Positions 1-64,000 of a stretch of 64,000 bases of DNA are shown here, piece by piece. This DNA is from Halorussus vallis (lineage in GTDB: Archaea > Halobacteriota > Halobacteria > Halobacteriales > Haladaptataceae), in the NCBI RefSeq assembly GCF_024138165.1, contig NZ_CP100000.1, forward strand, positions 3,472,001 to 3,536,000. The letters run 5' to 3'. The notes beneath the pieces are model-generated. The model did no database searches and was not told the DNA's origin. It worked only from the letters and a program-made list of their open reading frames with translations. The number at the start of each line of letters is the position of its first letter. Position 1 is the stretch's first letter. The position numbers and the translations under genes are program-made.

Positions 1-148
1 CTGCCGCCCGGCCGGTCGACGCGTGAGTTCCGCCGATCTCGCCCCGCTCGAAGAGGGTGACCGCGGCGCCGCGCCGCGCGAGGTCGTAGGCGGCGGTGAC
101 GCCGACCGCGCCGCCGCCGACGACGGCGACGGAGACGTTCGGACTCAC
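1..148 (-). CDS. FAD-dependent oxidoreductase, N-terminal fragment
   Basis: Only the first 49 or so codons lie in the window; the gene runs off its left edge. The start is GTG, overlapping the TGA stop of the upstream creatininase-family gene (GTGA), which indicates translational coupling in one operon. The N-terminus reads SVAVVGGGAVGVTAAYDLA, the dinucleotide-binding GxGxxG of DadA/glycine-oxidase-type FAD amine oxidoreductases, followed by an acidic residue after a second beta strand (TLFERG). The substrate cannot be predicted from this fragment. Confidence 0.8.
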   Translation of the reverse strand, partial: MSPNVSVAVVGGGAVGVTAAYDLARRGAAVTLFERGEIGGTHASTGRAA

Positions 149-915
149 TTGTGCTCCCGCGGCCAGAGGGCCGCCAGGTCGCGCTCGGCCAGCCAGTCGA
201 CTAGCGCCGCGAGGTCGTCGCCCGCGGCGTCGAGCAGTTTCTCGCCGATTTCGGCGGTTCCCTCGGTGGGGTCGCCGACCGCGCCGCTCTCGGTGAAATC
301 GACAGCGTCGAAGCCGACCGGCGCGCCGCGGACGGTCTTGCCCCACGAGTCGGCGCCGTTCTCCTCGGCGTCTTCGAGCGCGGCCTCACGCACGAGGTCC
401 GGCGCGGCCGCGAGCATCGCGCTCGTCTCCACCGCGTCGGCGTGGCCGAGCGAGGTGTCGAGCAGGTCCTCGACGAGCGCGTCGAGGTTCGACCACCAGT
501 TCCACGGCGTCGCGAACGCGACCTCGTCGTCGCGGAGTCGCCGGGCCGCCCGCCGGAGTGCGTCGGAATTGCCGCCGTGGCCGTTGACGATCACGGTCTT
601 CCGGACGCCGTGGGAGGCGACGCTCGCGACGATGTCCGCGACGTAGTCGGCGAACGTGTCGGGGTCGGTCCACAGCGACCCGTGGAACTGCCGGTGGTGG
701 GCGCTGACGCCGACCGGGACGGTGGGGAGCACCACCACGTCCTCGCGGTCGGCGACTCGCTCGGTGACGGCCTCGGCCGCGAGGAAGTCGGTTCCGAGCG
801 GCAGGGCCGGGCCGTGCTGTTCGACGCTCCCCGTCGGGATGAGGGCGACCTCGGTTTCGGCGAACGCGTCGGCCGCGGTCGCCGTGGTGTGTTCGTGGAG
901 AGAGTTCCGTCGCAT
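145..915 (-). CDS. creatininase-family amidohydrolase
   Basis: A 256-residue protein of the creatininase superfamily, which hydrolyses cyclic or linear amides and includes creatininase, the formamide hydrolase ArfB and MftE. The metal-site motifs are visible: EQHG at 32-35, an Asp at 43 in PLGTD, and NGHGGN around 111-116. The NGHGGN form resembles ArfB/MftE more than true creatininase. In Archaea, ArfB acts in flavin/F420 precursor synthesis, but no other flavin or F420 gene is adjacent, so the substrate is left open. It overlaps the downstream FAD oxidoreductase by GTGA. Confidence 0.85.
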   Translation of the reverse strand: MRRNSLHEHTTATAADAFAETEVALIPTGSVEQHGPALPLGTDFLAAEAVTERVADREDVVVLPTVPVGVSAHHRQFHGSLWTDPDTFADYVADIVASVASHGVRKTVIVNGHGGNSDALRRAARRLRDDEVAFATPWNWWSNLDALVEDLLDTSLGHADAVETSAMLAAAPDLVREAALEDAEENGADSWGKTVRGAPVGFDAVDFTESGAVGDPTEGTAEIGEKLLDAAGDDLAALVDWLAERDLAALWPREHK

Positions 916-990
916 GCGCGACTGGAAGGCTGTCGAGCACTTAGGCGTACGCCCGCCGGAAAATCGGGCGTAACTCGGGACCGGAGAACG

Positions 991-1503
991 TCACCCGGAA
1001 ACGAGTTCGTAACACTCCTCGGCGACCCGGGGGAACGCGAGCGTCGCCGCCACCGCGACCGCGAGCGCGAAAGCGACTCCGACGAGCGCCGAGTCGGTCG
1101 CGACGAGCGTCCGGGTGCCCCCGTAGGCGGCCAGCCACAGCGTCGCGTTGAAGTAGACGACTCGCAGGGCCACCAGCGCGGGCGTCACCGAAACCCAGCC
1201 GAGAACGTCGGTGCCGGGCGGTTCGAACCACCCGCCGCGAATCGCGGTGGCGACGACCGTCGCTCCGGCCCAGGCGACGAACGCCATCGTCTTCACGCCG
1301 AAGAACCGGAGGTCCTCCGAGAGCAGGAAGTAGTACAGGACCGGCAGCGCCGACAGCGAGACGTCGGCGAACACCGCCACGAGGTCGTTCACCCAGCGTC
1401 CGAAGGCGTCGGTTTCGGCCGAGGTGACCCGGCCGTCCCCGTACCACGTCTGGCGGCGCTTCGAGTGGGCGGTTCGGGCGTCCCGCGCGGGGTGTTCGCG
1501 CAT
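991..1503 (-). CDS. predicted membrane protein, unknown function
   Basis: A 170-residue protein starting at ATG 1503; the frame stays open for 28 more codons upstream, but that extension is Arg/Thr-rich and unlike a coding start. The N-terminal 25 residues are basic, followed by about four hydrophobic segments (around 45-65, 75-90, 100-120 and 135-155), so it is probably a polytopic membrane protein. I do not recognise the family. It is followed at about 75 bp, on the same strand, by the creatininase gene. Confidence 0.65.
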   Translation of the reverse strand: MREHPARDARTAHSKRRQTWYGDGRVTSAETDAFGRWVNDLVAVFADVSLSALPVLYYFLLSEDLRFFGVKTMAFVAWAGATVVATAIRGGWFEPPGTDVLGWVSVTPALVALRVVYFNATLWLAAYGGTRTLVATDSALVGVAFALAVAVAATLAFPRVAEECYELVSG

Positions 1504-1673
1504 GGCTACAGTTTTTGACGTACCCCGCGCTCGAACTTTGCAGTTTCCCCCGTAGGTCAGTACGGCCTCGAACACGGTGCGGCGCACAGACGCGACGGCG
1601 CGGACGCGCCGTCGGTCTGGCCCGCAAAACGGTCGGTGGTCGGCCGATGGTCGGCCGGTGGTCGGTCGGCGCC

Positions 1674-2456
1674 TCAGGCGACGAACTCCTCGATGCCGCG
1701 GGCGGGGTAGCCGACCACGATGTCGGCACCTGCTTCCTTCAGCGCCGCGACCCGCTCGCCGACCCGTTCGGGCGTGCCGACCAGCGCGTAGTCACGGGTG
1801 GCCGCCGACAGCACCTCGCGGGCGCGTCCCGTCGCGGCAGCGCCGGTCGCCGCGCCGTCAGGGAGCGCCGACCGGACGGGACCGCGGCGGGCGGCGTAGG
1901 CGCCCACGGCGTCCAGCACCGCGTCCTCGTCGTCGGTGAGGACCGTAGGCGCGTACACCGCGATTTTGCCGTCGAAGCCGGCGGCGCGGAGCGCCCGGAG
2001 GTCGCGGCCGGTGGTCCGCGAGAGGAGTTCGAACTGGGTCGCGCCGGTCGCCATCGCGAGGCGCTCGACGCCCTCGGTGCCGACCCAGGCGGTGGGGTCG
2101 CGCTCGACGGCCGCCCGGAGGCGACCCGCGACCGCCCGCTTTCGCTCCTCGGCGTCGAGGTAGGCGGCGTGGCCCGCCACCGCGACGAGGCCGACGCTCG
2201 CGGGCACCTCTGCGTAGAGCGCGTCGTCCCCGAGGGGGTCGAAGCCGTCGGCCCGGACGGGCGCGGTGAGTCTAACCTCCTTGGTCCGGGCGAGCGACTC
2301 CAGCACGTCCCGGTCGGGGAGGTGTTCGCGACCCTCGTAATCGACGGTAATCGTCTCGAAGGGCAGTTCGGCCGCCCGCGAGACGTCGCACTCGGCGGGT
2401 TTGAGCGCGGCGGCGTCCAGTCCGGTCGCGGCGAGAGTCTTTCCAGTGGTCAACAT
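1674..2456 (-). CDS. LLM/F420-type TIM-barrel-like protein
   Basis: A 260-residue protein resembling the luciferase-like (LLM) family that includes F420-dependent methylenetetrahydromethanopterin reductases. The supporting part is the C-terminus, YALVGTPERVGERVAALKEAG, a segment typical of the end of LLM barrels. It is shorter than the usual 320-350 residues and the N-terminal half is divergent, so cofactor binding is uncertain. ATG 2456 is the only good start. A copy of the dispersed repeat lies upstream, beyond a 190-bp spacer. Confidence 0.65.
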   Translation of the reverse strand: MLTTGKTLAATGLDAAALKPAECDVSRAAELPFETITVDYEGREHLPDRDVLESLARTKEVRLTAPVRADGFDPLGDDALYAEVPASVGLVAVAGHAAYLDAEERKRAVAGRLRAAVERDPTAWVGTEGVERLAMATGATQFELLSRTTGRDLRALRAAGFDGKIAVYAPTVLTDDEDAVLDAVGAYAARRGPVRSALPDGAATGAAATGRAREVLSAATRDYALVGTPERVGERVAALKEAGADIVVGYPARGIEEFVA

Positions 2457-2644
2457 CGGCGTACACCTCGGTCAGCGTCGCTCAGAACTAGTCGTCTACT
2501 GCTCGTGCGGAACTCGATCCATCGTCTGTGCGACCATGTGACCTCTCGTACCCGCGGGACTCCCAAAAGCCTATCGACGGTGGGGGATTCTTACCGGACT
2601 TCGCTCGTGGGAGAGGGGTGCGAATCGGCCAACTGGCCTTCTAC

Positions 2645-2815
2645 TCGGCGCGCGCTGGCGTGACTCCGCGGTTTGGAGTCACGCCCACGTCGCGCGAGGG
2701 ATGACTGAGCGCCGATAGGCGCGAAGGAATCGGCTGGGGAGGTGTGTGGCGGTGGCGGTGCGGCTACTCATGTGCATCGTGCAAGTAGCGGTCTGCGGTG
2801 CGGTCGCGGTGGCGG
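2645..2815 (+). repeat. dispersed modular repeat, copy A
   Basis: An intergenic copy of the repeat family, read on the + strand. It has a 5' GCGCGCTGGCG box, then a hairpin with perfect 10-bp arms gcgtgactcc (2658-2667) and ggagtcacgc (2675-2684), then CGCGCGAGGG, a small hairpin gcgcc-gata-ggcgc, the core gaatcggctggggaggtgtg (2727-2746 or so) and a GCGGT-rich tail. It lies between the 3' end of the 91-residue membrane-protein gene and the region upstream of the LLM gene. No long ORF with haloarchaeal codon bias covers it. Confidence 0.85.
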
Positions 2816-2884
2816 TAGAAGAACGAGGAGTCGCGATAGCAGTTCTACCTGACGTCCTTCGCCTATCTCCCGTCTAACGACGAC

Positions 2885-3160
2885 TCACTCCCCGCGTCCC
2901 CGATACCAGTAGATGAAGACGAGAATCGGTATCACGGCCACGACGGCGTAGTGCCACTCGTTCGCGAACACGGGCGGCAACCACAGCAACAGGACGACGA
3001 CGTACCCCACGAGCGCCCCCAGCACCGTCCCGCCCTTCGCGTCGCCGAGGTACTCCGCGAGCGCGCCGACGGCCGCGAACAGCACCACCGCCGCGAGCGC
3101 GACGACGACTTCGTCGAACGACGAGAGGAAGCCGTGACCGGGGTCGAAGAAGTCGGGCAT
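2885..3160 (-). CDS. small membrane protein
   Basis: A 91-residue protein with three hydrophobic segments (about 17-36, 43-60 and 70-86) and a basic WYRGRGE C-terminus. I do not recognise a named family. It is transcribed with, and 19 bp downstream of, the CoA-type Nudix gene, so the two probably form an operon. Confidence 0.7.
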   Translation of the reverse strand: MPDFFDPGHGFLSSFDEVVVALAAVVLFAAVGALAEYLGDAKGGTVLGALVGYVVVLLLWLPPVFANEWHYAVVAVIPILVFIYWYRGRGE

Positions 3161-3179
3161 CGTGCGAATCGGGCGGATT

Positions 3180-3782
3180 CTATCCGCCCCGAACGTCGGC
3201 GTCGGGGTCCACCACGCGGTCTATCTTCTCGGGCGCGCGCCAGTCGGTGGTCAGTTCCAACAACTGCACCAGAATCCGGCCCGTCGCGCCCCAGACGGTG
3301 TAGCCGCCGACGTGGAAGAAGTGGACGACCGCCTCGCCGTAGCGGGGGTGTTCGCGGCGCTCGTTCTCGTAGTTCTCGGGGTCGAGGAACCCCGAAACCG
3401 GAAGGACCGCGATTTCGGCGACCTCGCGCTCGTCGGGCGTGTACTCGCGGTCGGGAACCCGGGCGACGTAGGGCGTGACGGCGTAGCCCGTGGTGGTCCG
3501 GATGTCGTCGAGGCGGCCGACGACCTCCGCCTCCTCGGCCCGGAGGCCGATCTCCTCCTCGGCCTCCCGGAGCGCGGTCGCCTCCAGGTCCGCGTCGCTC
3601 GGTTCGCGGCCGCCGCCGGGAAAGCTCATCTGGCCGGCGTGTTCGCCCAGGTGGTCGGCGCGCTTGGTGAACAGGAGGTGGTCCTCGCCGTCGCGTTCGA
3701 CCACGGGGGCCAGCACGGCGGCGTCGCGCCGCTCGTCGGTGACCTCTCGCGGAACGTGTTCGGCGACCCGGCCCAGTTCCAT
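3180..3782 (-). CDS. CoA pyrophosphatase-type Nudix hydrolase
   Basis: A 200-residue Nudix hydrolase of the CoA pyrophosphatase (NudL/COG0494) type. The family splits CoA or its derivatives into 3',5'-ADP and phosphopantetheine. Evidence is the family marker GQMSFPGGG at 50-58 just before the Nudix box, and REAEEEIGL at 72-80 carrying the metal-binding glutamates. LLFTKRADHLGEH (36-48) is the usual substrate-side loop. Substrate preference is inferred from the family. It is followed by a 91-residue membrane protein. Confidence 0.85.
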   Translation of the reverse strand: MELGRVAEHVPREVTDERRDAAVLAPVVERDGEDHLLFTKRADHLGEHAGQMSFPGGGREPSDADLEATALREAEEEIGLRAEEAEVVGRLDDIRTTTGYAVTPYVARVPDREYTPDEREVAEIAVLPVSGFLDPENYENERREHPRYGEAVVHFFHVGGYTVWGATGRILVQLLELTTDWRAPEKIDRVVDPDADVRGG

Positions 3783-3892
3783 ACGTCAACGTCGTACCCG
3801 GTCGCCTTAATTCGAACGTTAGCCGCGTCCGGCGCGGGTCGGCGAATCGTGACCCGGCGGCCCAGCGAGCAGTCGCGTTCCCAGCGCCCGAA

Positions 3893-4417
3893 CTACTCGA
3901 ACGCCCGGTCGAGCGTCTCGCGCACGCGGTCGGCCTCGACGGGTGCCCACGCTTCGAGGTCGTAGCTCGCATCCAGCAGTTCCCGGGCGCGCTCGGCGTC
4001 GCCCGCGGCGGCGACGGTTCGACTCTCCTCGTGCAGGCGCGCTTCGACCGACGACCCCAGTATTTCGCGGTCCACCTCGCGGTCGGGCACGTCCATGATG
4101 TGGGGGAGGTCAGGGCCGTTCTCGGGAACCGACGGGAACGCCGTCGGGCCGGCGACCAGCAGCGTTTCTGTTGGTTCGCCGTCGGCGGAGGGCGATTGCC
4201 CGCCACCGTCGGTGCTCACCTCGCCGCCCTCGTCAAGGTCGTACTCCACCAGGTAGTAGCCCTCGACCGCGCGCTCGATCTCGGCGGCGAACGCCTCGCG
4301 GTTCACGTCTTTGCCCTGCTTGAACGCGAGTTCCACCAGCGCCTGCTCCAGTTCGTCGTGGGTGAGCGCGCCGAAGAGGTCCACCACTCCGGCGAGTTCG
4401 TCGGTCGTGTCGGCCAT
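3893..4417 (-). CDS. conserved acidic protein, DUF7109-like
   Basis: A 174-residue soluble acidic protein with no catalytic motif that I can name. It is helical at both ends, with a disordered acidic linker (about 66-85). The N-terminus (ADTTDELAGVVDLFGALTHDEL) and the pattern of paired helices match a haloarchaeal family I recall as DUF7109, a weak identification from memory. It sits between the Nudix gene and the HTH_10 regulator. Confidence 0.65.
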   Translation of the reverse strand: MADTTDELAGVVDLFGALTHDELEQALVELAFKQGKDVNREAFAAEIERAVEGYYLVEYDLDEGGEVSTDGGGQSPSADGEPTETLLVAGPTAFPSVPENGPDLPHIMDVPDREVDREILGSSVEARLHEESRTVAAAGDAERARELLDASYDLEAWAPVEADRVRETLDRAFE

Positions 4418-4483
4418 TACCGGGGTGGGTACGTCCCAGCGGCTTAGTTGTTCGGGACCGGCGTTCTCGGCCCTGCGGCGGCG

Positions 4484-5170
4484 TCACTCCTCCTCTTCGT
4501 TCTCGCGCTCGGCCTCCGCGTCCGGGACCTCGTCGTAGATGGTCGCCCTGACGAGCGCCTGGGTAGCCCGCCTGAGTCGCTCGGAGATGGCCTGCCGGGA
4601 GACGCCGAGCACTTCCGCGAGGTCCTCCAGTTCTGCCTCGCGGGGAATCGAGAAATAGCCCATCTCGGTCGCGGTCCGGAGCGTCTCGTACTGACGGTCG
4701 GTCAGCCCGAACGTCTCGCTGCCCCGACCGCCCGCGCTGTAGAGCTGTCGGAGTTCGAACCTGAGTCCGTGTTCGCGGCAGAACTCGGCGTACTCGCGCA
4801 GGCTCTCCCGGTCGGGGAACCGAATCCGCGCGCGCCAGCCGTTTCCCGACCGCTCGGAGGAGACGAACACGCCGCCGAGGTCGGCCCAACTGTTGTAGGT
4901 CATGAGCGTCTCGCCCTCGGCGGTGAGTTCGACCTGGTAGAGGCGCTGGTCGTCGACCTCCGCGAGCACGTGGGCGTCGCTGACCGTCGGGTCGTCGGCG
5001 AGCGCCACCTCGAACGTCTCGAAGTCGGTCCCGGAGACCCAGAACGCGATGGCGAACGGCTTGGGCCCCCGCGACGTCTGCTGTTCGATGGAGATGTCGG
5101 CGTCGGGAGCGGCCGCCAACGTCGCCTGTAACACCGGGGTTTCGAGGTAGAAGTCGGCGATGAGCGTCAT
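4484..5170 (-). CDS. HTH_10 (bacterio-opsin activator-type) regulator
   Basis: A 228-residue DNA-binding regulator. Residues 1-155 form the bacterio-opsin-activator-associated sensor domain seen in haloarchaeal one-component regulators. Residues 160-215 form HTH_10: LTDRQYETLRTATEMGYFSIPR, then LEDLAEVLGVSRQAISERLRR with the recognition helix. The last 15 residues are almost all acidic. An A/T box (5193-5202) lies 25 bp from the ATG, so the message is probably leaderless. The promoter overlaps a 9-bp inverted repeat shared with the divergent DUF7344 gene. Confidence 0.88.
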   Translation of the reverse strand: MTLIADFYLETPVLQATLAAAPDADISIEQQTSRGPKPFAIAFWVSGTDFETFEVALADDPTVSDAHVLAEVDDQRLYQVELTAEGETLMTYNSWADLGGVFVSSERSGNGWRARIRFPDRESLREYAEFCREHGLRFELRQLYSAGGRGSETFGLTDRQYETLRTATEMGYFSIPREAELEDLAEVLGVSRQAISERLRRATQALVRATIYDEVPDAEAERENEEEE

Positions 5171-5196
5171 GGGAACCGTACCACCGGTTCACCTAT

Positions 5197-5238
5197 AATA
5201 TTCCCGGCTAATTTTTAGCTCGCCGGATTGGGAATATT
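5197..5238. promoter_or_regulatory. inverted repeat in divergent promoter region
   Basis: Perfect 9-bp arms AATATTCCC (5197-5205) and GGGAATATT (5230-5238) flank 24 bp between the divergent HTH_10 and DUF7344 genes. The left arm overlaps the probable TATA box of the HTH_10 gene. It is a candidate operator for one of these two regulators; binding is inferred only. Confidence 0.5.
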
Positions 5239-5310
5239 CTGCCGGAGGCCGCGCGGAACGTTTGGGACGGAACGAAAATTTAAGTAGTGGAACGCTCGGG
5301 AGGGCGGTCG

Positions 5311-5322
5311 CGTTTTATTATT
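5311..5322 (+). promoter_or_regulatory. TATA box of the DUF7344 gene
   Basis: The A/T stretch ttttatta (5313-5320) is about 27 bp before ATG 5345, the spacing expected of a leaderless haloarchaeal transcript. A second A/T box (aaaatttaag, about 5275-5284) lies further upstream. Confidence 0.5.
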
Positions 5323-5344
5323 CGAATGGCGGTATCGATGGACG

Positions 5345-5734
5345 ATGGTAGGTGGAAGCTTAGGTGCGACCCCGAGCGAACGTATCGACTCCGCATGTTC
5401 TCTGCTGGCCCACTCGCGTCGCCGCGTCGTCCTCTACGCTCTGCGGGGGTGCGAGACGGTGGCCGTCGACGAACTCGTCGACGCGATACTTCGGGACGAG
5501 GGAACGACGGCGGCGACCGACCAGAAGCGAGAGCGAGTCCTCACGTCGCTGTACCACAAACACCTCCCCAAACTCGCCGACGCGGGCGTGATAGATTACG
5601 ACTTCGAGGACGGAACGGTGGCTCCGGCCGGGATGGAACGCCTCGAACCGCTTCTGGGGACCGTGCTGCGCCACGAGACGAGCGTCGAACCGGGGTCGCT
5701 GGGGTTCGGCGACTCGGGGTACGGACTGTCGTAG
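5345..5734 (+). CDS. DUF7344-type winged-helix protein
   Basis: A 129-residue protein of the haloarchaeal DUF7344 type, small winged-helix proteins presumed to bind DNA. The pattern is SLLAHSRRRVVLYAL, then YHKHLPKLADAGVIDYD, then a hydrophobic C-terminal helix. Four other genes in the window share this pattern (7012, 16119, 24652 and 41223). It is divergent from an HTH_10 regulator. ATG 5345 is supported by a TATA box at leaderless distance. Its target is unknown. Confidence 0.8.
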   Translation: MVGGSLGATPSERIDSACSLLAHSRRRVVLYALRGCETVAVDELVDAILRDEGTTAATDQKRERVLTSLYHKHLPKLADAGVIDYDFEDGTVAPAGMERLEPLLGTVLRHETSVEPGSLGFGDSGYGLS

Positions 5735-5804
5735 GGAGACGCGCCGACTCTTCGTACGAGGACGTCACCTTCCGAGTGACGACGCTCCCCGACCGCGGTT
5801 CGTC

Positions 5805-5978
5805 TCAGGACGGAGCGTCGTCGCTTCGCACGTCGGTCGACTCGACCGCTTTCACGTCCCGAGAACCGCACTCGCAGACGCCCGAATCCGTCGGCAGAAT
5901 GAGTTCCCCGTCGTGTTCGCGCGCCACGTAGACGTTTCCGCAGTCCGGACAGGAGACGATTAGACTGGAACGGCTCAT
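5805..5978 (-). CDS. small zinc-ribbon-like protein
   Basis: A 57-residue protein with two cysteine pairs, CPDC at 10-13 and CEC (35-37) in a GVCECGSRDV context, suggesting a single zinc ribbon. ATG 5978 is chosen because the protein then begins directly before the first pair. An A/T box (TTTAATATTC on the minus strand, 6011-6020) is upstream. It is convergent with the DUF7344 gene at 5345, with a small hairpin (cgtcac/gtgacg, 5763-5781) between them. Function unknown. Confidence 0.7.
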   Translation of the reverse strand: MSRSSLIVSCPDCGNVYVAREHDGELILPTDSGVCECGSRDVKAVESTDVRSDDAPS

Positions 5979-6050
5979 GGACCAACCACCGGGTGAAACC
6001 ACGGTTGCTTGAATATTAAACGTACTCGTACTCCCCGCGGTTCGCCGCGG

Positions 6051-6143
6051 GACGCGCTCTCCGTCGGGTACGCCGACGACGCTCTCTCGTCGCGCGGAAC
6101 TCGATTCGGCGATGCGCTCTCGACGCGCGGAACTCGGTCCGGC
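6051..6143. repeat. 33-bp tandem repeat upstream of an HTH_10 gene
   Basis: Two 33-bp units (6078-6110 and 6111-6143) are near-identical (ga-ygc-ctctcg-cgcgcggaactcg-ttc-ggc), preceded by a shorter diverged 27-bp unit (6051-6077). They lie in the divergent gap between the zinc-ribbon gene and the HTH_10 gene at 6241. The array may be regulatory or a remnant of coding sequence. Confidence 0.6.
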
Positions 6144-6240
6144 GACCGACCTCGTCGGACGGACGCCGACGCAACAAGGTATTACGGACGCCGCCTCGCG
6201 TGGCAACAAGACATACCCGAATGCGACGCGTACCCACGCT

Positions 6241-6912
6241 ATGAGCGTCATCCTCGAGTTCTCCGTGGACGGCGACGCGTTCGCGCTCGGGCAGGTGTTG
6301 TCCGGGCCGGCCGACCTGCGGTTCGAACTCGAACGCATCGTCCCGACCGGTGACGCCGTCATGCCGTTCGTCTGGGTCACCGGCACGGGTTTCGAACAGT
6401 TGGAGCAGGAAGTGCGCAACAGCGACCGGGTCAGGGAGGTCCGCGCCCTCGACAAGGTGGGCGACAGCGCGCTCTACCGAATCGAGTGGGACGAACCCCA
6501 CGAGGGACTCATCGAGGGCATCGCGGAGGCCGAAGCGACGGTCCTCGAGGCCCGCGGGAACGAGAACGGTCGGGGCCGGTGGACGTTCCGACTCCGGTTC
6601 AACGACCACGACAGGCTCTCGCAGTTCTACAACTTCTGCACCGAGAACGACGTGCCGCTCCACATCGAACGGACGTACACCCTGACCGAGGACACCGAGC
6701 GTGGCAAGCGCTTCGGCCTCTCCCAGGAACAGCGCGAGGCGCTGGTGTTGGCGCTCAAGCGGGGCTACTTCGACTCGCCCAGTCGGGCGAGCCTCGGCGA
6801 CCTCGCCGACGAACTCGGCATCTCCCAGCAGGCGCTCTCGGACCGGATTCGACGGGGGAACGAGACGATCCTTCGGCGCGTGTTGCTCTCGTCGGTTTCG
6901 GACTTCGAGTGA
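6241..6912 (+). CDS. HTH_10 (bacterio-opsin activator-type) regulator
   Basis: A 223-residue paralogue of the regulator at 4484. The N-terminal 150 residues form the activator-associated domain (SVILEFSVDGDAFALGQVL at the start), followed by HTH_10 at about 158-212 with LSQEQREALVLALKRGYFDSP and LADELGISQQALSDRIRRG. ATG 6241 is preferred over an in-frame ATG 129 bp upstream because family members begin at this strand. It is followed at about 100 bp by another DUF7344 gene in the same orientation. Confidence 0.88.
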   Translation: MSVILEFSVDGDAFALGQVLSGPADLRFELERIVPTGDAVMPFVWVTGTGFEQLEQEVRNSDRVREVRALDKVGDSALYRIEWDEPHEGLIEGIAEAEATVLEARGNENGRGRWTFRLRFNDHDRLSQFYNFCTENDVPLHIERTYTLTEDTERGKRFGLSQEQREALVLALKRGYFDSPSRASLGDLADELGISQQALSDRIRRGNETILRRVLLSSVSDFE

Positions 6913-7011
6913 GACTCCTTCGGCGGCGGGAAACTTTCCCCTCGGTTATAAAAGCGTTGTAGGTACAACGGGAGGGCATTTTTGGTTCCCCTTTGTGGTT
7001 CCGTACGAACC

Positions 7012-7431
7012 GTGTCCACTGATAAGGAGTGTAACCGTTCGTCGGTGTCGGATACGCTCGACGAACTGCTGTCGGCGCTCGCCGACGACGACCGGCGGCG
7101 CGTGCTGGGCTACTTCTACGACACCTCGGAGGACGTGGCGACGGTGGACGAACTCGCGGCCTACCTCGCCGACGGGTCGCGGTCGGCGGCGCCGGCGGAG
7201 CCGGACCCGATTCGGTCGGCCGGGCGGGGGCGTTTCGCCTCCCGGCTTCACCACTCGGTGCTGCCGAAACTGGCCGACGAGGGCGCCGTCGAGTACGACC
7301 CTCGAAGCGAGACGGTCCGCTACCGGGGCGGGCCGGTGTTAGAGCGGTTGCTGGAGCGCGCCGCCGACGTGGGCGACGAAGGGACGGAGCGCGTCGCGAG
7401 CGACGGGGCCGGCGGAGAGCGACGCGAGTGA
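7012..7431 (+). CDS. DUF7344-type winged-helix protein
   Basis: A 139-residue protein starting at GTG 7012; a TTG at 6982 is an alternative. The domain runs from LLSALADDDRRRVLGYFYD to RLHHSVLPKLADEGAVEYD and VRYRGGPVLERLLE, the same order as in the other four copies. It contains a longer, low-complexity loop between helices 2 and 3 (about residues 55-75). It lies downstream of the HTH_10 gene at 6241, repeating the gene pairing seen at 4484/5345. Confidence 0.8.
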   Translation: MSTDKECNRSSVSDTLDELLSALADDDRRRVLGYFYDTSEDVATVDELAAYLADGSRSAAPAEPDPIRSAGRGRFASRLHHSVLPKLADEGAVEYDPRSETVRYRGGPVLERLLERAADVGDEGTERVASDGAGGERRE

Positions 7432-7458
7432 GGGTTCGCGCGAGCGCGAACGGGGAGT

Positions 7459-7504
7459 TCGGCCGAGGGCGAGTGACCGCCGGCGGTCACTCGCCCTCGG
7501 CCGA
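7459..7504. terminator. 46-bp perfect palindrome between convergent genes
   Basis: Bases 7459-7504 read identically on both strands (gaccgcc|ggcggtc at the centre, tcggccgagg at the end). The right half encodes the last codons of the amidohydrolase, so the left half mirrors its C-terminus. It is 28 bp past the DUF7344 stop. It may act as a bidirectional terminator, although no T-tract follows on either strand. Confidence 0.65.
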
Positions 7505-8311
7505 CAGGCCGGGGACGACCCGCGACGGATTCTTGTCGAAGACCTTCCGCATGGCGTCCTCGGGCACGTCGAGGGTCAGAATCTCCATCACGGCGACGTT
7601 CGGGTGGGAACTCGGCGCGCCGCTCCCGAACAGCACCCGGTCGGGGTGTTCCATCACCGCCCGCTCCAGCAGGTCGCGGTAGCGGACGTAACTGGTGTCG
7701 AGGTAGCACTCGTCGTGGCGCTCCAGCAGGTCGATGGCGTCGGTCATCAGGTCGCGGTTCAGCGGGTGGCCGCCGAAGTGCGCGAGCACGACCGGGAACG
7801 ACCGGGAGAGCAGCGTCTCGGCCGCCGCCTCGGGCGAGTAGCCCTCGCCGGCGTGGACGAGGACCGGGAGGCCGACCGATTCGAGTTCGTCGAGCACCTC
7901 GTCGTCGGGCAGGCCGTCCTGGACCGGGTCGAGTTTGAACCCGTGGAACCGGTCGTCGTAGGCGTACTGCTCGACGTCGCCGGGCGAGGTGTGGTACTCC
8001 TGGCGGCGGGCGGCGAGGTTGCGCAGGCGCGAGGAGGCGGCCCCGCCGGGGTCGCGCGGCCCGTTGATGCGGGCGAACGCCAGGAACGGCCGGTCGACGC
8101 TCCGGCGCGCGACGGCGTTGTTCGCGCTCACGTAGTTGTCCTCCCGGCGCGGCCCGGGGAAGACCACCGACCGAACCACCCCCGCCTGGTGCATCTCCCG
8201 CTCCAATCTGTCGGGACTGATCGCCCGACCGCGCGTCTGGACGCCGCCGGCGTCGGCGTTCAACCGCGCGTGTACGTCTACCACCCGAAATCTGTGCTCC
8301 AACTCCAGCAT
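7487..8311 (-). CDS. metal-dependent hydrolase, amidohydrolase_2-like
   Basis: A 274-residue TIM-barrel hydrolase related to the amidohydrolase-2 family. It starts near VVDVHARLN, where the usual HxH metal site is partly lost (only one His). Later elements are FHGFKLDP, VLVHAGEGYSPEAA, VVLAHFGGHP, CYLDTSYVRY and VLFGSGAP; most family members have FGSDxP here. With the first HxH incomplete and the Asp replaced, the metal centre may be altered. ATG 8311 removes a 42-codon upstream extension that overlaps a palindrome. Confidence 0.75.
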   Translation of the reverse strand: MLELEHRFRVVDVHARLNADAGGVQTRGRAISPDRLEREMHQAGVVRSVVFPGPRREDNYVSANNAVARRSVDRPFLAFARINGPRDPGGAASSRLRNLAARRQEYHTSPGDVEQYAYDDRFHGFKLDPVQDGLPDDEVLDELESVGLPVLVHAGEGYSPEAAAETLLSRSFPVVLAHFGGHPLNRDLMTDAIDLLERHDECYLDTSYVRYRDLLERAVMEHPDRVLFGSGAPSSHPNVAVMEILTLDVPEDAMRKVFDKNPSRVVPGLSAEGE

Positions 8312-8350
8312 CAGTTCGGCCAACGGATACCCCCTATTTTTTCGTATCGG

Positions 8351-8378
8351 TCGCGCGCCCGCCGCGGCGGGCGCGCGA
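8351..8378. repeat. 28-bp perfect palindrome in divergent spacer
   Basis: tcgcgcgcccgccg followed by its exact complement, centred at 8364/8365, in the divergent gap between the amidohydrolase and thermosome genes and about 45 bp before the thermosome TATA box. Function unknown. Confidence 0.6.
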
Positions 8379-8417
8379 CGGTTCGTTTCGGGGGCGGCCG
8401 GTCGCGAGCCGAGGGAA

Positions 8418-8431
8418 ATACTTATATAGAA
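8418..8431 (+). promoter_or_regulatory. thermosome promoter
   Basis: ATACTTATATAGA, with a purine-rich BRE-like gagggaaa before it, ends about 33 bp before ATG 8464. This is a strong archaeal TATA box that predicts a leader of about ten bases. Heat control is expected from the gene's role but no operator was identified. Confidence 0.7.
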
Positions 8432-8463
8432 TATCAAACATCCTTATCACTGGGGATTCAAGC

Positions 8464-10056
8464 ATGTCAGAGTCAGGATTCGGACAGCGACGCATGGGCG
8501 GTCGACCGATGTTCGTCCTCGCCGAGGACACCCAGCGAACCCACGGTCGAGACGCCCAGACGTCGAACATCGCGGCCGGCAAGGCCGTGAGCGAGGCGGT
8601 ACGGACCACGCTCGGCCCGCGCGGGATGGACAAGATGCTGGTCACGGACACCGGCGACGTGACCATCACCAACGACGGGGCGACCATCCTCAACACGATG
8701 GACATCGAGCACCCCGCCGCCCAGATGATCGTCGAGGTCGCCGACGCCCAGGAGGAGGAGGTCGGCGACGGCACGACCACCGCGGCGGTGCTGGCCGGCG
8801 AACTCCTCGCGAAGGCCGAGAACCTGCTCGACGACGACGTCCACCCGACGACCATCGTTGAGGGGTACGCCCAGGCCCGCGACCTCGCGGTCCAGGCCGT
8901 CGAGGACCTCACGCTTGACGAGGAGACCGACGACGACCTGCTCCGGTCGGTCGCCGAGTCGAGCATGACCGGCAAGGGGACCGGCGACGTGACCACCGAG
9001 CGACTCGCCGAAGTGGTCGTCGACGCGCTCCGCCACGCCGAGGGCGACGAGGGCGTGGTCCGGGACAACGTCCGCGTCCACACCCAGACCGGCGCCTCCT
9101 CGTCGGCCACCGAACTCGTCGAGGGCATCGTCAGCGACGCCGAGCGCGTCAACAAGAACATGCCCCAGTCGGTCGAGGACGCGACCATCGCGGTCGTCGA
9201 CGAGAAACTCGGCGTGCGCGAGGCCGAGATCGACGCCGAGTACAACGTCGAGAGCGTCGACCAGCTCACAGCCGCGATGGACGCCGAGGAGCGCCAGCTC
9301 CGCAAGTACGCCGACGACCTCGAAGCGGCGGGCGTCGACGTGGTGTTCGCCACCGACTCCATCGAGGACCGCGTGGCCGCCTCGCTGGCCGACGCGGGCA
9401 TCCTCGCCTTCGAAGACGTGAGCGACGACGAGGCTCGCGCCGTCGCCACGGCGACGGGCGCGAGCCGAACCGGCAAGGTCGAGGACATCGAGGACGCCGA
9501 CCTCGGCCGGGCCGACGGCGTGCGGGTCCGGACGTTCGGCGACGAGGACCTCGTCTTCATCGAGGGCGGCGCGGCCGCCGAGGCCGTCACGCTCCTCGTG
9601 CGGGGCGGCACCGAGCACGTGGTCGACGAACTCGAACGCGCGCTCGAAGACGCGCTGGACGTCGTGACCGCGGCGCTCGACACCGGCGGCGTGGTCCCCG
9701 GCGCGGGCGCGACCGAGATCGCCATCGCCGACCGGGTCCGCCAGGAGGCCGCGGGCGTCGAGGGCCGCAAGCAACTCGCGGTCGAGGCGTTCGCCGACGC
9801 GGTCGACGTGCTCCCGCGCACCCTCGCGGAGAACACCGGGATGGACCCCATCGACGGCCTCGTCGACCTCCGCTCCGGGAACGAGCAGTCCGAGGGCCGC
9901 GCCGGCATCATCGCCACCGGCGAGAACGGCGAGGTCGGCGACCCCGTCGAGGCGGGCGTGCTCGACCCCGCGGCGGTCAAGCGCGAGGCGCTCGAGAGCG
10001 CCACCGAGTCCGCGACGATGATAGCCCGCATCGACGACGTCATCGCGGCGGAGTAG
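8464..10056 (+). CDS. thermosome subunit (group II chaperonin)
   Basis: A 530-residue group II chaperonin subunit that folds proteins by ATP hydrolysis in a double ring. Seen in sequence: [19 protein letters not shown] at the N-terminus, [12 protein letters not shown] and NDGATIL in the nucleotide site, [16 protein letters not shown] with the catalytic Asp, and GGGTE-/VVPGAGATE-like segments later. It ends in IDDVIAAE and lacks the Gly/Met-rich tail common on archaeal thermosomes. Haloarchaea usually have two or three paralogues, so I do not assign a letter. Confidence 0.95.
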
Positions 10057-10064
10057 CGGGAACA

Positions 10065-10090
10065 GCCCGAATCGGGCCGAACGGTTTTTT
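10065..10090 (+). terminator. thermosome terminator
   Basis: The small hairpin gcccgaatcgggc (10065-10077) is followed by TTTTTT (10085-10090), starting nine bases after the stop codon. The oligo-T run on the coding strand is the archaeal termination signal. Confidence 0.75.
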
Positions 10091-10284
10091 GCGGCGACGG
10101 TAAGCTCCGGGATTACGGCGAGTCGACAGTGTAGCGAGACTGCGCAGAACAACTACCGGAGATATCGTAGGAACGCGCCTCGAGGAAGTCGCCGTTGGAA
10201 TCGAACGCGACGGAGTGTACAGCCATCGTGCACCCTGGATGTGGGATTCGTGACTGCCGTACGGCTATCGCACCGGCGCGGGAT

Positions 10285-11094
10285 TCACGACCAGCCCATC
10301 CCCGGATCGTCGGCGGCCTGTCGCACCCAGGAAGCGACCTGCTCCTCGTCCAGCGTATCCGTCTCCTCCACGTCCAGTGCCTGTCTCTCGGGGGCCGTCC
10401 CGCTGGGCGGCTCCGGTTCGAGGTACGACTCGGACACGAAGGACAGTTTCACGTGTTTCGAGAACGCACTGAACGACGCGAACCACCCTCGGTTCTCGAC
10501 GCCGTAGAACGGCTGGTGATACCTCACGGCGCGTCGCACGTCGGGCACTTCGCGTTCGATTATCTCGTCGAATCGCGTCGCGACCTCGCGCTTCCAACCC
10601 GGCAGCGCCGCAATGTACGCCTTCACCGCCGCCGACCCGTCGGTGTCGTCACCTCTCCGCGCCGCCTGGTACCGTTTCTGCCGTTCCTCCCATTCCTCCT
10701 GCGTCGGAACCCGGTCCGATAGCTCGATTTCCCCGAGGTCTTCGTCCGCGACGGTTTCCTCCCCCTCTCGGCCCGACATCGCCGTCACGACCAAAATTGG
10801 ATCTCGCTCGTCCGACTCGGAGAACAGGTCGAAGTCCACCCGCAACGTCCCCCCTCGCCAGTGGCGAGCAAAACCCACCCAGCCTTCGGCGCGGTCGTCA
10901 CGGGCGTCTCGCTCGACCCGGAACAGACCCATCAAGGCTGGAACGACGTCGGCACCCCATTGGAGCCCCTTTTCCGGGTCCGTGAAACGAACTCCCTCGT
11001 CGTGGTCGGCACCGTAGTATGGTGCTCTGATCGCCCGGTTCGCCATCACGAGTTCGGAGACTCGCTGGGCCGTGAGTGGGTCGGACGCGCTCAT
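10285..11094 (-). CDS. protein with C-terminal DUF1801 (YdhG-like) domain
   Basis: A 269-residue protein. Its C-terminal part (about 150-245) matches the DUF1801/YdhG fold: YIAALPGWKREVATRFDEII, then VRRAVRYHQPFYGVENRGWFASFSAF and KHVKLSFV. The N-terminal 145 residues are unfamiliar. DUF1801 proteins are small putative binding proteins of unknown role. ATG 11094 is preferred to GTG 11100. It is convergent with the thermosome gene, with 228 bp between them that hold only the thermosome terminator. Confidence 0.75.
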   Translation of the reverse strand: MSASDPLTAQRVSELVMANRAIRAPYYGADHDEGVRFTDPEKGLQWGADVVPALMGLFRVERDARDDRAEGWVGFARHWRGGTLRVDFDLFSESDERDPILVVTAMSGREGEETVADEDLGEIELSDRVPTQEEWEERQKRYQAARRGDDTDGSAAVKAYIAALPGWKREVATRFDEIIEREVPDVRRAVRYHQPFYGVENRGWFASFSAFSKHVKLSFVSESYLEPEPPSGTAPERQALDVEETDTLDEEQVASWVRQAADDPGMGWS

Positions 11095-11281
11095 ACTCAC
11101 CAGCCGATATGTGGGAAACTGTTATCAAGATTTCCGGCGTTCACGGAACGACGGTTTCGGTCCCACAGAATCGAAACAGATTCGCTCTCCGTGTCGAACT
11201 CGCCCGCCGTATTCAGCGCGCGACCTCCGTCGCAAGCGGGATATTTCGGCTGTACCCGGAAAGAAAGGAATCGGCAGCCGC

Positions 11282-12361
11282 CTACCGCCTGCGCTGCTCG
11301 GCGACGACCGGCCGGCGTCGTCGCGTCCGCTCTGACTCTTCGTCCCGACCGCGGCGCTTCCGGTAGCGCGAGTACAGCGCCAACCCGACCGCCCCGAGGC
11401 CCGCGGCGACCGCGCTCCGCAACCGGCCGCGCTGGGCGAGTCGAGTGTAGAGGCTCGTCTCCGAGACGTGGCCCTCGTAATCGCCGCGCTCTTCGAGTTC
11501 GCCGGTCGGCTCGTCGATGTTGTCCGGCGTTCCCGCCCGCGGCGGGCGGTCGCCCTTCTGGAGCGGGACGAACAGTTTCTCCATGACGACGTCGGTCAGC
11601 CGCGACGCGTAGTACCCCATCTGCGAGAGGTTCTTCGCGCCGCCGCCGACGAGCACGTCGCGTTGGGGTCGTTCGGCGGCGTCGAGAATCGCCCGCGCCA
11701 CCGTCTCCGGAGCGTAGATGGGCGGCGGCAGGCTGGCTTCCTCGTCCATGTAGTTCTTCGCGTGTTCGGGGTACGGCGTGTCGATGGACGTCGGTTTGAC
11801 CAGCGTCACGGAGACGGGCGCGCCCTCCTCCTCCAGTTCCATCCGCAGGGCGTCGGTGAACCCCTTCACGGCGTGTTTGGAGGCCGAGTAACTCCCCTGG
11901 AGCGGGATGGCGCGGTCGGAGACGACGCTCCCGATGTTGATTATCGCGCCGCCGCGCTCCTTGAGGCGGTCGGCGGCTTCGAGCGACCCGTACAACAGGC
12001 CCCAGACGTTCGTCTCGAACTGGTCGCGCATGTCCTCTATCGGCGTCTCGTCCAGCCTCCCATAGAGGAACGCGCCCGCGACGTTGACCCAGGTGTCGAA
12101 GCCGCCGAACTCAGCCTCGGCGGTTTCGGCGATCTTACGGACGTCGTCGCGGTCGCGGACGTCGGCGACGACGTACGCCGCCTGGCCGCCCTCCCGGCGA
12201 ATCTCGTCGGTCAGCTCCTCCAGGGCGTCCTCGCTCCGGGCGGCGAGCACCACGCGAGCGCCCCTCTCGGCCGCCATCCGGGCGGTCGTCAGGCCGATGC
12301 CCGACGACGCGCCCGTGATCACTATCACCTGTTCTTCGAGCGGTTCGAGTTCGACGCTCAT
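11282..12361 (-). CDS. short-chain dehydrogenase/reductase with C-terminal extension
   Basis: A 359-residue classical SDR oxidoreductase. The cofactor motif GASSGIG is at 17-23, the structural VNVAGA (NAG variant) is near 92-97, and the catalytic Ser is in GSVVSDR (around 145). Tyr158 and Lys162 are in YSASK. After the 250-residue core comes a roughly 100-residue tail with one hydrophobic segment (AVAAGLGAVGLALY) and an Arg-rich end, suggesting membrane tethering. The substrate is unknown. About 230 bp separate its start from the pantoate kinase stop. Confidence 0.85.
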   Translation of the reverse strand: MSVELEPLEEQVIVITGASSGIGLTTARMAAERGARVVLAARSEDALEELTDEIRREGGQAAYVVADVRDRDDVRKIAETAEAEFGGFDTWVNVAGAFLYGRLDETPIEDMRDQFETNVWGLLYGSLEAADRLKERGGAIINIGSVVSDRAIPLQGSYSASKHAVKGFTDALRMELEEEGAPVSVTLVKPTSIDTPYPEHAKNYMDEEASLPPPIYAPETVARAILDAAERPQRDVLVGGGAKNLSQMGYYASRLTDVVMEKLFVPLQKGDRPPRAGTPDNIDEPTGELEERGDYEGHVSETSLYTRLAQRGRLRSAVAAGLGAVGLALYSRYRKRRGRDEESERTRRRRPVVAEQRRR

Positions 12362-12547
12362 CGGTCGCGGCCCTCCGTCCGGGGACGCGAGTCGTCGGGG
12401 CCGGACGCGTTCGGCCGTGGCTGTGCCTCCGAACCGGCGGTAACCGCGGGCTCCGTTCGAGTCATCGTGGGTTCTCCGACCCCGCGCGGGGTCAGTCGTA
12501 GAAGGGCAACGACGTCCTTAATCTCGGTGGCTGTCGCGGAAGGTGCT

Positions 12548-12587
12548 CGACGGCGTGCGGCGTCGAATTCGACGCCGCACGCCGTCG
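12548..12587. terminator. 40-bp perfect palindrome after pantoate kinase
   Basis: cgacggcgtgcggcgtcgaa plus its exact complement, centred on GAATTC, lies two bases beyond the stop of the minus-strand pantoate kinase gene. It is a candidate 3' hairpin; no T-tract follows. Confidence 0.6.
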
Positions 12588-12589
12588 TT

Positions 12590-13405
12590 CTACGGTTCCT
12601 CCCCGTCGCCCAGAACGTGCGCGCCGTCCGAACAGACGCGAGTCCGCTCCTCGAAGACGCCCTCGACGCCGACCGCGAAGACCGTTTCGCCCACCATCGC
12701 CATGCTCGCAGTACCGCCCGACGCCTCCGCGTCGGCGACCGCGCCCTCGACCTCGGGCGTCGGCAGGCCGACTTCCCGGGCGAACGCCCAGGCGACTTCG
12801 GTCACCTCGGCGAGCGACGGTTCTTCGGGGAGTCCCTCGATAGTCTCCGTGCCGACCTCCGCGATGCGGGCCATCAGGTCGTCGTCGGCCAGCGCCTCCT
12901 CGGTCGAGATGGGGCCGAAGCTGACGTACTCGACGGGCGTCTCGCGCTCGAACCGACGGATTCCGTCGGCGTCGCCGACCACGAGGCCGCCTCGGTCCTG
13001 GACGAACACGTCGCCGAGTCCGGTGCCGGCCTCGACCTCGGCGCGGTGGGCGACGTCGACCAGTTCCTCGCGCGAGCGGCCCAGGGCGAACTCCCGGTCG
13101 GCGGCGAGGACCGTCGCCAGCGTGGCCGCGCCGCTCGCGCCGAACCCGCGGCCGATGGGCACCTCCGCGGTGAGGTCGACGCGGGCGGTCGAACCCAGCG
13201 AGTCGAGGGCGAGTTCCACGGGTTCGAATGCGGTGGGCGAGCCGTCGACGGCGACGACGGACTCGGACTCGGACTCGGGTTCCTCAAGCGGGGTCACGTC
13301 GGCGACCACGCCGTCGGCGACAGCGAAACTCGCGCCCATCGACCGGTCGGCATCCTCGACGGGGGCGAAGACGGCGGTGACGCTTCCGGGGGCGAAGGCT
13401 CTCAT
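12590..13405 (-). CDS. pantoate kinase (GHMP family)
   Basis: A 271-residue GHMP kinase of the archaeal pantoate kinase type (COG1829), which phosphorylates pantoate for CoA synthesis in place of the bacterial pantothenate route. It begins RAFAPGSVTAVFAP, has the GHMP ATP loop PIGRGFGASGAAT at 83-95, and keeps the late small-residue loop SMAMVGETVFAVG. ATG 13405 matches the usual N-terminus. The partner phosphopantothenate synthetase is not in the window. Confidence 0.85.
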   Translation of the reverse strand: MRAFAPGSVTAVFAPVEDADRSMGASFAVADGVVADVTPLEEPESESESVVAVDGSPTAFEPVELALDSLGSTARVDLTAEVPIGRGFGASGAATLATVLAADREFALGRSREELVDVAHRAEVEAGTGLGDVFVQDRGGLVVGDADGIRRFERETPVEYVSFGPISTEEALADDDLMARIAEVGTETIEGLPEEPSLAEVTEVAWAFAREVGLPTPEVEGAVADAEASGGTASMAMVGETVFAVGVEGVFEERTRVCSDGAHVLGDGEEP

Positions 13406-13593
13406 ACCACACTCTGGGTCGTAATTCCTTGTCAACCCTCGGATGGAACGAGGCGGACTTGATACCGGGGCGGAAGTCCGAGAAACCAGCACCGAACGGG
13501 ACGGCGTACCGACCCGATTACGGACGAATCGGCCCGCAGTTCGACGGCTCGCCCGTAATCCTTCTTTCCGTGGCTCCCGTTTCTGCCTAGTCC

Positions 13594-14166
13594 ATGAGCA
13601 TCGAAACGCACCTCGGGCGCGACGAATCCGAGTCCGTCTCCCCGACCGACGTGATGCGCTACTGGCTCGGCGAGGAACTCGACGACGAGGACTCCGATTC
13701 GGACCTCGACCCCGACGAACTCGCGACCGAACCGACGCTCCGGGAGGAACTCCTCGAACGGAAACCCATCGCGGGCCGGGTGTTCGCGTCCGAGACGGCC
13801 GAGTGGTACGACGTGGAACTGTCCGCCGAGGAGCTAAAGAACCTCCGCGTGGTCGTCGGCGAGCACGACGAGGACTGGCGGGCGATGACCGACGACGACC
13901 GCATCGAGTCGGTCGCCCGGCGAATCCTGGAGGTCGACGACCTCTCGGAGTTCGACGAGGCGACGCCCAAGAACCTGGACAAAGTCGTCGGACTCGCCGA
14001 GGAGTTCGCCGACTCGCGGCCCGAGAGCCGACTCATCGTCGTGAAGGAGGGCGACGACCCGGCGTACGTCGCGGACGGCAACCACCGCGCGGTGGCTCAC
14101 GTCCTCTACCTGCTGAACGGCGGCGAGTACGAGGGCCACCGGGCGTATCTGGGAGTCCGGGAGTAG
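13594..14166 (+). CDS. ParB/sulfiredoxin-like DGNHR protein
   Basis: A 190-residue acidic protein with no close named family. Near the C-terminus, VADGNHRAVAHVLYLL (159-174) resembles the GxHR motif of ParB/Srx-fold proteins, which bind or hydrolyse nucleotides. IVVKEGDDPAYVADG just before it would be the preceding strands. The rest is helical, with an acidic stretch at 28-45. It is an orphan gene rather than a parA partner, so chromosome partitioning is not implied. The family link is inferred from one motif. Confidence 0.6.
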   Translation: MSIETHLGRDESESVSPTDVMRYWLGEELDDEDSDSDLDPDELATEPTLREELLERKPIAGRVFASETAEWYDVELSAEELKNLRVVVGEHDEDWRAMTDDDRIESVARRILEVDDLSEFDEATPKNLDKVVGLAEEFADSRPESRLIVVKEGDDPAYVADGNHRAVAHVLYLLNGGEYEGHRAYLGVRE

Positions 14167-14188
14167 TCCGTCCGTGTTGGCGGTCGCG

Positions 14189-14920
14189 TTATCGACCGTC
14201 CGGACGCATACAACCGGATTCCTCGAACGAGTCGAACAGTTCGAACAGCGGTGTCACGTCCGCCTCGGCGTAGTCGAACAGGAGTCGCTCCAGTTCTCGG
14301 TACGTGAGAGTGTCCTCTAGTCCCGCAGAAATACCTGCCACGTACTGCTCGCCCAGGGTCGTACCGATGTGCCACCCCTCGACTACCTCTTCGGTGCGGT
14401 TCAAATTGCGGAGGAAGTCGTCGCTGACGTCGTAGTCGGCGTATTTCGTCTCCGCGGTCGGAACCGACCGAGCGGTACACACCTTCTCGAATTTCGGAAA
14501 CTCGTGATTCTTCCAGATAAGGTCGCCGTGGTGCTCGATTGCGGGGAACTTCAGGTCGATCTGCTTCTCTTCCAGCGCGCGCATCCGGTCGAGTGCACGG
14601 TCGCTGAGTCCAGCATCGTCGGTTTCTCTCGCCCAATTCAGCAGGTGAACGAGGTCAAATCCGCTCCCGTTGTACGTGAGAACGTCGTCGAACTCGCGGC
14701 CGTCGAGCCAATTCGTCGTCCGCCCGAGCAAGTCGGCCGTGTGGGTCGGCTCCCATCCACCCTCTCTGAAGAGAACCTCAGTCTCGATGGGGTCGTTCTC
14801 GTCGGAGCGGTACCCCAGCGCGACGGCGACGAGTTCGAAGTAGTCCGTGTTATCGTACTCGCCGTCCGGCGGCTCTTCGTGCGGGCTCGCTGTCTCGATG
14901 TCCACTGCGACAGTTCCCAT
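14189..14920 (-). CDS. DEDDy-type 3'-5' exonuclease-like protein
   Basis: A 243-residue RNase H-fold protein of the DnaQ/polymerase-B exonuclease group. Motif I is AVDIET (Asp7, Glu9), motif II is LTYNGSGFDLVHLL (Asp89), and motif III is FDYAEADV (Tyr217-x3-Asp221), so all four acidic residues and the DEDDy tyrosine are present. No polymerase or helicase domain is attached. The TYNGxGFD form resembles proofreading domains of B-family polymerases and RNase H-like proteins next to defence genes. No defence gene was recognised nearby. Confidence 0.75.
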   Translation of the reverse strand: MGTVAVDIETASPHEEPPDGEYDNTDYFELVAVALGYRSDENDPIETEVLFREGGWEPTHTADLLGRTTNWLDGREFDDVLTYNGSGFDLVHLLNWARETDDAGLSDRALDRMRALEEKQIDLKFPAIEHHGDLIWKNHEFPKFEKVCTARSVPTAETKYADYDVSDDFLRNLNRTEEVVEGWHIGTTLGEQYVAGISAGLEDTLTYRELERLLFDYAEADVTPLFELFDSFEESGCMRPDGR

Positions 14921-14998
14921 CGAACGCGAGAACTGTCGCTATTCGTCAAAGTATTTTCGTTCGAGGTCTTCTGCGAACGAAACGGTACCGGCGGTCGC

Positions 14999-15967
14999 TC
15001 AGTTGCCGTTCAGAATCTGGGTGTGCGCGCCGATGAGCGCGCCGGCGAGGTCCATGTTCTCGACGTGGGTCTTCTCGTCGATGATGGAGTCGCGGATGTC
15101 GCAGTCGACGATGGTCGCGTTCGGGAAGACGATGGAGTTGTTGATGCTGGAGTTGACGACCTCCGCGCCGGGCATGACGTGGACGTTCTCGCCGATGGTG
15201 GTGTTCTCGACGGTGGCGCTGTCGGCGATCTCGTTCTGGCCGTCGAGCTTCCACGAGACGGCCTCCAGGTAGCTCTCGGGCGTGCCGATGTCGTACCACG
15301 CGTCGTCGAAGGTGTAGGCGTACACGGGCTTGCGGGCCTGGAGCCACTGGACGAACCAGCCGGGTTCGTCGGGGTTGTTGCCGTCTTCGAGGTACTCCTC
15401 CAGCATCGGGATGGTGTCGGCGGTGAAGGCGTAGCACGCGATGGAGACCAGCGTGCTCTTGGGGTCGTCGGGCTTCTCCTGGAAGTCGACGACCTGCTCG
15501 CCGTCGAGTTCGACCAGCCCGTAGGACTTCGCGCGTTCGCGGGTCCCGACGTCGTAGGCCGCGAGCGTCGACGCGCCCTTCTCCTGGAAGTAGTCGACGA
15601 AGTCGGCGACGTCGAAGCTGATGAGGTTGTCGCCCGCGATGACCAGCGTGTCCTCGGAGATGTTCTCGCGGTCGAATAGCTGGGCGAGCGCGCCCACGAC
15701 CCCGAACTTCTCGTCCTCCTCGGTGGTGTCCTCGACGGTGAGTTTCGGCTTGTCGAACTCGCTCTGCTCGATGTGCGTCTCGAAGTCCTCGGCGAACCGC
15801 TCGTTGGTCGAGACGTACACCTCGTCGATGCGGTCGTCGGCCTCCAACTCGGCGAAGATCTGGTCGATGACGGTCGAGTCGCCGACCGGGAGGAACATCT
15901 TCGGCCGGTGTTTCGTAATCGGCCACAGACGCGTCGCGTACCCGCCCGCGAGAACGACGGCTTTCAT
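14999..15967 (-). CDS. sugar nucleotidyltransferase
   Basis: A 322-residue NDP-sugar pyrophosphorylase that joins a sugar 1-phosphate to an NTP. The signature LAGGYATRLWPITKHRPKM (residues 6-24) includes the nucleotide-binding loop and the KPM-like site, with AGDNL near 105. The C-terminal third carries hexapeptide-type repeats (VENTTIGENVHVMPGAEVVNS) forming a left-handed helix. It could serve S-layer N-glycosylation or polysaccharide synthesis; no glycosyltransferase is adjacent. Confidence 0.85.
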   Translation of the reverse strand: MKAVVLAGGYATRLWPITKHRPKMFLPVGDSTVIDQIFAELEADDRIDEVYVSTNERFAEDFETHIEQSEFDKPKLTVEDTTEEDEKFGVVGALAQLFDRENISEDTLVIAGDNLISFDVADFVDYFQEKGASTLAAYDVGTRERAKSYGLVELDGEQVVDFQEKPDDPKSTLVSIACYAFTADTIPMLEEYLEDGNNPDEPGWFVQWLQARKPVYAYTFDDAWYDIGTPESYLEAVSWKLDGQNEIADSATVENTTIGENVHVMPGAEVVNSSINNSIVFPNATIVDCDIRDSIIDEKTHVENMDLAGALIGAHTQILNGN

Positions 15968-16118
15968 ACCTCGAACGTCGACCCGGCGCGGTAAGTCCTT
16001 TTTCCTTCCCCCGTTCGTTCGCCGGGAGGGCGGCCCGTCGGCGGCGACGGCGTCGCTCCGAGAAATCGTCGGTTCGCTGAGTCGGCGCGGTCGAGGCGTC
16101 GGTCGATTCCCGGCCGGG

Positions 16119-16520
16119 CTACGCTTCGAGAACTTCGCGCTCGTGGGCCGAGGCGAGTTCGAGCAGTTCCGGAACCACGTCGCCGCCGCGGTAGCGGACC
16201 GTCTCACTCCGCTCGTCGTACTCCACGAGGCCGGCGTCGGCCAGTTTCGGCAGTTGCCGGTGGTGCAAGTCGGCGACGATACGGTCGCGTTCGTCCTCGT
16301 CGGCCGTCTCCCCCTTCCTCCCGACGATGCAGTCGATCAGTTCGTCGTAGTCGGCCACGTCGTTCTCCACCAGATACGCGAGCATGCGACGGCGTCGACC
16401 GTCGGACAGCACCTCGAATAGAGCGTCCACCTCCGAAGTCACGAGCGACCGGAATTCGGAGTTCGACGTGACGCTGTTCGCCGCCTCACCCTCTCCGTCA
16501 GTTGAATGTTTTTCGCTCAT
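16119..16520 (-). CDS. DUF7344-type winged-helix protein
   Basis: A 133-residue member of the same family as the genes at 5345 and 7012: ALFEVLSDGRRRRMLAYLVEND, then LHHRQLPKLADAGLVEYDERS and TVRYRGGDVVPELLELA. The first 25 residues are polar and probably disordered. It sits 60 bp downstream of the PAS-GAF-HTH_10 gene on the same strand, again pairing the two families. Confidence 0.82.
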   Translation of the reverse strand: MSEKHSTDGEGEAANSVTSNSEFRSLVTSEVDALFEVLSDGRRRRMLAYLVENDVADYDELIDCIVGRKGETADEDERDRIVADLHHRQLPKLADAGLVEYDERSETVRYRGGDVVPELLELASAHEREVLEA

Positions 16521-16580
16521 ACTTACGCCGCGTTACGAATCAGTAGATTCCCCTCGTCAATGAACGGGCTCCCTAACCAT

Positions 16581-18320
16581 TTAGGTACTCCCCTCGCCCG
16601 CGTCGTCGAAGAACGCTTCGAGCAGTCCGGCCTGCGCTTTCCGGAGGTGCTGGTGGAGCGTCGGCGAGGAGATGCCCAGCGACTCGGCGACATCCTCGGC
16701 GGTGCTCTCGCGGGGCCAGTCGTAGTAGCCCGCGAGATACGACGCCCGGAGCGCCCGCCGCTGGGCGTCGGTCAGTCGCTCGTCCACCGCCCGCCGGAAC
16801 TCCGAGGCGGTTCGGACCTCGCGCTCACACTCGCGCTTGGCCAGCAGTTCGACCCCGGAGTAGGCGTTCCTGACCCCTTCGACGACCTCGCGCACGTCGG
16901 CGGCGGCCGGGAGTTCGGCGACGACCCGCGACTCGCCGTTCTCGGTGACCGCCTCCGTGGTCCTCGCGCCGTACTCAGAGAGGGTCACGACGAACGACCG
17001 CTCCGCGGCGACGAACTCCAGCAGGTGTTCGTTCCCCCGGTCGCTGACGACGCGCATCCGCTCTATCGCGTCGCAGTCGGCGGCGTACTCGCGAACCGCC
17101 GCGGGGTCGGCGCCCCGCAGCGACTGGTAGAACACCAGCGTCCCGTCGGTTCCGGCGGTCGTCCCTTCGAGGCGGAGGTGACAGCCGAGGCGCTCGGAGA
17201 GGTCGACCGAGACCGACTCGCGGCCGGCCACCCGGAACTCGAGTTCGACCACCGCGTCCGACAGCGCGAGTCGGCGGTGTTTCACCGCGTTGATGGCGAA
17301 GCCGACGACCTCCCCCAGCGTCGCGAAGGCGTCGGACTCCCGCTCGCCGAACGCCATCGCGCGGTCGGACTCGACGACCAGCACGCCGTAGGTGGCATCG
17401 CCGTACCGAACCGGCACCGCGACGGCCGACCCGCTCTCCCGGTCGAGTATCCCCCGCCGATTGCGTCCGGACGACGAATCGTCGGCGACGTTTCCAATCA
17501 CCGCCGGTTCGCCGGTGCGGAATGCCCGCACGACCGGATTCTCGGCGTTTTCGCTCGCATCGAAGTCGCCCACGAGGTCCGGCGTGCGCTCGTCGAGTCC
17601 CGCGCCGACGAGGTCCCGAACCTCGTCGGCGCAGGGGTCGAGGTCGGCTATCCAGGCCGTCCGATACAGTTCGGAGTCGACGATGCGGTCGCAGACGGTC
17701 CGTTCGAGTTCCTCGCGGGTCGCCTCGCCGATGAGGTCGACGACGACCCCGCAGACGACCCGATTGATGCGGTCGAACGTCGCCAGCGCGTCGCGCTGGC
17801 GCCGGAGTTGGCGTTCGCGCTCGTGGCGCTCGGTGACGTCCCGGCAGACCGAGAACGTGCCCGCGAGGTCGCCGTCGGGACCGTAGTAGGGCGAGCAGGT
17901 CGTCTCGAAGACGCGCTCGCCGTCGGCCACCGGGAGGCGCTCCTCGTCCGTCCGGCGTTCCTCGGTTTCGAGCACCGCCCGCTCGCGCTCGCGGAGGTCG
18001 CGGGCGGCCTCCGGGCCGAACAGTTCCTCGTCGGTCGCACCCAACATCTCGGACTCCGCTCGACCGACGAACTCGGCGGCCGCCCGATTCGCGAACAGGT
18101 AGCGACCCTCGGCGTCCTTGACGACGATGGCGGCGTCGTCGCTCTCGACGATCGCTTCGAGTCGCCGGAAGTCGTCCCGAACGTCGCGGCCGTCGGCGCC
18201 GGTTCGGTCACCGGCCGACTCGGTGGGCGACTCCCTGTGCGAGGCGGCGTCGCGGTTCGTGGCCTCTCTGCTCGCCGTCGCCGACCCCACGCCGGCGTCG
18301 CCGGAGTCAAATGTCGTCAT
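16581..18320 (-). CDS. PAS-GAF-HTH_10 bacterio-opsin activator-like regulator
   Basis: A 579-residue sensory regulator. After a disordered N-terminus there is a PAS domain (about 50-165, IVVKDAEGRYLFANRAAAEF), a short coiled linker, a GAF domain (about 185-345, ending VGFAINAVKHRRL), the activator-associated domain (350-510), and HTH_10 (525-575) with LTDAQRRALRASYLAGYYDWPR and VAESLGISSPTLHQHLRKA. It has no histidine kinase domain, so it should couple small-molecule or redox sensing directly to transcription. ATG 18320 follows a TATA box and a 7-bp inverted repeat. Confidence 0.88.
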   Translation of the reverse strand: MTTFDSGDAGVGSATASREATNRDAASHRESPTESAGDRTGADGRDVRDDFRRLEAIVESDDAAIVVKDAEGRYLFANRAAAEFVGRAESEMLGATDEELFGPEAARDLRERERAVLETEERRTDEERLPVADGERVFETTCSPYYGPDGDLAGTFSVCRDVTERHERERQLRRQRDALATFDRINRVVCGVVVDLIGEATREELERTVCDRIVDSELYRTAWIADLDPCADEVRDLVGAGLDERTPDLVGDFDASENAENPVVRAFRTGEPAVIGNVADDSSSGRNRRGILDRESGSAVAVPVRYGDATYGVLVVESDRAMAFGERESDAFATLGEVVGFAINAVKHRRLALSDAVVELEFRVAGRESVSVDLSERLGCHLRLEGTTAGTDGTLVFYQSLRGADPAAVREYAADCDAIERMRVVSDRGNEHLLEFVAAERSFVVTLSEYGARTTEAVTENGESRVVAELPAAADVREVVEGVRNAYSGVELLAKRECEREVRTASEFRRAVDERLTDAQRRALRASYLAGYYDWPRESTAEDVAESLGISSPTLHQHLRKAQAGLLEAFFDDAGEGST

Positions 18321-18323
18321 TCG

Positions 18324-18343
18324 GTACCAACCCACATTGGTAC
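18324..18343. promoter_or_regulatory. candidate operator GTACCAA-N6-TTGGTAC
   Basis: Perfect 7-bp arms (18324-18330 and 18337-18343) separated by cccaca lie between the A/T box of the PAS-GAF-HTH_10 gene (gttacaaaaatc on the plus strand, 18349-18360) and its ATG at 18320. A site here would overlap the predicted transcription start and block initiation. Confidence 0.5.
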
Positions 18344-18425
18344 GCGGTGTTACAAAAATCCCCCGACGGTGCCGTTCGACCTCGACAGGGGGAAGCGTTT
18401 TGGTCGCACTGGCCCGAGGGGGTGT

Positions 18426-18710
18426 ATGCGCGAGGCCGAAACGACGACCCGCGAGCGCATCGCCGCCCACCTCCGCGAGACGACCGCGACCCCGAGCGCA
18501 CTCGCCGCCCAGTTCGACGTCACCGCGTCGCTGGCGGTTGACCACGTCCGACACGTCGCCAGGTCGCTCGACGACGAACAACTGCTCGTCGCGCCGCCGG
18601 AGTGCGAGGAGTGCGGGTTCAGCGACTTCGACGACCCGGCGAACCGGCCGTCGCGGTGCCCCGAGTGTAAACACGAGTCGCTGACCGAACCGCACTACAA
18701 GATAGAGTGA
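18426..18710 (+). CDS. HTH plus zinc-ribbon transcriptional regulator
   Basis: A 94-residue predicted regulator of the archaeal COG3357 type. The N-terminal 50 residues form a winged helix (ERIAAHLRETTATPSALAAQF, then a recognition helix). Next is a four-Cys zinc ribbon, CEECGFSDF and CPECKHESL, and the protein ends in EPHYKIE. This HTH-ribbon fusion is common and short in Archaea. Its regulon is unknown. A dispersed repeat lies about 40 bp downstream. Confidence 0.8.
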   Translation: MREAETTTRERIAAHLRETTATPSALAAQFDVTASLAVDHVRHVARSLDDEQLLVAPPECEECGFSDFDDPANRPSRCPECKHESLTEPHYKIE

Positions 18711-18751
18711 GTCCGGCCCGGACGAGAAATCGAGACAGTCCATTACTCTTT

Positions 18752-18955
18752 GAACCCGGCGCACGCTGGCGTGGCTCCGCGGTTTGGAGTCGCGCCCACG
18801 TCGCGCGAGGGATGACTGAGTGAGCGCCGGAGGCGCGAACGAAGGAGTCGGCTGGGGAAGCGTGTAGCGCGATGCGGTGGCTGTGCGGTTTCATCTGAAA
18901 CGTGTAGGTAGCGGTTGCTGTCGTGGTTGGGGCTGCAGTCGCGGTTCGGGTACTG
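18752..18955 (+). repeat. dispersed modular repeat, copy B
   Basis: A plus-strand copy between two plus-strand genes. Hairpin arms are gcgtggctcc (18769-18778) and ggagtcgcgc (18786-18795), pairing through two G-U wobbles where copy A has Watson-Crick pairs. Then come CGCGCGAGGG, a gcgcc-gga-ggcgc hairpin, the core gagtcggctggggaagcgtg (about 18845-18864) and a diverged GGTTGC/GCGGT tail. Confidence 0.82.
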
Positions 18956-19058
18956 TCGCCGTCGTAGGCGCCGTACCGGCCGCTATCAGGATTACCTCCC
19001 CACAGCTAACTACGAAGTGACCCCCACATTCATCCCCACGACCCTCGTCCGACAGAGC

Positions 19059-19577
19059 ATGCGAGAGTTCGCCGACGACCCGCCCGTCGAGGAGCGAATC
19101 GGAGACGTCCTGCGCGAGGCCGACCAGACCGTCGCGGTCGCCGAGTCCTGCACCGGCGGCCTCGTCGGGTCGCTGCTGACCGACGTGCCGGGGTCGAGCG
19201 ACTACTTCGACCGCGGGCTGGTGACCTACTCCTACGACGCGAAGCTCCGGGAACTGGGCGTCTCGCGGGAGGCCCTCGACGAGCGCGGGGCGGTCAGCGA
19301 ACCGGTCGCGCGCGAGATGGCCCGCGGGGTCCGCGACGCGGCCGGGACGACGTGGGGCGTGGCGACGACGGGAGTCGCCGGCCCGACCGGCGGGAGCGAG
19401 GAGAAGCCGGTCGGCACCGTCTTCGTCGGCGTCGCCTACGCGGGCGAGTGGGGGAGCCAGGAGTCCTACTCGACCGTCTCGCGGTACGAGTTCGACGGCG
19501 ACCGCCGCCAGATTAAGGAGCAGATCGCACGGCGGGCGCTGGAAGACCTGCTGACGGAGGTCGGGTCGAACGACTGA
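19059..19577 (+). CDS. pncC: nicotinamide-nucleotide amidase (CinA C-terminal family)
   Basis: A 172-residue stand-alone CinA C-terminal domain. PncC deamidates nicotinamide mononucleotide to nicotinate mononucleotide in NAD salvage. Family motifs are [35 protein letters not shown], and [22 protein letters not shown] 19059 starts directly before the domain; a 48-codon upstream extension runs into the repeat and is rejected. Substrate is inferred from the family. Confidence 0.88.
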
Positions 19578-19673
19578 CGTCCAACCCGGCGAACCGCAAG
19601 ACGCGCGTCAGACGACGGACGGAAAGCCTTGAGTCGCCCCCGCCTGAGGGACCAGTATGACGGCGGCGATAGC

Positions 19674-20156
19674 ATGAACAAGGAAGGCCACGTGCTGAAC
19701 GCGGTCCTACTGAGCATCGGGTTGGGGTACGTCTTCCACCCGGCGGGCGACGTGCCGACGTTCCGGGCCATCGCGGAGGTGTCGGTCCCGGTCATCCTCG
19801 GCGCGCTCTTCCCCGACGTGGACACCGCCTTCGGCAAGCACCGCAAGACGCTGCACAACCTCCCCGTGCTGGCGATATTCTACGCGTGGCCCGTCTACTT
19901 CGGCAACCTCCACTTCGTCTGGGTCGGCGTGGCGACCCACTACGTCCTCGACGTCGTGGGGAACAAGCGCGGCATCGCGCTGTTCTACCCCTACGAGAAG
20001 GAGTACGGACTCCCGACGGGCGTGCCCGTGTCGAGCAAGTGGGCGACCACGGCGACGGTGCTGGTCACCGGCATCGAAGTCGCGGTCGTGGCGGCCATCG
20101 TCCACTTCGACCTGCCGGTCGCCGACCTCACGACGACCGTGGCGGGACTGGTCTGA
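19674..20156 (+). CDS. YdjM-type membrane-bound metal-dependent hydrolase-like protein
   Basis: A 160-residue polytopic membrane protein. MNKEGHVLNAV at the start, GALFPDVDTAFGKHRKTLHN (58-77) and HYVLDVVGNKRGI with conserved His and Asp are typical of the YdjM/LexA-regulated putative inner-membrane hydrolases. There are three to four hydrophobic segments. It lies 97 bp after pncC in the same direction. Enzyme activity has not been established for the family as far as I know. Confidence 0.75.
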   Translation: MNKEGHVLNAVLLSIGLGYVFHPAGDVPTFRAIAEVSVPVILGALFPDVDTAFGKHRKTLHNLPVLAIFYAWPVYFGNLHFVWVGVATHYVLDVVGNKRGIALFYPYEKEYGLPTGVPVSSKWATTATVLVTGIEVAVVAAIVHFDLPVADLTTTVAGLV

Positions 20157-20176
20157 GCGCGCATTCACTCCGGATT

Positions 20177-20470
20177 TGGCGCGCGCTGGCGCGGCCCCGC
20201 TGTTTGGGGCCGCGCCTACATGCGCGAGGTCTGCACGAGCGAAGCGAGTGCAGGCTCGTCAGAGCGTTGCTCTGACGGTGGATGAGCGAACGAGCGCCAG
20301 CGAGTGAACGAATCGGCTGGGGAGGCGTGTGGCCGTCGCGGTGCGGTGGTGGTGCGGTTTCATAGTCATCGTACAAGTAGCGGTCGCGGTGGCGGTGCCG
20401 TAGGTCGTTTGGACCGTGCGAGTGGCGGTCGCCGTTGGCAGAGTAGAAGCGGTTGCTGTCGGCGGAACGG
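20177..20470 (+). repeat. dispersed modular repeat, copy C (full-length)
   Basis: The most complete single copy. Hairpin 1 arms are gcgcggcccc (20189-20198) and ggggccgcgc (20206-20215). Hairpin 2 arms are cgtcagagc (20257-20265) and gctctgacg (20269-20277). The core aatcggctggggaggcgtgtgg is near 20311-20332, and the GCGGT-rich tail has two units, each with GTR-AGTRGCGGT. It lies between convergent genes. Confidence 0.88.
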
Positions 20471-20531
20471 TGACGATTGCTGTCGACGCTACAGACGAGA
20501 TACGTGACCGAATCCGGAGACGCACTCGAAC

Positions 20532-21308
20532 TCAGTAGACGCCCTCGAACCGCTCGTCGTAGACGACGTGGTTCGGGTGGGTCGGCTCCATCCCCGAGAG
20601 GAACAGGCGGTCTATCTTCCCGTAGGAGTTCTCCCAGCCGAGATGGGCGAACTCGGCGGCACACCGCAGGCGGTGGCTCCACCCGCTCCGATGGACGACC
20701 CGGCGGTCGACGCCCTCTTTGAGCGCCGCGACGAGGTCGGCCGCCGAAGAGATTTTGGCCTCGAACTCGGTCCAGACCTCGCCGACCGATCCTCGAAGAT
20801 GTGCGTACGAGGAGGCGAACGGCGGCAGGTCGAGGTCGGCCGCCAGCCGCTGGGCCCGGGAGCTGTGGTGGGGCCAGTGCTTGGGGTTGTACACCTCGAC
20901 GGCGTCGATTCGGTCGCGGTACCGCCGGAGGTCGGCCGCGCCGAGCGACACCGTGAGGAACTCCGGGTGGGGCACGAGCACCGCGGCATCCTGCTTGGCG
21001 AGTTCGTCCATCGTGTCGGCGAGCGTCAGAAAGTCCGGAATCGGCTCGTCGAGGCCGAGCGCGAGGACGTGTTTGCGCGTGCGCCAGTTGCCGGTGAACA
21101 GTTCGCGGCCGGGGACGACCAGCAGTTCGTCGTCGGAGAATCGGGCCGCCCGCTCGCGGACGTCGGGCAACCGGACGAAGTGGGGCGCGTACACCAGCGC
21201 ATCGAGGCCTCGTGCCTTCGCACGCTCGACGACTCGCTCGTCGAGCGTCTTCACGTGCATGTCGGCCCGAAACGACTCACCCTCTGTCACATCCGAAGGT
21301 TGCCACAC
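20532..21308 (-). CDS. PHP-domain phosphoesterase-like protein
   Basis: A 258-residue PHP-fold protein. It shows ADMHVKT (the HxH strand in altered form, MHVK), LVYAPHFV, VVPGRELFTG, VLALGLDEP, VLVPHPEFL and IDAVEVYNPKH. These are PHP metal-ligand segments, but the first HxH has only one His, so activity is uncertain. Start is GTG 21308; a second GTG 18 bp downstream is possible. The 274-bp gap upstream holds the acyl-CoA dehydrogenase promoter. Confidence 0.75.
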   Translation of the reverse strand: MWQPSDVTEGESFRADMHVKTLDERVVERAKARGLDALVYAPHFVRLPDVRERAARFSDDELLVVPGRELFTGNWRTRKHVLALGLDEPIPDFLTLADTMDELAKQDAAVLVPHPEFLTVSLGAADLRRYRDRIDAVEVYNPKHWPHHSSRAQRLAADLDLPPFASSYAHLRGSVGEVWTEFEAKISSAADLVAALKEGVDRRVVHRSGWSHRLRCAAEFAHLGWENSYGKIDRLFLSGMEPTHPNHVVYDERFEGVY

Positions 21309-21548
21309 GGCGATGATAACGATTCTGATTCGAGGAGATTCTCGAAGCGCCCCGACCGCGTCCGGACCGGACGACGCCGGGCGAATTTCGCGAGATTCAC
21401 CGGGAAAATGTTGCGTGCGTGATTGGACAAATGCCCCGGGACATGACCGGACGAATCTCGCGGAAGTCGACGACCGTTCTTCGACTGAGAGGTCCGGTCG
21501 CGGTCGCCCGAGAAGGGTAAACCGACTCGAAGTTGTTTCTCGCCGCGG

Positions 21549-21557
21549 GATTTAATG
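21549..21557 (+). promoter_or_regulatory. TATA box of acyl-CoA dehydrogenase gene
   Basis: gatttaatg at 21549-21557 is about 27 bp before ATG 21581, consistent with leaderless transcription. Confidence 0.5.
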
Positions 21558-21580
21558 CTCGTCGCGCCGGAACGTGACGT

Positions 21581-22735
21581 ATGGAACTGCTCTCCGAGGA
21601 CATCGTCCCCGAGTACGCCCGCGAGGTCAAGCGGGAGGCCCGCGAGTTCGCCGCCGAGCACGTCGCGCCCAACGCCGAGGAGTGTTTCAGACGCGGCGAG
21701 TACCCCTGGGAGATACTCAAGGCCGGACAGGACGCCGGCCTCGTCGCCCAGGACATCGGCGAGGAGTACGGCGGCCGGGGTTTCGACGTGGTCCAGATGC
21801 TCGCGCTGGCCGAGGAGTGGTTCCGGGCCGACGCCGGCATCGCGCTGACGCTCCAACTCGCCAGTTTCGGCGCCGAAATCGTCGAGGCACACGGCTCCGT
21901 GGAACTGAAAGACGAGTACCTCCGACCCGTCGCCGCGGGCGACCAGATAACCGGCCTCGCGGTTTCGGAACCCGAGACGGGTAGCGACCTCTCAGGGATG
22001 ACGACCGCCGCCGAGAAGGACGAGGAAACTGGCGAGTGGGTGCTCAACGGCGAGAAGTACTGGATCGGCAACGGCGTCGAGGCCGACTGGATCACCGTCT
22101 ACGCCCGGACCGGCGACGACCCCGACAACCGCTACGGCAACCACTCGCTGTTCGTCGTGCCGACCGACACCGAGGGTTACGACGCCGAGCACATCCCCGA
22201 GAAGATGGGGATGCGCGCGAGCAAGCAGGCCCACATCGTCTTCGACGACTGCCGGATTCCCGAAGACCACCTCGTCGGAACGGAGGGCGCGGGATTCCTG
22301 ATGCTCGCGGAGTTCTTCAACCACGGCCGGACCGTCGTCTCGGGCCACGGTCTCGGCCTGGCGGCCGCCGCCATCGAGGAGGCCTGGGAGTTCGTCCACG
22401 GCCGCGAGGAGTTCGGCCGCACCATCGCCGACTTCCAGGCGGTCCAGCACGGACTGGCCGACATGCGCACCGAGTTCGAGTCGGCCCGCGCGCTGACCTA
22501 CCGGGCCGCCCAGAAGGTCCGGGACGGCGACGAGGCGGGCCTGTGGGCGGCGATGGCGAAGGTGAAGGCGACCGAAACCGCGACCGACTGCGCCGAGCAG
22601 AGCATGCAGTTCCACGGCGGCCGCTCCATCCTCACCGACCGACGCATCGCCAGGGTGTACCGCGACGTCCGCATCCCGGTCGTCTACGAGGGTGCGAACG
22701 AGATTCAGCGCAACCTGGTCTACCGCCAATCATAA
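21581..22735 (+). CDS. acyl-CoA dehydrogenase
   Basis: A 384-residue FAD acyl-CoA dehydrogenase that introduces the alpha-beta double bond in acyl-CoA. Family segments are GLAVSEPETGSDLSGM (FAD/substrate loop), GEKYWIGNG, GRKxF-like GREEFGRTIADFQAVQ, MQFHGGRSIL and the catalytic YEGANEIQRNL with Glu370. It is full length. No electron-transfer flavoprotein or thiolase gene is adjacent, so chain length and pathway are open. Confidence 0.92.
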   Translation: MELLSEDIVPEYAREVKREAREFAAEHVAPNAEECFRRGEYPWEILKAGQDAGLVAQDIGEEYGGRGFDVVQMLALAEEWFRADAGIALTLQLASFGAEIVEAHGSVELKDEYLRPVAAGDQITGLAVSEPETGSDLSGMTTAAEKDEETGEWVLNGEKYWIGNGVEADWITVYARTGDDPDNRYGNHSLFVVPTDTEGYDAEHIPEKMGMRASKQAHIVFDDCRIPEDHLVGTEGAGFLMLAEFFNHGRTVVSGHGLGLAAAAIEEAWEFVHGREEFGRTIADFQAVQHGLADMRTEFESARALTYRAAQKVRDGDEAGLWAAMAKVKATETATDCAEQSMQFHGGRSILTDRRIARVYRDVRIPVVYEGANEIQRNLVYRQS

Positions 22736-22765
22736 CTATTTTGAGGTTTCGTGCGAACTCGGCCC

Positions 22766-23425
22766 ATGGACGCGGTCTTCTTCGACCTCGACGGCACGCT
22801 CGTCGACCTCGACGGGACGTACGACGCCGTCTTCGAGACGGCGCTGACCGACTGCGGCGTGACCCCGCGGCCGGAACACGGCGAGCGCTACAACGAGGCG
22901 TTCTTCGAGTACTTCGGCGAGTGCCGGTCCGACCCCTACCGCGAGGCGATGGCCGACCTGCGCGAGGCGTTCGACCTCGACCCCACGGCCGAGGCGCTCG
23001 CCGACGCGCTGGTGGCGGCCGAACTCGAACGAACCGAACTCCGGCCGGGCGCCCGCGAGGTCCTCGACGCCCTGGACGCCCCGGACCGACCGCTGGGCGT
23101 GCTCACCAACGGCGCGGGGCCGGTCCAGCGCCGGAAGTTGGACCGCCTCGGCGTCGCCGACCGCTTCGACGTGGTGGTCGCCTCCTGCGAGGTCGGCGCG
23201 GGCAAACCCGACCCCGAGATCTTCGCGGCCGCCAAGCGGGCACTGCCGGCCGACGGCTACGTCTTCGTCGCCGACGACCTCGAACGCGACGTGCTCCCGG
23301 CCCAGCAGTCCGGATTCGCGGGGGTATACCTCCGGAACGAGGCCGACGACGAGGCGTACGTCGAAGCGAACGCCGACCACGCCGTCGAGTCGCTCCGCGA
23401 GGTGCCGGCCGTCCTGAACGAATAG
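22766..23425 (+). CDS. HAD-family hydrolase
   Basis: A 219-residue HAD phosphatase-like enzyme. Motif I is FFDLDGTLVDLDG (Asp7, Asp9), motif II is LGVLTNGAG, motif III Lys is in GAGKPDPEIF, and motif IV is YVFVADDLERDV. The helical cap is between motifs I and II, the GPH/YjjG-like subtype. It lies 30 bp after the acyl-CoA dehydrogenase. Its substrate is unknown. Confidence 0.88.
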   Translation: MDAVFFDLDGTLVDLDGTYDAVFETALTDCGVTPRPEHGERYNEAFFEYFGECRSDPYREAMADLREAFDLDPTAEALADALVAAELERTELRPGAREVLDALDAPDRPLGVLTNGAGPVQRRKLDRLGVADRFDVVVASCEVGAGKPDPEIFAAAKRALPADGYVFVADDLERDVLPAQQSGFAGVYLRNEADDEAYVEANADHAVESLREVPAVLNE

Positions 23426-23817
23426 GGTAGCGCGCGGTCGCCGGAGGGACGCTCGTCTCCGCCGCCCGCGGAGGCCCGCTCACCAGACGTTTACGTCTGG
23501 GGTACCTATCGGGAGGACGGAACGACAAGTTCAGAGAGAGTGTCCATCGGTGCTCCCACGATGGAGGAGCTGATGGGCGGTACACTCCGCATCCGACGTG
23601 CGGTTGTAACCATTCGCGTGGTGGTCGCGCGGGACACCCAACAGGACCCGGTGTTCCGCACCATCGCAACCGCACACTATGGCTATCTACGAATTCCGAC
23701 CAGTCACTCGGTCCCGGTACCTACCGTCGCCTCGTTCGTCAGTCTACCGTCACCTCCGGAGAGAACGCCCCGCTCGGGGCGGTCCGCGAACGCCGGTTTC
23801 GGTCGCCCAATCGCGGG
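23426..23817. other. intergenic region without recognised feature
   Basis: 392 bp between the HAD gene and the HTH_10 gene. No consistent coding frame, repeat core or hairpin with long arms was seen. The part at about 23760-23815 is GC-rich and directly precedes the GTG start. Confidence 0.5.
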
Positions 23818-24510
23818 GTGGATGACGTGGCCGTCATCGTCGAGTTCGCCATCGCCTCCGAGGCGTTCCCGTTCGGCCGCGCCGTCGGCGGCGACCCGGA
23901 CGTGACCGTCTCGCTCGAACAGGTCATCCCGCTGAAGGAGGGCCGAATTCCGTTCGTCTGGGCGAGCGGTTCGGACTTCGACGACGTCGAATCGACGCTC
24001 CGCAAGAGCGACATCGTCAAGCGCGTCGAGGTGATGACCCGGGTCGAGGACAGCGTGCTCTACTACGTCGAGTGGTACGAGAGTAAGGAGGCATTCATGA
24101 ACGGCCTCGTTGAGGCCAACGGTGCGATTCTGGACGCTCACGGCGATTCGACGTGGGCGTTCACGGCCCAGTTCAAGAACCACGCCGACCTTACGCGGTT
24201 CCACCAGTTCTACCAGGCCCACGACTTCCCGGTCCACATCGACCGAGTCTACTCGCTGAGCGAGGAACCGGGCGACACGTACGGCTTCGGGCTGACACCG
24301 CCTCAGCGAGAGGCCCTGGTGGGGGCGGTCGAAGGCGGCTACTTCGCCGTCCCCCGCGAAACCACGCTCGACGAGATCGCCGAGAAGCTAAACATCTCGC
24401 GTCAGGCGGCGTCCGAGCGCGTCCGGCGGGGCGCCGAGAAGATACTTCGGAAGGCGCTGTTGGGGCTTTCGGCGAAGGACTTCGAACTCGCGAGCCCCGA
24501 CGACGAGTAG
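23818..24510 (+). CDS. HTH_10 (bacterio-opsin activator-type) regulator
   Basis: A 230-residue paralogue of the regulators at 4484 and 6241: activator-associated domain (1-155, AVIVEFAIASEAFPFGRAV) and HTH_10 (about 163-215, LTPPQREALVGAVEGGYFAVPR, then IAEKLNISRQAASERVRRG). Start is GTG 23818, with GTG 23827 as alternative. The C-terminus is acidic. A DUF7344 gene follows in the same direction, repeating the pairing. Confidence 0.85.
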   Translation: MDDVAVIVEFAIASEAFPFGRAVGGDPDVTVSLEQVIPLKEGRIPFVWASGSDFDDVESTLRKSDIVKRVEVMTRVEDSVLYYVEWYESKEAFMNGLVEANGAILDAHGDSTWAFTAQFKNHADLTRFHQFYQAHDFPVHIDRVYSLSEEPGDTYGFGLTPPQREALVGAVEGGYFAVPRETTLDEIAEKLNISRQAASERVRRGAEKILRKALLGLSAKDFELASPDDE

Positions 24511-24651
24511 TTTGACTTAAACGGGCTTGCTATAGCCACCGTTCGCAGACGCCGGTGTACAAATCATGCGCAGGGCAGACCCATCTCGAGATGCTCCTTC
24601 TGGCAAACGGGCGATTTTCCCGCGAGAGACGAAGAGCGACCCGAAGACGAG

Positions 24652-24945
24652 TTGCTGACCATCCTCGCGAAGGAGCACTGCCGTATCGTTTTTCACTACT
24701 TCCGCGACCGCGGGACCGAAACCGCGACGGCCGAGGACCTCGTCGGATTTCTGAACCGACGAAGCGACGGCGACGCGACAGCGGACAGCGTCGCGATACG
24801 CCTCCACCACTCGGTGCTCCCCCAACTGGCCGAGGCGGGCCTCGTCGACTACGACGCGCGGACCAACGCGGTCCGATACCGGGGCCACCCGGCGCTGGAG
24901 ATGTGCTTGAACGAGGTCGTCGAAGACGGGGAGATCCCCGCGTGA
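24652..24945 (+). CDS. DUF7344-type winged-helix protein
   Basis: A 97-residue protein with the family pattern LLTILAKEHCRIVFHYFRDRG, LHHSVLPQLAEAGLVDYD and VRYRGHPALEMCL. The start is uncertain: TTG 24652 is used, but the frame is open further upstream without a better start codon, and ATG 24566 is in another frame. The Arg-rich loop before helix 2 (RRRR in other copies) is reduced here to EHCR. Its stop overlaps the next small gene by GTGA. Confidence 0.72.
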   Translation: MLTILAKEHCRIVFHYFRDRGTETATAEDLVGFLNRRSDGDATADSVAIRLHHSVLPQLAEAGLVDYDARTNAVRYRGHPALEMCLNEVVEDGEIPA

Positions 24946-25124
24946 CCCTTCACGGTGCGGACGAACCGCGCAACGGAGACGCCACCGACCGCACGCCGTC
25001 GGAGCGGGACGGACGGAACGGTGCGGTCGGCCACCTGCAGCGGGCGCTGGACGCCGACGAACGCGACGAAAAACGGTACCACATTCGAGAGGCGCTTCGG
25101 CTACTCCGCCTCGGAAAACGATAG
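24942..25124 (+). CDS. small acidic/basic protein coupled to DUF7344 gene
   Basis: A 60-residue protein that starts with GTG overlapping the stop of the DUF7344 gene, so it is likely translationally coupled. The second half, HLQRALDADERDEKRYHIREALRLL, is a predicted helix of a kind I have seen at the end of other haloarchaeal small proteins. There is no enzyme motif. It could bind the DUF7344 protein; this is inference. Confidence 0.6.
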   Translation: MTLHGADEPRNGDATDRTPSERDGRNGAVGHLQRALDADERDEKRYHIREALRLLRLGKR

Positions 25125-25163
25125 GTCGGTCCCGAACCCCCGGCGGCTCTCGACCGCGGCGGC

Positions 25164-25469
25164 TCAGATGCCGCCGGTCACTTCGTCGAGTTTGTTCACG
25201 ACCGCCTGCAGGTCGGCCTCCTCCTCGATGGCGTCCCGGACGCGCTCGCGCCGCCGGACCTCCGCGGCGCTCGCGCCGTAGGCCCGGACGTACTCGGCCC
25301 GCGAGTGCTCGTCGAAGGCGTGTCGAATGGCGAAGTAGCCGTCGGGGACCACCGACCCGCAGACCTTGCACTCCGGGCGCTTGTGGTCGGTGGTCTGGTG
25401 GACGATGGCCTCCTCGACGGTGTCGAACTCCTCGCCGCAGTCGTCGATGCCGCATTCCCAGTCGGTCAT
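25164..25469 (-). CDS. zinc-finger protein (DUF7565-like)
   Basis: A 101-residue protein with two finger-like Cys/His groups: CGIDDCGEEF...HQTTDH, a C2H2-like module at about 5-28, and CKVCG...HAFDEH at about 33-52. The C-terminal half is helical and basic-acidic. It resembles a haloarchaeal family I recall as DUF7565. ATG 25469 is supported by the A/T box GCTTTATC (minus strand, 25494-25502), 27 bp upstream, so the message is probably leaderless. It lies downstream of spt5 behind a terminator. Confidence 0.72.
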   Translation of the reverse strand: MTDWECGIDDCGEEFDTVEEAIVHQTTDHKRPECKVCGSVVPDGYFAIRHAFDEHSRAEYVRAYGASAAEVRRRERVRDAIEEEADLQAVVNKLDEVTGGI

Positions 25470-25567
25470 GTACGGGGGATGGTCAGAGCCACCTGATAAA
25501 GCTACCTCTCCACCTTTTTTAACGAGGGACTCCGCCGAGCGCAACGCGCTCGGCTTCGACCCTCGCC

Positions 25568-25632
25568 AAAAAATCTGGACCAAAAAAGGACACGCGACCG
25601 CGCCGAGACGCAGTGCGTCTCGGCGCGGTCGC
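25568..25632 (-). terminator. spt5 terminator: 19-bp hairpin and two T6 tracts
   Basis: Downstream of spt5 (minus strand) there is a hairpin with perfect 19-bp arms (25594-25612 and 25614-25632, a one-base loop), then two T6 runs on the coding strand (complement of 25582-25587 and 25568-25573). A second hairpin and A/T run follow at about 25520-25560. This is the strongest terminator in the window. Confidence 0.8.
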
Positions 25633-25719
25633 ATCTTCTACTGCTGGTGCGCGCGCCGAAGGCGCGCTGTTCGGTCGCCAGTGTAGTCTCACGAAACGAC
25701 CTCGAAAATCGGGACTCGC

Positions 25720-26157
25720 TCAGCGCTCTTCGGAGTCGAGAACGCGAATCTGGTCGCCCCGCACAGTCACCGGAATCGGGACGGTCGCCTCGTACAGTTC
25801 GACCGTCACCTGGTCCTTGCCCTCGTCGATGCGCTGGACCTGGGCCTTCTCGCCCTTGAACGGGCCGGCGATGAGTTCGACGATGTCGCCCTCCGCGATA
25901 CCCTCCACGTCGGGGGTCGGCGAGAGGAAGTGCTCGACTTCCGAGATACTGCTCTTGCCCGGGACCATGTTCCGGGCGTGGGGAATCTCTTCGAGCACGC
26001 GAGTGATGACGGCGTCGTTGTCGGCCTCGACCATCACGTAACTCGTGAGCGAGTCGGGCGCGAGGACCGCGTGAATCTCGGGCTCCTCGCGGTTGATGAT
26101 CATGTCGGCGACGGTGCGCTCCTGGCTCGCGGTCGTCTTGACTGCGTACATTCCCAT
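25720..26157 (-). CDS. spt5: transcription elongation factor Spt5
   Basis: A 145-residue archaeal Spt5/NusG. The NGN domain (1-80; MYAVKTTASQERTVADMI) binds the RNA polymerase clamp with Spt4. The KOW domain (about 89-116) has IVELIAGPFKGEKAQVQRID. It is the usual length. The gene starts 10 bp after secE, the classic secE-nusG order, and FtsZ is encoded upstream on the same strand. Spt4 is not in this window. Confidence 0.95.
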   Translation of the reverse strand: MGMYAVKTTASQERTVADMIINREEPEIHAVLAPDSLTSYVMVEADNDAVITRVLEEIPHARNMVPGKSSISEVEHFLSPTPDVEGIAEGDIVELIAGPFKGEKAQVQRIDEGKDQVTVELYEATVPIPVTVRGDQIRVLDSEER

Positions 26158-26167
26158 CTGTGCTCAC

Positions 26168-26335
26168 CTACGCTGGCGTGAAACTCATGATCGCGAAGAT
26201 GATAAAGCCGAGTATGCCGACGAGGAGGATTCCCGCCCCGGCGATGGTCGCGATTTTGGAGAACTCCTCCCACGACGGCGTGCTGGCCAGCTTGAGCACG
26301 CGAACGTACGACGAGAGGTCTAACTTGACGTCCAT
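26168..26335 (-). CDS. secE: protein translocase subunit SecE/Sec61-gamma
   Basis: A 55-residue SecE that clamps SecY at the membrane. It has an amphipathic N-terminal helix with the conserved VLKLASTPSWEEFSKIA (13-29) and a single transmembrane segment (about 31-50, AGAGILLVGILGFIIFAIM). It precedes spt5 by 10 bp and follows ftsZ at about 120 bp. An A/T box lies upstream at about 26363-26372 on the minus strand. Confidence 0.9.
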   Translation of the reverse strand: MDVKLDLSSYVRVLKLASTPSWEEFSKIATIAGAGILLVGILGFIIFAIMSFTPA

Positions 26336-26455
26336 GTTACCGGCAGTTAGAGAGCCGCCTTTTTCTATCTATTGATGCGCGACGGCTCGATTCACGTCGT
26401 GAGCGGGCGCTGTCGCGGTGCGCGGAGAGCGGGCGGGGCAGGGCGGGCGGAGAGC

Positions 26456-27595
26456 TTACTCGACGTAGTCGATGTCCTGGAGTCGCTTGTTCGCCTTCGC
26501 CTGCTGGGCCTCGTTGCGGCCGTATATCTGGGGCGATTCGACGCCCGTGACCACGATCATCGTGCGCATCTCGCCGTCCAGGTCCTCGTCGATGGACGTC
26601 CCCCAGATGATGCGCGCGTCGGGGTCGATGCGGTCGTAGATCTCCTCGACGACGCCCTCCGCCTCCTCGATGGACATGTCGTTGCCGCCGGTGACGTTGA
26701 CGAGCGCGGAGTTCGCACCCGAGATGTCGACGTCGAGCAGCGGCGAGCGGAGCGCCGACTTCACGGAGTCCTGGGCCTTGGCGTCCGAGTCGGACTCGCC
26801 GAGGCCGATCATGGCGACGCCGCCCTTCTCCATGACGGTCCGAACGTCGGCGAAGTCGAGGTTGACGAGGCCGGGCTTGGTGATGAGTTCGGTGATGCCC
26901 TTCACCGAGCGCATCAGCACCTCGTCGGCGACCTTGAACGCCTGACGGACCGGCAGCTTGCCGACCGAGTCGAGCAGGCGGTCGTTGGGCACGACGATGA
27001 CGGTGTCGGAGACGTCCCGGAGTCGTTCCAGGCCGGCCTCTGCGTTGGTGCGCCGGACCTCACCTTCGGCGGTGAACGGCGTCGTGACGATGGAGATGGT
27101 GAGCGCGCCCGACTCGCGGGCGGCCTTCGCGACCACGGGGGCCGAACCGGTGCCGGTGCCGCCGCCGAGTCCGGCGGTGACGAACACCATGTCCGAGCCC
27201 TGGATGGCGTCGTAGATCTCGTCCTGGCTCTCCAGGGCGGCCTCCTCGCCGACCTGCGGGAGCGACCCGGCACCCCGACCCTGGGTCTTCTGTTCGCCCA
27301 TCAGAATCTTGGTGTCGGCCTCGATCTCGACGAGGTGCTGAACGTCGGTGTTGGCCGCCACGAGCGCCGCGCCGTGGATGCCCTCTTCGGCCATGCGGTT
27401 GACGGTGTTACCGCCGGCACCGCCGCACCCGACCACCGTGATGTCGGTCTGAAGGTCCTGAAGTACGTCCTTGAGTTCCTCGTCGGTCATCGTCCCCGTC
27501 ATGTTCGCCGCCTCCGCGGCACCCCCCGACGTGGGTTGGTGCGAGGAGCTACCCCCCTCGGCTTCCTCGATGGCGTCTTCGACTAGCGAGTCCAT
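26456..27595 (-). CDS. ftsZ1: cell division protein FtsZ
   Basis: A 379-residue FtsZ GTPase that assembles the division ring. It shows [14 protein letters not shown] (55-68), the tubulin signature [12 protein letters not shown] (142-153), and the later PNDRL and [11 protein letters not shown] synergy-loop segments. The 40-residue acidic N-terminal extension matches haloarchaeal FtsZ1, and the ftsZ-secE-spt5 order matches the ftsZ1 locus known from Haloferax. ATG 27595 sits about 26 bp from an A/T box (27621-27630). It is not a CetZ. Confidence 0.93.
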
Positions 27596-27619
27596 GCTGA
27601 AGTTGCCTTGAGAACGGAG

Positions 27620-27631
27620 CTTAATTATCTT
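27620..27631 (-). promoter_or_regulatory. ftsZ promoter
   Basis: AGATAATTAA on the minus strand (27621-27630) is about 30 bp upstream of ATG 27595, predicting a very short or absent leader. Confidence 0.55.
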
Positions 27632-27712
27632 TCCCCTCTCTGTCGGACGAACGTCTGACAATCGCTGACATATGACGGCTCTCGCGCCCGAACGGTCCCC
27701 GCGGCGCTCGGT

Positions 27713-29050
27713 TCAGACCGGGAACCGGACCGTCCGCTCGGTCCGGACCGCCTCGGGCGGTATCTCCTCGTCGCCCACCGTCACTGCCTCTCCCGCCGAG
27801 AGTTTCCCGAACTCCGGCCCCTCCGGCACGCCGAGGTCGCGGGCCTTTCCCGGGTCGAAGGTCGTCTGGCGCGCGACCACCGCGTCGTCCTCGCGCGCGA
27901 CCGAGTCGTACTTCTCGGCCAGCACGTCGGCCAGCGCCGCCACCAGCGCTTCGCGGTCGGCCGGGCCGCGACTCGCGGCCCGGCCGACCGCCCGCGTCCC
28001 GCTCTGCTCGGTTTCGAACGCGAGGACGTTCACTTCGACGGCCTCGCGGGCGGCGTCGGCGTCGATACCCTGGACCTCCGCCAACAGTTCCTCCGGGAGG
28101 TCTACGAGTTCGTACTCGTCCGGACCGTCGGCGTCGTCGCACCTCGCAGGGTCGCCGAACCGCAGGCCCTCGCCGACCGGCGCGAGGTCGGCCTCCAGCG
28201 ACTCGACCAGCGCGAGCGGGACGCCCGTCGTCTCCCGGACCCACGTCTCGCTCACTACCTCGAAGCCGAGGTCGGCGACCTCGGCTTCGAGGTCGGGGCG
28301 GTCGCCGTCGACCACCACGCGGTCGGCACGACTTGCCTCGAAGGCTCGGGCAAGCACGTCCCGATTGTGCTCCGGCGCGCCCATCTCGTCGAGGCCCCAG
28401 TCGGCGGCGACGTGGCCGACCGCCCAGTCGGTTTCGCGGGCGATGCGAGTAAACCGGGGCGCGTAGTGGTTGCCGCCGAAGCCGACCATCTGTCGGTCGC
28501 GGTGCGGGGCGACGCCCCGCAGGTCGAGAATCGACCGGGCGACCGCTCGCGCGCCGTCGGGGTCGTCCCACTGGGGTTCGTCGCTGCCGAGTTCCGCGAA
28601 CAGCGAGGGAACGCCGACCTCGGAGGGGCCGTGGTGGGTACACTCCATGCCGACCTCGTACTCCTCGGGCGCGTGCTCGGCAAAGGCGTCGAGCAGTCGC
28701 GCGAGCGCGTTCGGGCACGCTTCCGCGAGGCCGCCCTCCGTTCCGCCGTACTTCGCGGGGCCGAAGTTGCCCGTGAAGTGGGCGGTCAGCAGCGGACCGG
28801 TGTCGCCGGAGTGCCGGGAGGCGAAGACGAGGCAGTCCGGCGAGTCGAAGGGTCCGGCGGCGTCCTCGACGTCGAGGTGGAGGGCGTCGAACTCCCGGAG
28901 TTCGAACCCCTCGCGCCGGTAGTAGGTACCGCCGCCCTCGGCGTCGGCCAGCAAGTCGTCTTCGCGCTGTTCCCAGTCGGCCAGCTCCAGCAGGTGCTCG
29001 CCGACGTGGACGGAGGCCGAGTCGGCGCGGCTGACGACGATGGCTATCAC
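27713..29050 (-). CDS. dtdA: D-aminoacyl-tRNA deacylase (archaeal type)
   Basis: A 445-residue archaeal/plant-type D-aminoacyl-tRNA deacylase, which removes D-amino acids mischarged on tRNA. Conserved segments are VVSRADSASVHVGEHLLEL, VFASRHSGDTGPLLTAHFTGNFG, GMECTHHGPSEVGVPSLF and GFGGNHYAPRF. The C-terminal third is a haloarchaeal extension. Codons 354-366 or so (27953-27991) are formed by a 39-bp inverted repeat. It precedes ftsZ by about 120 bp. Confidence 0.92.
   Translation of the reverse strand: MIAIVVSRADSASVHVGEHLLELADWEQREDDLLADAEGGGTYYRREGFELREFDALHLDVEDAAGPFDSPDCLVFASRHSGDTGPLLTAHFTGNFGPAKYGGTEGGLAEACPNALARLLDAFAEHAPEEYEVGMECTHHGPSEVGVPSLFAELGSDEPQWDDPDGARAVARSILDLRGVAPHRDRQMVGFGGNHYAPRFTRIARETDWAVGHVAADWGLDEMGAPEHNRDVLARAFEASRADRVVVDGDRPDLEAEVADLGFEVVSETWVRETTGVPLALVESLEADLAPVGEGLRFGDPARCDDADGPDEYELVDLPEELLAEVQGIDADAAREAVEVNVLAFETEQSGTRAVGRAASRGPADREALVAALADVLAEKYDSVAREDDAVVARQTTFDPGKARDLGVPEGPEFGKLSAGEAVTVGDEEIPPEAVRTERTVRFPV
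27953..27991. repeat. inverted repeat inside dtdA
   Basis: Perfect 19-bp arms with a one-base loop encode an Arg/Ala/Gly-rich stretch (VGRAASRGPADR). The position is in the less conserved C-terminal part of the enzyme. Confidence 0.6.
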
Positions 29051-29140
29051 GGGTGGGGATTGGGAGGAGCGCGGATTAAGCCCATCGAAGGCCGCGGTCG
29101 TCTCGCTTCGGACCCAGGTAGCGCCGGTATTTCATCAACT

Positions 29141-29150
29141 GCTTATAGTG
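29141..29150 (+). promoter_or_regulatory. TATA box of the 66-residue membrane protein gene
   Basis: gcttatagtg (29141-29150) is 25-28 bp before ATG 29171, predicting a leaderless message. Confidence 0.5.
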
Positions 29151-29170
29151 AAAAGAACTTCCGTGACCTC

Positions 29171-29371
29171 ATGGAACTGACGGAAGCCGACGGACTTCGG
29201 AATCTCGGTGTCGTCTGGCTCTACGTATGCTCGGTGTTCCTGGTCGTCGAAGCGTTACAATTATTCGGAGTCGGCGGCGCACCCCTCGTTCTGTGTTCGC
29301 TCGCAGCCGGCGTCCTGCTGGCGGTCGTCGTCCTGTGGGGCTACAACCGCGTCTTCCTCGACGAAGCGTAA
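29171..29371 (+). CDS. small two-helix membrane protein
   Basis: A 66-residue protein with two transmembrane segments (about 12-32 and 36-58) and a short cytosolic tail, FLDEA. I do not recognise the family. ATG 29171 is supported by a TATA box at leaderless distance. It is divergent from dtdA and convergent with the Na+/Ca2+-exchanger gene. Confidence 0.68.
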   Translation: MELTEADGLRNLGVVWLYVCSVFLVVEALQLFGVGGAPLVLCSLAAGVLLAVVVLWGYNRVFLDEA

Positions 29372-29447
29372 TCTCCGTTCTCGCAACTCACGGTAGAACG
29401 TGCGTCGAAAGTCGGTCCGCAGAAGTCTTCGAACTATCCTTCAGGCG

Positions 29448-30800
29448 TCAGTCGGCGTGGTCGACCTGCCCGGACCGACCGCCGATGGCGTCGCGGGCGT
29501 TGTCGACGGTGCGACCGACGAGATACTTGAGTTCCGCGCGCCGCATCGCGAACAGCACCGCGCCCAGCACGAGGTAGACCGCGGTGTAGGCGTAGAGGAT
29601 GAGGATGCTGAGTTCGGTCGCCTGGGGTTCGGCCACCGTCCGGATGACGTAGAACTCCGCGACCAACTGAGTGAGGAACAGCACCAGGATGGCGACCGCC
29701 TCCCGGACGCTGATCTCGAAGTTCGAGAGGATGGCCAGCGCGAAGAAGCTCTGGGCTGCCGTGATCCAGATTTCGGCGGTCTGCTTGTGGTCGAAGGGAA
29801 GCGTGCCGATCTGGCCGGCGGCGATGCTGTAGACGACCGCGAGCGTCCCGATGAGCAGCGTCCACTGGTTGAGCTTCGAGGAGATGAGCGCGTTGAACCC
29901 GGCGGTCGAACGCGCCTTGTTGACGAGGTAGGCGACGACGATGAGTTCGGGCGACTCGGAGGCCAGCGGCGCGATCCACTGGATCATGAAGAACGGCGGG
30001 ATGCCGGCGGCCGTCCCGAGTTCCTCCAACCCGTGGGCGAACGGGTGGACCGCGGTGTAGATCATCACGCCGGAGTAGGCGAACAGCACGAGGACGGTGA
30101 GGATGCGCGGAATCTTCGAGAGCGACTGGAAGTACGCCGGGACGCCGACCTGCTCTTCGTGGTCCTCGACGTCGCCGCGGATGATGATGGCGATGTAGGT
30201 GACGTAGAGGCCGACGAGGACGATGGTGTCGGGCATGCCGATGCCGTTGCCCAGCGGGACGAAGAACGCGTAGGCGGTGGCGATCAGCAGGAACGTTATC
30301 TCGGTGGCGATGTCGCGGTCGAGTTCGAGGTGGTCGGCCATGATGCCGGAACTCTCGTTGACCGCGGGGTCGTCCGAACTCCCCGAGCGGTAGATGGTGA
30401 ACAGCGCGATGCCCGACCAGCCCAGGCCGATGAGGATGCGGTTCGCGCCGGTCATGTTGGCCACCGCGAGGTTGGCGGCTTCCATTCCGCGCGGAGTGTT
30501 GATGTTCGCGCCGGCGGTCCACGCGTACAGCGCGTCGACGGCGTACTCGGGGGCGACCGCGAGCACCGCGAGCACCGCCAGCGCGAACGCTCGCGGCACG
30601 TCTTTCTCGGCGGTTTCTGCGCCCCACGCCAGCAGGAACGACGCGCCGAGGACCGCGAGGCCGGTGATGCCGACCGTCGCGAGGTCGCTCATCGCGTGAA
30701 CGTTCCCGGAAAGCCTGGTGACGACCCAGGGCAACGTCAGTAACACCGTGGCGGCGACCGCCACCAGCGGGTGTCGTAGGCGACTGGACATGACTCTCAC
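29448..30800 (-). CDS. CaCA-type cation exchanger-like membrane protein
   Basis: A 450-residue polytopic membrane protein (about 10-12 segments) related to sodium/calcium exchangers. The two inverted alpha-repeat regions show PEYAVDALYAWTAGANINT and ASESPELIVVAYLVNKARST, in which SPEL and EY carry the acidic residue that binds cations. The mid-region loop is short and charged. It is followed on the same strand by, and 66 bp from, a second exchanger. The ions are not certain. Confidence 0.82.
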   Translation of the reverse strand: MRVMSSRLRHPLVAVAATVLLTLPWVVTRLSGNVHAMSDLATVGITGLAVLGASFLLAWGAETAEKDVPRAFALAVLAVLAVAPEYAVDALYAWTAGANINTPRGMEAANLAVANMTGANRILIGLGWSGIALFTIYRSGSSDDPAVNESSGIMADHLELDRDIATEITFLLIATAYAFFVPLGNGIGMPDTIVLVGLYVTYIAIIIRGDVEDHEEQVGVPAYFQSLSKIPRILTVLVLFAYSGVMIYTAVHPFAHGLEELGTAAGIPPFFMIQWIAPLASESPELIVVAYLVNKARSTAGFNALISSKLNQWTLLIGTLAVVYSIAAGQIGTLPFDHKQTAEIWITAAQSFFALAILSNFEISVREAVAILVLFLTQLVAEFYVIRTVAEPQATELSILILYAYTAVYLVLGAVLFAMRRAELKYLVGRTVDNARDAIGGRSGQVDHAD

Positions 30801-30866
30801 CGGGTCTTGCTCGCCCCGAAAAGTAGGTCTTGCGTTACTAGTTCGACGAGACGACGGAAACGGAGT

Positions 30867-31844
30867 TCACGGGAACAGCAGGTAGACGAACCCGGCGTAG
30901 CCGCCGACGAGCGCGACGCCGCTCCACCGCGAGATGCTCCGCTTGTAGGCCATCAGCGCCATCGCGCCGACCGTGAACGCGACCATCACCGGGAAGTGGA
31001 ACGTCTGGACGCTGGCCGTGACCGTCAGCGGGTTGACCACCGCGAGCAGGCCGACGACCGCCAGGACGTTGTAGATGTTCGAACCGATGACGTTGCCCAC
31101 GCTGAACTCTGCTTCGTCGCGGAGCGCGCTCAGCACGGAGGTCGCGAGTTCCGGCAGCGACGTGCCGAACGCGATGATGGTGATGGCGATGAAGAGGTCG
31201 CCGAAGCCGAACGACCGCAGGAGGCCGGTACCGCCCTGCACGAGGCCGATGGACCCGCCGAGCAGGCAGACGCCCGCCCCGGCGAGGACGGCGAACTCCC
31301 GGAAGCCGGCCGACCCCGAATCGTCGTCGAGTTGCATCTCGTCGGGAATCACGTCACCGTCGTCGGCCCGGGACTCGTAGAGCATGTAGCCGGTGAACAC
31401 CGCGAGCGTCACGAGCAACGCCGCGCCGTCGAACGGACCGAGCGTGCCGTCCGAGCCGAGCAGGACGAGCAACACCGCCGCGACGAGCATGAACGGCCCG
31501 TGTCGCCACAGGAGCTTCGAGTCGACGCCCATCGGCTGGACGAGCGCCGAAGCCCCGAGCACGAGGCCGATGTTCGCGATGTTAGAGCCGATGATGTTGC
31601 CGAGGCCGATGTCGTCGGAGATGCCGATGCCGCCGATGACGCTGACGAACAGTTCGGGCGACGTCGTCGAGAACGCGACGATGGTGACCCCGACCGTCGC
31701 CGGCGCGATGCCGTAGCCGAGCGCGAGCGAGGAGGCGCTGTCGACGAGCAACTCCGCGCCGAGGTACAGCAGGAGGATGCCGCCGACGAGATACAGCGTC
31801 TCCGCCGAGAGAAGAAGATCTCCGGTCGTTTGCAGTGCCAACAT
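30867..31844 (-). CDS. sodium/calcium antiporter (CaCA family)
   Basis: A 325-residue YrbG-type antiporter with ten hydrophobic segments. The two alpha repeats are seen directly: VAFSTTSPELFVSVIGGI with GNIIGSNIANIGLVLG, and AFGTSLPELATSVLSAL with GNVIGSNIYNVLAVVG. Their Glu residues bind the cations. ATG 31844 is used; ATG 31883 would add 13 residues. A/T boxes lie at 31885-31908. It is transcribed ahead of the larger exchanger and diverges from aroE. Confidence 0.9.
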   Translation of the reverse strand: MLALQTTGDLLLSAETLYLVGGILLLYLGAELLVDSASSLALGYGIAPATVGVTIVAFSTTSPELFVSVIGGIGISDDIGLGNIIGSNIANIGLVLGASALVQPMGVDSKLLWRHGPFMLVAAVLLVLLGSDGTLGPFDGAALLVTLAVFTGYMLYESRADDGDVIPDEMQLDDDSGSAGFREFAVLAGAGVCLLGGSIGLVQGGTGLLRSFGFGDLFIAITIIAFGTSLPELATSVLSALRDEAEFSVGNVIGSNIYNVLAVVGLLAVVNPLTVTASVQTFHFPVMVAFTVGAMALMAYKRSISRWSGVALVGGYAGFVYLLFP

Positions 31845-31945
31845 TGGTTTCCCTACCGAGAAACCGACCGAGAGGAACTCCATAAGTATTCGGACGATTA
31901 TAGATTCTGAGAACCGACGCCGCCGACCGGCCGGAAACGCCGCTC

Positions 31946-31981
31946 TCGGCGCGGGTGGCGACGCGTCGCCGCCCGCGCCGA
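31946..31981. repeat. near-perfect palindrome in the aroE upstream region
   Basis: 36 bp (tcggcgcggg at the end) with one mismatch pair, centred at 31963/31964 between the divergent antiporter and aroE genes, about 65 bp before the aroE start. Confidence 0.5.
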
Positions 31982-32047
31982 CATCTCGGAGTTCGGACGG
32001 TTGCACCGAACCCAGCAGTTAACCCGGTCGCGGGCCTTCCGGCCGAC

Positions 32048-32899
32048 ATGGACGTATTCGGACTGCTCGGCAACCCCGTCGGGCACTCGCTGTCGCCGCC
32101 GATGCACGAGGCGGCCTACGCGGAACTCGGGATGGACGCCCGGTACGTCACCTTCGAACCGGACCCCGACGACCTCCCCGCGGCGCTCGACGGTGCGCGG
32201 GCGCTCGGCATAGAGGGGCTGAACGTCACCATCCCGTTCAAGGAGGACGCCCTCGACCTGGTCGAACCGGACGACCTGGCGGCCCGCATCGGCGCGGTCA
32301 ACACCGTCGACTTCTCGACCCTCGGCCCGGACGGAACCCCGCGGGGGTACAACACCGACGCCGAGGGCGTGCGGCGGGCGTTCGCCCACCACGACGTCTC
32401 CCTCTCGGGCGCCCGGGCGGTCGTCGTCGGTGCGGGCGGGGCCGCCCGCGCCGCGGCGTTCACGCTCGCCGACGCCGGCGCGACGGTCCACGTCGCCAAT
32501 CGGACCGTCGAGCGCGCCGAGGCGCTCTCAGCCGACGTCCGCGCGGCGTCCGCGCGCGAGTCGCGCGCGGACGCCGCGGAGCAAGCGACCGCCGGGGGCT
32601 TGGAGAGCCTCGAAACGCGGGTTCCCGACGCCGACGTGCTCGTGAACGCAACGAGCGTCGGCATGGAGGAGGACCGCTCGCCGGTGCCGGCCGACGCGCT
32701 CCACGCCGACCTCGCGGTGCTCGACGCGGTGTACCGACCGCTCGACACCAGACTCCTCCGGGATGCCCGCGAGCGCGGCGCGACGACCGTCGACGGTGCC
32801 TGGATGCTGTTGTATCAGGGGGTAGAAGCGTTCGAGCGGTGGACCGGCCGGGATGCCCCCGTGGACGCGATGAACGAAGCGCTTCGAACACGGATTTAA
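32048..32899 (+). CDS. aroE: shikimate dehydrogenase
   Basis: A 283-residue NADP shikimate dehydrogenase that reduces 3-dehydroshikimate. Substrate motifs are [16 protein letters not shown] (8-23) and [11 protein letters not shown], with the catalytic Lys. The NADP loop is [13 protein letters not shown] and the base-binding NRT is in [16 protein letters not shown] and [14 protein letters not shown] are also present. A 37-bp inverted repeat encodes the Ala/Arg-rich [11 protein letters not shown] segment. The genes that follow, an HHH protein and pabB, are in the same direction. Confidence 0.93.
32542..32578. repeat. inverted repeat inside aroE
   Basis: Perfect 18-bp arms (32542-32559 and 32561-32578) with a one-base loop, encoding ASARESRAD in the NADP-domain loop after the NRT motif. 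Confidence 0.6.
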
Positions 32900-32926
32900 G
32901 TACCGGCGCCGTCTACTGTCACGCAA

Positions 32927-33826
32927 ATGGGATTGCTCACCAAGCTGAAGTCGTTGCTCGGATTCGACGAGGACCGCTCGCAGGTGCGCCGCGGTGACAC
33001 GGGCGTCACCATCGAGCGCGAACCCGGTGAGTCGGCGGAACCCGACACCGAATCCGAAAGCGCCGTCAAGGGCGTCGACACCGGCGCCGAAAGCGAGAGC
33101 GAGAGCCAGAGCGACACCAGCACCGCCAGCGACGTGCGGGGCGTGACCGAAGCGGAACCCGACGCAGAATCCGAGGCCGAGACGGAGACCGAACCGGCCA
33201 CCGAGGCCGAGGCCGAAACCGAGGAACCGTCTAGCGCCGAGGCGGAACCCGAAGCCGAGTCCGAAGCCGAACCCGCGGTCGACGAAACCGAACCGGCGGA
33301 AGACGCCGAACCCGGGGAGGACGCCGAATCGGAAACCGACGAGGTCACGGAACCCGAAGCCGAGGTCGAGGCCGAACCGGAAACCGACGAGGTCGCGGAA
33401 TCCGAACCCGAACCGGAGTCCGACGCCGAGGCCGGGGTCACAACCGAGGATGTGACGACCGCGCCCGAGGCCGAGAGCGCGCCGTCCCAGACCGACGAGG
33501 CCGCAGAACCGTCGGAGGCGACACAGCCGTCGACCGACGCCGCCATTCCCGACCAGAGCGCGGGCGACGAACCCGAGCCGACGCCCGAGGATACCGAAGA
33601 CGAGGCCGAACTCGAACCGGACGAGGCCGCCGAGGAACCGGTCGGCGAGGGCGCGCCCCTCGACGACATCAAGGGCATCGGATCGGCGTACGCCGAGCGA
33701 CTCCGCGACGCCGGCGTGGCCGACGTTGCGGAACTGGCGCGGGCCGACGCCGACCAGCTCGCCGATGAGACGGGGCTGTCCGAAAAGCGCATCTCCGGCT
33801 GGATCGAGCGCGCCCAGGAGTACTGA
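32927..33826 (+). CDS. acidic repeat protein with C-terminal helix-hairpin-helix
   Basis: A 299-residue protein. The first 30 residues are ordered ([17 protein letters not shown]). Residues 35-235 form a long Glu/Pro/Ala/Thr-rich region of EPEAE-like repeats, almost certainly disordered and highly charged. Residues 241-299 hold a helix-hairpin-helix of the ribosomal-S13/DUF4332 type ([20 protein letters not shown] and a second helix pair). HHH modules bind DNA or RNA backbones. It sits between aroE and pabB with small gaps, so it is probably co-transcribed. Confidence 0.75.
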
Positions 33827-33911
33827 CGTCGAGACGGTTCCGGTTCGGCATGACGCGTGGCGCCACACCGAACCGGAAAGCGGTTACTTCTCCCCTCCGT
33901 CCTCCCACCCG

Positions 33912-35555
33912 ATGAGCGACCCGACCGTGGCGACCGACCGGGAGACGTTCCGCGAGACGGCCGCCGGCGCTCCCGCGGGCGCGCGAGTCCCGGTCGAAGT
34001 CCGGGTCCGCGTCGCCGACCCGTTCGAGGCCTACCGGCGGGCGCGCGACGGTTCCGGTGGCTTCTACCTCGCCACGACGGGCGGCCAACCTGGCTGGGGG
34101 TACTTCGGCGTCGAACCCGCGGAGCGACTGACGACCCACGGGGAGGCGACAGTGCTCGGCGACGACTCCGCGAGTCCCAGCCTCGCCGCCCTCGACGCTG
34201 CCCTCGCCGGTGAGCGACTCGTCCGGGGCGACTGCGAGGTTCCCTACCCCTGCGGGCTGTTCGGCTGGCTGTCCTACGACCTCGTGCGCGAACTGGAAGA
34301 CGTCCCCGAACGAGCAATCGACGACCGCGGGTTACCGCGGGTGCAGTTCGGGCTGTACGACTGCGTCGCGGCGTGGGAAGAACCGCGAGACGCGCCGGAC
34401 GCCGCGCTCGCGGCGTCCGGCGCGTCTCGAAATGATGAGCGGCGAAGCCGCGAGCCGCGAGGTTCGGGCGACGCGGACACCGCGTCGCCCGAACCTCGGA
34501 GTAGCGAGCGAGGAGGAACGACTCGCGAGCCGAGGACGTCCGAGGGCGGAACGACGCTCCGCATCACCGCTTGCCCGCGACTCCCGGCCGACGCGGACCT
34601 CGACGAAACCTACGAGCACGCACGAGAACGCGCGCTCGCCCTCGCTCGCGCCGCGAGCGAGGGCGAGCGCACGGTGGGGCCGCCGCGCGTCGACGCCGAA
34701 ACCGCCGAGTTCGAGAGCGACTGCGGGCAGGACGCCTACGCCGAGGCCGTCCGCCAGGTGAAGGAGTACGTCAGGGACGGCGAGACGTTCCAGGCCAACG
34801 TCTCCCAACGCCTCGTCGCGCCCGCGGCGGTCCACCCCGTCGAGGCGTTCGACGCGCTCCGGCGGGTGAATCCCGCGCCGTACTCCGGCCTGCTGGAGTT
34901 CCCGGGCGTCGACCTCGTGAGCGCGAGTCCCGAACTCCTGCTCGACGTCGACGGCGACCGGGCGGTCACCGAACCCATCGCCGGAACCAGAGCGCGGGGC
35001 GAAACCCCGGCGGAGGACGCGGAACTGGAGGCCGACCTGCTGGGCGACGAGAAGGAGCGCGCCGAGCACGCGATGCTGGTCGACTTGGAGCGCAACGACC
35101 TCGGAAAGGTCTGCGAGTACGGGTCGGTCGAGGTTTCGGACTACCGCCGGGTCGACCGTTACTCGGAGGTGATGCACCTCGTCTCGGCGGTCGAGGGCCG
35201 CCTGCGTGCCGACCGTGGACTCACAGACGCCATCGCGGCGACGTTCCCCGGCGGGACCATCACGGGCGCGCCCAAACCCCGTACGGTGGAGATCATCGAC
35301 GAACTCGAATCGACTCGTCGGGGGCCGTACACCGGGAGCATCGGCGTCCTGGGATTCGACGACCGCGCGACGCTGAACATCGTCATCCGGACGCTCGTCC
35401 GGTATCGAGACGAGTACCACCTCCGCGTCGGGGCCGGCATCGTCCACGACTCGGTGCCCGAGCGCGAGTACGACGAGACGCTGGCGAAGGCGCGTGCCTT
35501 GTTGAACGCGGTGGACGAGGCTTTAGGTGGAGAGAAGCGGCTGGCGGTGGAGTGA
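33912..35555 (+). CDS. pabB: aminodeoxychorismate/anthranilate synthase component I
   Basis: A 547-residue chorismate-utilising enzyme. The C-terminal catalytic half has [65 protein letters not shown] and [20 protein letters not shown], all complete. The N-terminal half has [12 protein letters not shown]. Between them lies a roughly 60-residue Arg/Ser/Glu/Gly-rich insertion built on two long inverted repeats. With pabA and pabC downstream it probably makes 4-amino-4-deoxychorismate; anthranilate synthase is the alternative. Confidence 0.88.
34387..34428. repeat. inverted repeat 1 inside pabB
   Basis: Perfect 20-bp arms (34387-34406 and 34409-34428) with a two-base loop. They encode the Asp/Ala-rich start of the insertion in PabB. 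Confidence 0.7.
34458..34498. repeat. inverted repeat 2 inside pabB
   Basis: Perfect 19-bp arms (34458-34476 and 34480-34498) with a three-base loop, 29 bp after the first inverted repeat and in the same insertion. Confidence 0.7.
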
Positions 35556-35580
35556 AGCGGACGTCTCTGTCAAACCGGAT

Positions 35581-35850
35581 ACCGCAACGGCGACCGCTAC
35601 TCACACTCCACAACTGGAACCGCGACTGCTACCGCAACCCCGGCCGCTACTTACACGATGCAGATGAGTAGCCGCACTGCCACTGCAACCCACATGCCTC
35701 CCCAGCCGATTCGTTCGCACCGCTCACTCGGTCGTCCCTCGCGCGAGTTGTCGCGCACCGTCGGAGCGAAGCTCCGACGAGCCTTCCTTCGTTTCACTCA
35801 GGAAGACCACGAGGGCACGACCGCACGCGCCACGTCGGCTGTGAGGATGC
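35581..35850 (-). repeat. dispersed modular repeat, copy D1
   Basis: A minus-strand copy: its 5' end is near 35850 and its tail near 35581. Hairpin 2 arms are 35759-35767 and 35771-35779 (cgtcggagc/gctccgacg); the core is about 35691-35714. Hairpin 1 is degenerate. It is head-to-head with copy D2, between pabB and pabA. Confidence 0.82.
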
Positions 35851-35870
35851 GCGCTACCGTCTGTTGGTTA

Positions 35871-36024
35871 TGGCGCGCGCTGGCGCGGCTTTATGCCGCG
35901 CCTTCATTCGTGCGAGGGACGAGCGAACGAAGTGAGCGAGTCGGCTGGGGAGGCACGTGGTCTGCAGTGGCGGTTGCGGTGCGGTTTCTCAATTGTGTCG
36001 TGCGAGTGGCGGTCTGCGGTACGG
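35871..36024 (+). repeat. dispersed modular repeat, copy D2
   Basis: A plus-strand copy 20 bp from the 5' end of D1. Hairpin 1 is short: gcgcggc (35883-35889), loop tttat, gccgcgc (35895-35901). The hairpin 2 module is absent. The core is about 35938-35960 and the tail ends near 36024. Confidence 0.82.
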
Positions 36025-36184
36025 TCGTTCGAATCCACCTTTTGTGGTTCGGTGGAGCATCGGCGTGCGGGCGACTGAACTATCCACAGTCGTAGCGCAC
36101 GAAGCATCGAGAGCGACGCACAGCAGGTAACCGAGACGCTTTAGCCGCCTCGATAGCAACCCTCACCCAACGAGACACGCTCGC

Positions 36185-36751
36185 ATGACCATCCTGGTGA
36201 TAGACAACTACGACTCGTTCGCGTACAACCTCGTCCAGTACGTGGGCGAGTTCGACGACGAGGTGGTGGTCCGGCGCAACGACGCCATCGACCTCGACGG
36301 CCTCGCGGCGCTCGACCCCGACGGCGTCGTGGTTTCGCCCGGTCCCGGCGTCCCCGAGGACGCCGGCCTCTCGATTCCGGTGTTCGCCGAGACCGACTAC
36401 CCCGCACTCGGGGTCTGTCTGGGCCACCAGGCGCTCTGTGCCGCCAACGGCGCGGCGGTCGGCCACGCGCCGGAGGTCGTCCACGGCAAACCTTCGGCGA
36501 TTCGCCACGACGGCGCGGGCGTCTTCGCCGGCCTCCCCGAGCGCTTCGAGGTCGGGCGCTACCACTCGCTGTCGGTCGAGGAGGCCGACCTCCCCGACGC
36601 GCTGGTCCCGTCGGCCCGGACCGACGACGGCGTGCTGATGGCGGTGCGCCACCGCGAGCGCCCCCACATCGGCGTTCAGTTCCACCCCGAGAGCATCCTG
36701 ACCGACTGCGGGAAGCGACTCGTCGAGAACTTCTGCGAGCGGTGCCGGTGA
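36185..36751 (+). CDS. pabA: glutamine amidotransferase, component II (PabA/TrpG)
   Basis: A 188-residue class I glutamine amidotransferase that supplies ammonia to PabB. It shows IDNYDSFAYNLVQY (7-20), SPGPGVPEDAG (51-61), the nucleophile Cys78 in GVCLGHQAL, and His167 and Glu169 in GVQFHPESIL. It overlaps or nearly abuts pabC 13 bp downstream. A 630-bp gap with two repeat copies separates it from pabB, although the two proteins should form one complex. Confidence 0.93.
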   Translation: MTILVIDNYDSFAYNLVQYVGEFDDEVVVRRNDAIDLDGLAALDPDGVVVSPGPGVPEDAGLSIPVFAETDYPALGVCLGHQALCAANGAAVGHAPEVVHGKPSAIRHDGAGVFAGLPERFEVGRYHSLSVEEADLPDALVPSARTDDGVLMAVRHRERPHIGVQFHPESILTDCGKRLVENFCERCR

Positions 36752-36764
36752 ATCCCTGCCAACA

Positions 36765-37646
36765 ATGCCAGTACGCTACCACGTGAACGGCGACCTCGTG
36801 CCGGCCGAGGAGGCGACCGTGAACGTCCGCGACAGGGGATTCATGTACGGCGACGCCGCCTTCGAAACCCTGCGGGCCTACGGCGGCGAGGTCTTCGAGT
36901 GGGAGGCTCACGCCGAGCGCCTCCGACGGACCTGCGACGCCCTGTCGCTCGACCATGGCCTCTCCGAAACCGACCTCCGCGAGCGAATCGACGAAACCGT
37001 CGATGCCAACGACTTCGAGGAGGCGTACGTGAAACTCTCGATATCCAGAGGCGTCCAGCCAGGAAAGCTCTCGCCCGGCCCCGTCGAGGACCCCACGGTC
37101 GTCGTCTACGTCGCGGAACTCCCGCGGGGCGGTGCGAGCGAGGCGAGCGAACCGGTCTGGGACGGGCACGCCCGCGCCGAAGTCGTCGAAACCCGCCGGA
37201 TTCCCGACACCGCGATACCCGCGAGCGCGAAGACCCACAACTACCTCAACGGGATTCTCGCCCGACTGGAACTCGGCGAGGACGCCGACGAGGCCCTGCT
37301 TCTCGACGCCGACGGGAACCTCGCGGAGGGCGCGACGAGCAACCTCTTCTTCGTGACCGACGGCGCGCTCAAGACCCCGAGCCTCGACGGCCCGATTCTC
37401 CCGGGTGTTACCCGCCGGTTCGTCCTCGAACTCGCCGCCGACGCCGGAATACCTGTCGAAGAGGGAACCTTCGACCCAGCTGACCTCCGCGAAGCCGACG
37501 AGGCGTTCTTGACGAACACGACCTGGGAGATTCGACCGCTGGCGTCGGTCGACGGCGAGGACGTCGGCGGCGGGCCGGTCACGGACGAGTTAATCCGGGC
37601 GTTCGACGCGCGCGTCGAACGTGAGTACTACGCGACGGACGAGTAG
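36765..37646 (+). CDS. pabC: class IV aminotransferase / aminodeoxychorismate lyase
   Basis: A 293-residue fold-type IV PLP enzyme. It shows RDRGFMYGDAAFETLR (22-37), the PLP lysine at about 156 in ASAKTHNYLNG, EGATSNLFFV, and ILPGVTRRFVLELA. The position behind pabA fits a lyase that releases pyruvate from aminodeoxychorismate to give p-aminobenzoate. Branched-chain or D-amino acid aminotransferase activity cannot be excluded by sequence alone. Confidence 0.82.
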   Translation: MPVRYHVNGDLVPAEEATVNVRDRGFMYGDAAFETLRAYGGEVFEWEAHAERLRRTCDALSLDHGLSETDLRERIDETVDANDFEEAYVKLSISRGVQPGKLSPGPVEDPTVVVYVAELPRGGASEASEPVWDGHARAEVVETRRIPDTAIPASAKTHNYLNGILARLELGEDADEALLLDADGNLAEGATSNLFFVTDGALKTPSLDGPILPGVTRRFVLELAADAGIPVEEGTFDPADLREADEAFLTNTTWEIRPLASVDGEDVGGGPVTDELIRAFDARVEREYYATDE

Positions 37647-37787
37647 ACCGGCGGATTGCAGGGTGGGACTTTCGAAGCGGTCGAAGTCACGGTTGTTGCG
37701 GGACATCGCGTTTCGCCACCGATGATTCTCCGAATCGTTTCCCAGAGTAGAAGCCTTCAATTCCCCCGGACCGCTACGACGGACCAA

Positions 37788-38204
37788 ATGGACGAGGACA
37801 GTCGAATCACCGACGTCGACGACGTACCCGCCGACACGACGCTCCTCTTCACGATTCGGGACGGGTTCGACGAGATCGAGGCCATCCTGACCAGAATCGA
37901 GGGAGACGGCGAGGTAGCCGCCTACACCAACTACTGCCAGCACTGGACCGACGTGCGACTCGACAAGGGAAGCGGCGCGACAAAGCGCGACGGCGAACTG
38001 GTCTGCGGCAAGCACGGCGCGCTGTTCGAGGACGACTCGGGCCACTGCACCTACGGCCCCTGCGAGGGCGCGGTGTTGAACGACGTCGAGGTGACCGTCG
38101 AGGACGGCGGGGTCTACCTCGCGGACGAGGACTACGAGTTCGTGGAACTCGGGTCGTCCATCGAACACGACCTCTCGTCGAACCGGTCGCTGGGCTTCGA
38201 CTAA
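37788..38204 (+). CDS. Rieske-type [2Fe-2S] protein
   Basis: A 138-residue single-domain Rieske ferredoxin. Cluster ligands are Cys50-x-His52 in NYCQHW and Cys73-x2-His76 in CGKHGALF, followed by CTYGPCEG. It lacks a membrane anchor, so it is a soluble electron carrier, unlike bc1-complex Rieske subunits. ATG 37788 gives the shortest natural N-terminus. It lies about 140 bp after pabC, with no partner oxygenase nearby. Confidence 0.88.
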   Translation: MDEDSRITDVDDVPADTTLLFTIRDGFDEIEAILTRIEGDGEVAAYTNYCQHWTDVRLDKGSGATKRDGELVCGKHGALFEDDSGHCTYGPCEGAVLNDVEVTVEDGGVYLADEDYEFVELGSSIEHDLSSNRSLGFD

Positions 38205-38289
38205 CTGTTTTGGTGGGGGTTCCGTAGATTCGGTTGCTGGGTACCTGTAGATGGTTGCTACTCCGCTGACAGCGACCGAACGCTGTGAA

Positions 38290-38618
38290 TCCCTGCTCCA
38301 AGAGCTACTTCCCGTGAACCGCGACTGCTACTTTCACGACTCCGCAAACTGCGACCGCCACTCCCACTCCACGATTGAGTGACCACCACCGTCCCGCAAC
38401 AGCCACACGCCTCCCCAGCCGACTCCTTCGTTCGCGCCTCCGGCGCTCACTCAGTCATCCACCGTCAGAGCAAAGCTCTGACGAGCCTTCGGGAGCGTCA
38501 GCGACCGAAGACCTCGCGCGACGTGGGCGCGACTCCAAACCACCGGAAGACAACCGCGTCTTCCGAGGTCACCCTCGCTTCGCTCGCGTGACCGCGGAGT
38601 CGCGCCAGCACGCGCCAC
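38290..38618 (-). repeat. dispersed modular repeat, copy E (expanded hairpin)
   Basis: A minus-strand copy between convergent genes. Hairpin 1 arms are 38527-38536 and 38596-38605 (gcgcgactcc pairing with ggagtcgcgc), but the loop has grown to 59 bp, holding two more hairpins (ggaagac/gtcttcc at 38545-38564 and ggtcac/gtgacc). Hairpin 2 arms are 38463-38471 and 38475-38483; the core is about 38402-38425. Confidence 0.85.
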
Positions 38619-38681
38619 TCGGATGGTCAAGCTTTCTCGCCGACACCGAGAGTCGACCGCTCGAATCCCGAACCCTGACTC

Positions 38682-39419
38682 TCACTCGCCAAGCCAGGCG
38701 TCGTCGACGTGCAGCGTCCCGCGCGAGCCCTGCCACTCCGTCTCGTAGTCGAGTTCGATGGGCCGGTCCATGTGCGGGCCGTCGGTGACCAGCGTCTCGA
38801 ACTCCCCGCCCTCGCCCAGGATGTGGACCCCGTGGCTCTCGTTGAGGGCCTCCAGTTCTGCGACGGCGTCGGCATCGAGGGTCCGGCCGAGCCACGACTC
38901 GTCGAGGCCGTAGGCCGCCACCCGGACGACGGTGATTTCGAAGCCGGCGTCGAGCATCGCGTCGGCGAGTTCGCGGGGGTCGCGTTGCCACAGCGGCGCA
39001 AACAGGTCGGCGTCGAGTCGCTCGCACATCCCCTCGATGCGGGAGGTCTGGTACTCGCTCTCGACCGCACCGGCGGTCACGCCGGCCAGTCCGCCCGGTA
39101 GTTCGGCGTCGAGGTCGGCGAGCGCGGCTTCGAGGGGTTCGAGTTCGGCGTCGCCCTGCGCGCCCGACTCGGCGGCCTCGCTCGCCCGGAAGTCGTCGGG
39201 TTCGACCTCGACCAACTCGATGCCGACGCTCTCGGCCGCCAGCGAGGCGAGGCGGGTCGCCGGCACGTGGTACATGTACGAGTCGCCTTCGGGGTGGACC
39301 GTGACGAGTCGCGTCACGTCCAGGCCCGCCTCCAGCGCACGGTAGAGCGCCCACGAGGAGTCCTTCCCGCCGGAGAACAGCGACACCCACTCGCCGCTCC
39401 GCTCGCGTCCGTCGGTCAT
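38682..39419 (-). CDS. dph6: diphthine--ammonia ligase (DPH6)
   Basis: A 245-residue N-type ATP pyrophosphatase that amidates diphthine on translation factor EF2. The PP-loop SGGKDSSWALY is at 16-26, and the family features YMYHVPAT, EYQTSRIE(G)MCERL, and FAPLWQRDP follow. GEGGEFETLVTDGP near the C-terminus is diagnostic of this family. It is full length. It is convergent with the Rieske gene, with a repeat between them. Confidence 0.92.
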   Translation of the reverse strand: MTDGRERSGEWVSLFSGGKDSSWALYRALEAGLDVTRLVTVHPEGDSYMYHVPATRLASLAAESVGIELVEVEPDDFRASEAAESGAQGDAELEPLEAALADLDAELPGGLAGVTAGAVESEYQTSRIEGMCERLDADLFAPLWQRDPRELADAMLDAGFEITVVRVAAYGLDESWLGRTLDADAVAELEALNESHGVHILGEGGEFETLVTDGPHMDRPIELDYETEWQGSRGTLHVDDAWLGE

Positions 39420-39481
39420 GTGGGCCAGTCGGGAGCGGCCGGGTAAATGCCTCGCGGTCTCGGACGCCCCGCGAAATAGAA

Positions 39482-40642
39482 CTACTCGGCGGACTCGTGT
39501 TCCTCGGCGAGTTCCTCCTCGATGGTCGACCCGCCGACGTACGAGGAGACCCGCACCCCGAGCAGGCTGACGACCACGCCCGCGACGACGAACACCGCGA
39601 GGCGAGTGCCGGCCGTCAGTTCGGTGGACTCGACGGCGAAGTTGCCGACCTCGACGTGCGGAATCACGACCGCCGGGACGTACCCCTCGCGCTGGAGGAA
39701 GTACGCCGAGAAGCCCCGGACGACGAGTCCCACCGCGAGCACGCCGAACGGGAGGTTCATGTAGGAGTTGCGCACCCGGTCGTTCCGGATGGCCTCGTCG
39801 AGCAGGCGACCGGTCGAAGCCGCCAGCGCGGCCGCCGCGAGCCACGGAACGGAGGCGAACGCGAACGCCATCGCGGGCATCAGGAAGTTCCCGTCGGCCA
39901 CCGTCATGTCCGAGACGCGGAGCGCCCCCGCGAACACGCCGACCAGCGAGAGGCCGGCCGCGACCACGTACGTGACGATGGACACCCTGCCGGAGTACAG
40001 CGCGTCCCGGACCTCCGCGGGGAGGTCGGCGAGATACTCGTCGACGCCGAGTCCCTTGTAGAGGACGAACAGACCGATGACCGCGGTTATCGAGGAGATG
40101 GCAATGGCCGGACCGAACGCCATCAGCACGATGGGAAAGGCGAGGAGCGCGAGGCCGACCGGAACGAGGACGGTCTGGCGGAGTTCCTCGTCGGCGAGGA
40201 ACTGCTTCAGGAGGTAGTAGGTCGACTCGATGTCACGGGCCTGCCGGACGACCACGCGGTCGACGGCGTCGACGCGAATCCGACTCTCGATGACCGGGAC
40301 GAGTCGCTCGTCCTGGGCGCTGTCGATGACGACCACGGCCGAGTCGGGGTCGTGTTCGGCGATGAGCGCGTCGGTCTGGGCCGCGACCGCGCGGTCGCGG
40401 CCTACCATCGTGTCGGCCGCCCCGGAGATGACCGCCACGGTGACCTCCTCGTCGCCGTCCCGGAGGTCGCGGGCGACTCGCAGGGCTTCGAGCAGGCAGT
40501 TGACGCCGGAGTCCTCGGGGTCGGCGAGTCCGACGTCGGTGACCAGCGACCGGACGGCCTCCCACCCGGAGACGGGCGTCTCCAGGCCGGTCTTGGCCCC
40601 GATGTCGTCGTCGCGGTCGACGCACACCACCAGCGTGCTCAT
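39482..40642 (-). CDS. DUF373-family membrane protein
   Basis: A 386-residue protein of the archaeal DUF373 family. The N-terminal 150 residues are a soluble alpha/beta domain with CVDRDDDIGAKTGLETPV (7-24) and GAADTMVGRDRAV. The rest has eight or so hydrophobic segments. The family is widespread in Archaea and of unknown function. It precedes dph6 by 62 bp on the same strand. Confidence 0.88.
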   Translation of the reverse strand: MSTLVVCVDRDDDIGAKTGLETPVSGWEAVRSLVTDVGLADPEDSGVNCLLEALRVARDLRDGDEEVTVAVISGAADTMVGRDRAVAAQTDALIAEHDPDSAVVVIDSAQDERLVPVIESRIRVDAVDRVVVRQARDIESTYYLLKQFLADEELRQTVLVPVGLALLAFPIVLMAFGPAIAISSITAVIGLFVLYKGLGVDEYLADLPAEVRDALYSGRVSIVTYVVAAGLSLVGVFAGALRVSDMTVADGNFLMPAMAFAFASVPWLAAAALAASTGRLLDEAIRNDRVRNSYMNLPFGVLAVGLVVRGFSAYFLQREGYVPAVVIPHVEVGNFAVESTELTAGTRLAVFVVAGVVVSLLGVRVSSYVGGSTIEEELAEEHESAE

Positions 40643-40880
40643 GTCGCGTGGGTGAACGCAGACGGCCGGGGGTTAAAAAGCCTCGTGCTCGTCCGTCGCC
40701 CGCGCCGGCCGACTTTCGCCGCGACGACCCCGCCGCCCGACCCCATTCTGTCGGATTCGGCAGGTGGCGGCGAGGTTAAGTACGTGCGTCGCCCCTGGCC
40801 AGGTGTGCAGTCCCTACAGTCGAAATTCCACCAGTCAACCGTCTCGTCAGTCGCGCACGCGGTACACCCCCGGACGGACG

Positions 40881-41102
40881 ATGGCTTCTGAAGACGGGTT
40901 CAGCGAGGCCACCGCGGCGACGGTCGAGTTCGAGCGCGACCTCGAATCGCTGCTGCTGACGGCGTTCGCCGACGGCGCGCTGGTCGAGGGGTCGTGGGAC
41001 GTCGAACTCCCGGTGTCCAGCGCCCCGAACTGGACGGTCGAAATCAGCAAACGCTCCCCCGACGAAGCGGTGCAACACGAACCGGAGTTCGTCGACGACT
41101 AG
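40881..41102 (+). CDS. small acidic hypothetical protein
   Basis: A 73-residue protein (FSEATAATVEFERDLESLLLTAFADGALVEG and a beta-rich acidic C-terminus). I do not recognise the family; it is haloarchaeal in composition. An A/T box (gttaagtac, near 40775) lies about 100 bp upstream. It is followed at 120 bp by a DUF7344 gene. Confidence 0.6.
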   Translation: MASEDGFSEATAATVEFERDLESLLLTAFADGALVEGSWDVELPVSSAPNWTVEISKRSPDEAVQHEPEFVDD

Positions 41103-41222
41103 CGTTTCAAACGAAAGGCTAAACTTAAGTAGCTCCTCTGAGGACACCCGAGTGTACTCTGCTGAAGTCGCACGCCGAGACGAGTAGTTCACCGTCGCGT
41201 AGGCCGAGTATGGGGAATCAGC

Positions 41223-41582
41223 ATGAGATCCGACGTTAGAAAATCTACCGCATCTGGAACAGACGCTGCCGACCTCTCGCCGACCACCGTCTTCCAACTG
41301 TTAACAGACGAACGCCGCCGCTACGCCCTTCACTATCTCTCTCAGAAGGTCGGCGCGGTCCCCCTCGGCGAACTCGCCGAGCAGATTGCACTCTGGGAAG
41401 GCGACCCGACCCGCGACCGCTACGACCGGGTACTTACCGGTCTCAGCCACGTCCACCTGCCCCGACTGACCGACGCGGGCGTCGTCCGCTACGACCCCGT
41501 CCGCGAAACCGTCGAACTGCTGGAGGCGGCAGAGACGGTCCGGCCCTTCTTGAAACTCACCGTTCAGGACGACCTCCAGTAA
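41223..41582 (+). CDS. DUF7344-type winged-helix protein
   Basis: A 119-residue family member: VFQLLTDERRRYALHYLSQK, LSHVHLPRLTDAGVVRYD and a C-terminal helix. It is the only one of the five not close to an HTH_10 gene in this window. An A/T box with aaacttaag (41121-41129) lies about 95 bp upstream, suggesting a leader. Confidence 0.82.
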   Translation: MRSDVRKSTASGTDAADLSPTTVFQLLTDERRRYALHYLSQKVGAVPLGELAEQIALWEGDPTRDRYDRVLTGLSHVHLPRLTDAGVVRYDPVRETVELLEAAETVRPFLKLTVQDDLQ

Positions 41583-41711
41583 CGACCGCTCCAGTACCGA
41601 ACCGTCCGAACGCGCGCCGAACGTTTTTCTCGGAGACGAACCGCGATAGCCGCGCGATTACGCCGGCGCTCCCCTAGGTTCAAGTGTCGCCCGCGAAACG
41701 GATGCTCGAAG

Positions 41712-41867
41712 ATGGCCGACCGAACCGAAGTTCTCAGCGTACTCGTCGCGGTTCAGTTCGTCGCCACTGCCGCGGTGGTGCTACTGTTGGTCCCGCTGGA
41801 CGCCGCGGCCCCGCTGGTCCCACTGTTTCTCGTCCTGGCGTTCGCCCTCTACAAGTATCGCTTCTGA
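41712..41867 (+). CDS. very small membrane protein
   Basis: A 51-residue protein with two hydrophobic segments (about 8-27 and 33-48) separated by PLDAAAP, and a basic C-terminus, YKYRF. It is absent from longer-ORF views because of its length, but the segment pattern and position between two genes support it. Unknown function. Confidence 0.6.
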   Translation: MADRTEVLSVLVAVQFVATAAVVLLLVPLDAAAPLVPLFLVLAFALYKYRF

Positions 41868-41893
41868 GTGCGGAAGACGCTCGCGGCGGTCGT

Positions 41894-42769
41894 TCAGTCG
41901 TCGGAGACGGTTCCCGCCGGGTCGACGACCTCACCCGTCTCCGGGTCCACGCCCACCCTGTCGCAGCGGTCCGACAGCGGACACTCGTCGAGTCCGTCGA
42001 GGCAGACCGGCTTCCGCGCCTTGCAGTACTCGCGACCGAACTGGATGGACGCCGTGTGACCGAACCCGCACTTCTCGGCCGGCACGTCGCGCTCCAGGAC
42101 CGCCCGGACCGCCTCGTGGTCGGCCTCGGGAGGCGCGACGCCGAGTCGGCGATAGATGCGGTGGACGTGGGTGTCGACCGGGAAGACGCCGGTCCGGCCG
42201 CCGGCGAAGAGGAGCACGCAGTCGGCGGTCTTGGGGCCGACGCCGTCCAGGTCCAGCAGCGCCGACCGGACCTCGGCGGGGTCGCGCTCCCTGACGAACG
42301 CGTCGAACGCCTCGTCGCCGCCGTACTCCTCGACGATGCGCTCGGCGACCGTCACGAGCACCTCCGCCTTCCGGTTGTAGAGGCCGGCCGAGCGGATGGT
42401 GTCGGCGAGTTCCTCGCGGTCGGCGTCCGCGAGCGCGGCCGCGAGGTCGGCGTTCGCGAGGCCGTCGTTCGCCGACCTCGCGGTCCGGTTCGCACTCGCG
42501 TCGGCGCCGTCGGACGCCGACCCGTAGCGCGCTATCAACGCGTCGTGTGCGGGTTGGCTCGCGACGTCGCTGGTGTTCTGGCTCAAGATGGTCCGGACGA
42601 GACACTCGAAGGCGTCCTGGCCGCCGTAGGTCTTCTGCCAGTACAGGCGGCCGAGGCGGTCGACGACCGCCTCGGCCCGGGTCGCCGCGTCGCCCGCCTC
42701 GAAGGAGGCGAACGCGCTGGCGTCGGGGTCGCCCCCGCTGATGTTCTCGGCGGGTTCGGGGTCGTCCAT
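41894..42769 (-). CDS. nth: endonuclease III-type DNA glycosylase
   Basis: A 291-residue HhH-GPD glycosylase/AP lyase for oxidised bases. It shows VRTILSQNTSD, the HhH with the catalytic Lys in LDGVGPKTADCVLLFAG, and the catalytic Asp in FPVDTHVHRI. The [4Fe-4S] loop is C-x6-C-x6-C-x5-C instead of C-x6-C-x2-C-x5-C. A 20-30-residue Asn/Ala/Asp-rich insertion (about 80-105) carries a 12-bp DNA inverted repeat. It diverges from the HTH gene at 42862. Confidence 0.88.
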   Translation of the reverse strand: MDDPEPAENISGGDPDASAFASFEAGDAATRAEAVVDRLGRLYWQKTYGGQDAFECLVRTILSQNTSDVASQPAHDALIARYGSASDGADASANRTARSANDGLANADLAAALADADREELADTIRSAGLYNRKAEVLVTVAERIVEEYGGDEAFDAFVRERDPAEVRSALLDLDGVGPKTADCVLLFAGGRTGVFPVDTHVHRIYRRLGVAPPEADHEAVRAVLERDVPAEKCGFGHTASIQFGREYCKARKPVCLDGLDECPLSDRCDRVGVDPETGEVVDPAGTVSDD

Positions 42770-42861
42770 ACCACGAATCGGGTCGCCGTCGGATTAAAAC
42801 GGTCGGACCGACCCCCGAATCCGAGAGGTAGTCATACGGTGTCCGCCGTCGTACGGCCGGC

Positions 42862-43227
42862 GTGGCCGAGGAACTCGATGCTTCCGACCTCTCGGACGTC
42901 CTGGGGCAGGCGCAGGTCCTGCGCATCCTCGAACTCGCCAGCGGTCGACCGATGTCCGCCGAGGAGTTGGCCGAACGGTGCGACGTCTCGCTCTCGACGG
43001 TCTACCGTCGAGTGAAGGTCCTAGAAGAGTACGACCTGCTGGACGACCGGACGCAGGTCGACGCCGACGGCCAGCACTTCACGGTGTACCGGACCAGCCT
43101 GAATCGGCTCTGTCTCCGGGTCGACGACGGCGAACTCCGCGTCACCGTCTCCCGGACGGCCGACACCGTCGACCGGTTCCGTCGGTTCTGGAAGGCACTG
43201 CGCGCTCGTCGGGGGAGAAGGGGATGA
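42862..43227 (+). CDS. winged-helix (ArsR-like) transcriptional regulator
   Basis: A 121-residue single-domain regulator starting with GTG. Its winged helix is QVLRILELASGRPMSAEELAERCDVSLSTVYRRVKVLEEYDLL (18-60), followed by a beta-hairpin wing with QHFTVYRTSL and a basic C-terminal helix (FWKALRARRGRRG). No sensor domain or metal motif is seen. It diverges from nth. Confidence 0.82.
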   Translation: MAEELDASDLSDVLGQAQVLRILELASGRPMSAEELAERCDVSLSTVYRRVKVLEEYDLLDDRTQVDADGQHFTVYRTSLNRLCLRVDDGELRVTVSRTADTVDRFRRFWKALRARRGRRG

Positions 43228-43428
43228 CGCGACGACCGACCGACGCGCTCGTCGGCGTGCCGGAAGGCACCGACTCCGACCGGCCGAAGCCGCTGGGATT
43301 CGGTATCGGGAGCCCCCGCGGCGGTCCCGGACGGACGAGCCACGACGTTAAGTTGCACGAGGCCCAACCACGTCTGGCGCCCCGTGGAGGGGGTAGCGGG
43401 GAGACGGCTGCAGAACGAGGAACGAATC

Positions 43429-43650
43429 ATGAAAGAAACGGAGAAATGGGACTCTCTCATCTGGAGCGTCGATCGAGTCGACGCCGACGACACGGTCGAG
43501 ATAACGATACAGGGTCGGCTCGAAGGACTCGACGCCGAAGAGCGGGACAAGATACTTCGCGAGGGACTACAACCGACCTCCGTCAACTTCGACGTCGGCG
43601 ACGACGGTCGCTCGACCGCGGGGAACGACACGACGGCCGACCGCGGGTGA
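43429..43650 (+). CDS. small acidic protein with predicted beta strands
   Basis: A 73-residue protein (KETEKWDSLIWSVDRVDADDTVEITIQGRLEGLDAEERDKIL and a disordered tail). No family was recognised. ATG 43429 is chosen over a start 45 bp upstream because the extension is in sequence that looks non-coding. A 40-bp palindrome follows 15 bp after the stop. Confidence 0.6.
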   Translation: MKETEKWDSLIWSVDRVDADDTVEITIQGRLEGLDAEERDKILREGLQPTSVNFDVGDDGRSTAGNDTTADRG

Positions 43651-43664
43651 GCGACGACGGGCGT

Positions 43665-43704
43665 ACGGCGACGGCCCGCGAACGCGTTCGCGGGCCGTCG
43701 CCGT
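43665..43704. terminator. 40-bp perfect palindrome between convergent genes
   Basis: acggcgacggcccgcgaacg and its exact complement, with no loop, lies between the small gene ending at 43650 and the DUF371 gene ending at 43771. It is a candidate bidirectional terminator. Confidence 0.65.
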
Positions 43705-43770
43705 GCGAACACCGGCCGTCGCGGTCCGCGTCGGCGACGGAGGTTTCGTTTTCTGCGCGTACGATACCGA

Positions 43771-44202
43771 TTACTCCGGGCGCTCGACGGTCAGCGTGAC
43801 CGCGAGGTCCGCGCCGTCGGCGAGCGCGGCCACGAGGTCGCGGTCGAAGCCCTCGGCGGCGAACGCCGCGCCGACCAGAATCGTGCGGTCGTCGACGTAG
43901 TCGCTGGTGCGGCCGACCATGCTCCGTTCGTCCTCGAAGCTGAGGTCGGGGTCGCCGCGACCGGCGACGGTGTCGCTGTGGCCGCCCGTCTCGAACGTGG
44001 CGGTGATGGTGGCGTCGGCGTCCCTGCAGGCCGCGACGAACTCGGGGTCGAAGTCGGCGGGCGCGCGGTCGGCCTCGACGCCGAGGATGCAGTCGCCGGC
44101 GGGGGTGAGGTAGTCGTCGGTCGTCACTTCGAAGGTGCTCGCGTGTTCGGCGGCCACGTTCTCGTGGCCGCGGGCGCGAACGACTTCTTCCAGCGCTTCC
44201 AT
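43771..44202 (-). CDS. DUF371-family protein
   Basis: A 143-residue protein of the archaeal DUF371 family: EEVVRARGHENVAAEHASTFEVTT, DDYLTPAGDCILGVEADR and later GRTSDYVDDRTILVGAAFAA. The family is thought to be a conserved beta-rich protein, often next to tRNA or translation genes; its role is unknown. ATG 44202 matches the family start. Confidence 0.85.
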   Translation of the reverse strand: MEALEEVVRARGHENVAAEHASTFEVTTDDYLTPAGDCILGVEADRAPADFDPEFVAACRDADATITATFETGGHSDTVAGRGDPDLSFEDERSMVGRTSDYVDDRTILVGAAFAAEGFDRDLVAALADGADLAVTLTVERPE

Positions 44203-44352
44203 ACCGGTCGATTCGTCGGCGCGCACTTCAACCGCCGGAAACCGCCCCGCAGGTAGAGTTCCGCGAAAACCGTTCGGACCTGTCCGTTCGCTTCGAGTTC
44301 CGGACCGTTATGTGAGCGTCGGTCGTCCGACTCTCCGAACGGAGTCTCCAGC

Positions 44353-44949
44353 GTGGCCCAGCTTCAACCCGAGCGATTCCTGCGAGACGGTGCCCGGAAC
44401 GCGGCGCTCGCCTGGGCGGTGGTCGTCGCACTCGCGGCCACCGGCCTCGTGAGCCTCGCGGCGTTCAGACTCGTCGCCGCGGTCATGGCGTTCCTGTTCG
44501 CCGCGGTCGCGGCCGTCCCGGCGGTCGCCGAGCGCAGTTGGACCCGGACGTACCCGTGGACGCTGCTGGTGCTCAGCGCCGCGCCGACGTACCTCCGGGT
44601 CTACGGGTCGGACGTCGTCCAGGTCTTCGCGGTCTTCGTCGGCGTGGCGACGTTCGCGCTCGTGGCGGTGCTGGACGTCCACTTACTGACCGACGTGCGG
44701 CTCTCGACGGCGTTCACCACGTTCTTCGTCGTCGTCGCCACCGTGGGGCTGACCGGCTTCTGGGCGGTCCTCCAGTGGGCGCTCGACCTCGCGTTCGGGA
44801 GCGGCTTCCCCGAGACGAACGCTCGCTTGATGTGGGGGTTCGTGACCGCGACGGTCGCTGGCGTCCTCAGCGCCATCGTCTTCGAGCGCTACCTGCTGGA
44901 GGCGGCGGTCGACGAGCGTGCGGGCGGAGACGAGGAGGTGGCCCGATGA
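44353..44949 (+). CDS. predicted membrane protein
   Basis: A 198-residue protein with six hydrophobic segments spread over residues 18-175 and a short acidic C-terminus (AVDERAGGDEEVAR). No family was assigned. It shares its orientation and a near-overlapping start (GTG at 44981) with a second membrane protein, so the two are probably an operon. Confidence 0.72.
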   Translation: MAQLQPERFLRDGARNAALAWAVVVALAATGLVSLAAFRLVAAVMAFLFAAVAAVPAVAERSWTRTYPWTLLVLSAAPTYLRVYGSDVVQVFAVFVGVATFALVAVLDVHLLTDVRLSTAFTTFFVVVATVGLTGFWAVLQWALDLAFGSGFPETNARLMWGFVTATVAGVLSAIVFERYLLEAAVDERAGGDEEVAR

Positions 44950-44980
44950 CGGCGGTACTCGCGACGCCGGAGGGAGCGCC

Positions 44981-45643
44981 GTGACGGTCCGTTCGCGCGT
45001 GCGGCCGTCCCGTGCGCGCCAGCGCCAGTTGGTCCGGGCGATGGAGTTCGGTCTGCTCGGCGTTCTGCTGGTGGGCCTCTGGCGGCGGAACCTCGGCATC
45101 GTCGTCAACGCGGCGGTCGGCCTGGCCGTCACGCAACTCCCCGCGGTGCTGGAGCGCGACTACCAGTTGACCCTCGGCCCGGGGCTGACCCTCTGGATCA
45201 CGGCGGCGGTGTTCCTCCACGCCGTCGGGACGGTGCCGCTGCCCGGCGTCGACGCCAGCGCCTACCAGTCGCTGTGGTGGTACGACCACGTGACCCACAC
45301 CCTCTCGTCGTCGGTTGTCGCCGCCGCGGGGTACGCGGCGGCCCGGGCGGTCGACGAGTACTCCGTCGACGTGCACCTCACGTCGGGGTTCCTGTTTGCG
45401 TACCTCCTGTTGTTCGTGATGGCGTTCGGCGTCGTCTGGGAACTCGTGGAGTTCTTCACGGGCCTGGCCGCCGCCTCGCTCGGCGTCCCGCGCATCCTCA
45501 CCCAGTACGGACTGGGCGACACGATGCTCGACCTGGTGTTCGACGCGGCGGGGGCGCTCGTCGTCGCCGCCGCGGGGACCGCGGTGCTGTCGGGGGTCGC
45601 CGAGCAACTGGCGGGGTTGTTGGAGGCGCGGTCCGACGACTGA
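44981..45643 (+). CDS. predicted membrane protein
   Basis: A 220-residue protein with an Arg-rich N-terminus and about six hydrophobic segments (around 18-35, 38-52, 65-82, 98-118, 128-150 and 195-212). YDHVTHTLSSSVVAAAGY and WELVEFFTG give conserved His and Glu residues facing the membrane, as in DUF2238-like proteins. Start GTG 44981 overlaps a 12-codon ORF (ATG 44946). A palindrome follows the stop. Confidence 0.72.
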   Translation: MTVRSRVRPSRARQRQLVRAMEFGLLGVLLVGLWRRNLGIVVNAAVGLAVTQLPAVLERDYQLTLGPGLTLWITAAVFLHAVGTVPLPGVDASAYQSLWWYDHVTHTLSSSVVAAAGYAAARAVDEYSVDVHLTSGFLFAYLLLFVMAFGVVWELVEFFTGLAAASLGVPRILTQYGLGDTMLDLVFDAAGALVVAAAGTAVLSGVAEQLAGLLEARSDD

Positions 45644-45677
45644 GGCGGAAGCCGTCACGACGAAAAACCACGGCGCT

Positions 45678-45715
45678 CGACGCGGCCACCGGCCCGCGGG
45701 CCGGCGGCCGCGTCG
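45678..45715. terminator. 38-bp near-perfect palindrome
   Basis: Arms pair with one mismatch (cgacgcggcc...ggccgcgtcg) around cccgcggg, centred at 45696/45697. It lies between the convergent membrane-protein and small zinc-protein genes. Confidence 0.6.
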
Positions 45716-45728
45716 AACTTCCGGAGGG

Positions 45729-45881
45729 TCACCGCGAGACGGTCACCGTCACCGCGCCGCAGGCGCACTCGTACGCCCGGCGCGTGCCGGCCGGCGTCTC
45801 CATCGCCAGCATGAGCTGGTTCTCGCCGAGCGCTCTCTCGCAGGCCGGGTCGTCGCAGACGCACCGAAGGTCTTCGAGCAT
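45729..45881 (-). CDS. 50-residue cysteine-rich zinc-binding protein
   Basis: A protein too short for most annotators: LRCVCDDPACERALG, a linker, and ECACGAVTVTVSR. Cysteines at 7, 9, 14, 39 and 41 could bind one zinc in a C-x-C...C-x-C arrangement. ATG 45881 is the first start and codon use is haloarchaeal. It lies on the minus strand between two plus-strand genes. Function unknown. Confidence 0.7.
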   Translation of the reverse strand: MLEDLRCVCDDPACERALGENQLMLAMETPAGTRRAYECACGAVTVTVSR

Positions 45882-45993
45882 ACCAACACCTGGTCGCGCC
45901 ATCCTACTTAAATTGAGCCACGGGCGGAGTGAAAGTGAAAGTGGTCACCTGAGGGACGTAAGACCTATCACGGAGGGGTTTCGTTCCCTCACT

Positions 45994-47907
45994 ATGTCTC
46001 TGACCGACTGGACGGGTGCGGCGGTCGACGCACCTGCCGGGGACGAACCTCCATCCCCCGAAGAGTACCACCCCGTCGAGGTGCCCGGCCGCCCCGAGCG
46101 GTTCGCCGACGCCGACGCCGACGCCGTGGCCTACCGAACCGAGTTCGCCGACCCCCGCGAGGGCGACGAGCGCGCGACCCTGGAACTGCGCGGCCTCTAC
46201 GCGCACGCCCGAATCTGGCTGAACGGCGAATTACTCGGTGAACACGACGCCTACTTCGTGCCGGCCCGGTACGAACTCGACCTCGCCGAGGAGAACGAAC
46301 TCGTCGTCGTCTGCCGCGCGCCCGAGCGGTTCGGCGGCGTTTACGCCACCGACCGCGTCCCCGCCGAGCGTGCGGTGCCCGGCATCTGGTGGGGCGCCGA
46401 ACTCCGGACGCATCCTGCGACGTTCGTCGACTCGCTGTCGCTCACCCCGCGGCGCACCGACGACGGCGCGGTCATCGACGCCCGACTCGCCGTCGAGGCG
46501 GGCGAGGACGTCGACGACCGAATCTCGCTGTCGGTGCGCCCGCAGGGGTTCCGCGGCGGCGGCGTGATGGAGCGCGCCCGGGTCGAGGCCGACGCGGGCG
46601 AGCGAATCGTGGTCGAGAAGACGCTCGAACTGCGCGACCCCGCCTACTGGTGGCCGACGGGCCACGGCCCCCAGCACCAGTACGCGGTCCGGGCGCGACT
46701 CGGCGACGACGAGCGCGTGGTCAAGACCGGCCTCCGCGAAGTCGAGTACGGCGCCGACGGACTGCTCGTCAACGGCCAGCGGGTCCCCGCGCGGGGCTTC
46801 TCGCTGCTGCCGACAGGCGACCCGACGTGGGACGTCGAGCGCGCGGCGAACGCCGGCGCGAACCTCGTGCGGGCGCGCGGGCACGTCGCCCCCGCGGAGT
46901 TCTACGAGGCCTGCGCCGACGCGGGGGTGCTGGTCTGGCAGGACCTCCCGCTCTGCGGGCCGGGCGACTACGACGGCGAGCGCGCGGCCGACCTAGCCGA
47001 GACGCTCTCGTCCCACCTCGAACGCCACCCCTCGGTGGCGGCGTTCGGCGTCCACGACGGACCCAGCGACCACCTCGCGGGCGTCGGCCCGGGTCGGCTA
47101 TCGCGCTACAAGGTCCGCTGGCGGGCCTGGCGCGCGAACTACGACGCCGGCCCCGACCGCGAGGTCGCCGACGCGTTCCCCGAAGGGACCGTGGTCTTCC
47201 CCGTCTCGGACGCCCCCGGCGTCGACGCCGACGCGACCGACCTGTACCCCGGGTGGGACTACGGGACTGCCGCCGACGCCGAGTGGGTACTGGAGAAGTA
47301 CGACTGCGGCGACGTAATCGGGTCGTTCGGTGCGGGTGCGCTGGCGGGCGCTGACGGGGCCGAGAGCGTCGCGAGCACCGACGGCGGGGAAGTGAGCGCC
47401 GCGGAACTCGACGGAGAGGTCGCCGGCTTCGACGCCCGCGCCCACGACGCCTACGTCTCGGGCGACGTCGAGGATTCGCAGGCGTACCAGGCCCGGACGC
47501 TCAAGACCGTCGCCGAGGCGCTCCGGCGTCGGGGAAGCGACGTGATGGCCGCCGCGGCGCTCCGGGACACCGACGACGGCGCGGGCATGGGCGTGCTCGC
47601 GGCCGACGGGTCGGAGAAGGCGGGCTACTCGGCGCTCGCGGCGTCGTTCGCCCCGGTCCAGGCGGTGCTGGACGCCTACCCCGAACCGGGCGCGACCCGG
47701 CAGTTGACCGTCTGCAACGACACCCCGCAGGCGATTTCGGGGACCGTGACGTGGGTGGCCGGCGACCGGGAAGGGACTGCCGACGTCGAAGTGCCTGCGT
47801 TCGGCCGCGAGGGCGCGGGGACGCTCACGGTGCCCGGCGACGCCGAGTCGGTGACGTTGGCGTTCGCCCGCGGCGACCAAACGGTCCGGAACGAGTATCC
47901 TTTATAA
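45994..47907 (+). CDS. glycoside hydrolase family 2-fold protein
   Basis: A 637-residue protein with the GH2 layout: sugar-binding jelly roll (about 25-160, RGLYAHARIWLNGELLGEHDAYF), immunoglobulin-like domain (165-260), TIM barrel (265-560, GQRVPARGFSLLPTGD, NLVRARGHVAPAEFYEACADAGVLVWQDLPL) and a C-terminal beta domain. Where GH2 enzymes have the acid/base Glu (HPSIxxWxxxNE) this one reads HPSVAAFGVHDG, so beta-galactosidase/mannosidase activity is doubtful. No signal peptide is present, so it is cytosolic. Confidence 0.82.
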   Translation: MSLTDWTGAAVDAPAGDEPPSPEEYHPVEVPGRPERFADADADAVAYRTEFADPREGDERATLELRGLYAHARIWLNGELLGEHDAYFVPARYELDLAEENELVVVCRAPERFGGVYATDRVPAERAVPGIWWGAELRTHPATFVDSLSLTPRRTDDGAVIDARLAVEAGEDVDDRISLSVRPQGFRGGGVMERARVEADAGERIVVEKTLELRDPAYWWPTGHGPQHQYAVRARLGDDERVVKTGLREVEYGADGLLVNGQRVPARGFSLLPTGDPTWDVERAANAGANLVRARGHVAPAEFYEACADAGVLVWQDLPLCGPGDYDGERAADLAETLSSHLERHPSVAAFGVHDGPSDHLAGVGPGRLSRYKVRWRAWRANYDAGPDREVADAFPEGTVVFPVSDAPGVDADATDLYPGWDYGTAADAEWVLEKYDCGDVIGSFGAGALAGADGAESVASTDGGEVSAAELDGEVAGFDARAHDAYVSGDVEDSQAYQARTLKTVAEALRRRGSDVMAAAALRDTDDGAGMGVLAADGSEKAGYSALAASFAPVQAVLDAYPEPGATRQLTVCNDTPQAISGTVTWVAGDREGTADVEVPAFGREGAGTLTVPGDAESVTLAFARGDQTVRNEYPL

Positions 47908-47984
47908 GGAGGCTGAAAAGTGTGGGAAGCGTTTACACGCCCTCTGACGGCCGTGCGAACGGTTTCCACGGTTCTAACGAGCAG

Positions 47985-47998
47985 AAGTTTTAAATAGC
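47985..47998 (+). promoter_or_regulatory. promoter of the coiled-coil protein gene
   Basis: gttttaaatag (47987-47997) is a good archaeal TATA box, 170 bp before ATG 48168. It predicts a leader of about 150 bases that contains a nested hairpin (48097-48127). Confidence 0.6.
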
Positions 47999-48167
47999 CG
48001 CGGCGAATATTTCCTGATACCAGAACGCCACAGGCGTTCGCCAGCATCGCGCGACAAATGACAGGGTACTATTGTCACCGGTCGATTGCGAGTCGTCCAG
48101 AGCGTCGAGTTTCGACGTTCGGTCTGGCGAACCCCGAGGCGGGCATGGAATCGAGGTTTAACTAAGC

Positions 48168-49031
48168 ATGGTAAGCGTAACGGAAGAGGAACTTCAGAAC
48201 AAGTCGAAAGGCGAACTAATCAAACTCGCGGGACAGCTCCGAGACCGACGTAACGAGCTGAACCAGAAGGCCAGCAAGCGAGCGTCCAAGCGCGACGACC
48301 TCAACGCCAAGACGCGCGAGAAGGTCGACGAGGCTCAGGAGCACCGCGAGAAGCGCGACGAGCTCAACGAGCAGGTCCAAGAGCACAAGGAGAAGCGCAA
48401 CGAGCTCAACGCGAAGGCCAACGAGCTCTTCGACGAGGTCGAGCAGAAGAAGTCCGACCTCGAACTCGACGAGGGCAAGGGCCTTGAAGAGCTCGAGGAC
48501 GAGATCGAACAGCTCGAGTTCAAGCAGCAGACCGAGGTGCTCTCGACCGAGGACGAGCGCGAACTCATCGAGAAGATCGAGGACAAGCGCGAGGAGTACC
48601 AGCAGCGCAAGGACAAGCTGGACAACACCGAGGACCTCGAAGGACTCGTCGAGGAAGCCGAGGAGGTGCGCGCCGAAGCGAGCCGTCACCACGAGAAGGT
48701 CACGGAACTCGCCGACAAGGCCCAGGAGCACCACAACAACATGATCGAGGCCTATCGCGAGGCCGACGAGATTCGCGACGACGCCGACGAGATGCACGAG
48801 AGCTTCGTGGAGGCCCAGGAGGCGGCCGACCAGCACCACGAGGACTTCGTGCGCGTCCAGAAGCGCCTGCGCGAACTCGACAAGAAGGAAGAGAAGGAGC
48901 GCAAGTCCGAGAAGGCCAAGGAGCGCGAAGAGGCCAAGGAGGAGGCCGAGGAGATCTACCAGCAGTTCAAGGAAGGCGAGACCCTCGACACCGAGGACCT
49001 CATGAAGCTCCAGAAAACGGGGCTCCTGTAG
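48168..49031 (+). CDS. long coiled-coil protein (DUF7121/COG1340-like)
   Basis: A 287-residue, almost wholly helical protein with heptad repeats of Glu/Lys/Leu (residues 5-285) and no Pro breaks, ending in LMKLQKTGLL. It resembles the archaeal coiled-coil proteins of COG1340, some of which have been mislabelled as phosphoserine phosphatases. It is encoded alone with a long leader. A structural or nucleic-acid-handling role is possible; none is shown. Confidence 0.82.
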   Translation: MVSVTEEELQNKSKGELIKLAGQLRDRRNELNQKASKRASKRDDLNAKTREKVDEAQEHREKRDELNEQVQEHKEKRNELNAKANELFDEVEQKKSDLELDEGKGLEELEDEIEQLEFKQQTEVLSTEDERELIEKIEDKREEYQQRKDKLDNTEDLEGLVEEAEEVRAEASRHHEKVTELADKAQEHHNNMIEAYREADEIRDDADEMHESFVEAQEAADQHHEDFVRVQKRLRELDKKEEKERKSEKAKEREEAKEEAEEIYQQFKEGETLDTEDLMKLQKTGLL

Positions 49032-49196
49032 TCGCTCTCTAACGTTATGCGTCGTTTGCGGTTTCTTCTTCGACTGAACGGTGAGTGACTTCTGTGGCGT
49101 CTTTGTGTGCTGTAGCGCGACTGCCGGCTTTGCACAGTGAATTTCGTCGCTTGCGCGTTTTCGGAGCGTAACTACACTGTAACCGCGACAGCCACT

Positions 49197-49432
49197 GGTT
49201 TAGCAGCCGCAACCGCCACTTCGACAGCGAACGCTACTCGCACTCCACAAATGAAACCGCCCCGCCACCGCACGCCACACGCCTCCCCAGCCGATTCGCT
49301 CACTCGCTGCGCTCGTTCGCTCATCCACCGTCGGAGCAAAGCTCCGACGAGCCTTCGGTCGCCGACGCTCCCGAAGACCTCGCGCAACGTGGGCGCGGCA
49401 CGAGGCCGCGCCAGTGCGCGCCACGTGGAAGG
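49197..49432 (-). repeat. dispersed modular repeat, copy F1
   Basis: A minus-strand copy: hairpin 1 arms 49393-49399 and 49405-49411 (gcgcggc/gccgcgc), hairpin 2 arms 49329-49337 and 49341-49349 (cgtcggagc/gctccgacg), core about 49274-49298, and a GCGGT-type tail to 49197. It faces copy F2 head to head. Confidence 0.85.
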
Positions 49433-49454
49433 CCAAGTATCGCGAATCTTTCCA

Positions 49455-49640
49455 ACCGAATCGGCGCGCGCGGTCGGCTCCTCGCGAGCCGACAGGTTCG
49501 CGCGAGGGACGACTGAACGAGCGTCAGCGAGTGAAGGAGTCGGCTGGGGAGGGGTGTGGACCGCGGTTGCAGTGGCGGTGCGGGTACTCAGTTGTATCGT
49601 GTGAGTGGCGGTCTGCGCTACGGGCGCGGTGCAGTAGGAT
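49455..49640 (+). repeat. dispersed modular repeat, copy F2
   Basis: A plus-strand copy 20-odd bp from F1. Hairpin 1 is replaced by a different stem (gtcggctc / gagccgac) at the same place; then CGCGCGAGGG, the core about 49537-49559, and the tail. Hairpin 2 is absent, as in D2. Confidence 0.8.
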
Positions 49641-49748
49641 CGTATCACGAACTCATTACGAACGCAAATTCGCGAATCAACGCGAAGGGCGAAGCCTTAA
49701 CGGCCGACGCGACCACAAAGCGGAGTATGGATTTCGTCGGAGGTCACG

Positions 49749-50762
49749 ATGGCGGATAACGGACGGAACGTCTCGCGCCTACTGGTCGTCGCGGTCGGAG
49801 CCCTCGTCGCGGTCGCGGTCGGCTGGCAACTGTTCGTCGACGTGCCCGATGGTAACCTCGCCGCGCTGTTCGGCGTCGTCCTCGCGCTGCTTACCGGCGT
49901 CGTCGGGGCGCGAATCGCCGGGCGAATCGCCTCCTCGCGGTTTCCCGCATACGACGTGGCCGAGGTCGCCGTCGAGGGACCCATCACCCGCGACGGCGGC
50001 GGAGGCGGGATTCCGCCCCGCCCCGGCGGCACCGGCGCCGACGACGTGGTCGAGCAGATTCGGCGAGCCGACGAAGACGACGGCGCGAACGCTCTCCTGT
50101 TGAAGCTCAACACCCCCGGCGGCCAGGTCGTCCCGAGCGACGACATCCGCGTCGCGGCCGAGCGCTTCGACGGGCCGACCGTCGCCTACGCGACCGACGT
50201 CTGCGCCAGCGGCGGCTACTGGATCGCCAGCGGGTGCGACGCCATCTACGCCCGCGAGGGAAGCATCGTCGGGAGCATCGGCGTCATCGGTTCGCGGGTC
50301 AACGCGGCCGAACTCGCCGACAACCTCGGCCTGGAGTACGAGCGACTCGCGGCGGGCAAGTACAAGGACGCCGGCCAGTCGCTCAAGGAGATGTCCGAGG
50401 ACGAACGCGAGTACCTCCAGGGGCTCATCGACGGCTACTACGAGGAGTTCGTCGACCGGGTCACCGACGGCCGAGAGCTAACCGACGAGCAGGTCCGGGA
50501 CACCGAGGCCCGGGTCTACCTCGGCGAGGACGCGCTCCACATCGGCCTGGTCGACGAACTCGGCACGCGGGAGGACGTCAAAGAGCGACTCGCGGCCGAC
50601 CTCGGCGTCGAGGAGGTTTCGGTCAGGGAGTTCGAACCCCAGCGCGGTCTGATGGAGCGAGTCCGCGGCGGCGCGATGGCGGCGGCCTACTCGTTCGGCG
50701 CCGGCGCGGCCGGCGCGCTGGCGGGCGACCGAGGCGACGTCGAGGGCTTCGAGTTCAGATAG
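49749..50762 (+). CDS. sppA: signal peptide peptidase SppA (S49 family)
   Basis: A 337-residue membrane protease that degrades cleaved signal peptides. Two N-terminal hydrophobic segments (10-30 and 38-60) anchor it. The S49 core follows with VEGPITRDG, LLLKLNTPGGQVVPSDDI, the nucleophile Ser154 in CASGGYWIASG, GSIGVIGSRVN and the probable catalytic Lys206 in GKYKDAG. It is of the short, single-domain archaeal/Gram-positive type. The start ATG 49749 gives the anchor at the expected place. Confidence 0.9.
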   Translation: MADNGRNVSRLLVVAVGALVAVAVGWQLFVDVPDGNLAALFGVVLALLTGVVGARIAGRIASSRFPAYDVAEVAVEGPITRDGGGGGIPPRPGGTGADDVVEQIRRADEDDGANALLLKLNTPGGQVVPSDDIRVAAERFDGPTVAYATDVCASGGYWIASGCDAIYAREGSIVGSIGVIGSRVNAAELADNLGLEYERLAAGKYKDAGQSLKEMSEDEREYLQGLIDGYYEEFVDRVTDGRELTDEQVRDTEARVYLGEDALHIGLVDELGTREDVKERLAADLGVEEVSVREFEPQRGLMERVRGGAMAAAYSFGAGAAGALAGDRGDVEGFEFR

Positions 50763-50791
50763 CTTCGGAGAATTCGAGGTCGAGAACCGAA

Positions 50792-51148
50792 CTACGACCG
50801 GACCGTCGGCGCGTCGACGACGGTCGTCAGCTGGGCGTCCTCGGGGTAGACGTCGACGCGTCCGAAGTCGTGGACGAGGACGTTGTAGTCGTGGTAGCGG
50901 AAGTGAAGCTGTCCGAACAGACGGGCGACACCGTCGACTCGGGGTTCGAACAACTGGTCAAGCGCGTCGGGGTCGACGGCGTCGTACAACGGTTCGGCCA
51001 GTTCGGCGGTCGTCGTGCCCTCGGCCGCCGCGACCGCGCGCACCACGGTCGCCGACAGCGACTCGGTTTCCGCGTCCCACGTCTCGCGCACGACCGGTTC
51101 CAGCGTTACTTGCGTTCCCTGTTCTGCCACAGCGTCTGCGTCACTCAT
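50792..51148 (-). CDS. HalOD1 output domain protein
   Basis: A 118-residue protein consisting of a single HalOD1 domain: LSATVVRAVAAAEGTTTAELAEPLYDAVDPDALDQLF and a beta-rich end (GQLHFRYHDYNVLVHDFGRVDVY). HalOD1 is the output module of many haloarchaeal response regulators; here no receiver is attached. It lies downstream of the 1433-residue HTH_10 sensor gene on the same strand, about 120 bp away, and may work with it. Confidence 0.88.
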   Translation of the reverse strand: MSDADAVAEQGTQVTLEPVVRETWDAETESLSATVVRAVAAAEGTTTAELAEPLYDAVDPDALDQLFEPRVDGVARLFGQLHFRYHDYNVLVHDFGRVDVYPEDAQLTTVVDAPTVRS

Positions 51149-51268
51149 TACTCGTTATCGTACGACCGCGACTCGGATGTTCGTACCAGCTAGATACCAA
51201 GCCCCGCCCGGCGCCGACGGGCTATCAATCTCGAACGGTCCGGACGCTTCGTCGGACGCGACGCCGAC

Positions 51269-54200
51269 TCAGTCGTCGTAGAGCAGTCCGAACAGTTTGC
51301 GCTGGGCGGCCCGCAGGTGCTTGTTGAACGTCGGCTGCGAGATGCCGAGCGTCTCGCCGATTTCGCTCCCGGTCGACTGGCGCGGCGTCTCGAAGAACCC
51401 CCCGAAGTAGGCGGTCCGGAGCACCTCGCGCTGGCGGTCGGTGAGGCTGTCGTCGAACTGGGTCCGGAAGTCCTCGCGCGTCCGGAACTCCCGTTCGTGT
51501 TCGCGCCGGGCGAGCAGTTCCAGACCGTCGTACCGGGTCTGGACCGCTTCGAGGAAGCGCCGGACGTCCCCCGACTGCGGGAACGTCACGATGGCGGTCC
51601 CCTCGCCGTCGACCGCGGTGAACGTCCGCGGGATGGCCCCGTAGTCGAGCAGCGTCGGCACGAAGTTCGTCGGTTCGACCACGCACGCGAACGACGCCTG
51701 GTCGCCGCTCGCCGAGACGAGGCGGAGGTCCCGGACCTCGACCGCGCGGCCGAGGTACTCGCGCACCGCCTCGGGGTCGGCCCCGCGAGTCTCGAAGAAC
51801 ACCCGGAACGCCCCGTCGGACGTGGCGGTGACGCTCTCGAACTCGAACTCACAGTCGAGCGCGTTCGTCAGGTCCACGAACGGGACGTCGGGGTCGCGGA
51901 CGCTGAACTCTATCTCCACGAAGTCGGTGCTGACCAGCGCCTTCTTGCTCTCGACGGCGTTGATGGCGTAGCCGACGGTGCCCGCGAGTTCGGCGAGCAC
52001 GTCGCGTTCGAGGTCGTCGAACGCCTCGGCCTGGTCGGCGTAGACCGCCAGCACGCCGTAGAGGGTGTCCTTGTAGAGCAGCGGGAGGACGATACAGGAG
52101 CGGTAGCCGCGCTTGAGCGCCGCCGACCGCCAGTCCTCGAACGGCGGGTCGCCGAGGAGGTTCCCGACGACCTGGGGTTCCCTGGTCCGGACCGCCGTCA
52201 AGAAGGGGTTCTCGGGCGACGCGTCGGCGGCCGCGAACGAGACGGAGTCGAGGTAGCCCTTGTCGGCCCCGGCGTACTCGCGGGGCCGTATCTCCTCGCC
52301 CACCGCGTCGTAGTCGCCGAGCCAGGCGAACGCGTAGGGGCCCGTCGACGTCAACTGCGAGCACACCTCCTGCTCGATTTCCACCTGCGACCCGGCCGCG
52401 ACGAGCGCCTTGTCTATCCGGCGAATCACGTCGTTGATTCTGTTGAGGCGTTCGAGGCGCTCGTTCTGCTCGCGCAACAGCTCCTCCCGTTCGAGAATCT
52501 GGCGCTCGCGGTCGGTCCGGTCGAGCGCCGACTCGGTGTTGGCCGCCAGAATCCGGACGAACGTCGACTCGGCGTTGGACCCGAGGACTCGCGTCAGCGG
52601 CGGGCCGCCGGCGCCGATTTCGGTCCCCCCGTCGCCGTCGTCGGCCGCCGCGCCGGCCGCGTCCTCGTCGCGGTGTGTCGCTCCGACGACGAGGATGCCG
52701 TACCTTCCAAGCGGGAAGACCGCCACGTCGTAGGCCGTCGCGACGTCGTCGTCCTCGGCCGGCGACGGTCCCTCCTCGCGCGGTGCTGGCGAGTCGGCGG
52801 CCGCGGCCGCCGACTCGCCCCCGGCCGGGAGTCCGCCGAAGGTGGTGACCCGGTTCTCGGCGAACGCCCGCCACGCGAGGTCGGCCTCGGGCGCCAGCAG
52901 TCGCTCGGCGTCGAACACCGCCTCGGCCTGCGGGGAGAGCGAGCGGGGTTCGAGTTCGCCGGTGGCGTCGTCGTAGCAGGCCACCATCGTCAGCGAGAGC
53001 GAGAGGTCGTCGTTCGCGGTTTCGGCGACGATGTCGCAGACCTCCCCGCGCGTCTCGGCCCGGAGCAGTTCGCCCGAGGCCTCCGCGAGCGATTCGAGCG
53101 TGCGCTCGCGCTGGCGGCGGCGAATCGCCATGGTGAGGATGTGGGCGACGCTCTGGACGAAGTGAACGTCGTGGTCGTCGTACGACCGGCGTTCGGTGTG
53201 GTGGGTCCCGAGGATGCCCCACGGCTCCGCCGGCGTCCCGATGATGGTGCTGATGCCGCTCTTCACGTCGTGGGAGGTCAGCAGTTCGGGTCCCGAGAAA
53301 CGAGTCTCGTTCTCGAGGTCCTCGACCACCACCGGCTCCTCGGAGATGAGCGTGAAGCCGGCCTGCGACCCGCGGTCGTCGTCGACCGCCGCCGACCCGA
53401 CGATTCCCTCGTTCCAGCCGACGCCGTTGCGGAGCAGGAGTTCGTCGTCCTCGGGGAACAGTTCGAGCACCTTGCAGTAGTCGTGCTCGAGCGTGTCGGC
53501 GACCAGTTCGCAGGCCTCGTCGAAGAGGTCGTCCAGCGGCCGGTCTTCGAGTGCGCGCTTGGAGAACTCCGCGATCGCGCGCTGCTGGCGGACCCGTTCG
53601 CGGAGTTCGCGCTCGCGCTCCTTGCGGCCGGTCACGTCCCGAACGATGCCACATCGGCCCCACCGCTCGTCGTCGTAGGGGTACGGGCCGAACCGACTCT
53701 CGACGGGGAGGGTCGAGCCGTCTCGGGCGACGAGTTCGAGTTCGAGGCGGGCCTCCGCGTCGTCGCCCGACCAGATGCCGGACGCGAGTTCGTCGGCCAA
53801 CTCGGATATCTCGCCGTCGTGGACGACCTTCGCGGGCTTGCCGAGTAGTCGCTCGCGCTCCCAGCCGACCATCTCCAGGAAGGCGTCGTTCGCCATCACG
53901 AAGTTCCCGTCGGGGTCGAGCGCGTAGATGCCGTCGGCGCTGGTTTCGACCACCGCCTCGTACTGTTCGAGTTCGCGCTCGCGGCGTTTGCGCTCGTTCA
54001 CGTCCCGGAAGTACACCGACAGTCCCGTCTCGGAGGGGTAGGCCCGCACCTCGAACCAGGTGTCCAGCGGCGGGAAGTACTCCTCGAAGCCGGTTGGCTC
54101 CTGGGTTTCCATCGCCGCCCGGTACTCGCGTTCGAACGTCGAGTCGACCGCCTCGGGGAACGCCTTCCAGACGCTCGTGCCGAGCAGATCGGATTCGGCC

Positions 54201-55570
54201 CGCTCGAGGAACTGCTCGGCGCGCTCGTTGACGTAGGTGAACCGCCAGTCGGGGTCGACCGCGAAGACGGCGTCGGTCACCCGGCCGAGCGCCTGTTCGA
54301 GTTCGCTCTGGAGGTGCTGGCTCTTCGCTTCGAGGTCCCGCTCGTAGCGCTTGCGCTCGGTGACGTCCTCGGCCGCGACGATGACCCGCGAGAGGTCGCC
54401 GCCGGGTTCGAACACCGGCGCGGCGTTGACCCGCAGCCACCGTCGGGTCCCCTCGGGGGACTCGACCATCAGCTCTCGCTCGTCGACCGCCTCCCCGGTC
54501 GCGCGGACGCGGGCCGACGGCCGTTCGTCGTCGGCCAGCGGTTCGCCGTCGGCGTCGTACAGTTTCCACCCCGTCAGTTCGTCCAGCGAGTGCTCGCGGA
54601 GCGACTCGTCGGCGAGGCTGAAGAGGTCGCGGGCGCGCTGGTTCGCCATCTCCAGGTCGCCGTCGGCGGTCTGGACCGCCAGCGCCGTCGGCGCGGTTTC
54701 GAGCAGTCGCCGAGTGAGGTCCTTCTCACGCCGGAGCGCCTGCTCGCGCTCGCGGCGCTCCGAGAGGTCCCGGACGATGCCGACCGTCCCCTCGACCGCG
54801 CCGTCGGCGACGAGCGGTCGGAGTCGAATCTCGCACGGAATTCGACCGCCGTCGGCGGTTCGAACTCCAACTTCGAGCGTCTCGGTGCTCTCTCCGTTCC
54901 CCCGAAGTCGTCGGGTCGCCGCCCGGACGCGCTCGGCGTCGGCGTCGCTCACGAGCATCGAGGCGTTCGCCCCGAGCAGCGCCTCGCGGTCGTAGCCGGT
55001 CTTCTCGACCACCGCGTCGTTGACCGCGACGAACGTCCCGTCGGCGTCGAGTTGGTAGACGCCCTCGTCGATGGAGTTGACGATGGTTTCGTACCGGGTC
55101 AACTGGGCCTTTCGAGCCTTCCGGTCGGAGATGTCCCGGACGACCGCGGTGAAAAACGACTCGCCGTCGACCCGTTGTTCACTGAACGAGACGGCGAGTT
55201 CCAGTTCGTCGCCGTCGCGTCCGAGGCCGGGAAACTCCACGTAGTCCCAGTCGAACTCCGTCTCCTCGGACGAGACGTACCGGTCGACGGCGGCGAGGTA
55301 CTCCGAGCGGAACTGCTCGGGCATCAACGCGGTCAGCGATTCGCCGATCAGCGACTCGGGGTCGTAACCGAAGACGTGCTCGACCGCGGGGTTGGCGAAG
55401 ACGATGCTGCTCGACTGGTCGACGGTCAGGATGACGTCCGCGGTTCGCTCGACGAAATCGCGGTAGAAGTCATCCCCGCCGAGCCGAGAGAAGCTGACGG
55501 GGTCGTAGGCGACGCCGGACGCCGCGTCCGGAATCGTCGGACCCCCGGAGGATGACGAATCCAGTTGCAC
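51269..55570 (-). CDS. large PAS/GAF HTH_10 sensor-regulator
   Basis: A 1433-residue regulator starting with GTG. It has five PAS domains (about 30-150, 155-275, 285-405, 415-525 and 530-650), each ending in a DxxERK-type connector. Three GAF domains follow (about 665-820, 825-1010 and 1050-1200), the middle one with a long low-complexity Ala/Glu/Asp insertion. Then come the activator-associated domain (1210-1370) and HTH_10 (1375-1430, LTDRQREVLRTAYFGGFFETPR). No kinase or receiver domain is present, so many signals may converge on one DNA-binding domain. Confidence 0.9.
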   Translation of the reverse strand: MQLDSSSSGGPTIPDAASGVAYDPVSFSRLGGDDFYRDFVERTADVILTVDQSSSIVFANPAVEHVFGYDPESLIGESLTALMPEQFRSEYLAAVDRYVSSEETEFDWDYVEFPGLGRDGDELELAVSFSEQRVDGESFFTAVVRDISDRKARKAQLTRYETIVNSIDEGVYQLDADGTFVAVNDAVVEKTGYDREALLGANASMLVSDADAERVRAATRRLRGNGESTETLEVGVRTADGGRIPCEIRLRPLVADGAVEGTVGIVRDLSERREREQALRREKDLTRRLLETAPTALAVQTADGDLEMANQRARDLFSLADESLREHSLDELTGWKLYDADGEPLADDERPSARVRATGEAVDERELMVESPEGTRRWLRVNAAPVFEPGGDLSRVIVAAEDVTERKRYERDLEAKSQHLQSELEQALGRVTDAVFAVDPDWRFTYVNERAEQFLERAESDLLGTSVWKAFPEAVDSTFEREYRAAMETQEPTGFEEYFPPLDTWFEVRAYPSETGLSVYFRDVNERKRRERELEQYEAVVETSADGIYALDPDGNFVMANDAFLEMVGWERERLLGKPAKVVHDGEISELADELASGIWSGDDAEARLELELVARDGSTLPVESRFGPYPYDDERWGRCGIVRDVTGRKERERELRERVRQQRAIAEFSKRALEDRPLDDLFDEACELVADTLEHDYCKVLELFPEDDELLLRNGVGWNEGIVGSAAVDDDRGSQAGFTLISEEPVVVEDLENETRFSGPELLTSHDVKSGISTIIGTPAEPWGILGTHHTERRSYDDHDVHFVQSVAHILTMAIRRRQRERTLESLAEASGELLRAETRGEVCDIVAETANDDLSLSLTMVACYDDATGELEPRSLSPQAEAVFDAERLLAPEADLAWRAFAENRVTTFGGLPAGGESAAAAADSPAPREEGPSPAEDDDVATAYDVAVFPLGRYGILVVGATHRDEDAAGAAADDGDGGTEIGAGGPPLTRVLGSNAESTFVRILAANTESALDRTDRERQILEREELLREQNERLERLNRINDVIRRIDKALVAAGSQVEIEQEVCSQLTSTGPYAFAWLGDYDAVGEEIRPREYAGADKGYLDSVSFAAADASPENPFLTAVRTREPQVVGNLLGDPPFEDWRSAALKRGYRSCIVLPLLYKDTLYGVLAVYADQAEAFDDLERDVLAELAGTVGYAINAVESKKALVSTDFVEIEFSVRDPDVPFVDLTNALDCEFEFESVTATSDGAFRVFFETRGADPEAVREYLGRAVEVRDLRLVSASGDQASFACVVEPTNFVPTLLDYGAIPRTFTAVDGEGTAIVTFPQSGDVRRFLEAVQTRYDGLELLARREHEREFRTREDFRTQFDDSLTDRQREVLRTAYFGGFFETPRQSTGSEIGETLGISQPTFNKHLRAAQRKLFGLLYDD

Positions 55571-55611
55571 TGCTTCGAATCACGGCCGACGAACTGATAA
55601 CGTTGGTGCCG

Positions 55612-55628
55612 GACGGATAATATTTCTC
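55612..55628 (-). promoter_or_regulatory. promoter of the large sensor gene
   Basis: GAGAAATATTATCC on the minus strand (55614-55627) is an A/T box about 45 bp before the GTG start at 55570. Confidence 0.5.
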
Positions 55629-55685
55629 CGAACGGACCTGTTCAAAGGGCGGAAGGAAGCGAGAGCGCCGTGCTCCGAAGCGCGG

Positions 55686-57605
55686 TTACTTGAACCGGAA
55701 CGTCTCGAGGTTCTTGGGCGCGAACGTCCGCATGTTGAACTCGTGGTACAGCGACGACGAGAGGTCCTGGACGCTCGACTCGTCGCCGTGGACGCACAGT
55801 ACCTTCTCCGGGCGGGGCTTCATCGTCTTCACGAAGTTCATCAGGCCCTGGCGGTCGGCGTGGCCGGAGAAGCCGTCGACGGTCTTCACGTCAAGTGCGA
55901 GCGAGAGTTTCCCGTTGCGGCCGCCGCCGCGGTTCATCGGAATCTCGTCCCAGCCGTTCTGGATGCGCCGACCCAGCGTCCCCTGGGCCTGGTAGCCGAC
56001 GAACACCATCCGGTTGTCCGGGTCGGGGCCGAGGTGTTCGAGCCACGACATGATCGGGCCGCCGGTCACCATGCCGGAGGTCGACAGCACGATGCACTGG
56101 TCGCCGTCGGCGACGTCCTGGCGCTCCTCCTCGCCGCCGTCGATGTGGTTGAACTGGTCGGCGAGGAACGGGTTCTCGTCCTCGTGGAAGATGCGGTCTC
56201 TCAGGTCGTCGCGGAGGTACTCGGGGTAGGTGGTGTGGATGGCCGTCGCCTCCCATATCATGCCGTCCAGGTGGACCGGCATCTCGGGGATGTCGCCGTT
56301 GCGCATCGCCTCCTCGATGACCAGCATCATCTCCTGGGACCGACCGACCGCGAAGGCGGGGATGACGACCTTCCCGCCGCGCTCGTACGTCTCGTTGATG
56401 ACCTTCTTGAGTTTGCGCTCCGAATCTTCCTGGTCGGTCTGGTAGTCGTTGCGGCCGCCGTAGGTCGACTCCAGGACGAGCGTCTCGACCCGCGGGAAGT
56501 CGTTGACCGCGCCGTTGAACAGTCGGGTGTCGTCGTAGTGGATGTCGCCGGAGAACGCGACGTTGTAGAGGCCGTCGCCGATGTGGAAGTGCGACACCGC
56601 CGAGCCGAGGATGTGACCCGCGTTGTGGAAGGTGAGCTTCACGTCGGGCGCGATGTCGGTGACGTCGCCGTACTCCAGCGGGATGGTGTGCTTGATGGCC
56701 TCTCTGACCATCTCGGACTCGTAGGGCGGCACTCGGCCTTCCTTGGCGGCCACGTCGAGGTAGTCCAACTGGAGCAGGCCCATCAGGTCGCGGGACGGTT
56801 CGGTGGTGTAAATCGGGCCGTCGTAGCCGTACTTAAAGAGCAGCGGGAGGAGCGCCGAGTGGTCGAGGTGAGCGTGGGTCAGCACCACCGCGTCGATGGT
56901 GTTGGCGCCCGCGCCCAGCGCCTCCTCGACCTGGAGGTAGGGGACCTCACCCTCGGAACCGGGTTTGTCGCCGCAGTCGATGAGGATACGGGTTTCGGGC
57001 GTACTGAGGATGAAACTCGCCCGGCCGACCTCCCGACAGCAGCCGAGGGTCGTGATGCGGACGTACTCCTCGTCGGACATCTCCTCGCGGTGGATCTGGC
57101 GGCCGACCTTCTCCAGGATGTCGCGGCGGTCGTCGCGCTCTTGCTTGAGGAAGTTCCGGACGTTCGAGACCGTCGAGGACTCGATGGGCGGGGTGCGAAC
57201 CACCTCGGGCGTCCAGCCGACCTCCTGGGTTATCTGGCGGAGCGTCGACCCGTGCTTGCCGATGACCATCCCGGGCTTCTCGGCTTCGATGACCACCTCG
57301 CCGGTGTCGACGTGGAAGTCGAGGTCCGTGACGCCCGCTTCCTCGGGGATGACGTCGAGTATCTGTTCGCGTGCGTCCTCGGGCCGCGAGAGAACGTCGG
57401 GGTCGGGCCGGACCGTGATGCGCTTTCGGAGTTTACTCGCCAACTGCCGGATGAGGTCGCCGTTGCGGGCGAACTTCTTGGGGTCGCGCGTGTAGACGAC
57501 CAGTTCCGGGCCTTCGTACTTGACGTCCGACACCGAGATGTCGCTCGGTAGTTCGCTCTTGATCTCTGTTCGCAGGTCCTCGAGTTGCTGGTCTACTTTA
57601 CTCAT
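55686..57605 (-). CDS. fttA: aCPSF1 / FttA, KH-domain beta-CASP ribonuclease
   Basis: A 639-residue archaeal CPSF1 homologue, the factor that cleaves nascent RNA and terminates transcription. Two KH-like domains (1-180; the GKHG loop at 116-119) precede a metallo-beta-lactamase core with HAHLDH at 244-249, GHILGS, GDIHYDD and the beta-CASP motif STYGGRNDY. The C-terminal GFSGHADRQGL and VHGD complete the site. The length matches the family. A leader of roughly 240 bases precedes it. Confidence 0.96.
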   Translation of the reverse strand: MSKVDQQLEDLRTEIKSELPSDISVSDVKYEGPELVVYTRDPKKFARNGDLIRQLASKLRKRITVRPDPDVLSRPEDAREQILDVIPEEAGVTDLDFHVDTGEVVIEAEKPGMVIGKHGSTLRQITQEVGWTPEVVRTPPIESSTVSNVRNFLKQERDDRRDILEKVGRQIHREEMSDEEYVRITTLGCCREVGRASFILSTPETRILIDCGDKPGSEGEVPYLQVEEALGAGANTIDAVVLTHAHLDHSALLPLLFKYGYDGPIYTTEPSRDLMGLLQLDYLDVAAKEGRVPPYESEMVREAIKHTIPLEYGDVTDIAPDVKLTFHNAGHILGSAVSHFHIGDGLYNVAFSGDIHYDDTRLFNGAVNDFPRVETLVLESTYGGRNDYQTDQEDSERKLKKVINETYERGGKVVIPAFAVGRSQEMMLVIEEAMRNGDIPEMPVHLDGMIWEATAIHTTYPEYLRDDLRDRIFHEDENPFLADQFNHIDGGEEERQDVADGDQCIVLSTSGMVTGGPIMSWLEHLGPDPDNRMVFVGYQAQGTLGRRIQNGWDEIPMNRGGGRNGKLSLALDVKTVDGFSGHADRQGLMNFVKTMKPRPEKVLCVHGDESSVQDLSSSLYHEFNMRTFAPKNLETFRFK

Positions 57606-57842
57606 AGTGGAAAAAGTGAGCTTCCGTCTGTGTCGTGCGACTCCCACCGCGAGTCCGAGGGCCTGGGCTGTGGACCGCACGGCCCACGCCGCTCGTACCA
57701 TCTGGACTACGATGTAGAGTACTGCACAGCATAGATTTCGCTTCTCTGCGGGAAGGGGACTCGCGTCCGGCGCGAGTCGTCCGCGCCCCCTGTGGTCGAA
57801 GCCACAGACCGGACGCTGACTCGGGGACGCAGTAAAACCCGC
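57606..57842 (-). promoter_or_regulatory. structured 5' leader of fttA
   Basis: From the TATA box at 57865-57875, transcription should start near 57842. The leader holds a hairpin with 8-bp arms gactcgcg/cgcgagtc (57758-57778), a second ctgtgg/ccacag hairpin (57790-57807), and a TTTTT run (complement of 57611-57615) five bases before the ATG. No tRNA or known RNA motif was recognised in it. Confidence 0.55.
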
Positions 57843-57864
57843 TTATGGGCCATTAGTCGTTGGC

Positions 57865-57875
57865 GTTATAAAAAC
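57865..57875 (-). promoter_or_regulatory. fttA promoter
   Basis: GTTTTTATAAC on the minus strand is the strongest TATA box near the gene. Confidence 0.6.
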
Positions 57876-58132
57876 CTTCTCAATGCCGGAGGACCGCCGC
57901 GCCGTGGCCCGCCCGTACGCGCGAAACAAGCCTTTCGCTCCGGGTCGGTCGGCGAAAATTGCGACGTTCATATACCGACGGCCGACGGGACAGTAGCGTT
58001 CGGACGTTTCTACTCGTCCTGTCACCACTCCGGTCGACCGTCCGGCGACGGCCACCAGACTTCCCGATTTGAGCGTGCGTCGCGAAGGCGTCCGAACGCC
58101 ACTGCTAAGCCGCTCCCGTCCGTCGTGGCGGT

Positions 58133-58624
58133 ATGCGAGTGACGCCCGCGACCGTCGCCGACGAGCGCGAGTGGGTCCGCGAGCGCGCGTCCGACGTGGT
58201 CCCGCTCGTCAACGAGGTGCGCGCCGACCTCGGCGAACTGTTCGACGCCGACGTCGACCCCGTGAGCGAGGAGGCCTACCGCCGAGAGGTCGACGCGGTG
58301 TTCGCCGACGGCGACCTGGCGGTCAACGTGGCCGCGCTGGTCGCGCTCCTCCGGGACTTAGACGTCGAAGGCGACTACCCGGGGTTCGTGGTTGACGAAC
58401 TGCTCGGCCGGCAACTCGCCGGGACGATAGCCGGCAACCAACCGCTTCGACTCCTCGGCGAGGCGACGTTCCACTACGCCGACGTGGTCGTGACCGAGAC
58501 GGAGGGAGATGCGGCAGGGGCCGACGACTTGGACGCCGCGCTCGCCGCGGGGTTCCAGACGCGACTGCCCGGCTGGGACTGGACCGAGAGCGAGAGTCCG
58601 TTCTCGGTCAGAGACATGGACTAA
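58133..58624 (+). CDS. hypothetical acidic protein
   Basis: A 163-residue soluble acidic protein, predicted all-helical (REWVRERASDVVPLVNEVRADLGELFD and VNVAALVALLRDLDVEGD), with LLGRQLAGTIAGNQPLRLLGEATFHYADVV near the end. I do not recognise the family. It diverges from fttA. The gap to the next gene is convergent and holds a hairpin. Confidence 0.68.
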   Translation: MRVTPATVADEREWVRERASDVVPLVNEVRADLGELFDADVDPVSEEAYRREVDAVFADGDLAVNVAALVALLRDLDVEGDYPGFVVDELLGRQLAGTIAGNQPLRLLGEATFHYADVVVTETEGDAAGADDLDAALAAGFQTRLPGWDWTESESPFSVRDMD

Positions 58625-58736
58625 GGAAACGCTCGATGCGACGGACCACCGGCGAACGCTCGCGAATCAACCGATAGGGTGGGGCTGAAAGGGGCCGCCC
58701 GCTCGCGTTCATCGTGGTCGTCTCAGCGCGGCCACT

Positions 58737-58768
58737 ATCTCGGGCGCGGCGGTGCCGCGGCCGAGATA
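58737..58768. terminator. hairpin between convergent genes
   Basis: atctcgggcgcggc and gccgcggccgagat pair with one mismatch around ggt, between the hypothetical gene (stop 58624) and the flavoprotein gene (stop 58844). Confidence 0.5.
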
Positions 58769-58843
58769 TCCCGCTGAGCGACCGCGAGCGGGCGGGGGCT
58801 TTCGAGGCGGTCACTGTCGCGTTCCTGCCGACAAAACTCCGTG

Positions 58844-59596
58844 CTATTCTTCGTCGTCCGAAACCTCGTCGCCCTCCCAGCCCTCGGTGTAGATACTGTC
58901 CTCGTCGGCGCCCTCGTCTTTCAGCACGTCCTCGGTCTGGACGACCATCTCGGGGACGCCGCAGACGTAGAAGTCCCGACTCTCGAAGTCGTCGACGTAG
59001 TCGCTCAGGTGCTCCTGAACGTGGCCCTCCGGACCCTCCCAATCGTCGGCCTCCGAGAGGACGTAGGTCACCTCGAAGTCGTCGTTCTCGGCGGCCATCT
59101 GGTCGAGCGTCTCGCGGTAGATGACGTGCTCTCGGTCCTTCTCCCCGAAGAAGAAGTGGGCGCGGCCCGACCCCTCCCGGGCGTACTGCTTGGCCATCGC
59201 CATCATCGGCGTGATGCCCGTCCCGGTCGAGACGAAGGCGACGTCCGAGTCCAGGTCGCGCAGGTAGAGGTCACCACCGAGTTCCTCGATTTCGACGGTG
59301 TCGCCCGGGTCGCGGTCGTGCATCCACGTCGAGGCGGTGCCGTCGGGGTAGCGCTTGATGGCGAGCGTGATGCGCTCGTGGCCCGGCAGCGCCGTCGAGG
59401 TGTAGGGTCGGACGACCTCGTCGTCCCCCGATTCCGCGTCGTCCTCGGCCGGGCTCTCGGCGCGGTCGAAGTGGACGTGGGTGTGCTGGCCGGGGTCGAA
59501 GTCGAAGGTGTAGCCGTCGGATTCGAGCACGAACTGCTTGACGGTCGGCGTCATCTGGTAGACGGACGTGACCGTGACCTCGTGCGTGTCGGTCAT
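58844..59596 (-). CDS. FAD/NAD-binding ferredoxin reductase-like oxidoreductase
   Basis: A 250-residue member of the ferredoxin-NADP reductase superfamily. The FAD part has VVRPYTSTALPG (RxYS/T) and the NAD(P) part has VSTGTGITPMMAMAKQ and YVCGVPEMV. No [2Fe-2S] domain is fused. An acidic loop (about 50-65) interrupts the FAD barrel. Its electron partner is unknown; the VOC gene upstream is in the same direction, about 100 bp away. Confidence 0.88.
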   Translation of the reverse strand: MTDTHEVTVTSVYQMTPTVKQFVLESDGYTFDFDPGQHTHVHFDRAESPAEDDAESGDDEVVRPYTSTALPGHERITLAIKRYPDGTASTWMHDRDPGDTVEIEELGGDLYLRDLDSDVAFVSTGTGITPMMAMAKQYAREGSGRAHFFFGEKDREHVIYRETLDQMAAENDDFEVTYVLSEADDWEGPEGHVQEHLSDYVDDFESRDFYVCGVPEMVVQTEDVLKDEGADEDSIYTEGWEGDEVSDDEE

Positions 59597-59699
59597 CGTG
59601 GAACCGGTGGGGCTACGACGGACGCGGGGAAAACTCGGGTGGCCGGGAAGCGTGGTCGGCCGGGACGTCCGGCCGGCCGAGCGAACGGCGTTCGGCCGG

Positions 59700-60161
59700 T
59701 CACTCCGGCGCCATCCCCTTCTCGTCGAGTTCGGTGAGGGCCGACTCGGACTTCCCGAGGTCGTCGAGTCCCATCCCGGCGAGCACGTGGTCGGCCTTCG
59801 TGAACTGCACGTCCTCGTAGGCCACAACCTGGACCCAGTTGCCCCACGGGTCCCGGAAGTCGAGACCGCCGGTTCCGAGTCGCTCGGCGTCGGTTTCCCT
59901 GAGGCGACGTTCGACGGCCTCGGGGTCGTCCACCACGAGTCCGAAGTGGCGGTGGTCGTCGGCCTCCCCGGGGTCCTCGACCGCGGCGAGCGCGAGGAAC
60001 TGGTCGCCCATGTCGAGGAAGGCCGACGATTCCCCCCGGCCCCGGAGTTCGAACTCGAAGAGTTCGCCGTAGAACGCCAGAGCCTCGTCGACGTCCCCGA
60101 CTTCGAGCGCGACGTGATTGACGCCGACCATCTTGGCTCGCGAGTCGTCATCGTCGGTCAT
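59700..60161 (-). CDS. VOC-family (glyoxalase-like) protein
   Basis: A 153-residue vicinal-oxygen-chelate protein: VNHVALEVGDVDEALAFYGELF (14-35), FGLVVDDPEAVERRL and GLDFRDPWGNWVQVVAYEDVQF. The metal-ligand His and Glu of glyoxalases are only partly kept (His16; the last Glu appears as VQVVAYED). Members include dioxygenases, isomerases and binding proteins; the substrate is not predicted. Confidence 0.85.
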   Translation of the reverse strand: MTDDDDSRAKMVGVNHVALEVGDVDEALAFYGELFEFELRGRGESSAFLDMGDQFLALAAVEDPGEADDHRHFGLVVDDPEAVERRLRETDAERLGTGGLDFRDPWGNWVQVVAYEDVQFTKADHVLAGMGLDDLGKSESALTELDEKGMAPE

Positions 60162-60307
60162 GCGGAGTCTGCAGGAGCGTACGACGGGTCGCGGGATAAC
60201 TCGGATGGCCCAGGGTACCGCGCCACCATCGTCGCGGTCCTCCGCGAGCGACTCGCGGCACCGACGAGAGTCGAAGGCTTTTCCCGACCGACTGCGAGTG
60301 TGGCGGT

Positions 60308-60825
60308 ATGCAACCCGCGACGCTGTGCTACCTCCTGCAACCCGACGACGAGGAGGTGCTACTCATCCGCAAGAAGCGCGGACTCGGCGAGGGTCTGTAC
60401 GTTGGCCCCGGCGGTAAAGTCGAGGACGGCGAGACGCCGTGACGGCGGAGCCGTCACGAGCCGTCGGTCGCTCCGCTCTCGACGACGCCCCGGGAGTGCG
60501 TCGTCCGCGAGGTCGAGGAGGAGATCGGCGTGACGCCCCGCGACCCCGAGAAGGTCGGCGAGTTCCGGTTCGTCTTCGGCGACGACCCGAGGATGTTCGT
60601 CCACGTCTTCCGCGCAGAACGGTTTTCGGGGACGCCCGAAGAAAGCGAGGAGGCCGACCCCGAGTGGTTCGACTACGACGCGGTCCCCTGCGACGGGATG
60701 TGGGAGGACGACCGCTACTGGATACCGTATCTGTTCGACGGCGAGACGTTCGCCGGGGAGTTCAGTTCGATTCAGTTGGCGAGGAGTTGGTCGAGTGGGA
60801 CGTGGAGGCCGGTGTGTCTCTGTGA
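60308..60825 (+). pseudogene. broken MutT-like Nudix hydrolase
   Basis: Codons 1-44 encode a normal N-terminus (QPATLCYLLQPDDEEVLLIRKKRGLGEG and PGGKVEDGETP) and then hit TGA at 60440. The same frame resumes after 51 bp with RECVVREVEEEIGV, which would complete the Nudix box if the 51 bp were removed. A second lesion, an apparent one-base deletion near 60764, moves the last 20 or so residues (FDSVGEELVEWDVEAGVSL) into another frame. Haloarchaeal homologues, as I recall them, continue without these breaks. Confidence 0.85.
60433..60489. repeat. 51-bp insertion between 6-bp direct repeats
   Basis: gacgcc occurs at 60433-60438 and at 60484-60489; removing one copy and the 45 bp between restores the Nudix box. 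The inserted part starts with a hairpin (gtgacggc-gga-gccgtcac). Its length is a multiple of three, yet it brings a stop codon. Confidence 0.7.
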
Positions 60826-60937
60826 GTCATTCGGTCATCGGAAAACGATGAGACTCGTCGAAAGACGGTGTTTCGAGTCACTAGACAATCTTCGATGTGA
60901 CAGTCACAACTCCACGGGACAACTCCACGGGTTTCGG

Positions 60938-61054
60938 TCACCAAACCCCGTACAGCGCGAGCAGAAGTGCGTCAACGACGACGATTCCGAGAACCATCGC
61001 CAAGAGAGCCCAACCTACGTACTCCGAGAGAACCCTCGAAGAGTTAGACGTCAT
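60938..61054 (-). CDS. 38-residue single-span membrane protein
   Basis: MTSNSSRVLSEYVGWAL followed by one hydrophobic segment (about 15-34) ending in LALYGVW. ATG 61054 is 24-30 bp from the A/T box ATATTTTTAACC (minus strand, 61075-61086), as in a leaderless gene. Very small membrane proteins of this kind are common in haloarchaea and usually uncharacterised. Confidence 0.62.
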   Translation of the reverse strand: MTSNSSRVLSEYVGWALLAMVLGIVVVDALLLALYGVW

Positions 61055-61175
61055 ACAGGATAATCTATTCGTTCGGTTAAAAATATTTCTTCGATACACG
61101 ACTTTCTCGCTCGCAGTTACCCGTGTCGTTCTCCGGACACTTCTCACAACCCAGAACCACTACCACAGGTTCACC

Positions 61176-61185
61176 GCATTTAAGA
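61176..61185 (+). promoter_or_regulatory. proS promoter
   Basis: gcatttaag (61177-61185) lies about 26-30 bp before ATG 61211, predicting a leader of a few bases. Confidence 0.55.
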
Positions 61186-61210
61186 CCGCTTCGGAGAAAT
61201 CTCTACGACA

Positions 61211-62668
61211 ATGAGCGACAACGACCAGGAACTCGGCATCACCGAGTCCAAAGAGCACAACCCCGGCGACTGGTACGCGGAGGTCGTCCTGAAGGCCCAC
61301 CTCGCGGACTACGCCCCCATGGGCGGGTTCATCGTCACCCGGCCCCGCGGCTACGCCCTCTGGGAGGGCCTGCAGGACCACCTCGACGCGTGGTTCAAGG
61401 AAACCGGCTCGCAGAACGCCTACTTCCCCGCGCTCATTCCCGAGAGCTACCTCGAACGCGAGAGCGACATCGTCGAGGGCTTCGACCCCGAGGTGGCGTG
61501 GGTCACCCACGGCGGCCACGAAGAACTCGAAGAGCGACTTGCGTTCCGGCCCACCAGCGAGTCCATCATCACGCCGTTCATGAGCCAGTGGGTCCGGAGC
61601 CACCGCGACCTGCCCCTGCGGCTCAACCAGTGGTGTTCGGTCATCCGGTGGGAGGCCACCGAGACCAAGCCGTTCTTCCGCACGAAGGAGTTCCTCTGGC
61701 AGGAGGGCCACACCGCCCACGAAACCGAGGAGGAGGCGTGGGACGAGACGATGACCCGCCTGGGTCAGTACGAGAAGCTCTACGAGGAGGTGCTGGCCAT
61801 CCCGGTGATGCGCGGCCGCAAGCCCGCCCACGACAAGTTCCCCGGCGCCGACACCACCACGACCGTCGAGGCGCTGATGCCCGACGGCAAGTCGGTCCAG
61901 GGCGGTACTTCCCACTACCTCGGCCAGGGCTTCGCACGCGCGTACGACCTCACCTTCACCGACGAGGACGAGGAGGAGCAGGCGGCCCACACGACCTCGT
62001 GGGGGCTGTCGTGGCGCGCGCTCGGCGCGCTCATCATGACCCACTCCGACGACCAGGGGTTCGTCTGCCCGCCCGCCATCGCGCCCGAGCAGGTCGTCGT
62101 CGTCCCCATCTGGCAGGAGGAGAATCGCGAGGAGGTCCTGGAGTACGCCGAGGGCGTCGCCGACGACCTCGACGACGCGGGCGTCCGGGTCGAACTCGAC
62201 GACCGCGACGAGCGCAACCCCGGCTTCAAGTTCAACGAGTGGGAGCTCAAGGGCGTCCCCGTCCGCATCGAGATCGGCCCCAACGAGGTCGAGGACGACG
62301 AACTCACGGTTGTCCACCGCCCCGACGGCGAGAGCACGGTCGAGGACCGCGAGTACATCGAGGACACCATCGAGGACCACTTCGACGACGTGTACGACAA
62401 GCTCTACTCGGCCGCCGAGGAGAACCTCGAGGAGAACGTCCGGGAGGCACACGACCGCTCGGAGATCCTCGGCACCATCGGGCGCTACGGTGGCTACGTC
62501 AAGACGCCGTGGTGCGGCGACGAGGCCTGCGAGCAGGCCATCAAGGAGGAAATCGCCGCGGAAATCGTGATGGTCCCGATGGACCGAGACGAGGAACCCA
62601 TCGGCGAGGAGTGCGGCGTCTGCGGCGACGAGGCCTGCGAGACGGCGTACTTCGCGAAGTCGTACTGA
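61211..62668 (+). CDS. proS: prolyl-tRNA synthetase, archaeal/eukaryotic type
   Basis: A 485-residue class II synthetase charging tRNA-Pro. It shows motif 2 (FRPTSESIITPFMSQWVRSHRDLP then NQWCSVIRWE and TKPFFRTKEFLWQEGHTAH) and motif 3 (GSVQ-type KSVQGGTSHYLGQGF; later HSDDQGFVCPPAIAPEQVVVVPI). The anticodon domain follows. The C-terminal Cys4 zinc domain has WCGDEACE and CGVCGDEACE, and the protein ends in Tyr as archaeal enzymes do. It lacks the bacterial editing insertion. Confidence 0.96.
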   Translation: MSDNDQELGITESKEHNPGDWYAEVVLKAHLADYAPMGGFIVTRPRGYALWEGLQDHLDAWFKETGSQNAYFPALIPESYLERESDIVEGFDPEVAWVTHGGHEELEERLAFRPTSESIITPFMSQWVRSHRDLPLRLNQWCSVIRWEATETKPFFRTKEFLWQEGHTAHETEEEAWDETMTRLGQYEKLYEEVLAIPVMRGRKPAHDKFPGADTTTTVEALMPDGKSVQGGTSHYLGQGFARAYDLTFTDEDEEEQAAHTTSWGLSWRALGALIMTHSDDQGFVCPPAIAPEQVVVVPIWQEENREEVLEYAEGVADDLDDAGVRVELDDRDERNPGFKFNEWELKGVPVRIEIGPNEVEDDELTVVHRPDGESTVEDREYIEDTIEDHFDDVYDKLYSAAEENLEENVREAHDRSEILGTIGRYGGYVKTPWCGDEACEQAIKEEIAAEIVMVPMDRDEEPIGEECGVCGDEACETAYFAKSY

Positions 62669-62687
62669 ATTCGACTCCTCTCGTATT

Positions 62688-63887
62688 CTACCGCTTTCGC
62701 TTCGGGCGACGAGCCGCCAGCAGTGCAACCGTCGTGAACGCAGTCAGTGCCGCCGAAACGCCAAACCCGGGAACGTCGGCGCCCGAGTTGGCGTCTCCGT
62801 TCGTAGCCGTCTCGGCGGGTTCGTTTGTCGTCTGGGTCGCTTCGTCTTCGCTCGTCGGCGATTCGAGGGTCGAAGTCGCCCTCTTCGTCGACGTCGTTCC
62901 CTCGGTCGATTCCTCGTGGGAGTTGACCACGGTGAAGTTCGTCACGACCGACTCGCGTCCGTCCGCGGCGAGCACCGAGGACCCCGCCAGCGTGAAGTTA
63001 GCACGGTACTCGTGGCCGGCCCGAAGTTCCGCCGCACGAGCGCCACGGGTTACGTTCGCGTCGGAGAGGTCGACGACGGCGTAGTAGCTGTCATTTTTCG
63101 CGTCAGCGACGACGCCAGCGTCGCCAGGTTCGAGGTGGATTTCGGCTTTCCGAACTTCGGTCATGGGGTTGGTCTGTTCGATTCGCAGTTCGGCCACACC
63201 ACCGCCGAGGAACGACAGGAACCCTGCCGTTACGTTCGACCCGTTCTGCGCCGCGACAGCGCCGTCGAGTCCTGACGCGCGGAGTTCCAGAACGAGCGTG
63301 TCGTCGAGGGTCACGGCGTCGCTCCGGGTGAGGTTCCCCGCGTCCATCGCCGCGTTGACCGCGGTGAGGTTCGACAGGTTCGCCGACCCCGGCGCGACGA
63401 ACGTTCGGAGGTCGTGCGTCGAACGCTCGGAGACGACGAGCTGACCGACGCTCGTCACCTCGGCGCCGGTCGCGTTCCCCGCCCAGAGTTCGAGGTCGTA
63501 GTCGTCGCTGGCGACCGGCGTCGACGCGTTCGAGCGCTCTCGCACCGAGACGGCGTCCTCACCGCGAGCCTCGAACGTCCCGTCGTAGGTGTTGAACCGG
63601 AGCGTCGCCCGGCCGTCGCCGTTCTCATCGTGCACGGTGACGGTGGCAAGGTGACGCTCGTCCGGGGACCCGACGCGGACCGTCGCCGCGTCGGTCCCGG
63701 AGAGGCGAACGCCGATGGCGGCGACGTCGCCGCGCTGTTCGTGCGCGATGCCGGTCGTCGCGAACTCGACGCGCGGGTCGTCGGCATCGTCGAGCGTCGA
63801 GGCGACCGGCGCGGAGAACGCGGCGGTCACCAGCGAGAGCGTTACCAGGCAGTACAGCAGTCGTCTCGGGTGGAGGGCCGGAGACAT
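62688..63887 (-). CDS. secreted surface protein with PGF-CTERM-like anchor
   Basis: A 399-residue exported protein. A signal peptide covers about residues 1-28 (basic start, then LLYCLVTLSLVTAAFSAPVAS). The body is beta-rich with several N-glycosylation sites (NAT, NLS, NLT, NGS, NVT and NFT). A Thr/Ser/Glu-rich stalk (325-368) leads to DVPGFGVSAALTAF at 371-384, a hydrophobic helix and an Arg/Lys tail, the arrangement recognised by archaeosortase. It resembles haloarchaeal BGTF/S-layer-type surface proteins. It is convergent with proS, 19 bp away. Confidence 0.82.
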   Translation of the reverse strand: MSPALHPRRLLYCLVTLSLVTAAFSAPVASTLDDADDPRVEFATTGIAHEQRGDVAAIGVRLSGTDAATVRVGSPDERHLATVTVHDENGDGRATLRFNTYDGTFEARGEDAVSVRERSNASTPVASDDYDLELWAGNATGAEVTSVGQLVVSERSTHDLRTFVAPGSANLSNLTAVNAAMDAGNLTRSDAVTLDDTLVLELRASGLDGAVAAQNGSNVTAGFLSFLGGGVAELRIEQTNPMTEVRKAEIHLEPGDAGVVADAKNDSYYAVVDLSDANVTRGARAAELRAGHEYRANFTLAGSSVLAADGRESVVTNFTVVNSHEESTEGTTSTKRATSTLESPTSEDEATQTTNEPAETATNGDANSGADVPGFGVSAALTAFTTVALLAARRPKRKR

Positions 63888-63943
63888 GGATACGCGTTCG
63901 AACAGGTAGGAAAAATAACTTCTGTTCGAGGTTCTATCTCCGA

Positions 63944-64000
63944 CTACTCGTTCTCGTGGGGAATCGACAGCACGACGGCCTCGCCGGACAGCACGCGCTC
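63944..64000 (-). CDS. C-terminal fragment of an unidentified gene
   Basis: Only the last 18 codons (ERVLSGEAVVLSIPHENE, then TAG) are inside the window. The frame is consistent with haloarchaeal codon use. The piece is too short to name a family. Confidence 0.55.
   Translation of the reverse strand, partial: ERVLSGEAVVLSIPHENE

Follow-up and report, generated by a model that had tools for sequence, protein, structure and literature searches.

The two facing repeats that occupy most of the space between pabB and pabA in Halorussus vallis belong to a high-copy family of intergenic elements, and the pair is probably a formerly mobile, structured repeat of the REPIN/BIME kind that happens to sit at the pab locus. 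The earlier note on this DNA had suggested that the pair could separate or attenuate expression of pabA relative to pabB; a pab-specific split or attenuator is not well supported, since the genome contains about 35 such pairs and gaps of every orientation hold such elements.

Results

The repeat pair between pabB and pabA

The window (the whole 64,000-nucleotide stretch analysed, to whose numbering the positions below refer) carries the pab genes on its plus strand, their identities resting on NCBIfam models with cut-offs as follows: pabB (aminodeoxychorismate synthase component I, 33912–35555, an ORF whose start was chosen) lies upstream of the repeats and scores above the cut-off of TIGR01824 (PabB-clade2); pabA (the glutamine amidotransferase component, 36185–36751) lies downstream and scores above that of TIGR00566 (trpG_papA); and the pabC-like class-IV aminotransferase/lyase ORF that follows (36765–37646) falls below every equivalog cut-off. 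The pabB–pabA gap measures 629 bp, of which the element covers about 70%, and the pabA–pabC gap 13 bp, so that the spacings first reported (about 630 bp, mostly repeat, and 13 bp) were confirmed. Another ORF, at 32927–33826 between an aroE-like gene and pabB, has a long acidic Glu/Pro/Ala low-complexity stretch and a helix-hairpin-helix-like C-terminal end.

The pair is real. A profile HMM finds two ~170-nt units facing head to head in the spacer: the alpha-type unit D1 on the minus strand (35641–35851 after refinement; HMM match 35853–35635, E 3.1e-34) and the beta-type unit D2 on the plus strand (35853–36020; HMM match 35851–36020, E 5.3e-36). The 20 bp once placed between them do not exist; the units abut. 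The left arm is the longer (219 nt) because a two-hairpin module of ~50 nt, read from the sequence at about 35760–35813 on the minus strand, is inserted in the D1 head; a like module splits HMM hits elsewhere. The D1 core is at 35697–35710 within this minus-strand unit, and an extra tail-only piece of a unit lies on the same strand at 35584–35637 (HMM positions 120–174, E 9.7e-5). In D2 the features are all on the plus strand: a head hairpin (35874–35914) that follows the covarying consensus structure, with an outer stem (35874–35879 with 35909–35914) and an inner stem (35882–35889 with 35895–35902); a middle hairpin (35918–35942) in which base pairs alternate with GA/GA steps; and the core GTCGGCTGGGGAGG (35940–35953). 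This core and the G-runs that follow it (GGYTGGGGAGGCGTGTGG) provide four G-runs that may form a two-layer G-quadruplex in high KCl. There is a short T-run near 36040, just downstream of the pair.

The spacer transcript is predicted to fold strongly (−337.8 kcal/mol, z = −16 against shuffles), as the idea of a long read-through hairpin would have it, but the D1 and D2 arms are only about 69% identical over 143 model positions, so the predicted long duplex is interrupted.

A dispersed family of intergenic repeats

The H. vallis genome contains 105 matches to the pair, itself included, and 117 exact copies of the 14-mer core RTCGGYTGGGGAGG, compared with none for a reversed-pattern control, which is far beyond chance. 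Within 78 stretches (37 taken at pair matches, 40 at core sites, plus the window) the HMM defines 84 elements, all of them intergenic according to a self-trained gene caller. Head-to-head (−/+) pairs are present in 35 of the 84 and absent from 49, and the tail-to-tail (+/−) arrangement does not occur. The gaps that hold them are co-directional in 44 cases, divergent in 23, convergent in 16 and undetermined in one, against a background of 176, 67 and 67, respectively, among all gaps examined. Singles in co-directional gaps lie in the sense orientation 10 times and antisense 15 times, and several plus-strand singles start 6–73 bp past a stop codon. No two of the units compared are 95% identical.

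The profile HMM also finds further members in the window itself, namely two plus-strand singles (2637–2800 and 18743–18921), a plus-strand unit split by an inserted module (20161–20387), a minus-strand unit (38347–38502) and a second head-to-head pair (49223–49619). Inserted modules, each adding one or two hairpins in or beside the head, are seen at 20161–20387, at 49354–49443 and at about 35760–35813 in D1, and the element is modular in this sense.

The unit heads fall into two types, alpha and beta. Of 22 fully typed pairs 18 combine one of each, and the 36 typed singles comprise 34 beta and 2 alpha. Are the two arms of a pair kept complementary to one another? Within-pair arm identity is 0.679, compared with 0.714 (sd 0.009) when arms are exchanged between pairs, so the long D1/D2-type hairpin shows no sign of selection, and we rejected it as a selected structure since the arms do not co-vary and are less alike than under random pairing. 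Origin of the pair by local inverted duplication was rejected on the same figures and because the arms are different subtypes. Doublet units are no better conserved (0.731) than singles (0.745). The doublet would then be an ancient composite that spread as a whole, with the long D1/D2 duplex following simply from both arms being members of the family.

Strand-specific fold of the unit

RNAalifold, applied to 50 units, predicted two hairpins, head and middle, that are rich in compensatory changes; read along one strand, the ~170-nt unit consists of head hairpin, middle hairpin, conserved G-rich core and tail. The head hairpin covaries and has an outer CGCGCG stem and a variable inner stem. For the 21 stem pairs the paired share of cells is 97.2% (83.0% in shuffles) and double changes number 157 (45.1 in shuffles), a comparison that overstates the significance because copies within a genome are related, with many variable pairs showing three or four pair types. 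The signal collapses once the partners are slid.

The middle hairpin is an alternation of Watson-Crick pairs and near-invariant GA/AG (tandem G·A) steps. The two outer GA steps are present in 86–94 of 95 H. vallis units. Its variable positions are paired in 87% of cells, a figure that drops to 48% if arms are swapped among units. In the congener G006 another form often takes its place, and pairing in the H. vallis register is 46% versus 31%. The most frequent form of the middle hairpin, GATGAGCGAACGAGCGNAGCGAGTGAGCGAATC, has much AGCGA and many G·A steps, like DNA that forms AGCGA-quadruplexes (PMC5442326), but the covarying pairs between the GA steps support a hairpin and there is no evidence for a tetrahelix.

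GA steps on the plus strand become T-C mismatches on the opposite strand, and G-U exceeds A-C in the stems, consistent with a fold of the plus strand. The plus strand also folds better in 82 of 82 units, although this comparison is biased by its G-richness. From these sequence comparisons, each unit is structured on one strand, the plus strand, and could work as RNA or single-stranded DNA alike. With Rfam covariance models nothing reached the gathering score in the window, and nothing matched at E 1 in the pab spacer.

The pab spacer in relatives

Spacers were compared only where pabB adjoins pabA. In other families of the order they measure −7 to 68 bp, and within the genus those that lack a unit measure 116 bp (G006), about 130 bp (G002) and 140 bp (G014). 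A degenerate part of a unit is present in the 206-bp spacer of G007, and single units in those of G004 (261 bp) and G017 (392 bp); G015 and a second G002 locus have short spacers. In a neighbouring genus, two species have unit-free spacers of 220 and 241 bp, two further loci are short, and one spacer of 616 bp contains a repeat pair. Thus spacers above 250 bp (261, 392, 616 and 629 bp) with pabB beside pabA are found only in species carrying units, and the claim that most of the added length comes from the repeats is upheld. The expectation that relatives without the pair would have closely spaced genes was borne out in part: no unit-free spacer is as long as 629 bp, but unit-free relatives still have 116–241 bp.

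A putative pabA promoter box, CCGAGACGCTTTAGC (36131–36145, plus strand), lies downstream of the repeats. A CCGAR...TTTAGC-like box stands 44–57 bp before pabA in H. vallis and in six congeners in which pabB is adjacent; further species have comparable boxes too, including some where the two genes have separated. Five congeners have pabA away from pabB. In G008, G013, G010, G005 and G016 neither pabB nor pabC was found within 9.5 kb around pabA, and the promoter-like box before pabA is kept. From these boxes, pabA appears to have acquired a start of its own without the repeat playing a part.

Occurrence and inheritance

Sampling across the order (146 genomes, 57 genera) finds the core in 72 genomes and 31 genera, at up to 117 copies per genome. 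Congeners have 0–100 copies, several having none or nearly none (0 in G009, 1 in G013). G002, G011 and G019 have 79–100 each, and the range for G011, G017, G002 and H. vallis is 85–117. Viral carriage was considered and rejected, the core plus TGTGG having no match in IMG/VR contigs; a plasmid search returned three haloarchaeal records only, with partial matches. We found no description of the family in Rfam or in the open-access literature, where no haloarchaeal paper contains the core sequence.

Comparison of the 84 H. vallis elements with 60 places in G006 that were read as stretches shows that for 12 of the 84 the orthologous G006 gap also holds an element, as against about 1.5 shared gaps expected by estimate (84 × 60 / about 3,500 gaps). 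Eleven of the 12 keep their orientation and 11 their pair or single state, as read from the hits; most H. vallis elements lack a counterpart among the 60 places. Orthologous copies are 0.730 identical, random copies within H. vallis 0.726 and random copies between the two genomes 0.710, and subfamily markers track the genome, not the site. At those orthologous sites where both copies could be parsed, the head stems remain stable while differing in sequence, which suggests that the units are more than dead copies. This pattern could stem from concerted evolution, from re-insertion at preferred sites or from selection on structure.

In G006 (loci L208–L267) most units show a middle hairpin of the GAGGACCGCA type, a core with CGGT and tails with TAGCTAG, features seldom seen in H. 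vallis, and the same gap may hold different subfamilies in the two genomes. Two tail-to-tail (+/−) neighbours, an arrangement absent from H. vallis, occur in G006 (C1:743097–743277 and 2786518–2786648).

Discussion

Relation to known repeats

REPINs and BIMEs are extragenic doublets of REP sequences with units of 20–40 nt; REPs are palindromic units with a GTAG/CGTC tag and an associated RAYT (Y1 transposase), and the doublet units of REPINs are more conserved than singlets (PMC3116915, PMC2817692, PMC3733652). The present repeat resembles them in being high-copy and extragenic, in occurring as head-to-head inverted doublets (35 of the 84 elements) and singles, in its strand-specific hairpins with mismatches, and in its patchy distribution among related genomes. 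It differs in that the unit is ~170 nt long with at least two hairpins and a different conserved core, the doublets are asymmetric (alpha/beta) and their units no more conserved than singles (above), the host is archaeal, and neither a GTAG tag nor a RAYT requirement is seen. G002, G011 and G019 have no Y1_Tnp match despite their many cores, so the repeat does not depend on a Y1/RAYT transposase; nor is there a unit close to the H. vallis Y1 genes (a scan of two Y1_Tnp loci), and on these grounds we rejected IS200/IS605 or RAYT as the current mobiliser.

The PATEs, MITEs and SMRs of Haloquadratum walsbyi are likewise short, non-coding, dispersed haloarchaeal elements; PATEs, which are heterogeneous in sequence, bear two near-terminal palindromes and are linked to IS605-type transposons (PMC3119063). 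Palindromes and heterogeneity are shared with PATEs, but no unit matches at the two H. vallis Y1_Tnp loci scanned and high-copy genomes without Y1 genes exist. Compared with MITEs, copies are too diverged for terminal repeats or target duplications to be set. Several points stand against the supposed mobility: no insertion or excision was seen among the units compared, their divergence prevents the setting of ends and the search for target duplications, and no two reach 95% identity.

What the pair might be

A REPIN-like history is the most likely explanation; structure, doublets, dispersal and patchiness are observed directly, whereas mobility and its machinery are deduced. A non-autonomous doublet would have spread long ago in the REPIN/BIME manner through a machinery acting on folded single strands, that is, a structure-recognising activity, after which copies would mostly have been inherited in place. 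At pab the repeat would lengthen the spacer and perhaps block read-through, and most likely does nothing else that is specific to the locus. By comparison, a cis-acting attenuator or insulator that parts pabB from pabA expression through a read-through hairpin seems quite improbable: the strong predicted fold of the spacer (above) and the units in the pab spacers of G019 (a pair), G004 and G017 (single units) are in its favor, but the arms fail to co-vary, the opposite of what a selected hairpin would show, the promoter-like box is 3′ of the repeats and is kept in relatives with and without them, the G006, G014 and G002 spacers lack a unit, and about 35 like pairs lie elsewhere, divergent gaps included. 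We regard bidirectional transcription terminators or 3′-end stabilisers of adjoining genes as highly improbable, since 23 of 84 elements occupy divergent gaps, beside no gene end, and the co-directional singles (10 sense, 15 antisense) often have their structured strand outside the mRNA; the singles that closely follow stop codons and the T-run near 36040 are what such a function would predict.

It is unlikely, though less so, that the units are resident functional elements kept in place by selection, either small structured RNAs or folded-strand protein sites with roles in chromosome organisation, replication or repair (the same estimate covers both versions). Position, orientation and pair or single state are kept at most of the 12 orthologous gaps, stems are intact despite changed sequence where parsed, and strong covariation and within-genome subfamily markers point the same way; against it are the absence or near-absence of the repeat in several congeners, the lack of counterparts for most H. 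vallis elements among the G006 elements fetched, and the lack of a match to any known RNA family in Rfam. Also unlikely, in our estimation, if slightly less so, is a broader reading in which this is a widespread, undescribed haloarchaeal family of dispersed sites structured as single strands (RNA or single-stranded DNA with tandem G·A hairpins), their positions and fold kept across species and their sequences homogenised in each genome.

The pab-specific story is therefore unlikely and gives way to a genome-wide one that is testable. With strand-specific G·A hairpins and alpha/beta doublets, the family resembles bacterial REPINs without their transposase, which would imply either a different mobiliser or a cellular role; if the dispersed-site reading is true, some factor must still recognise the structure today, at 100 or more positions on the chromosome.
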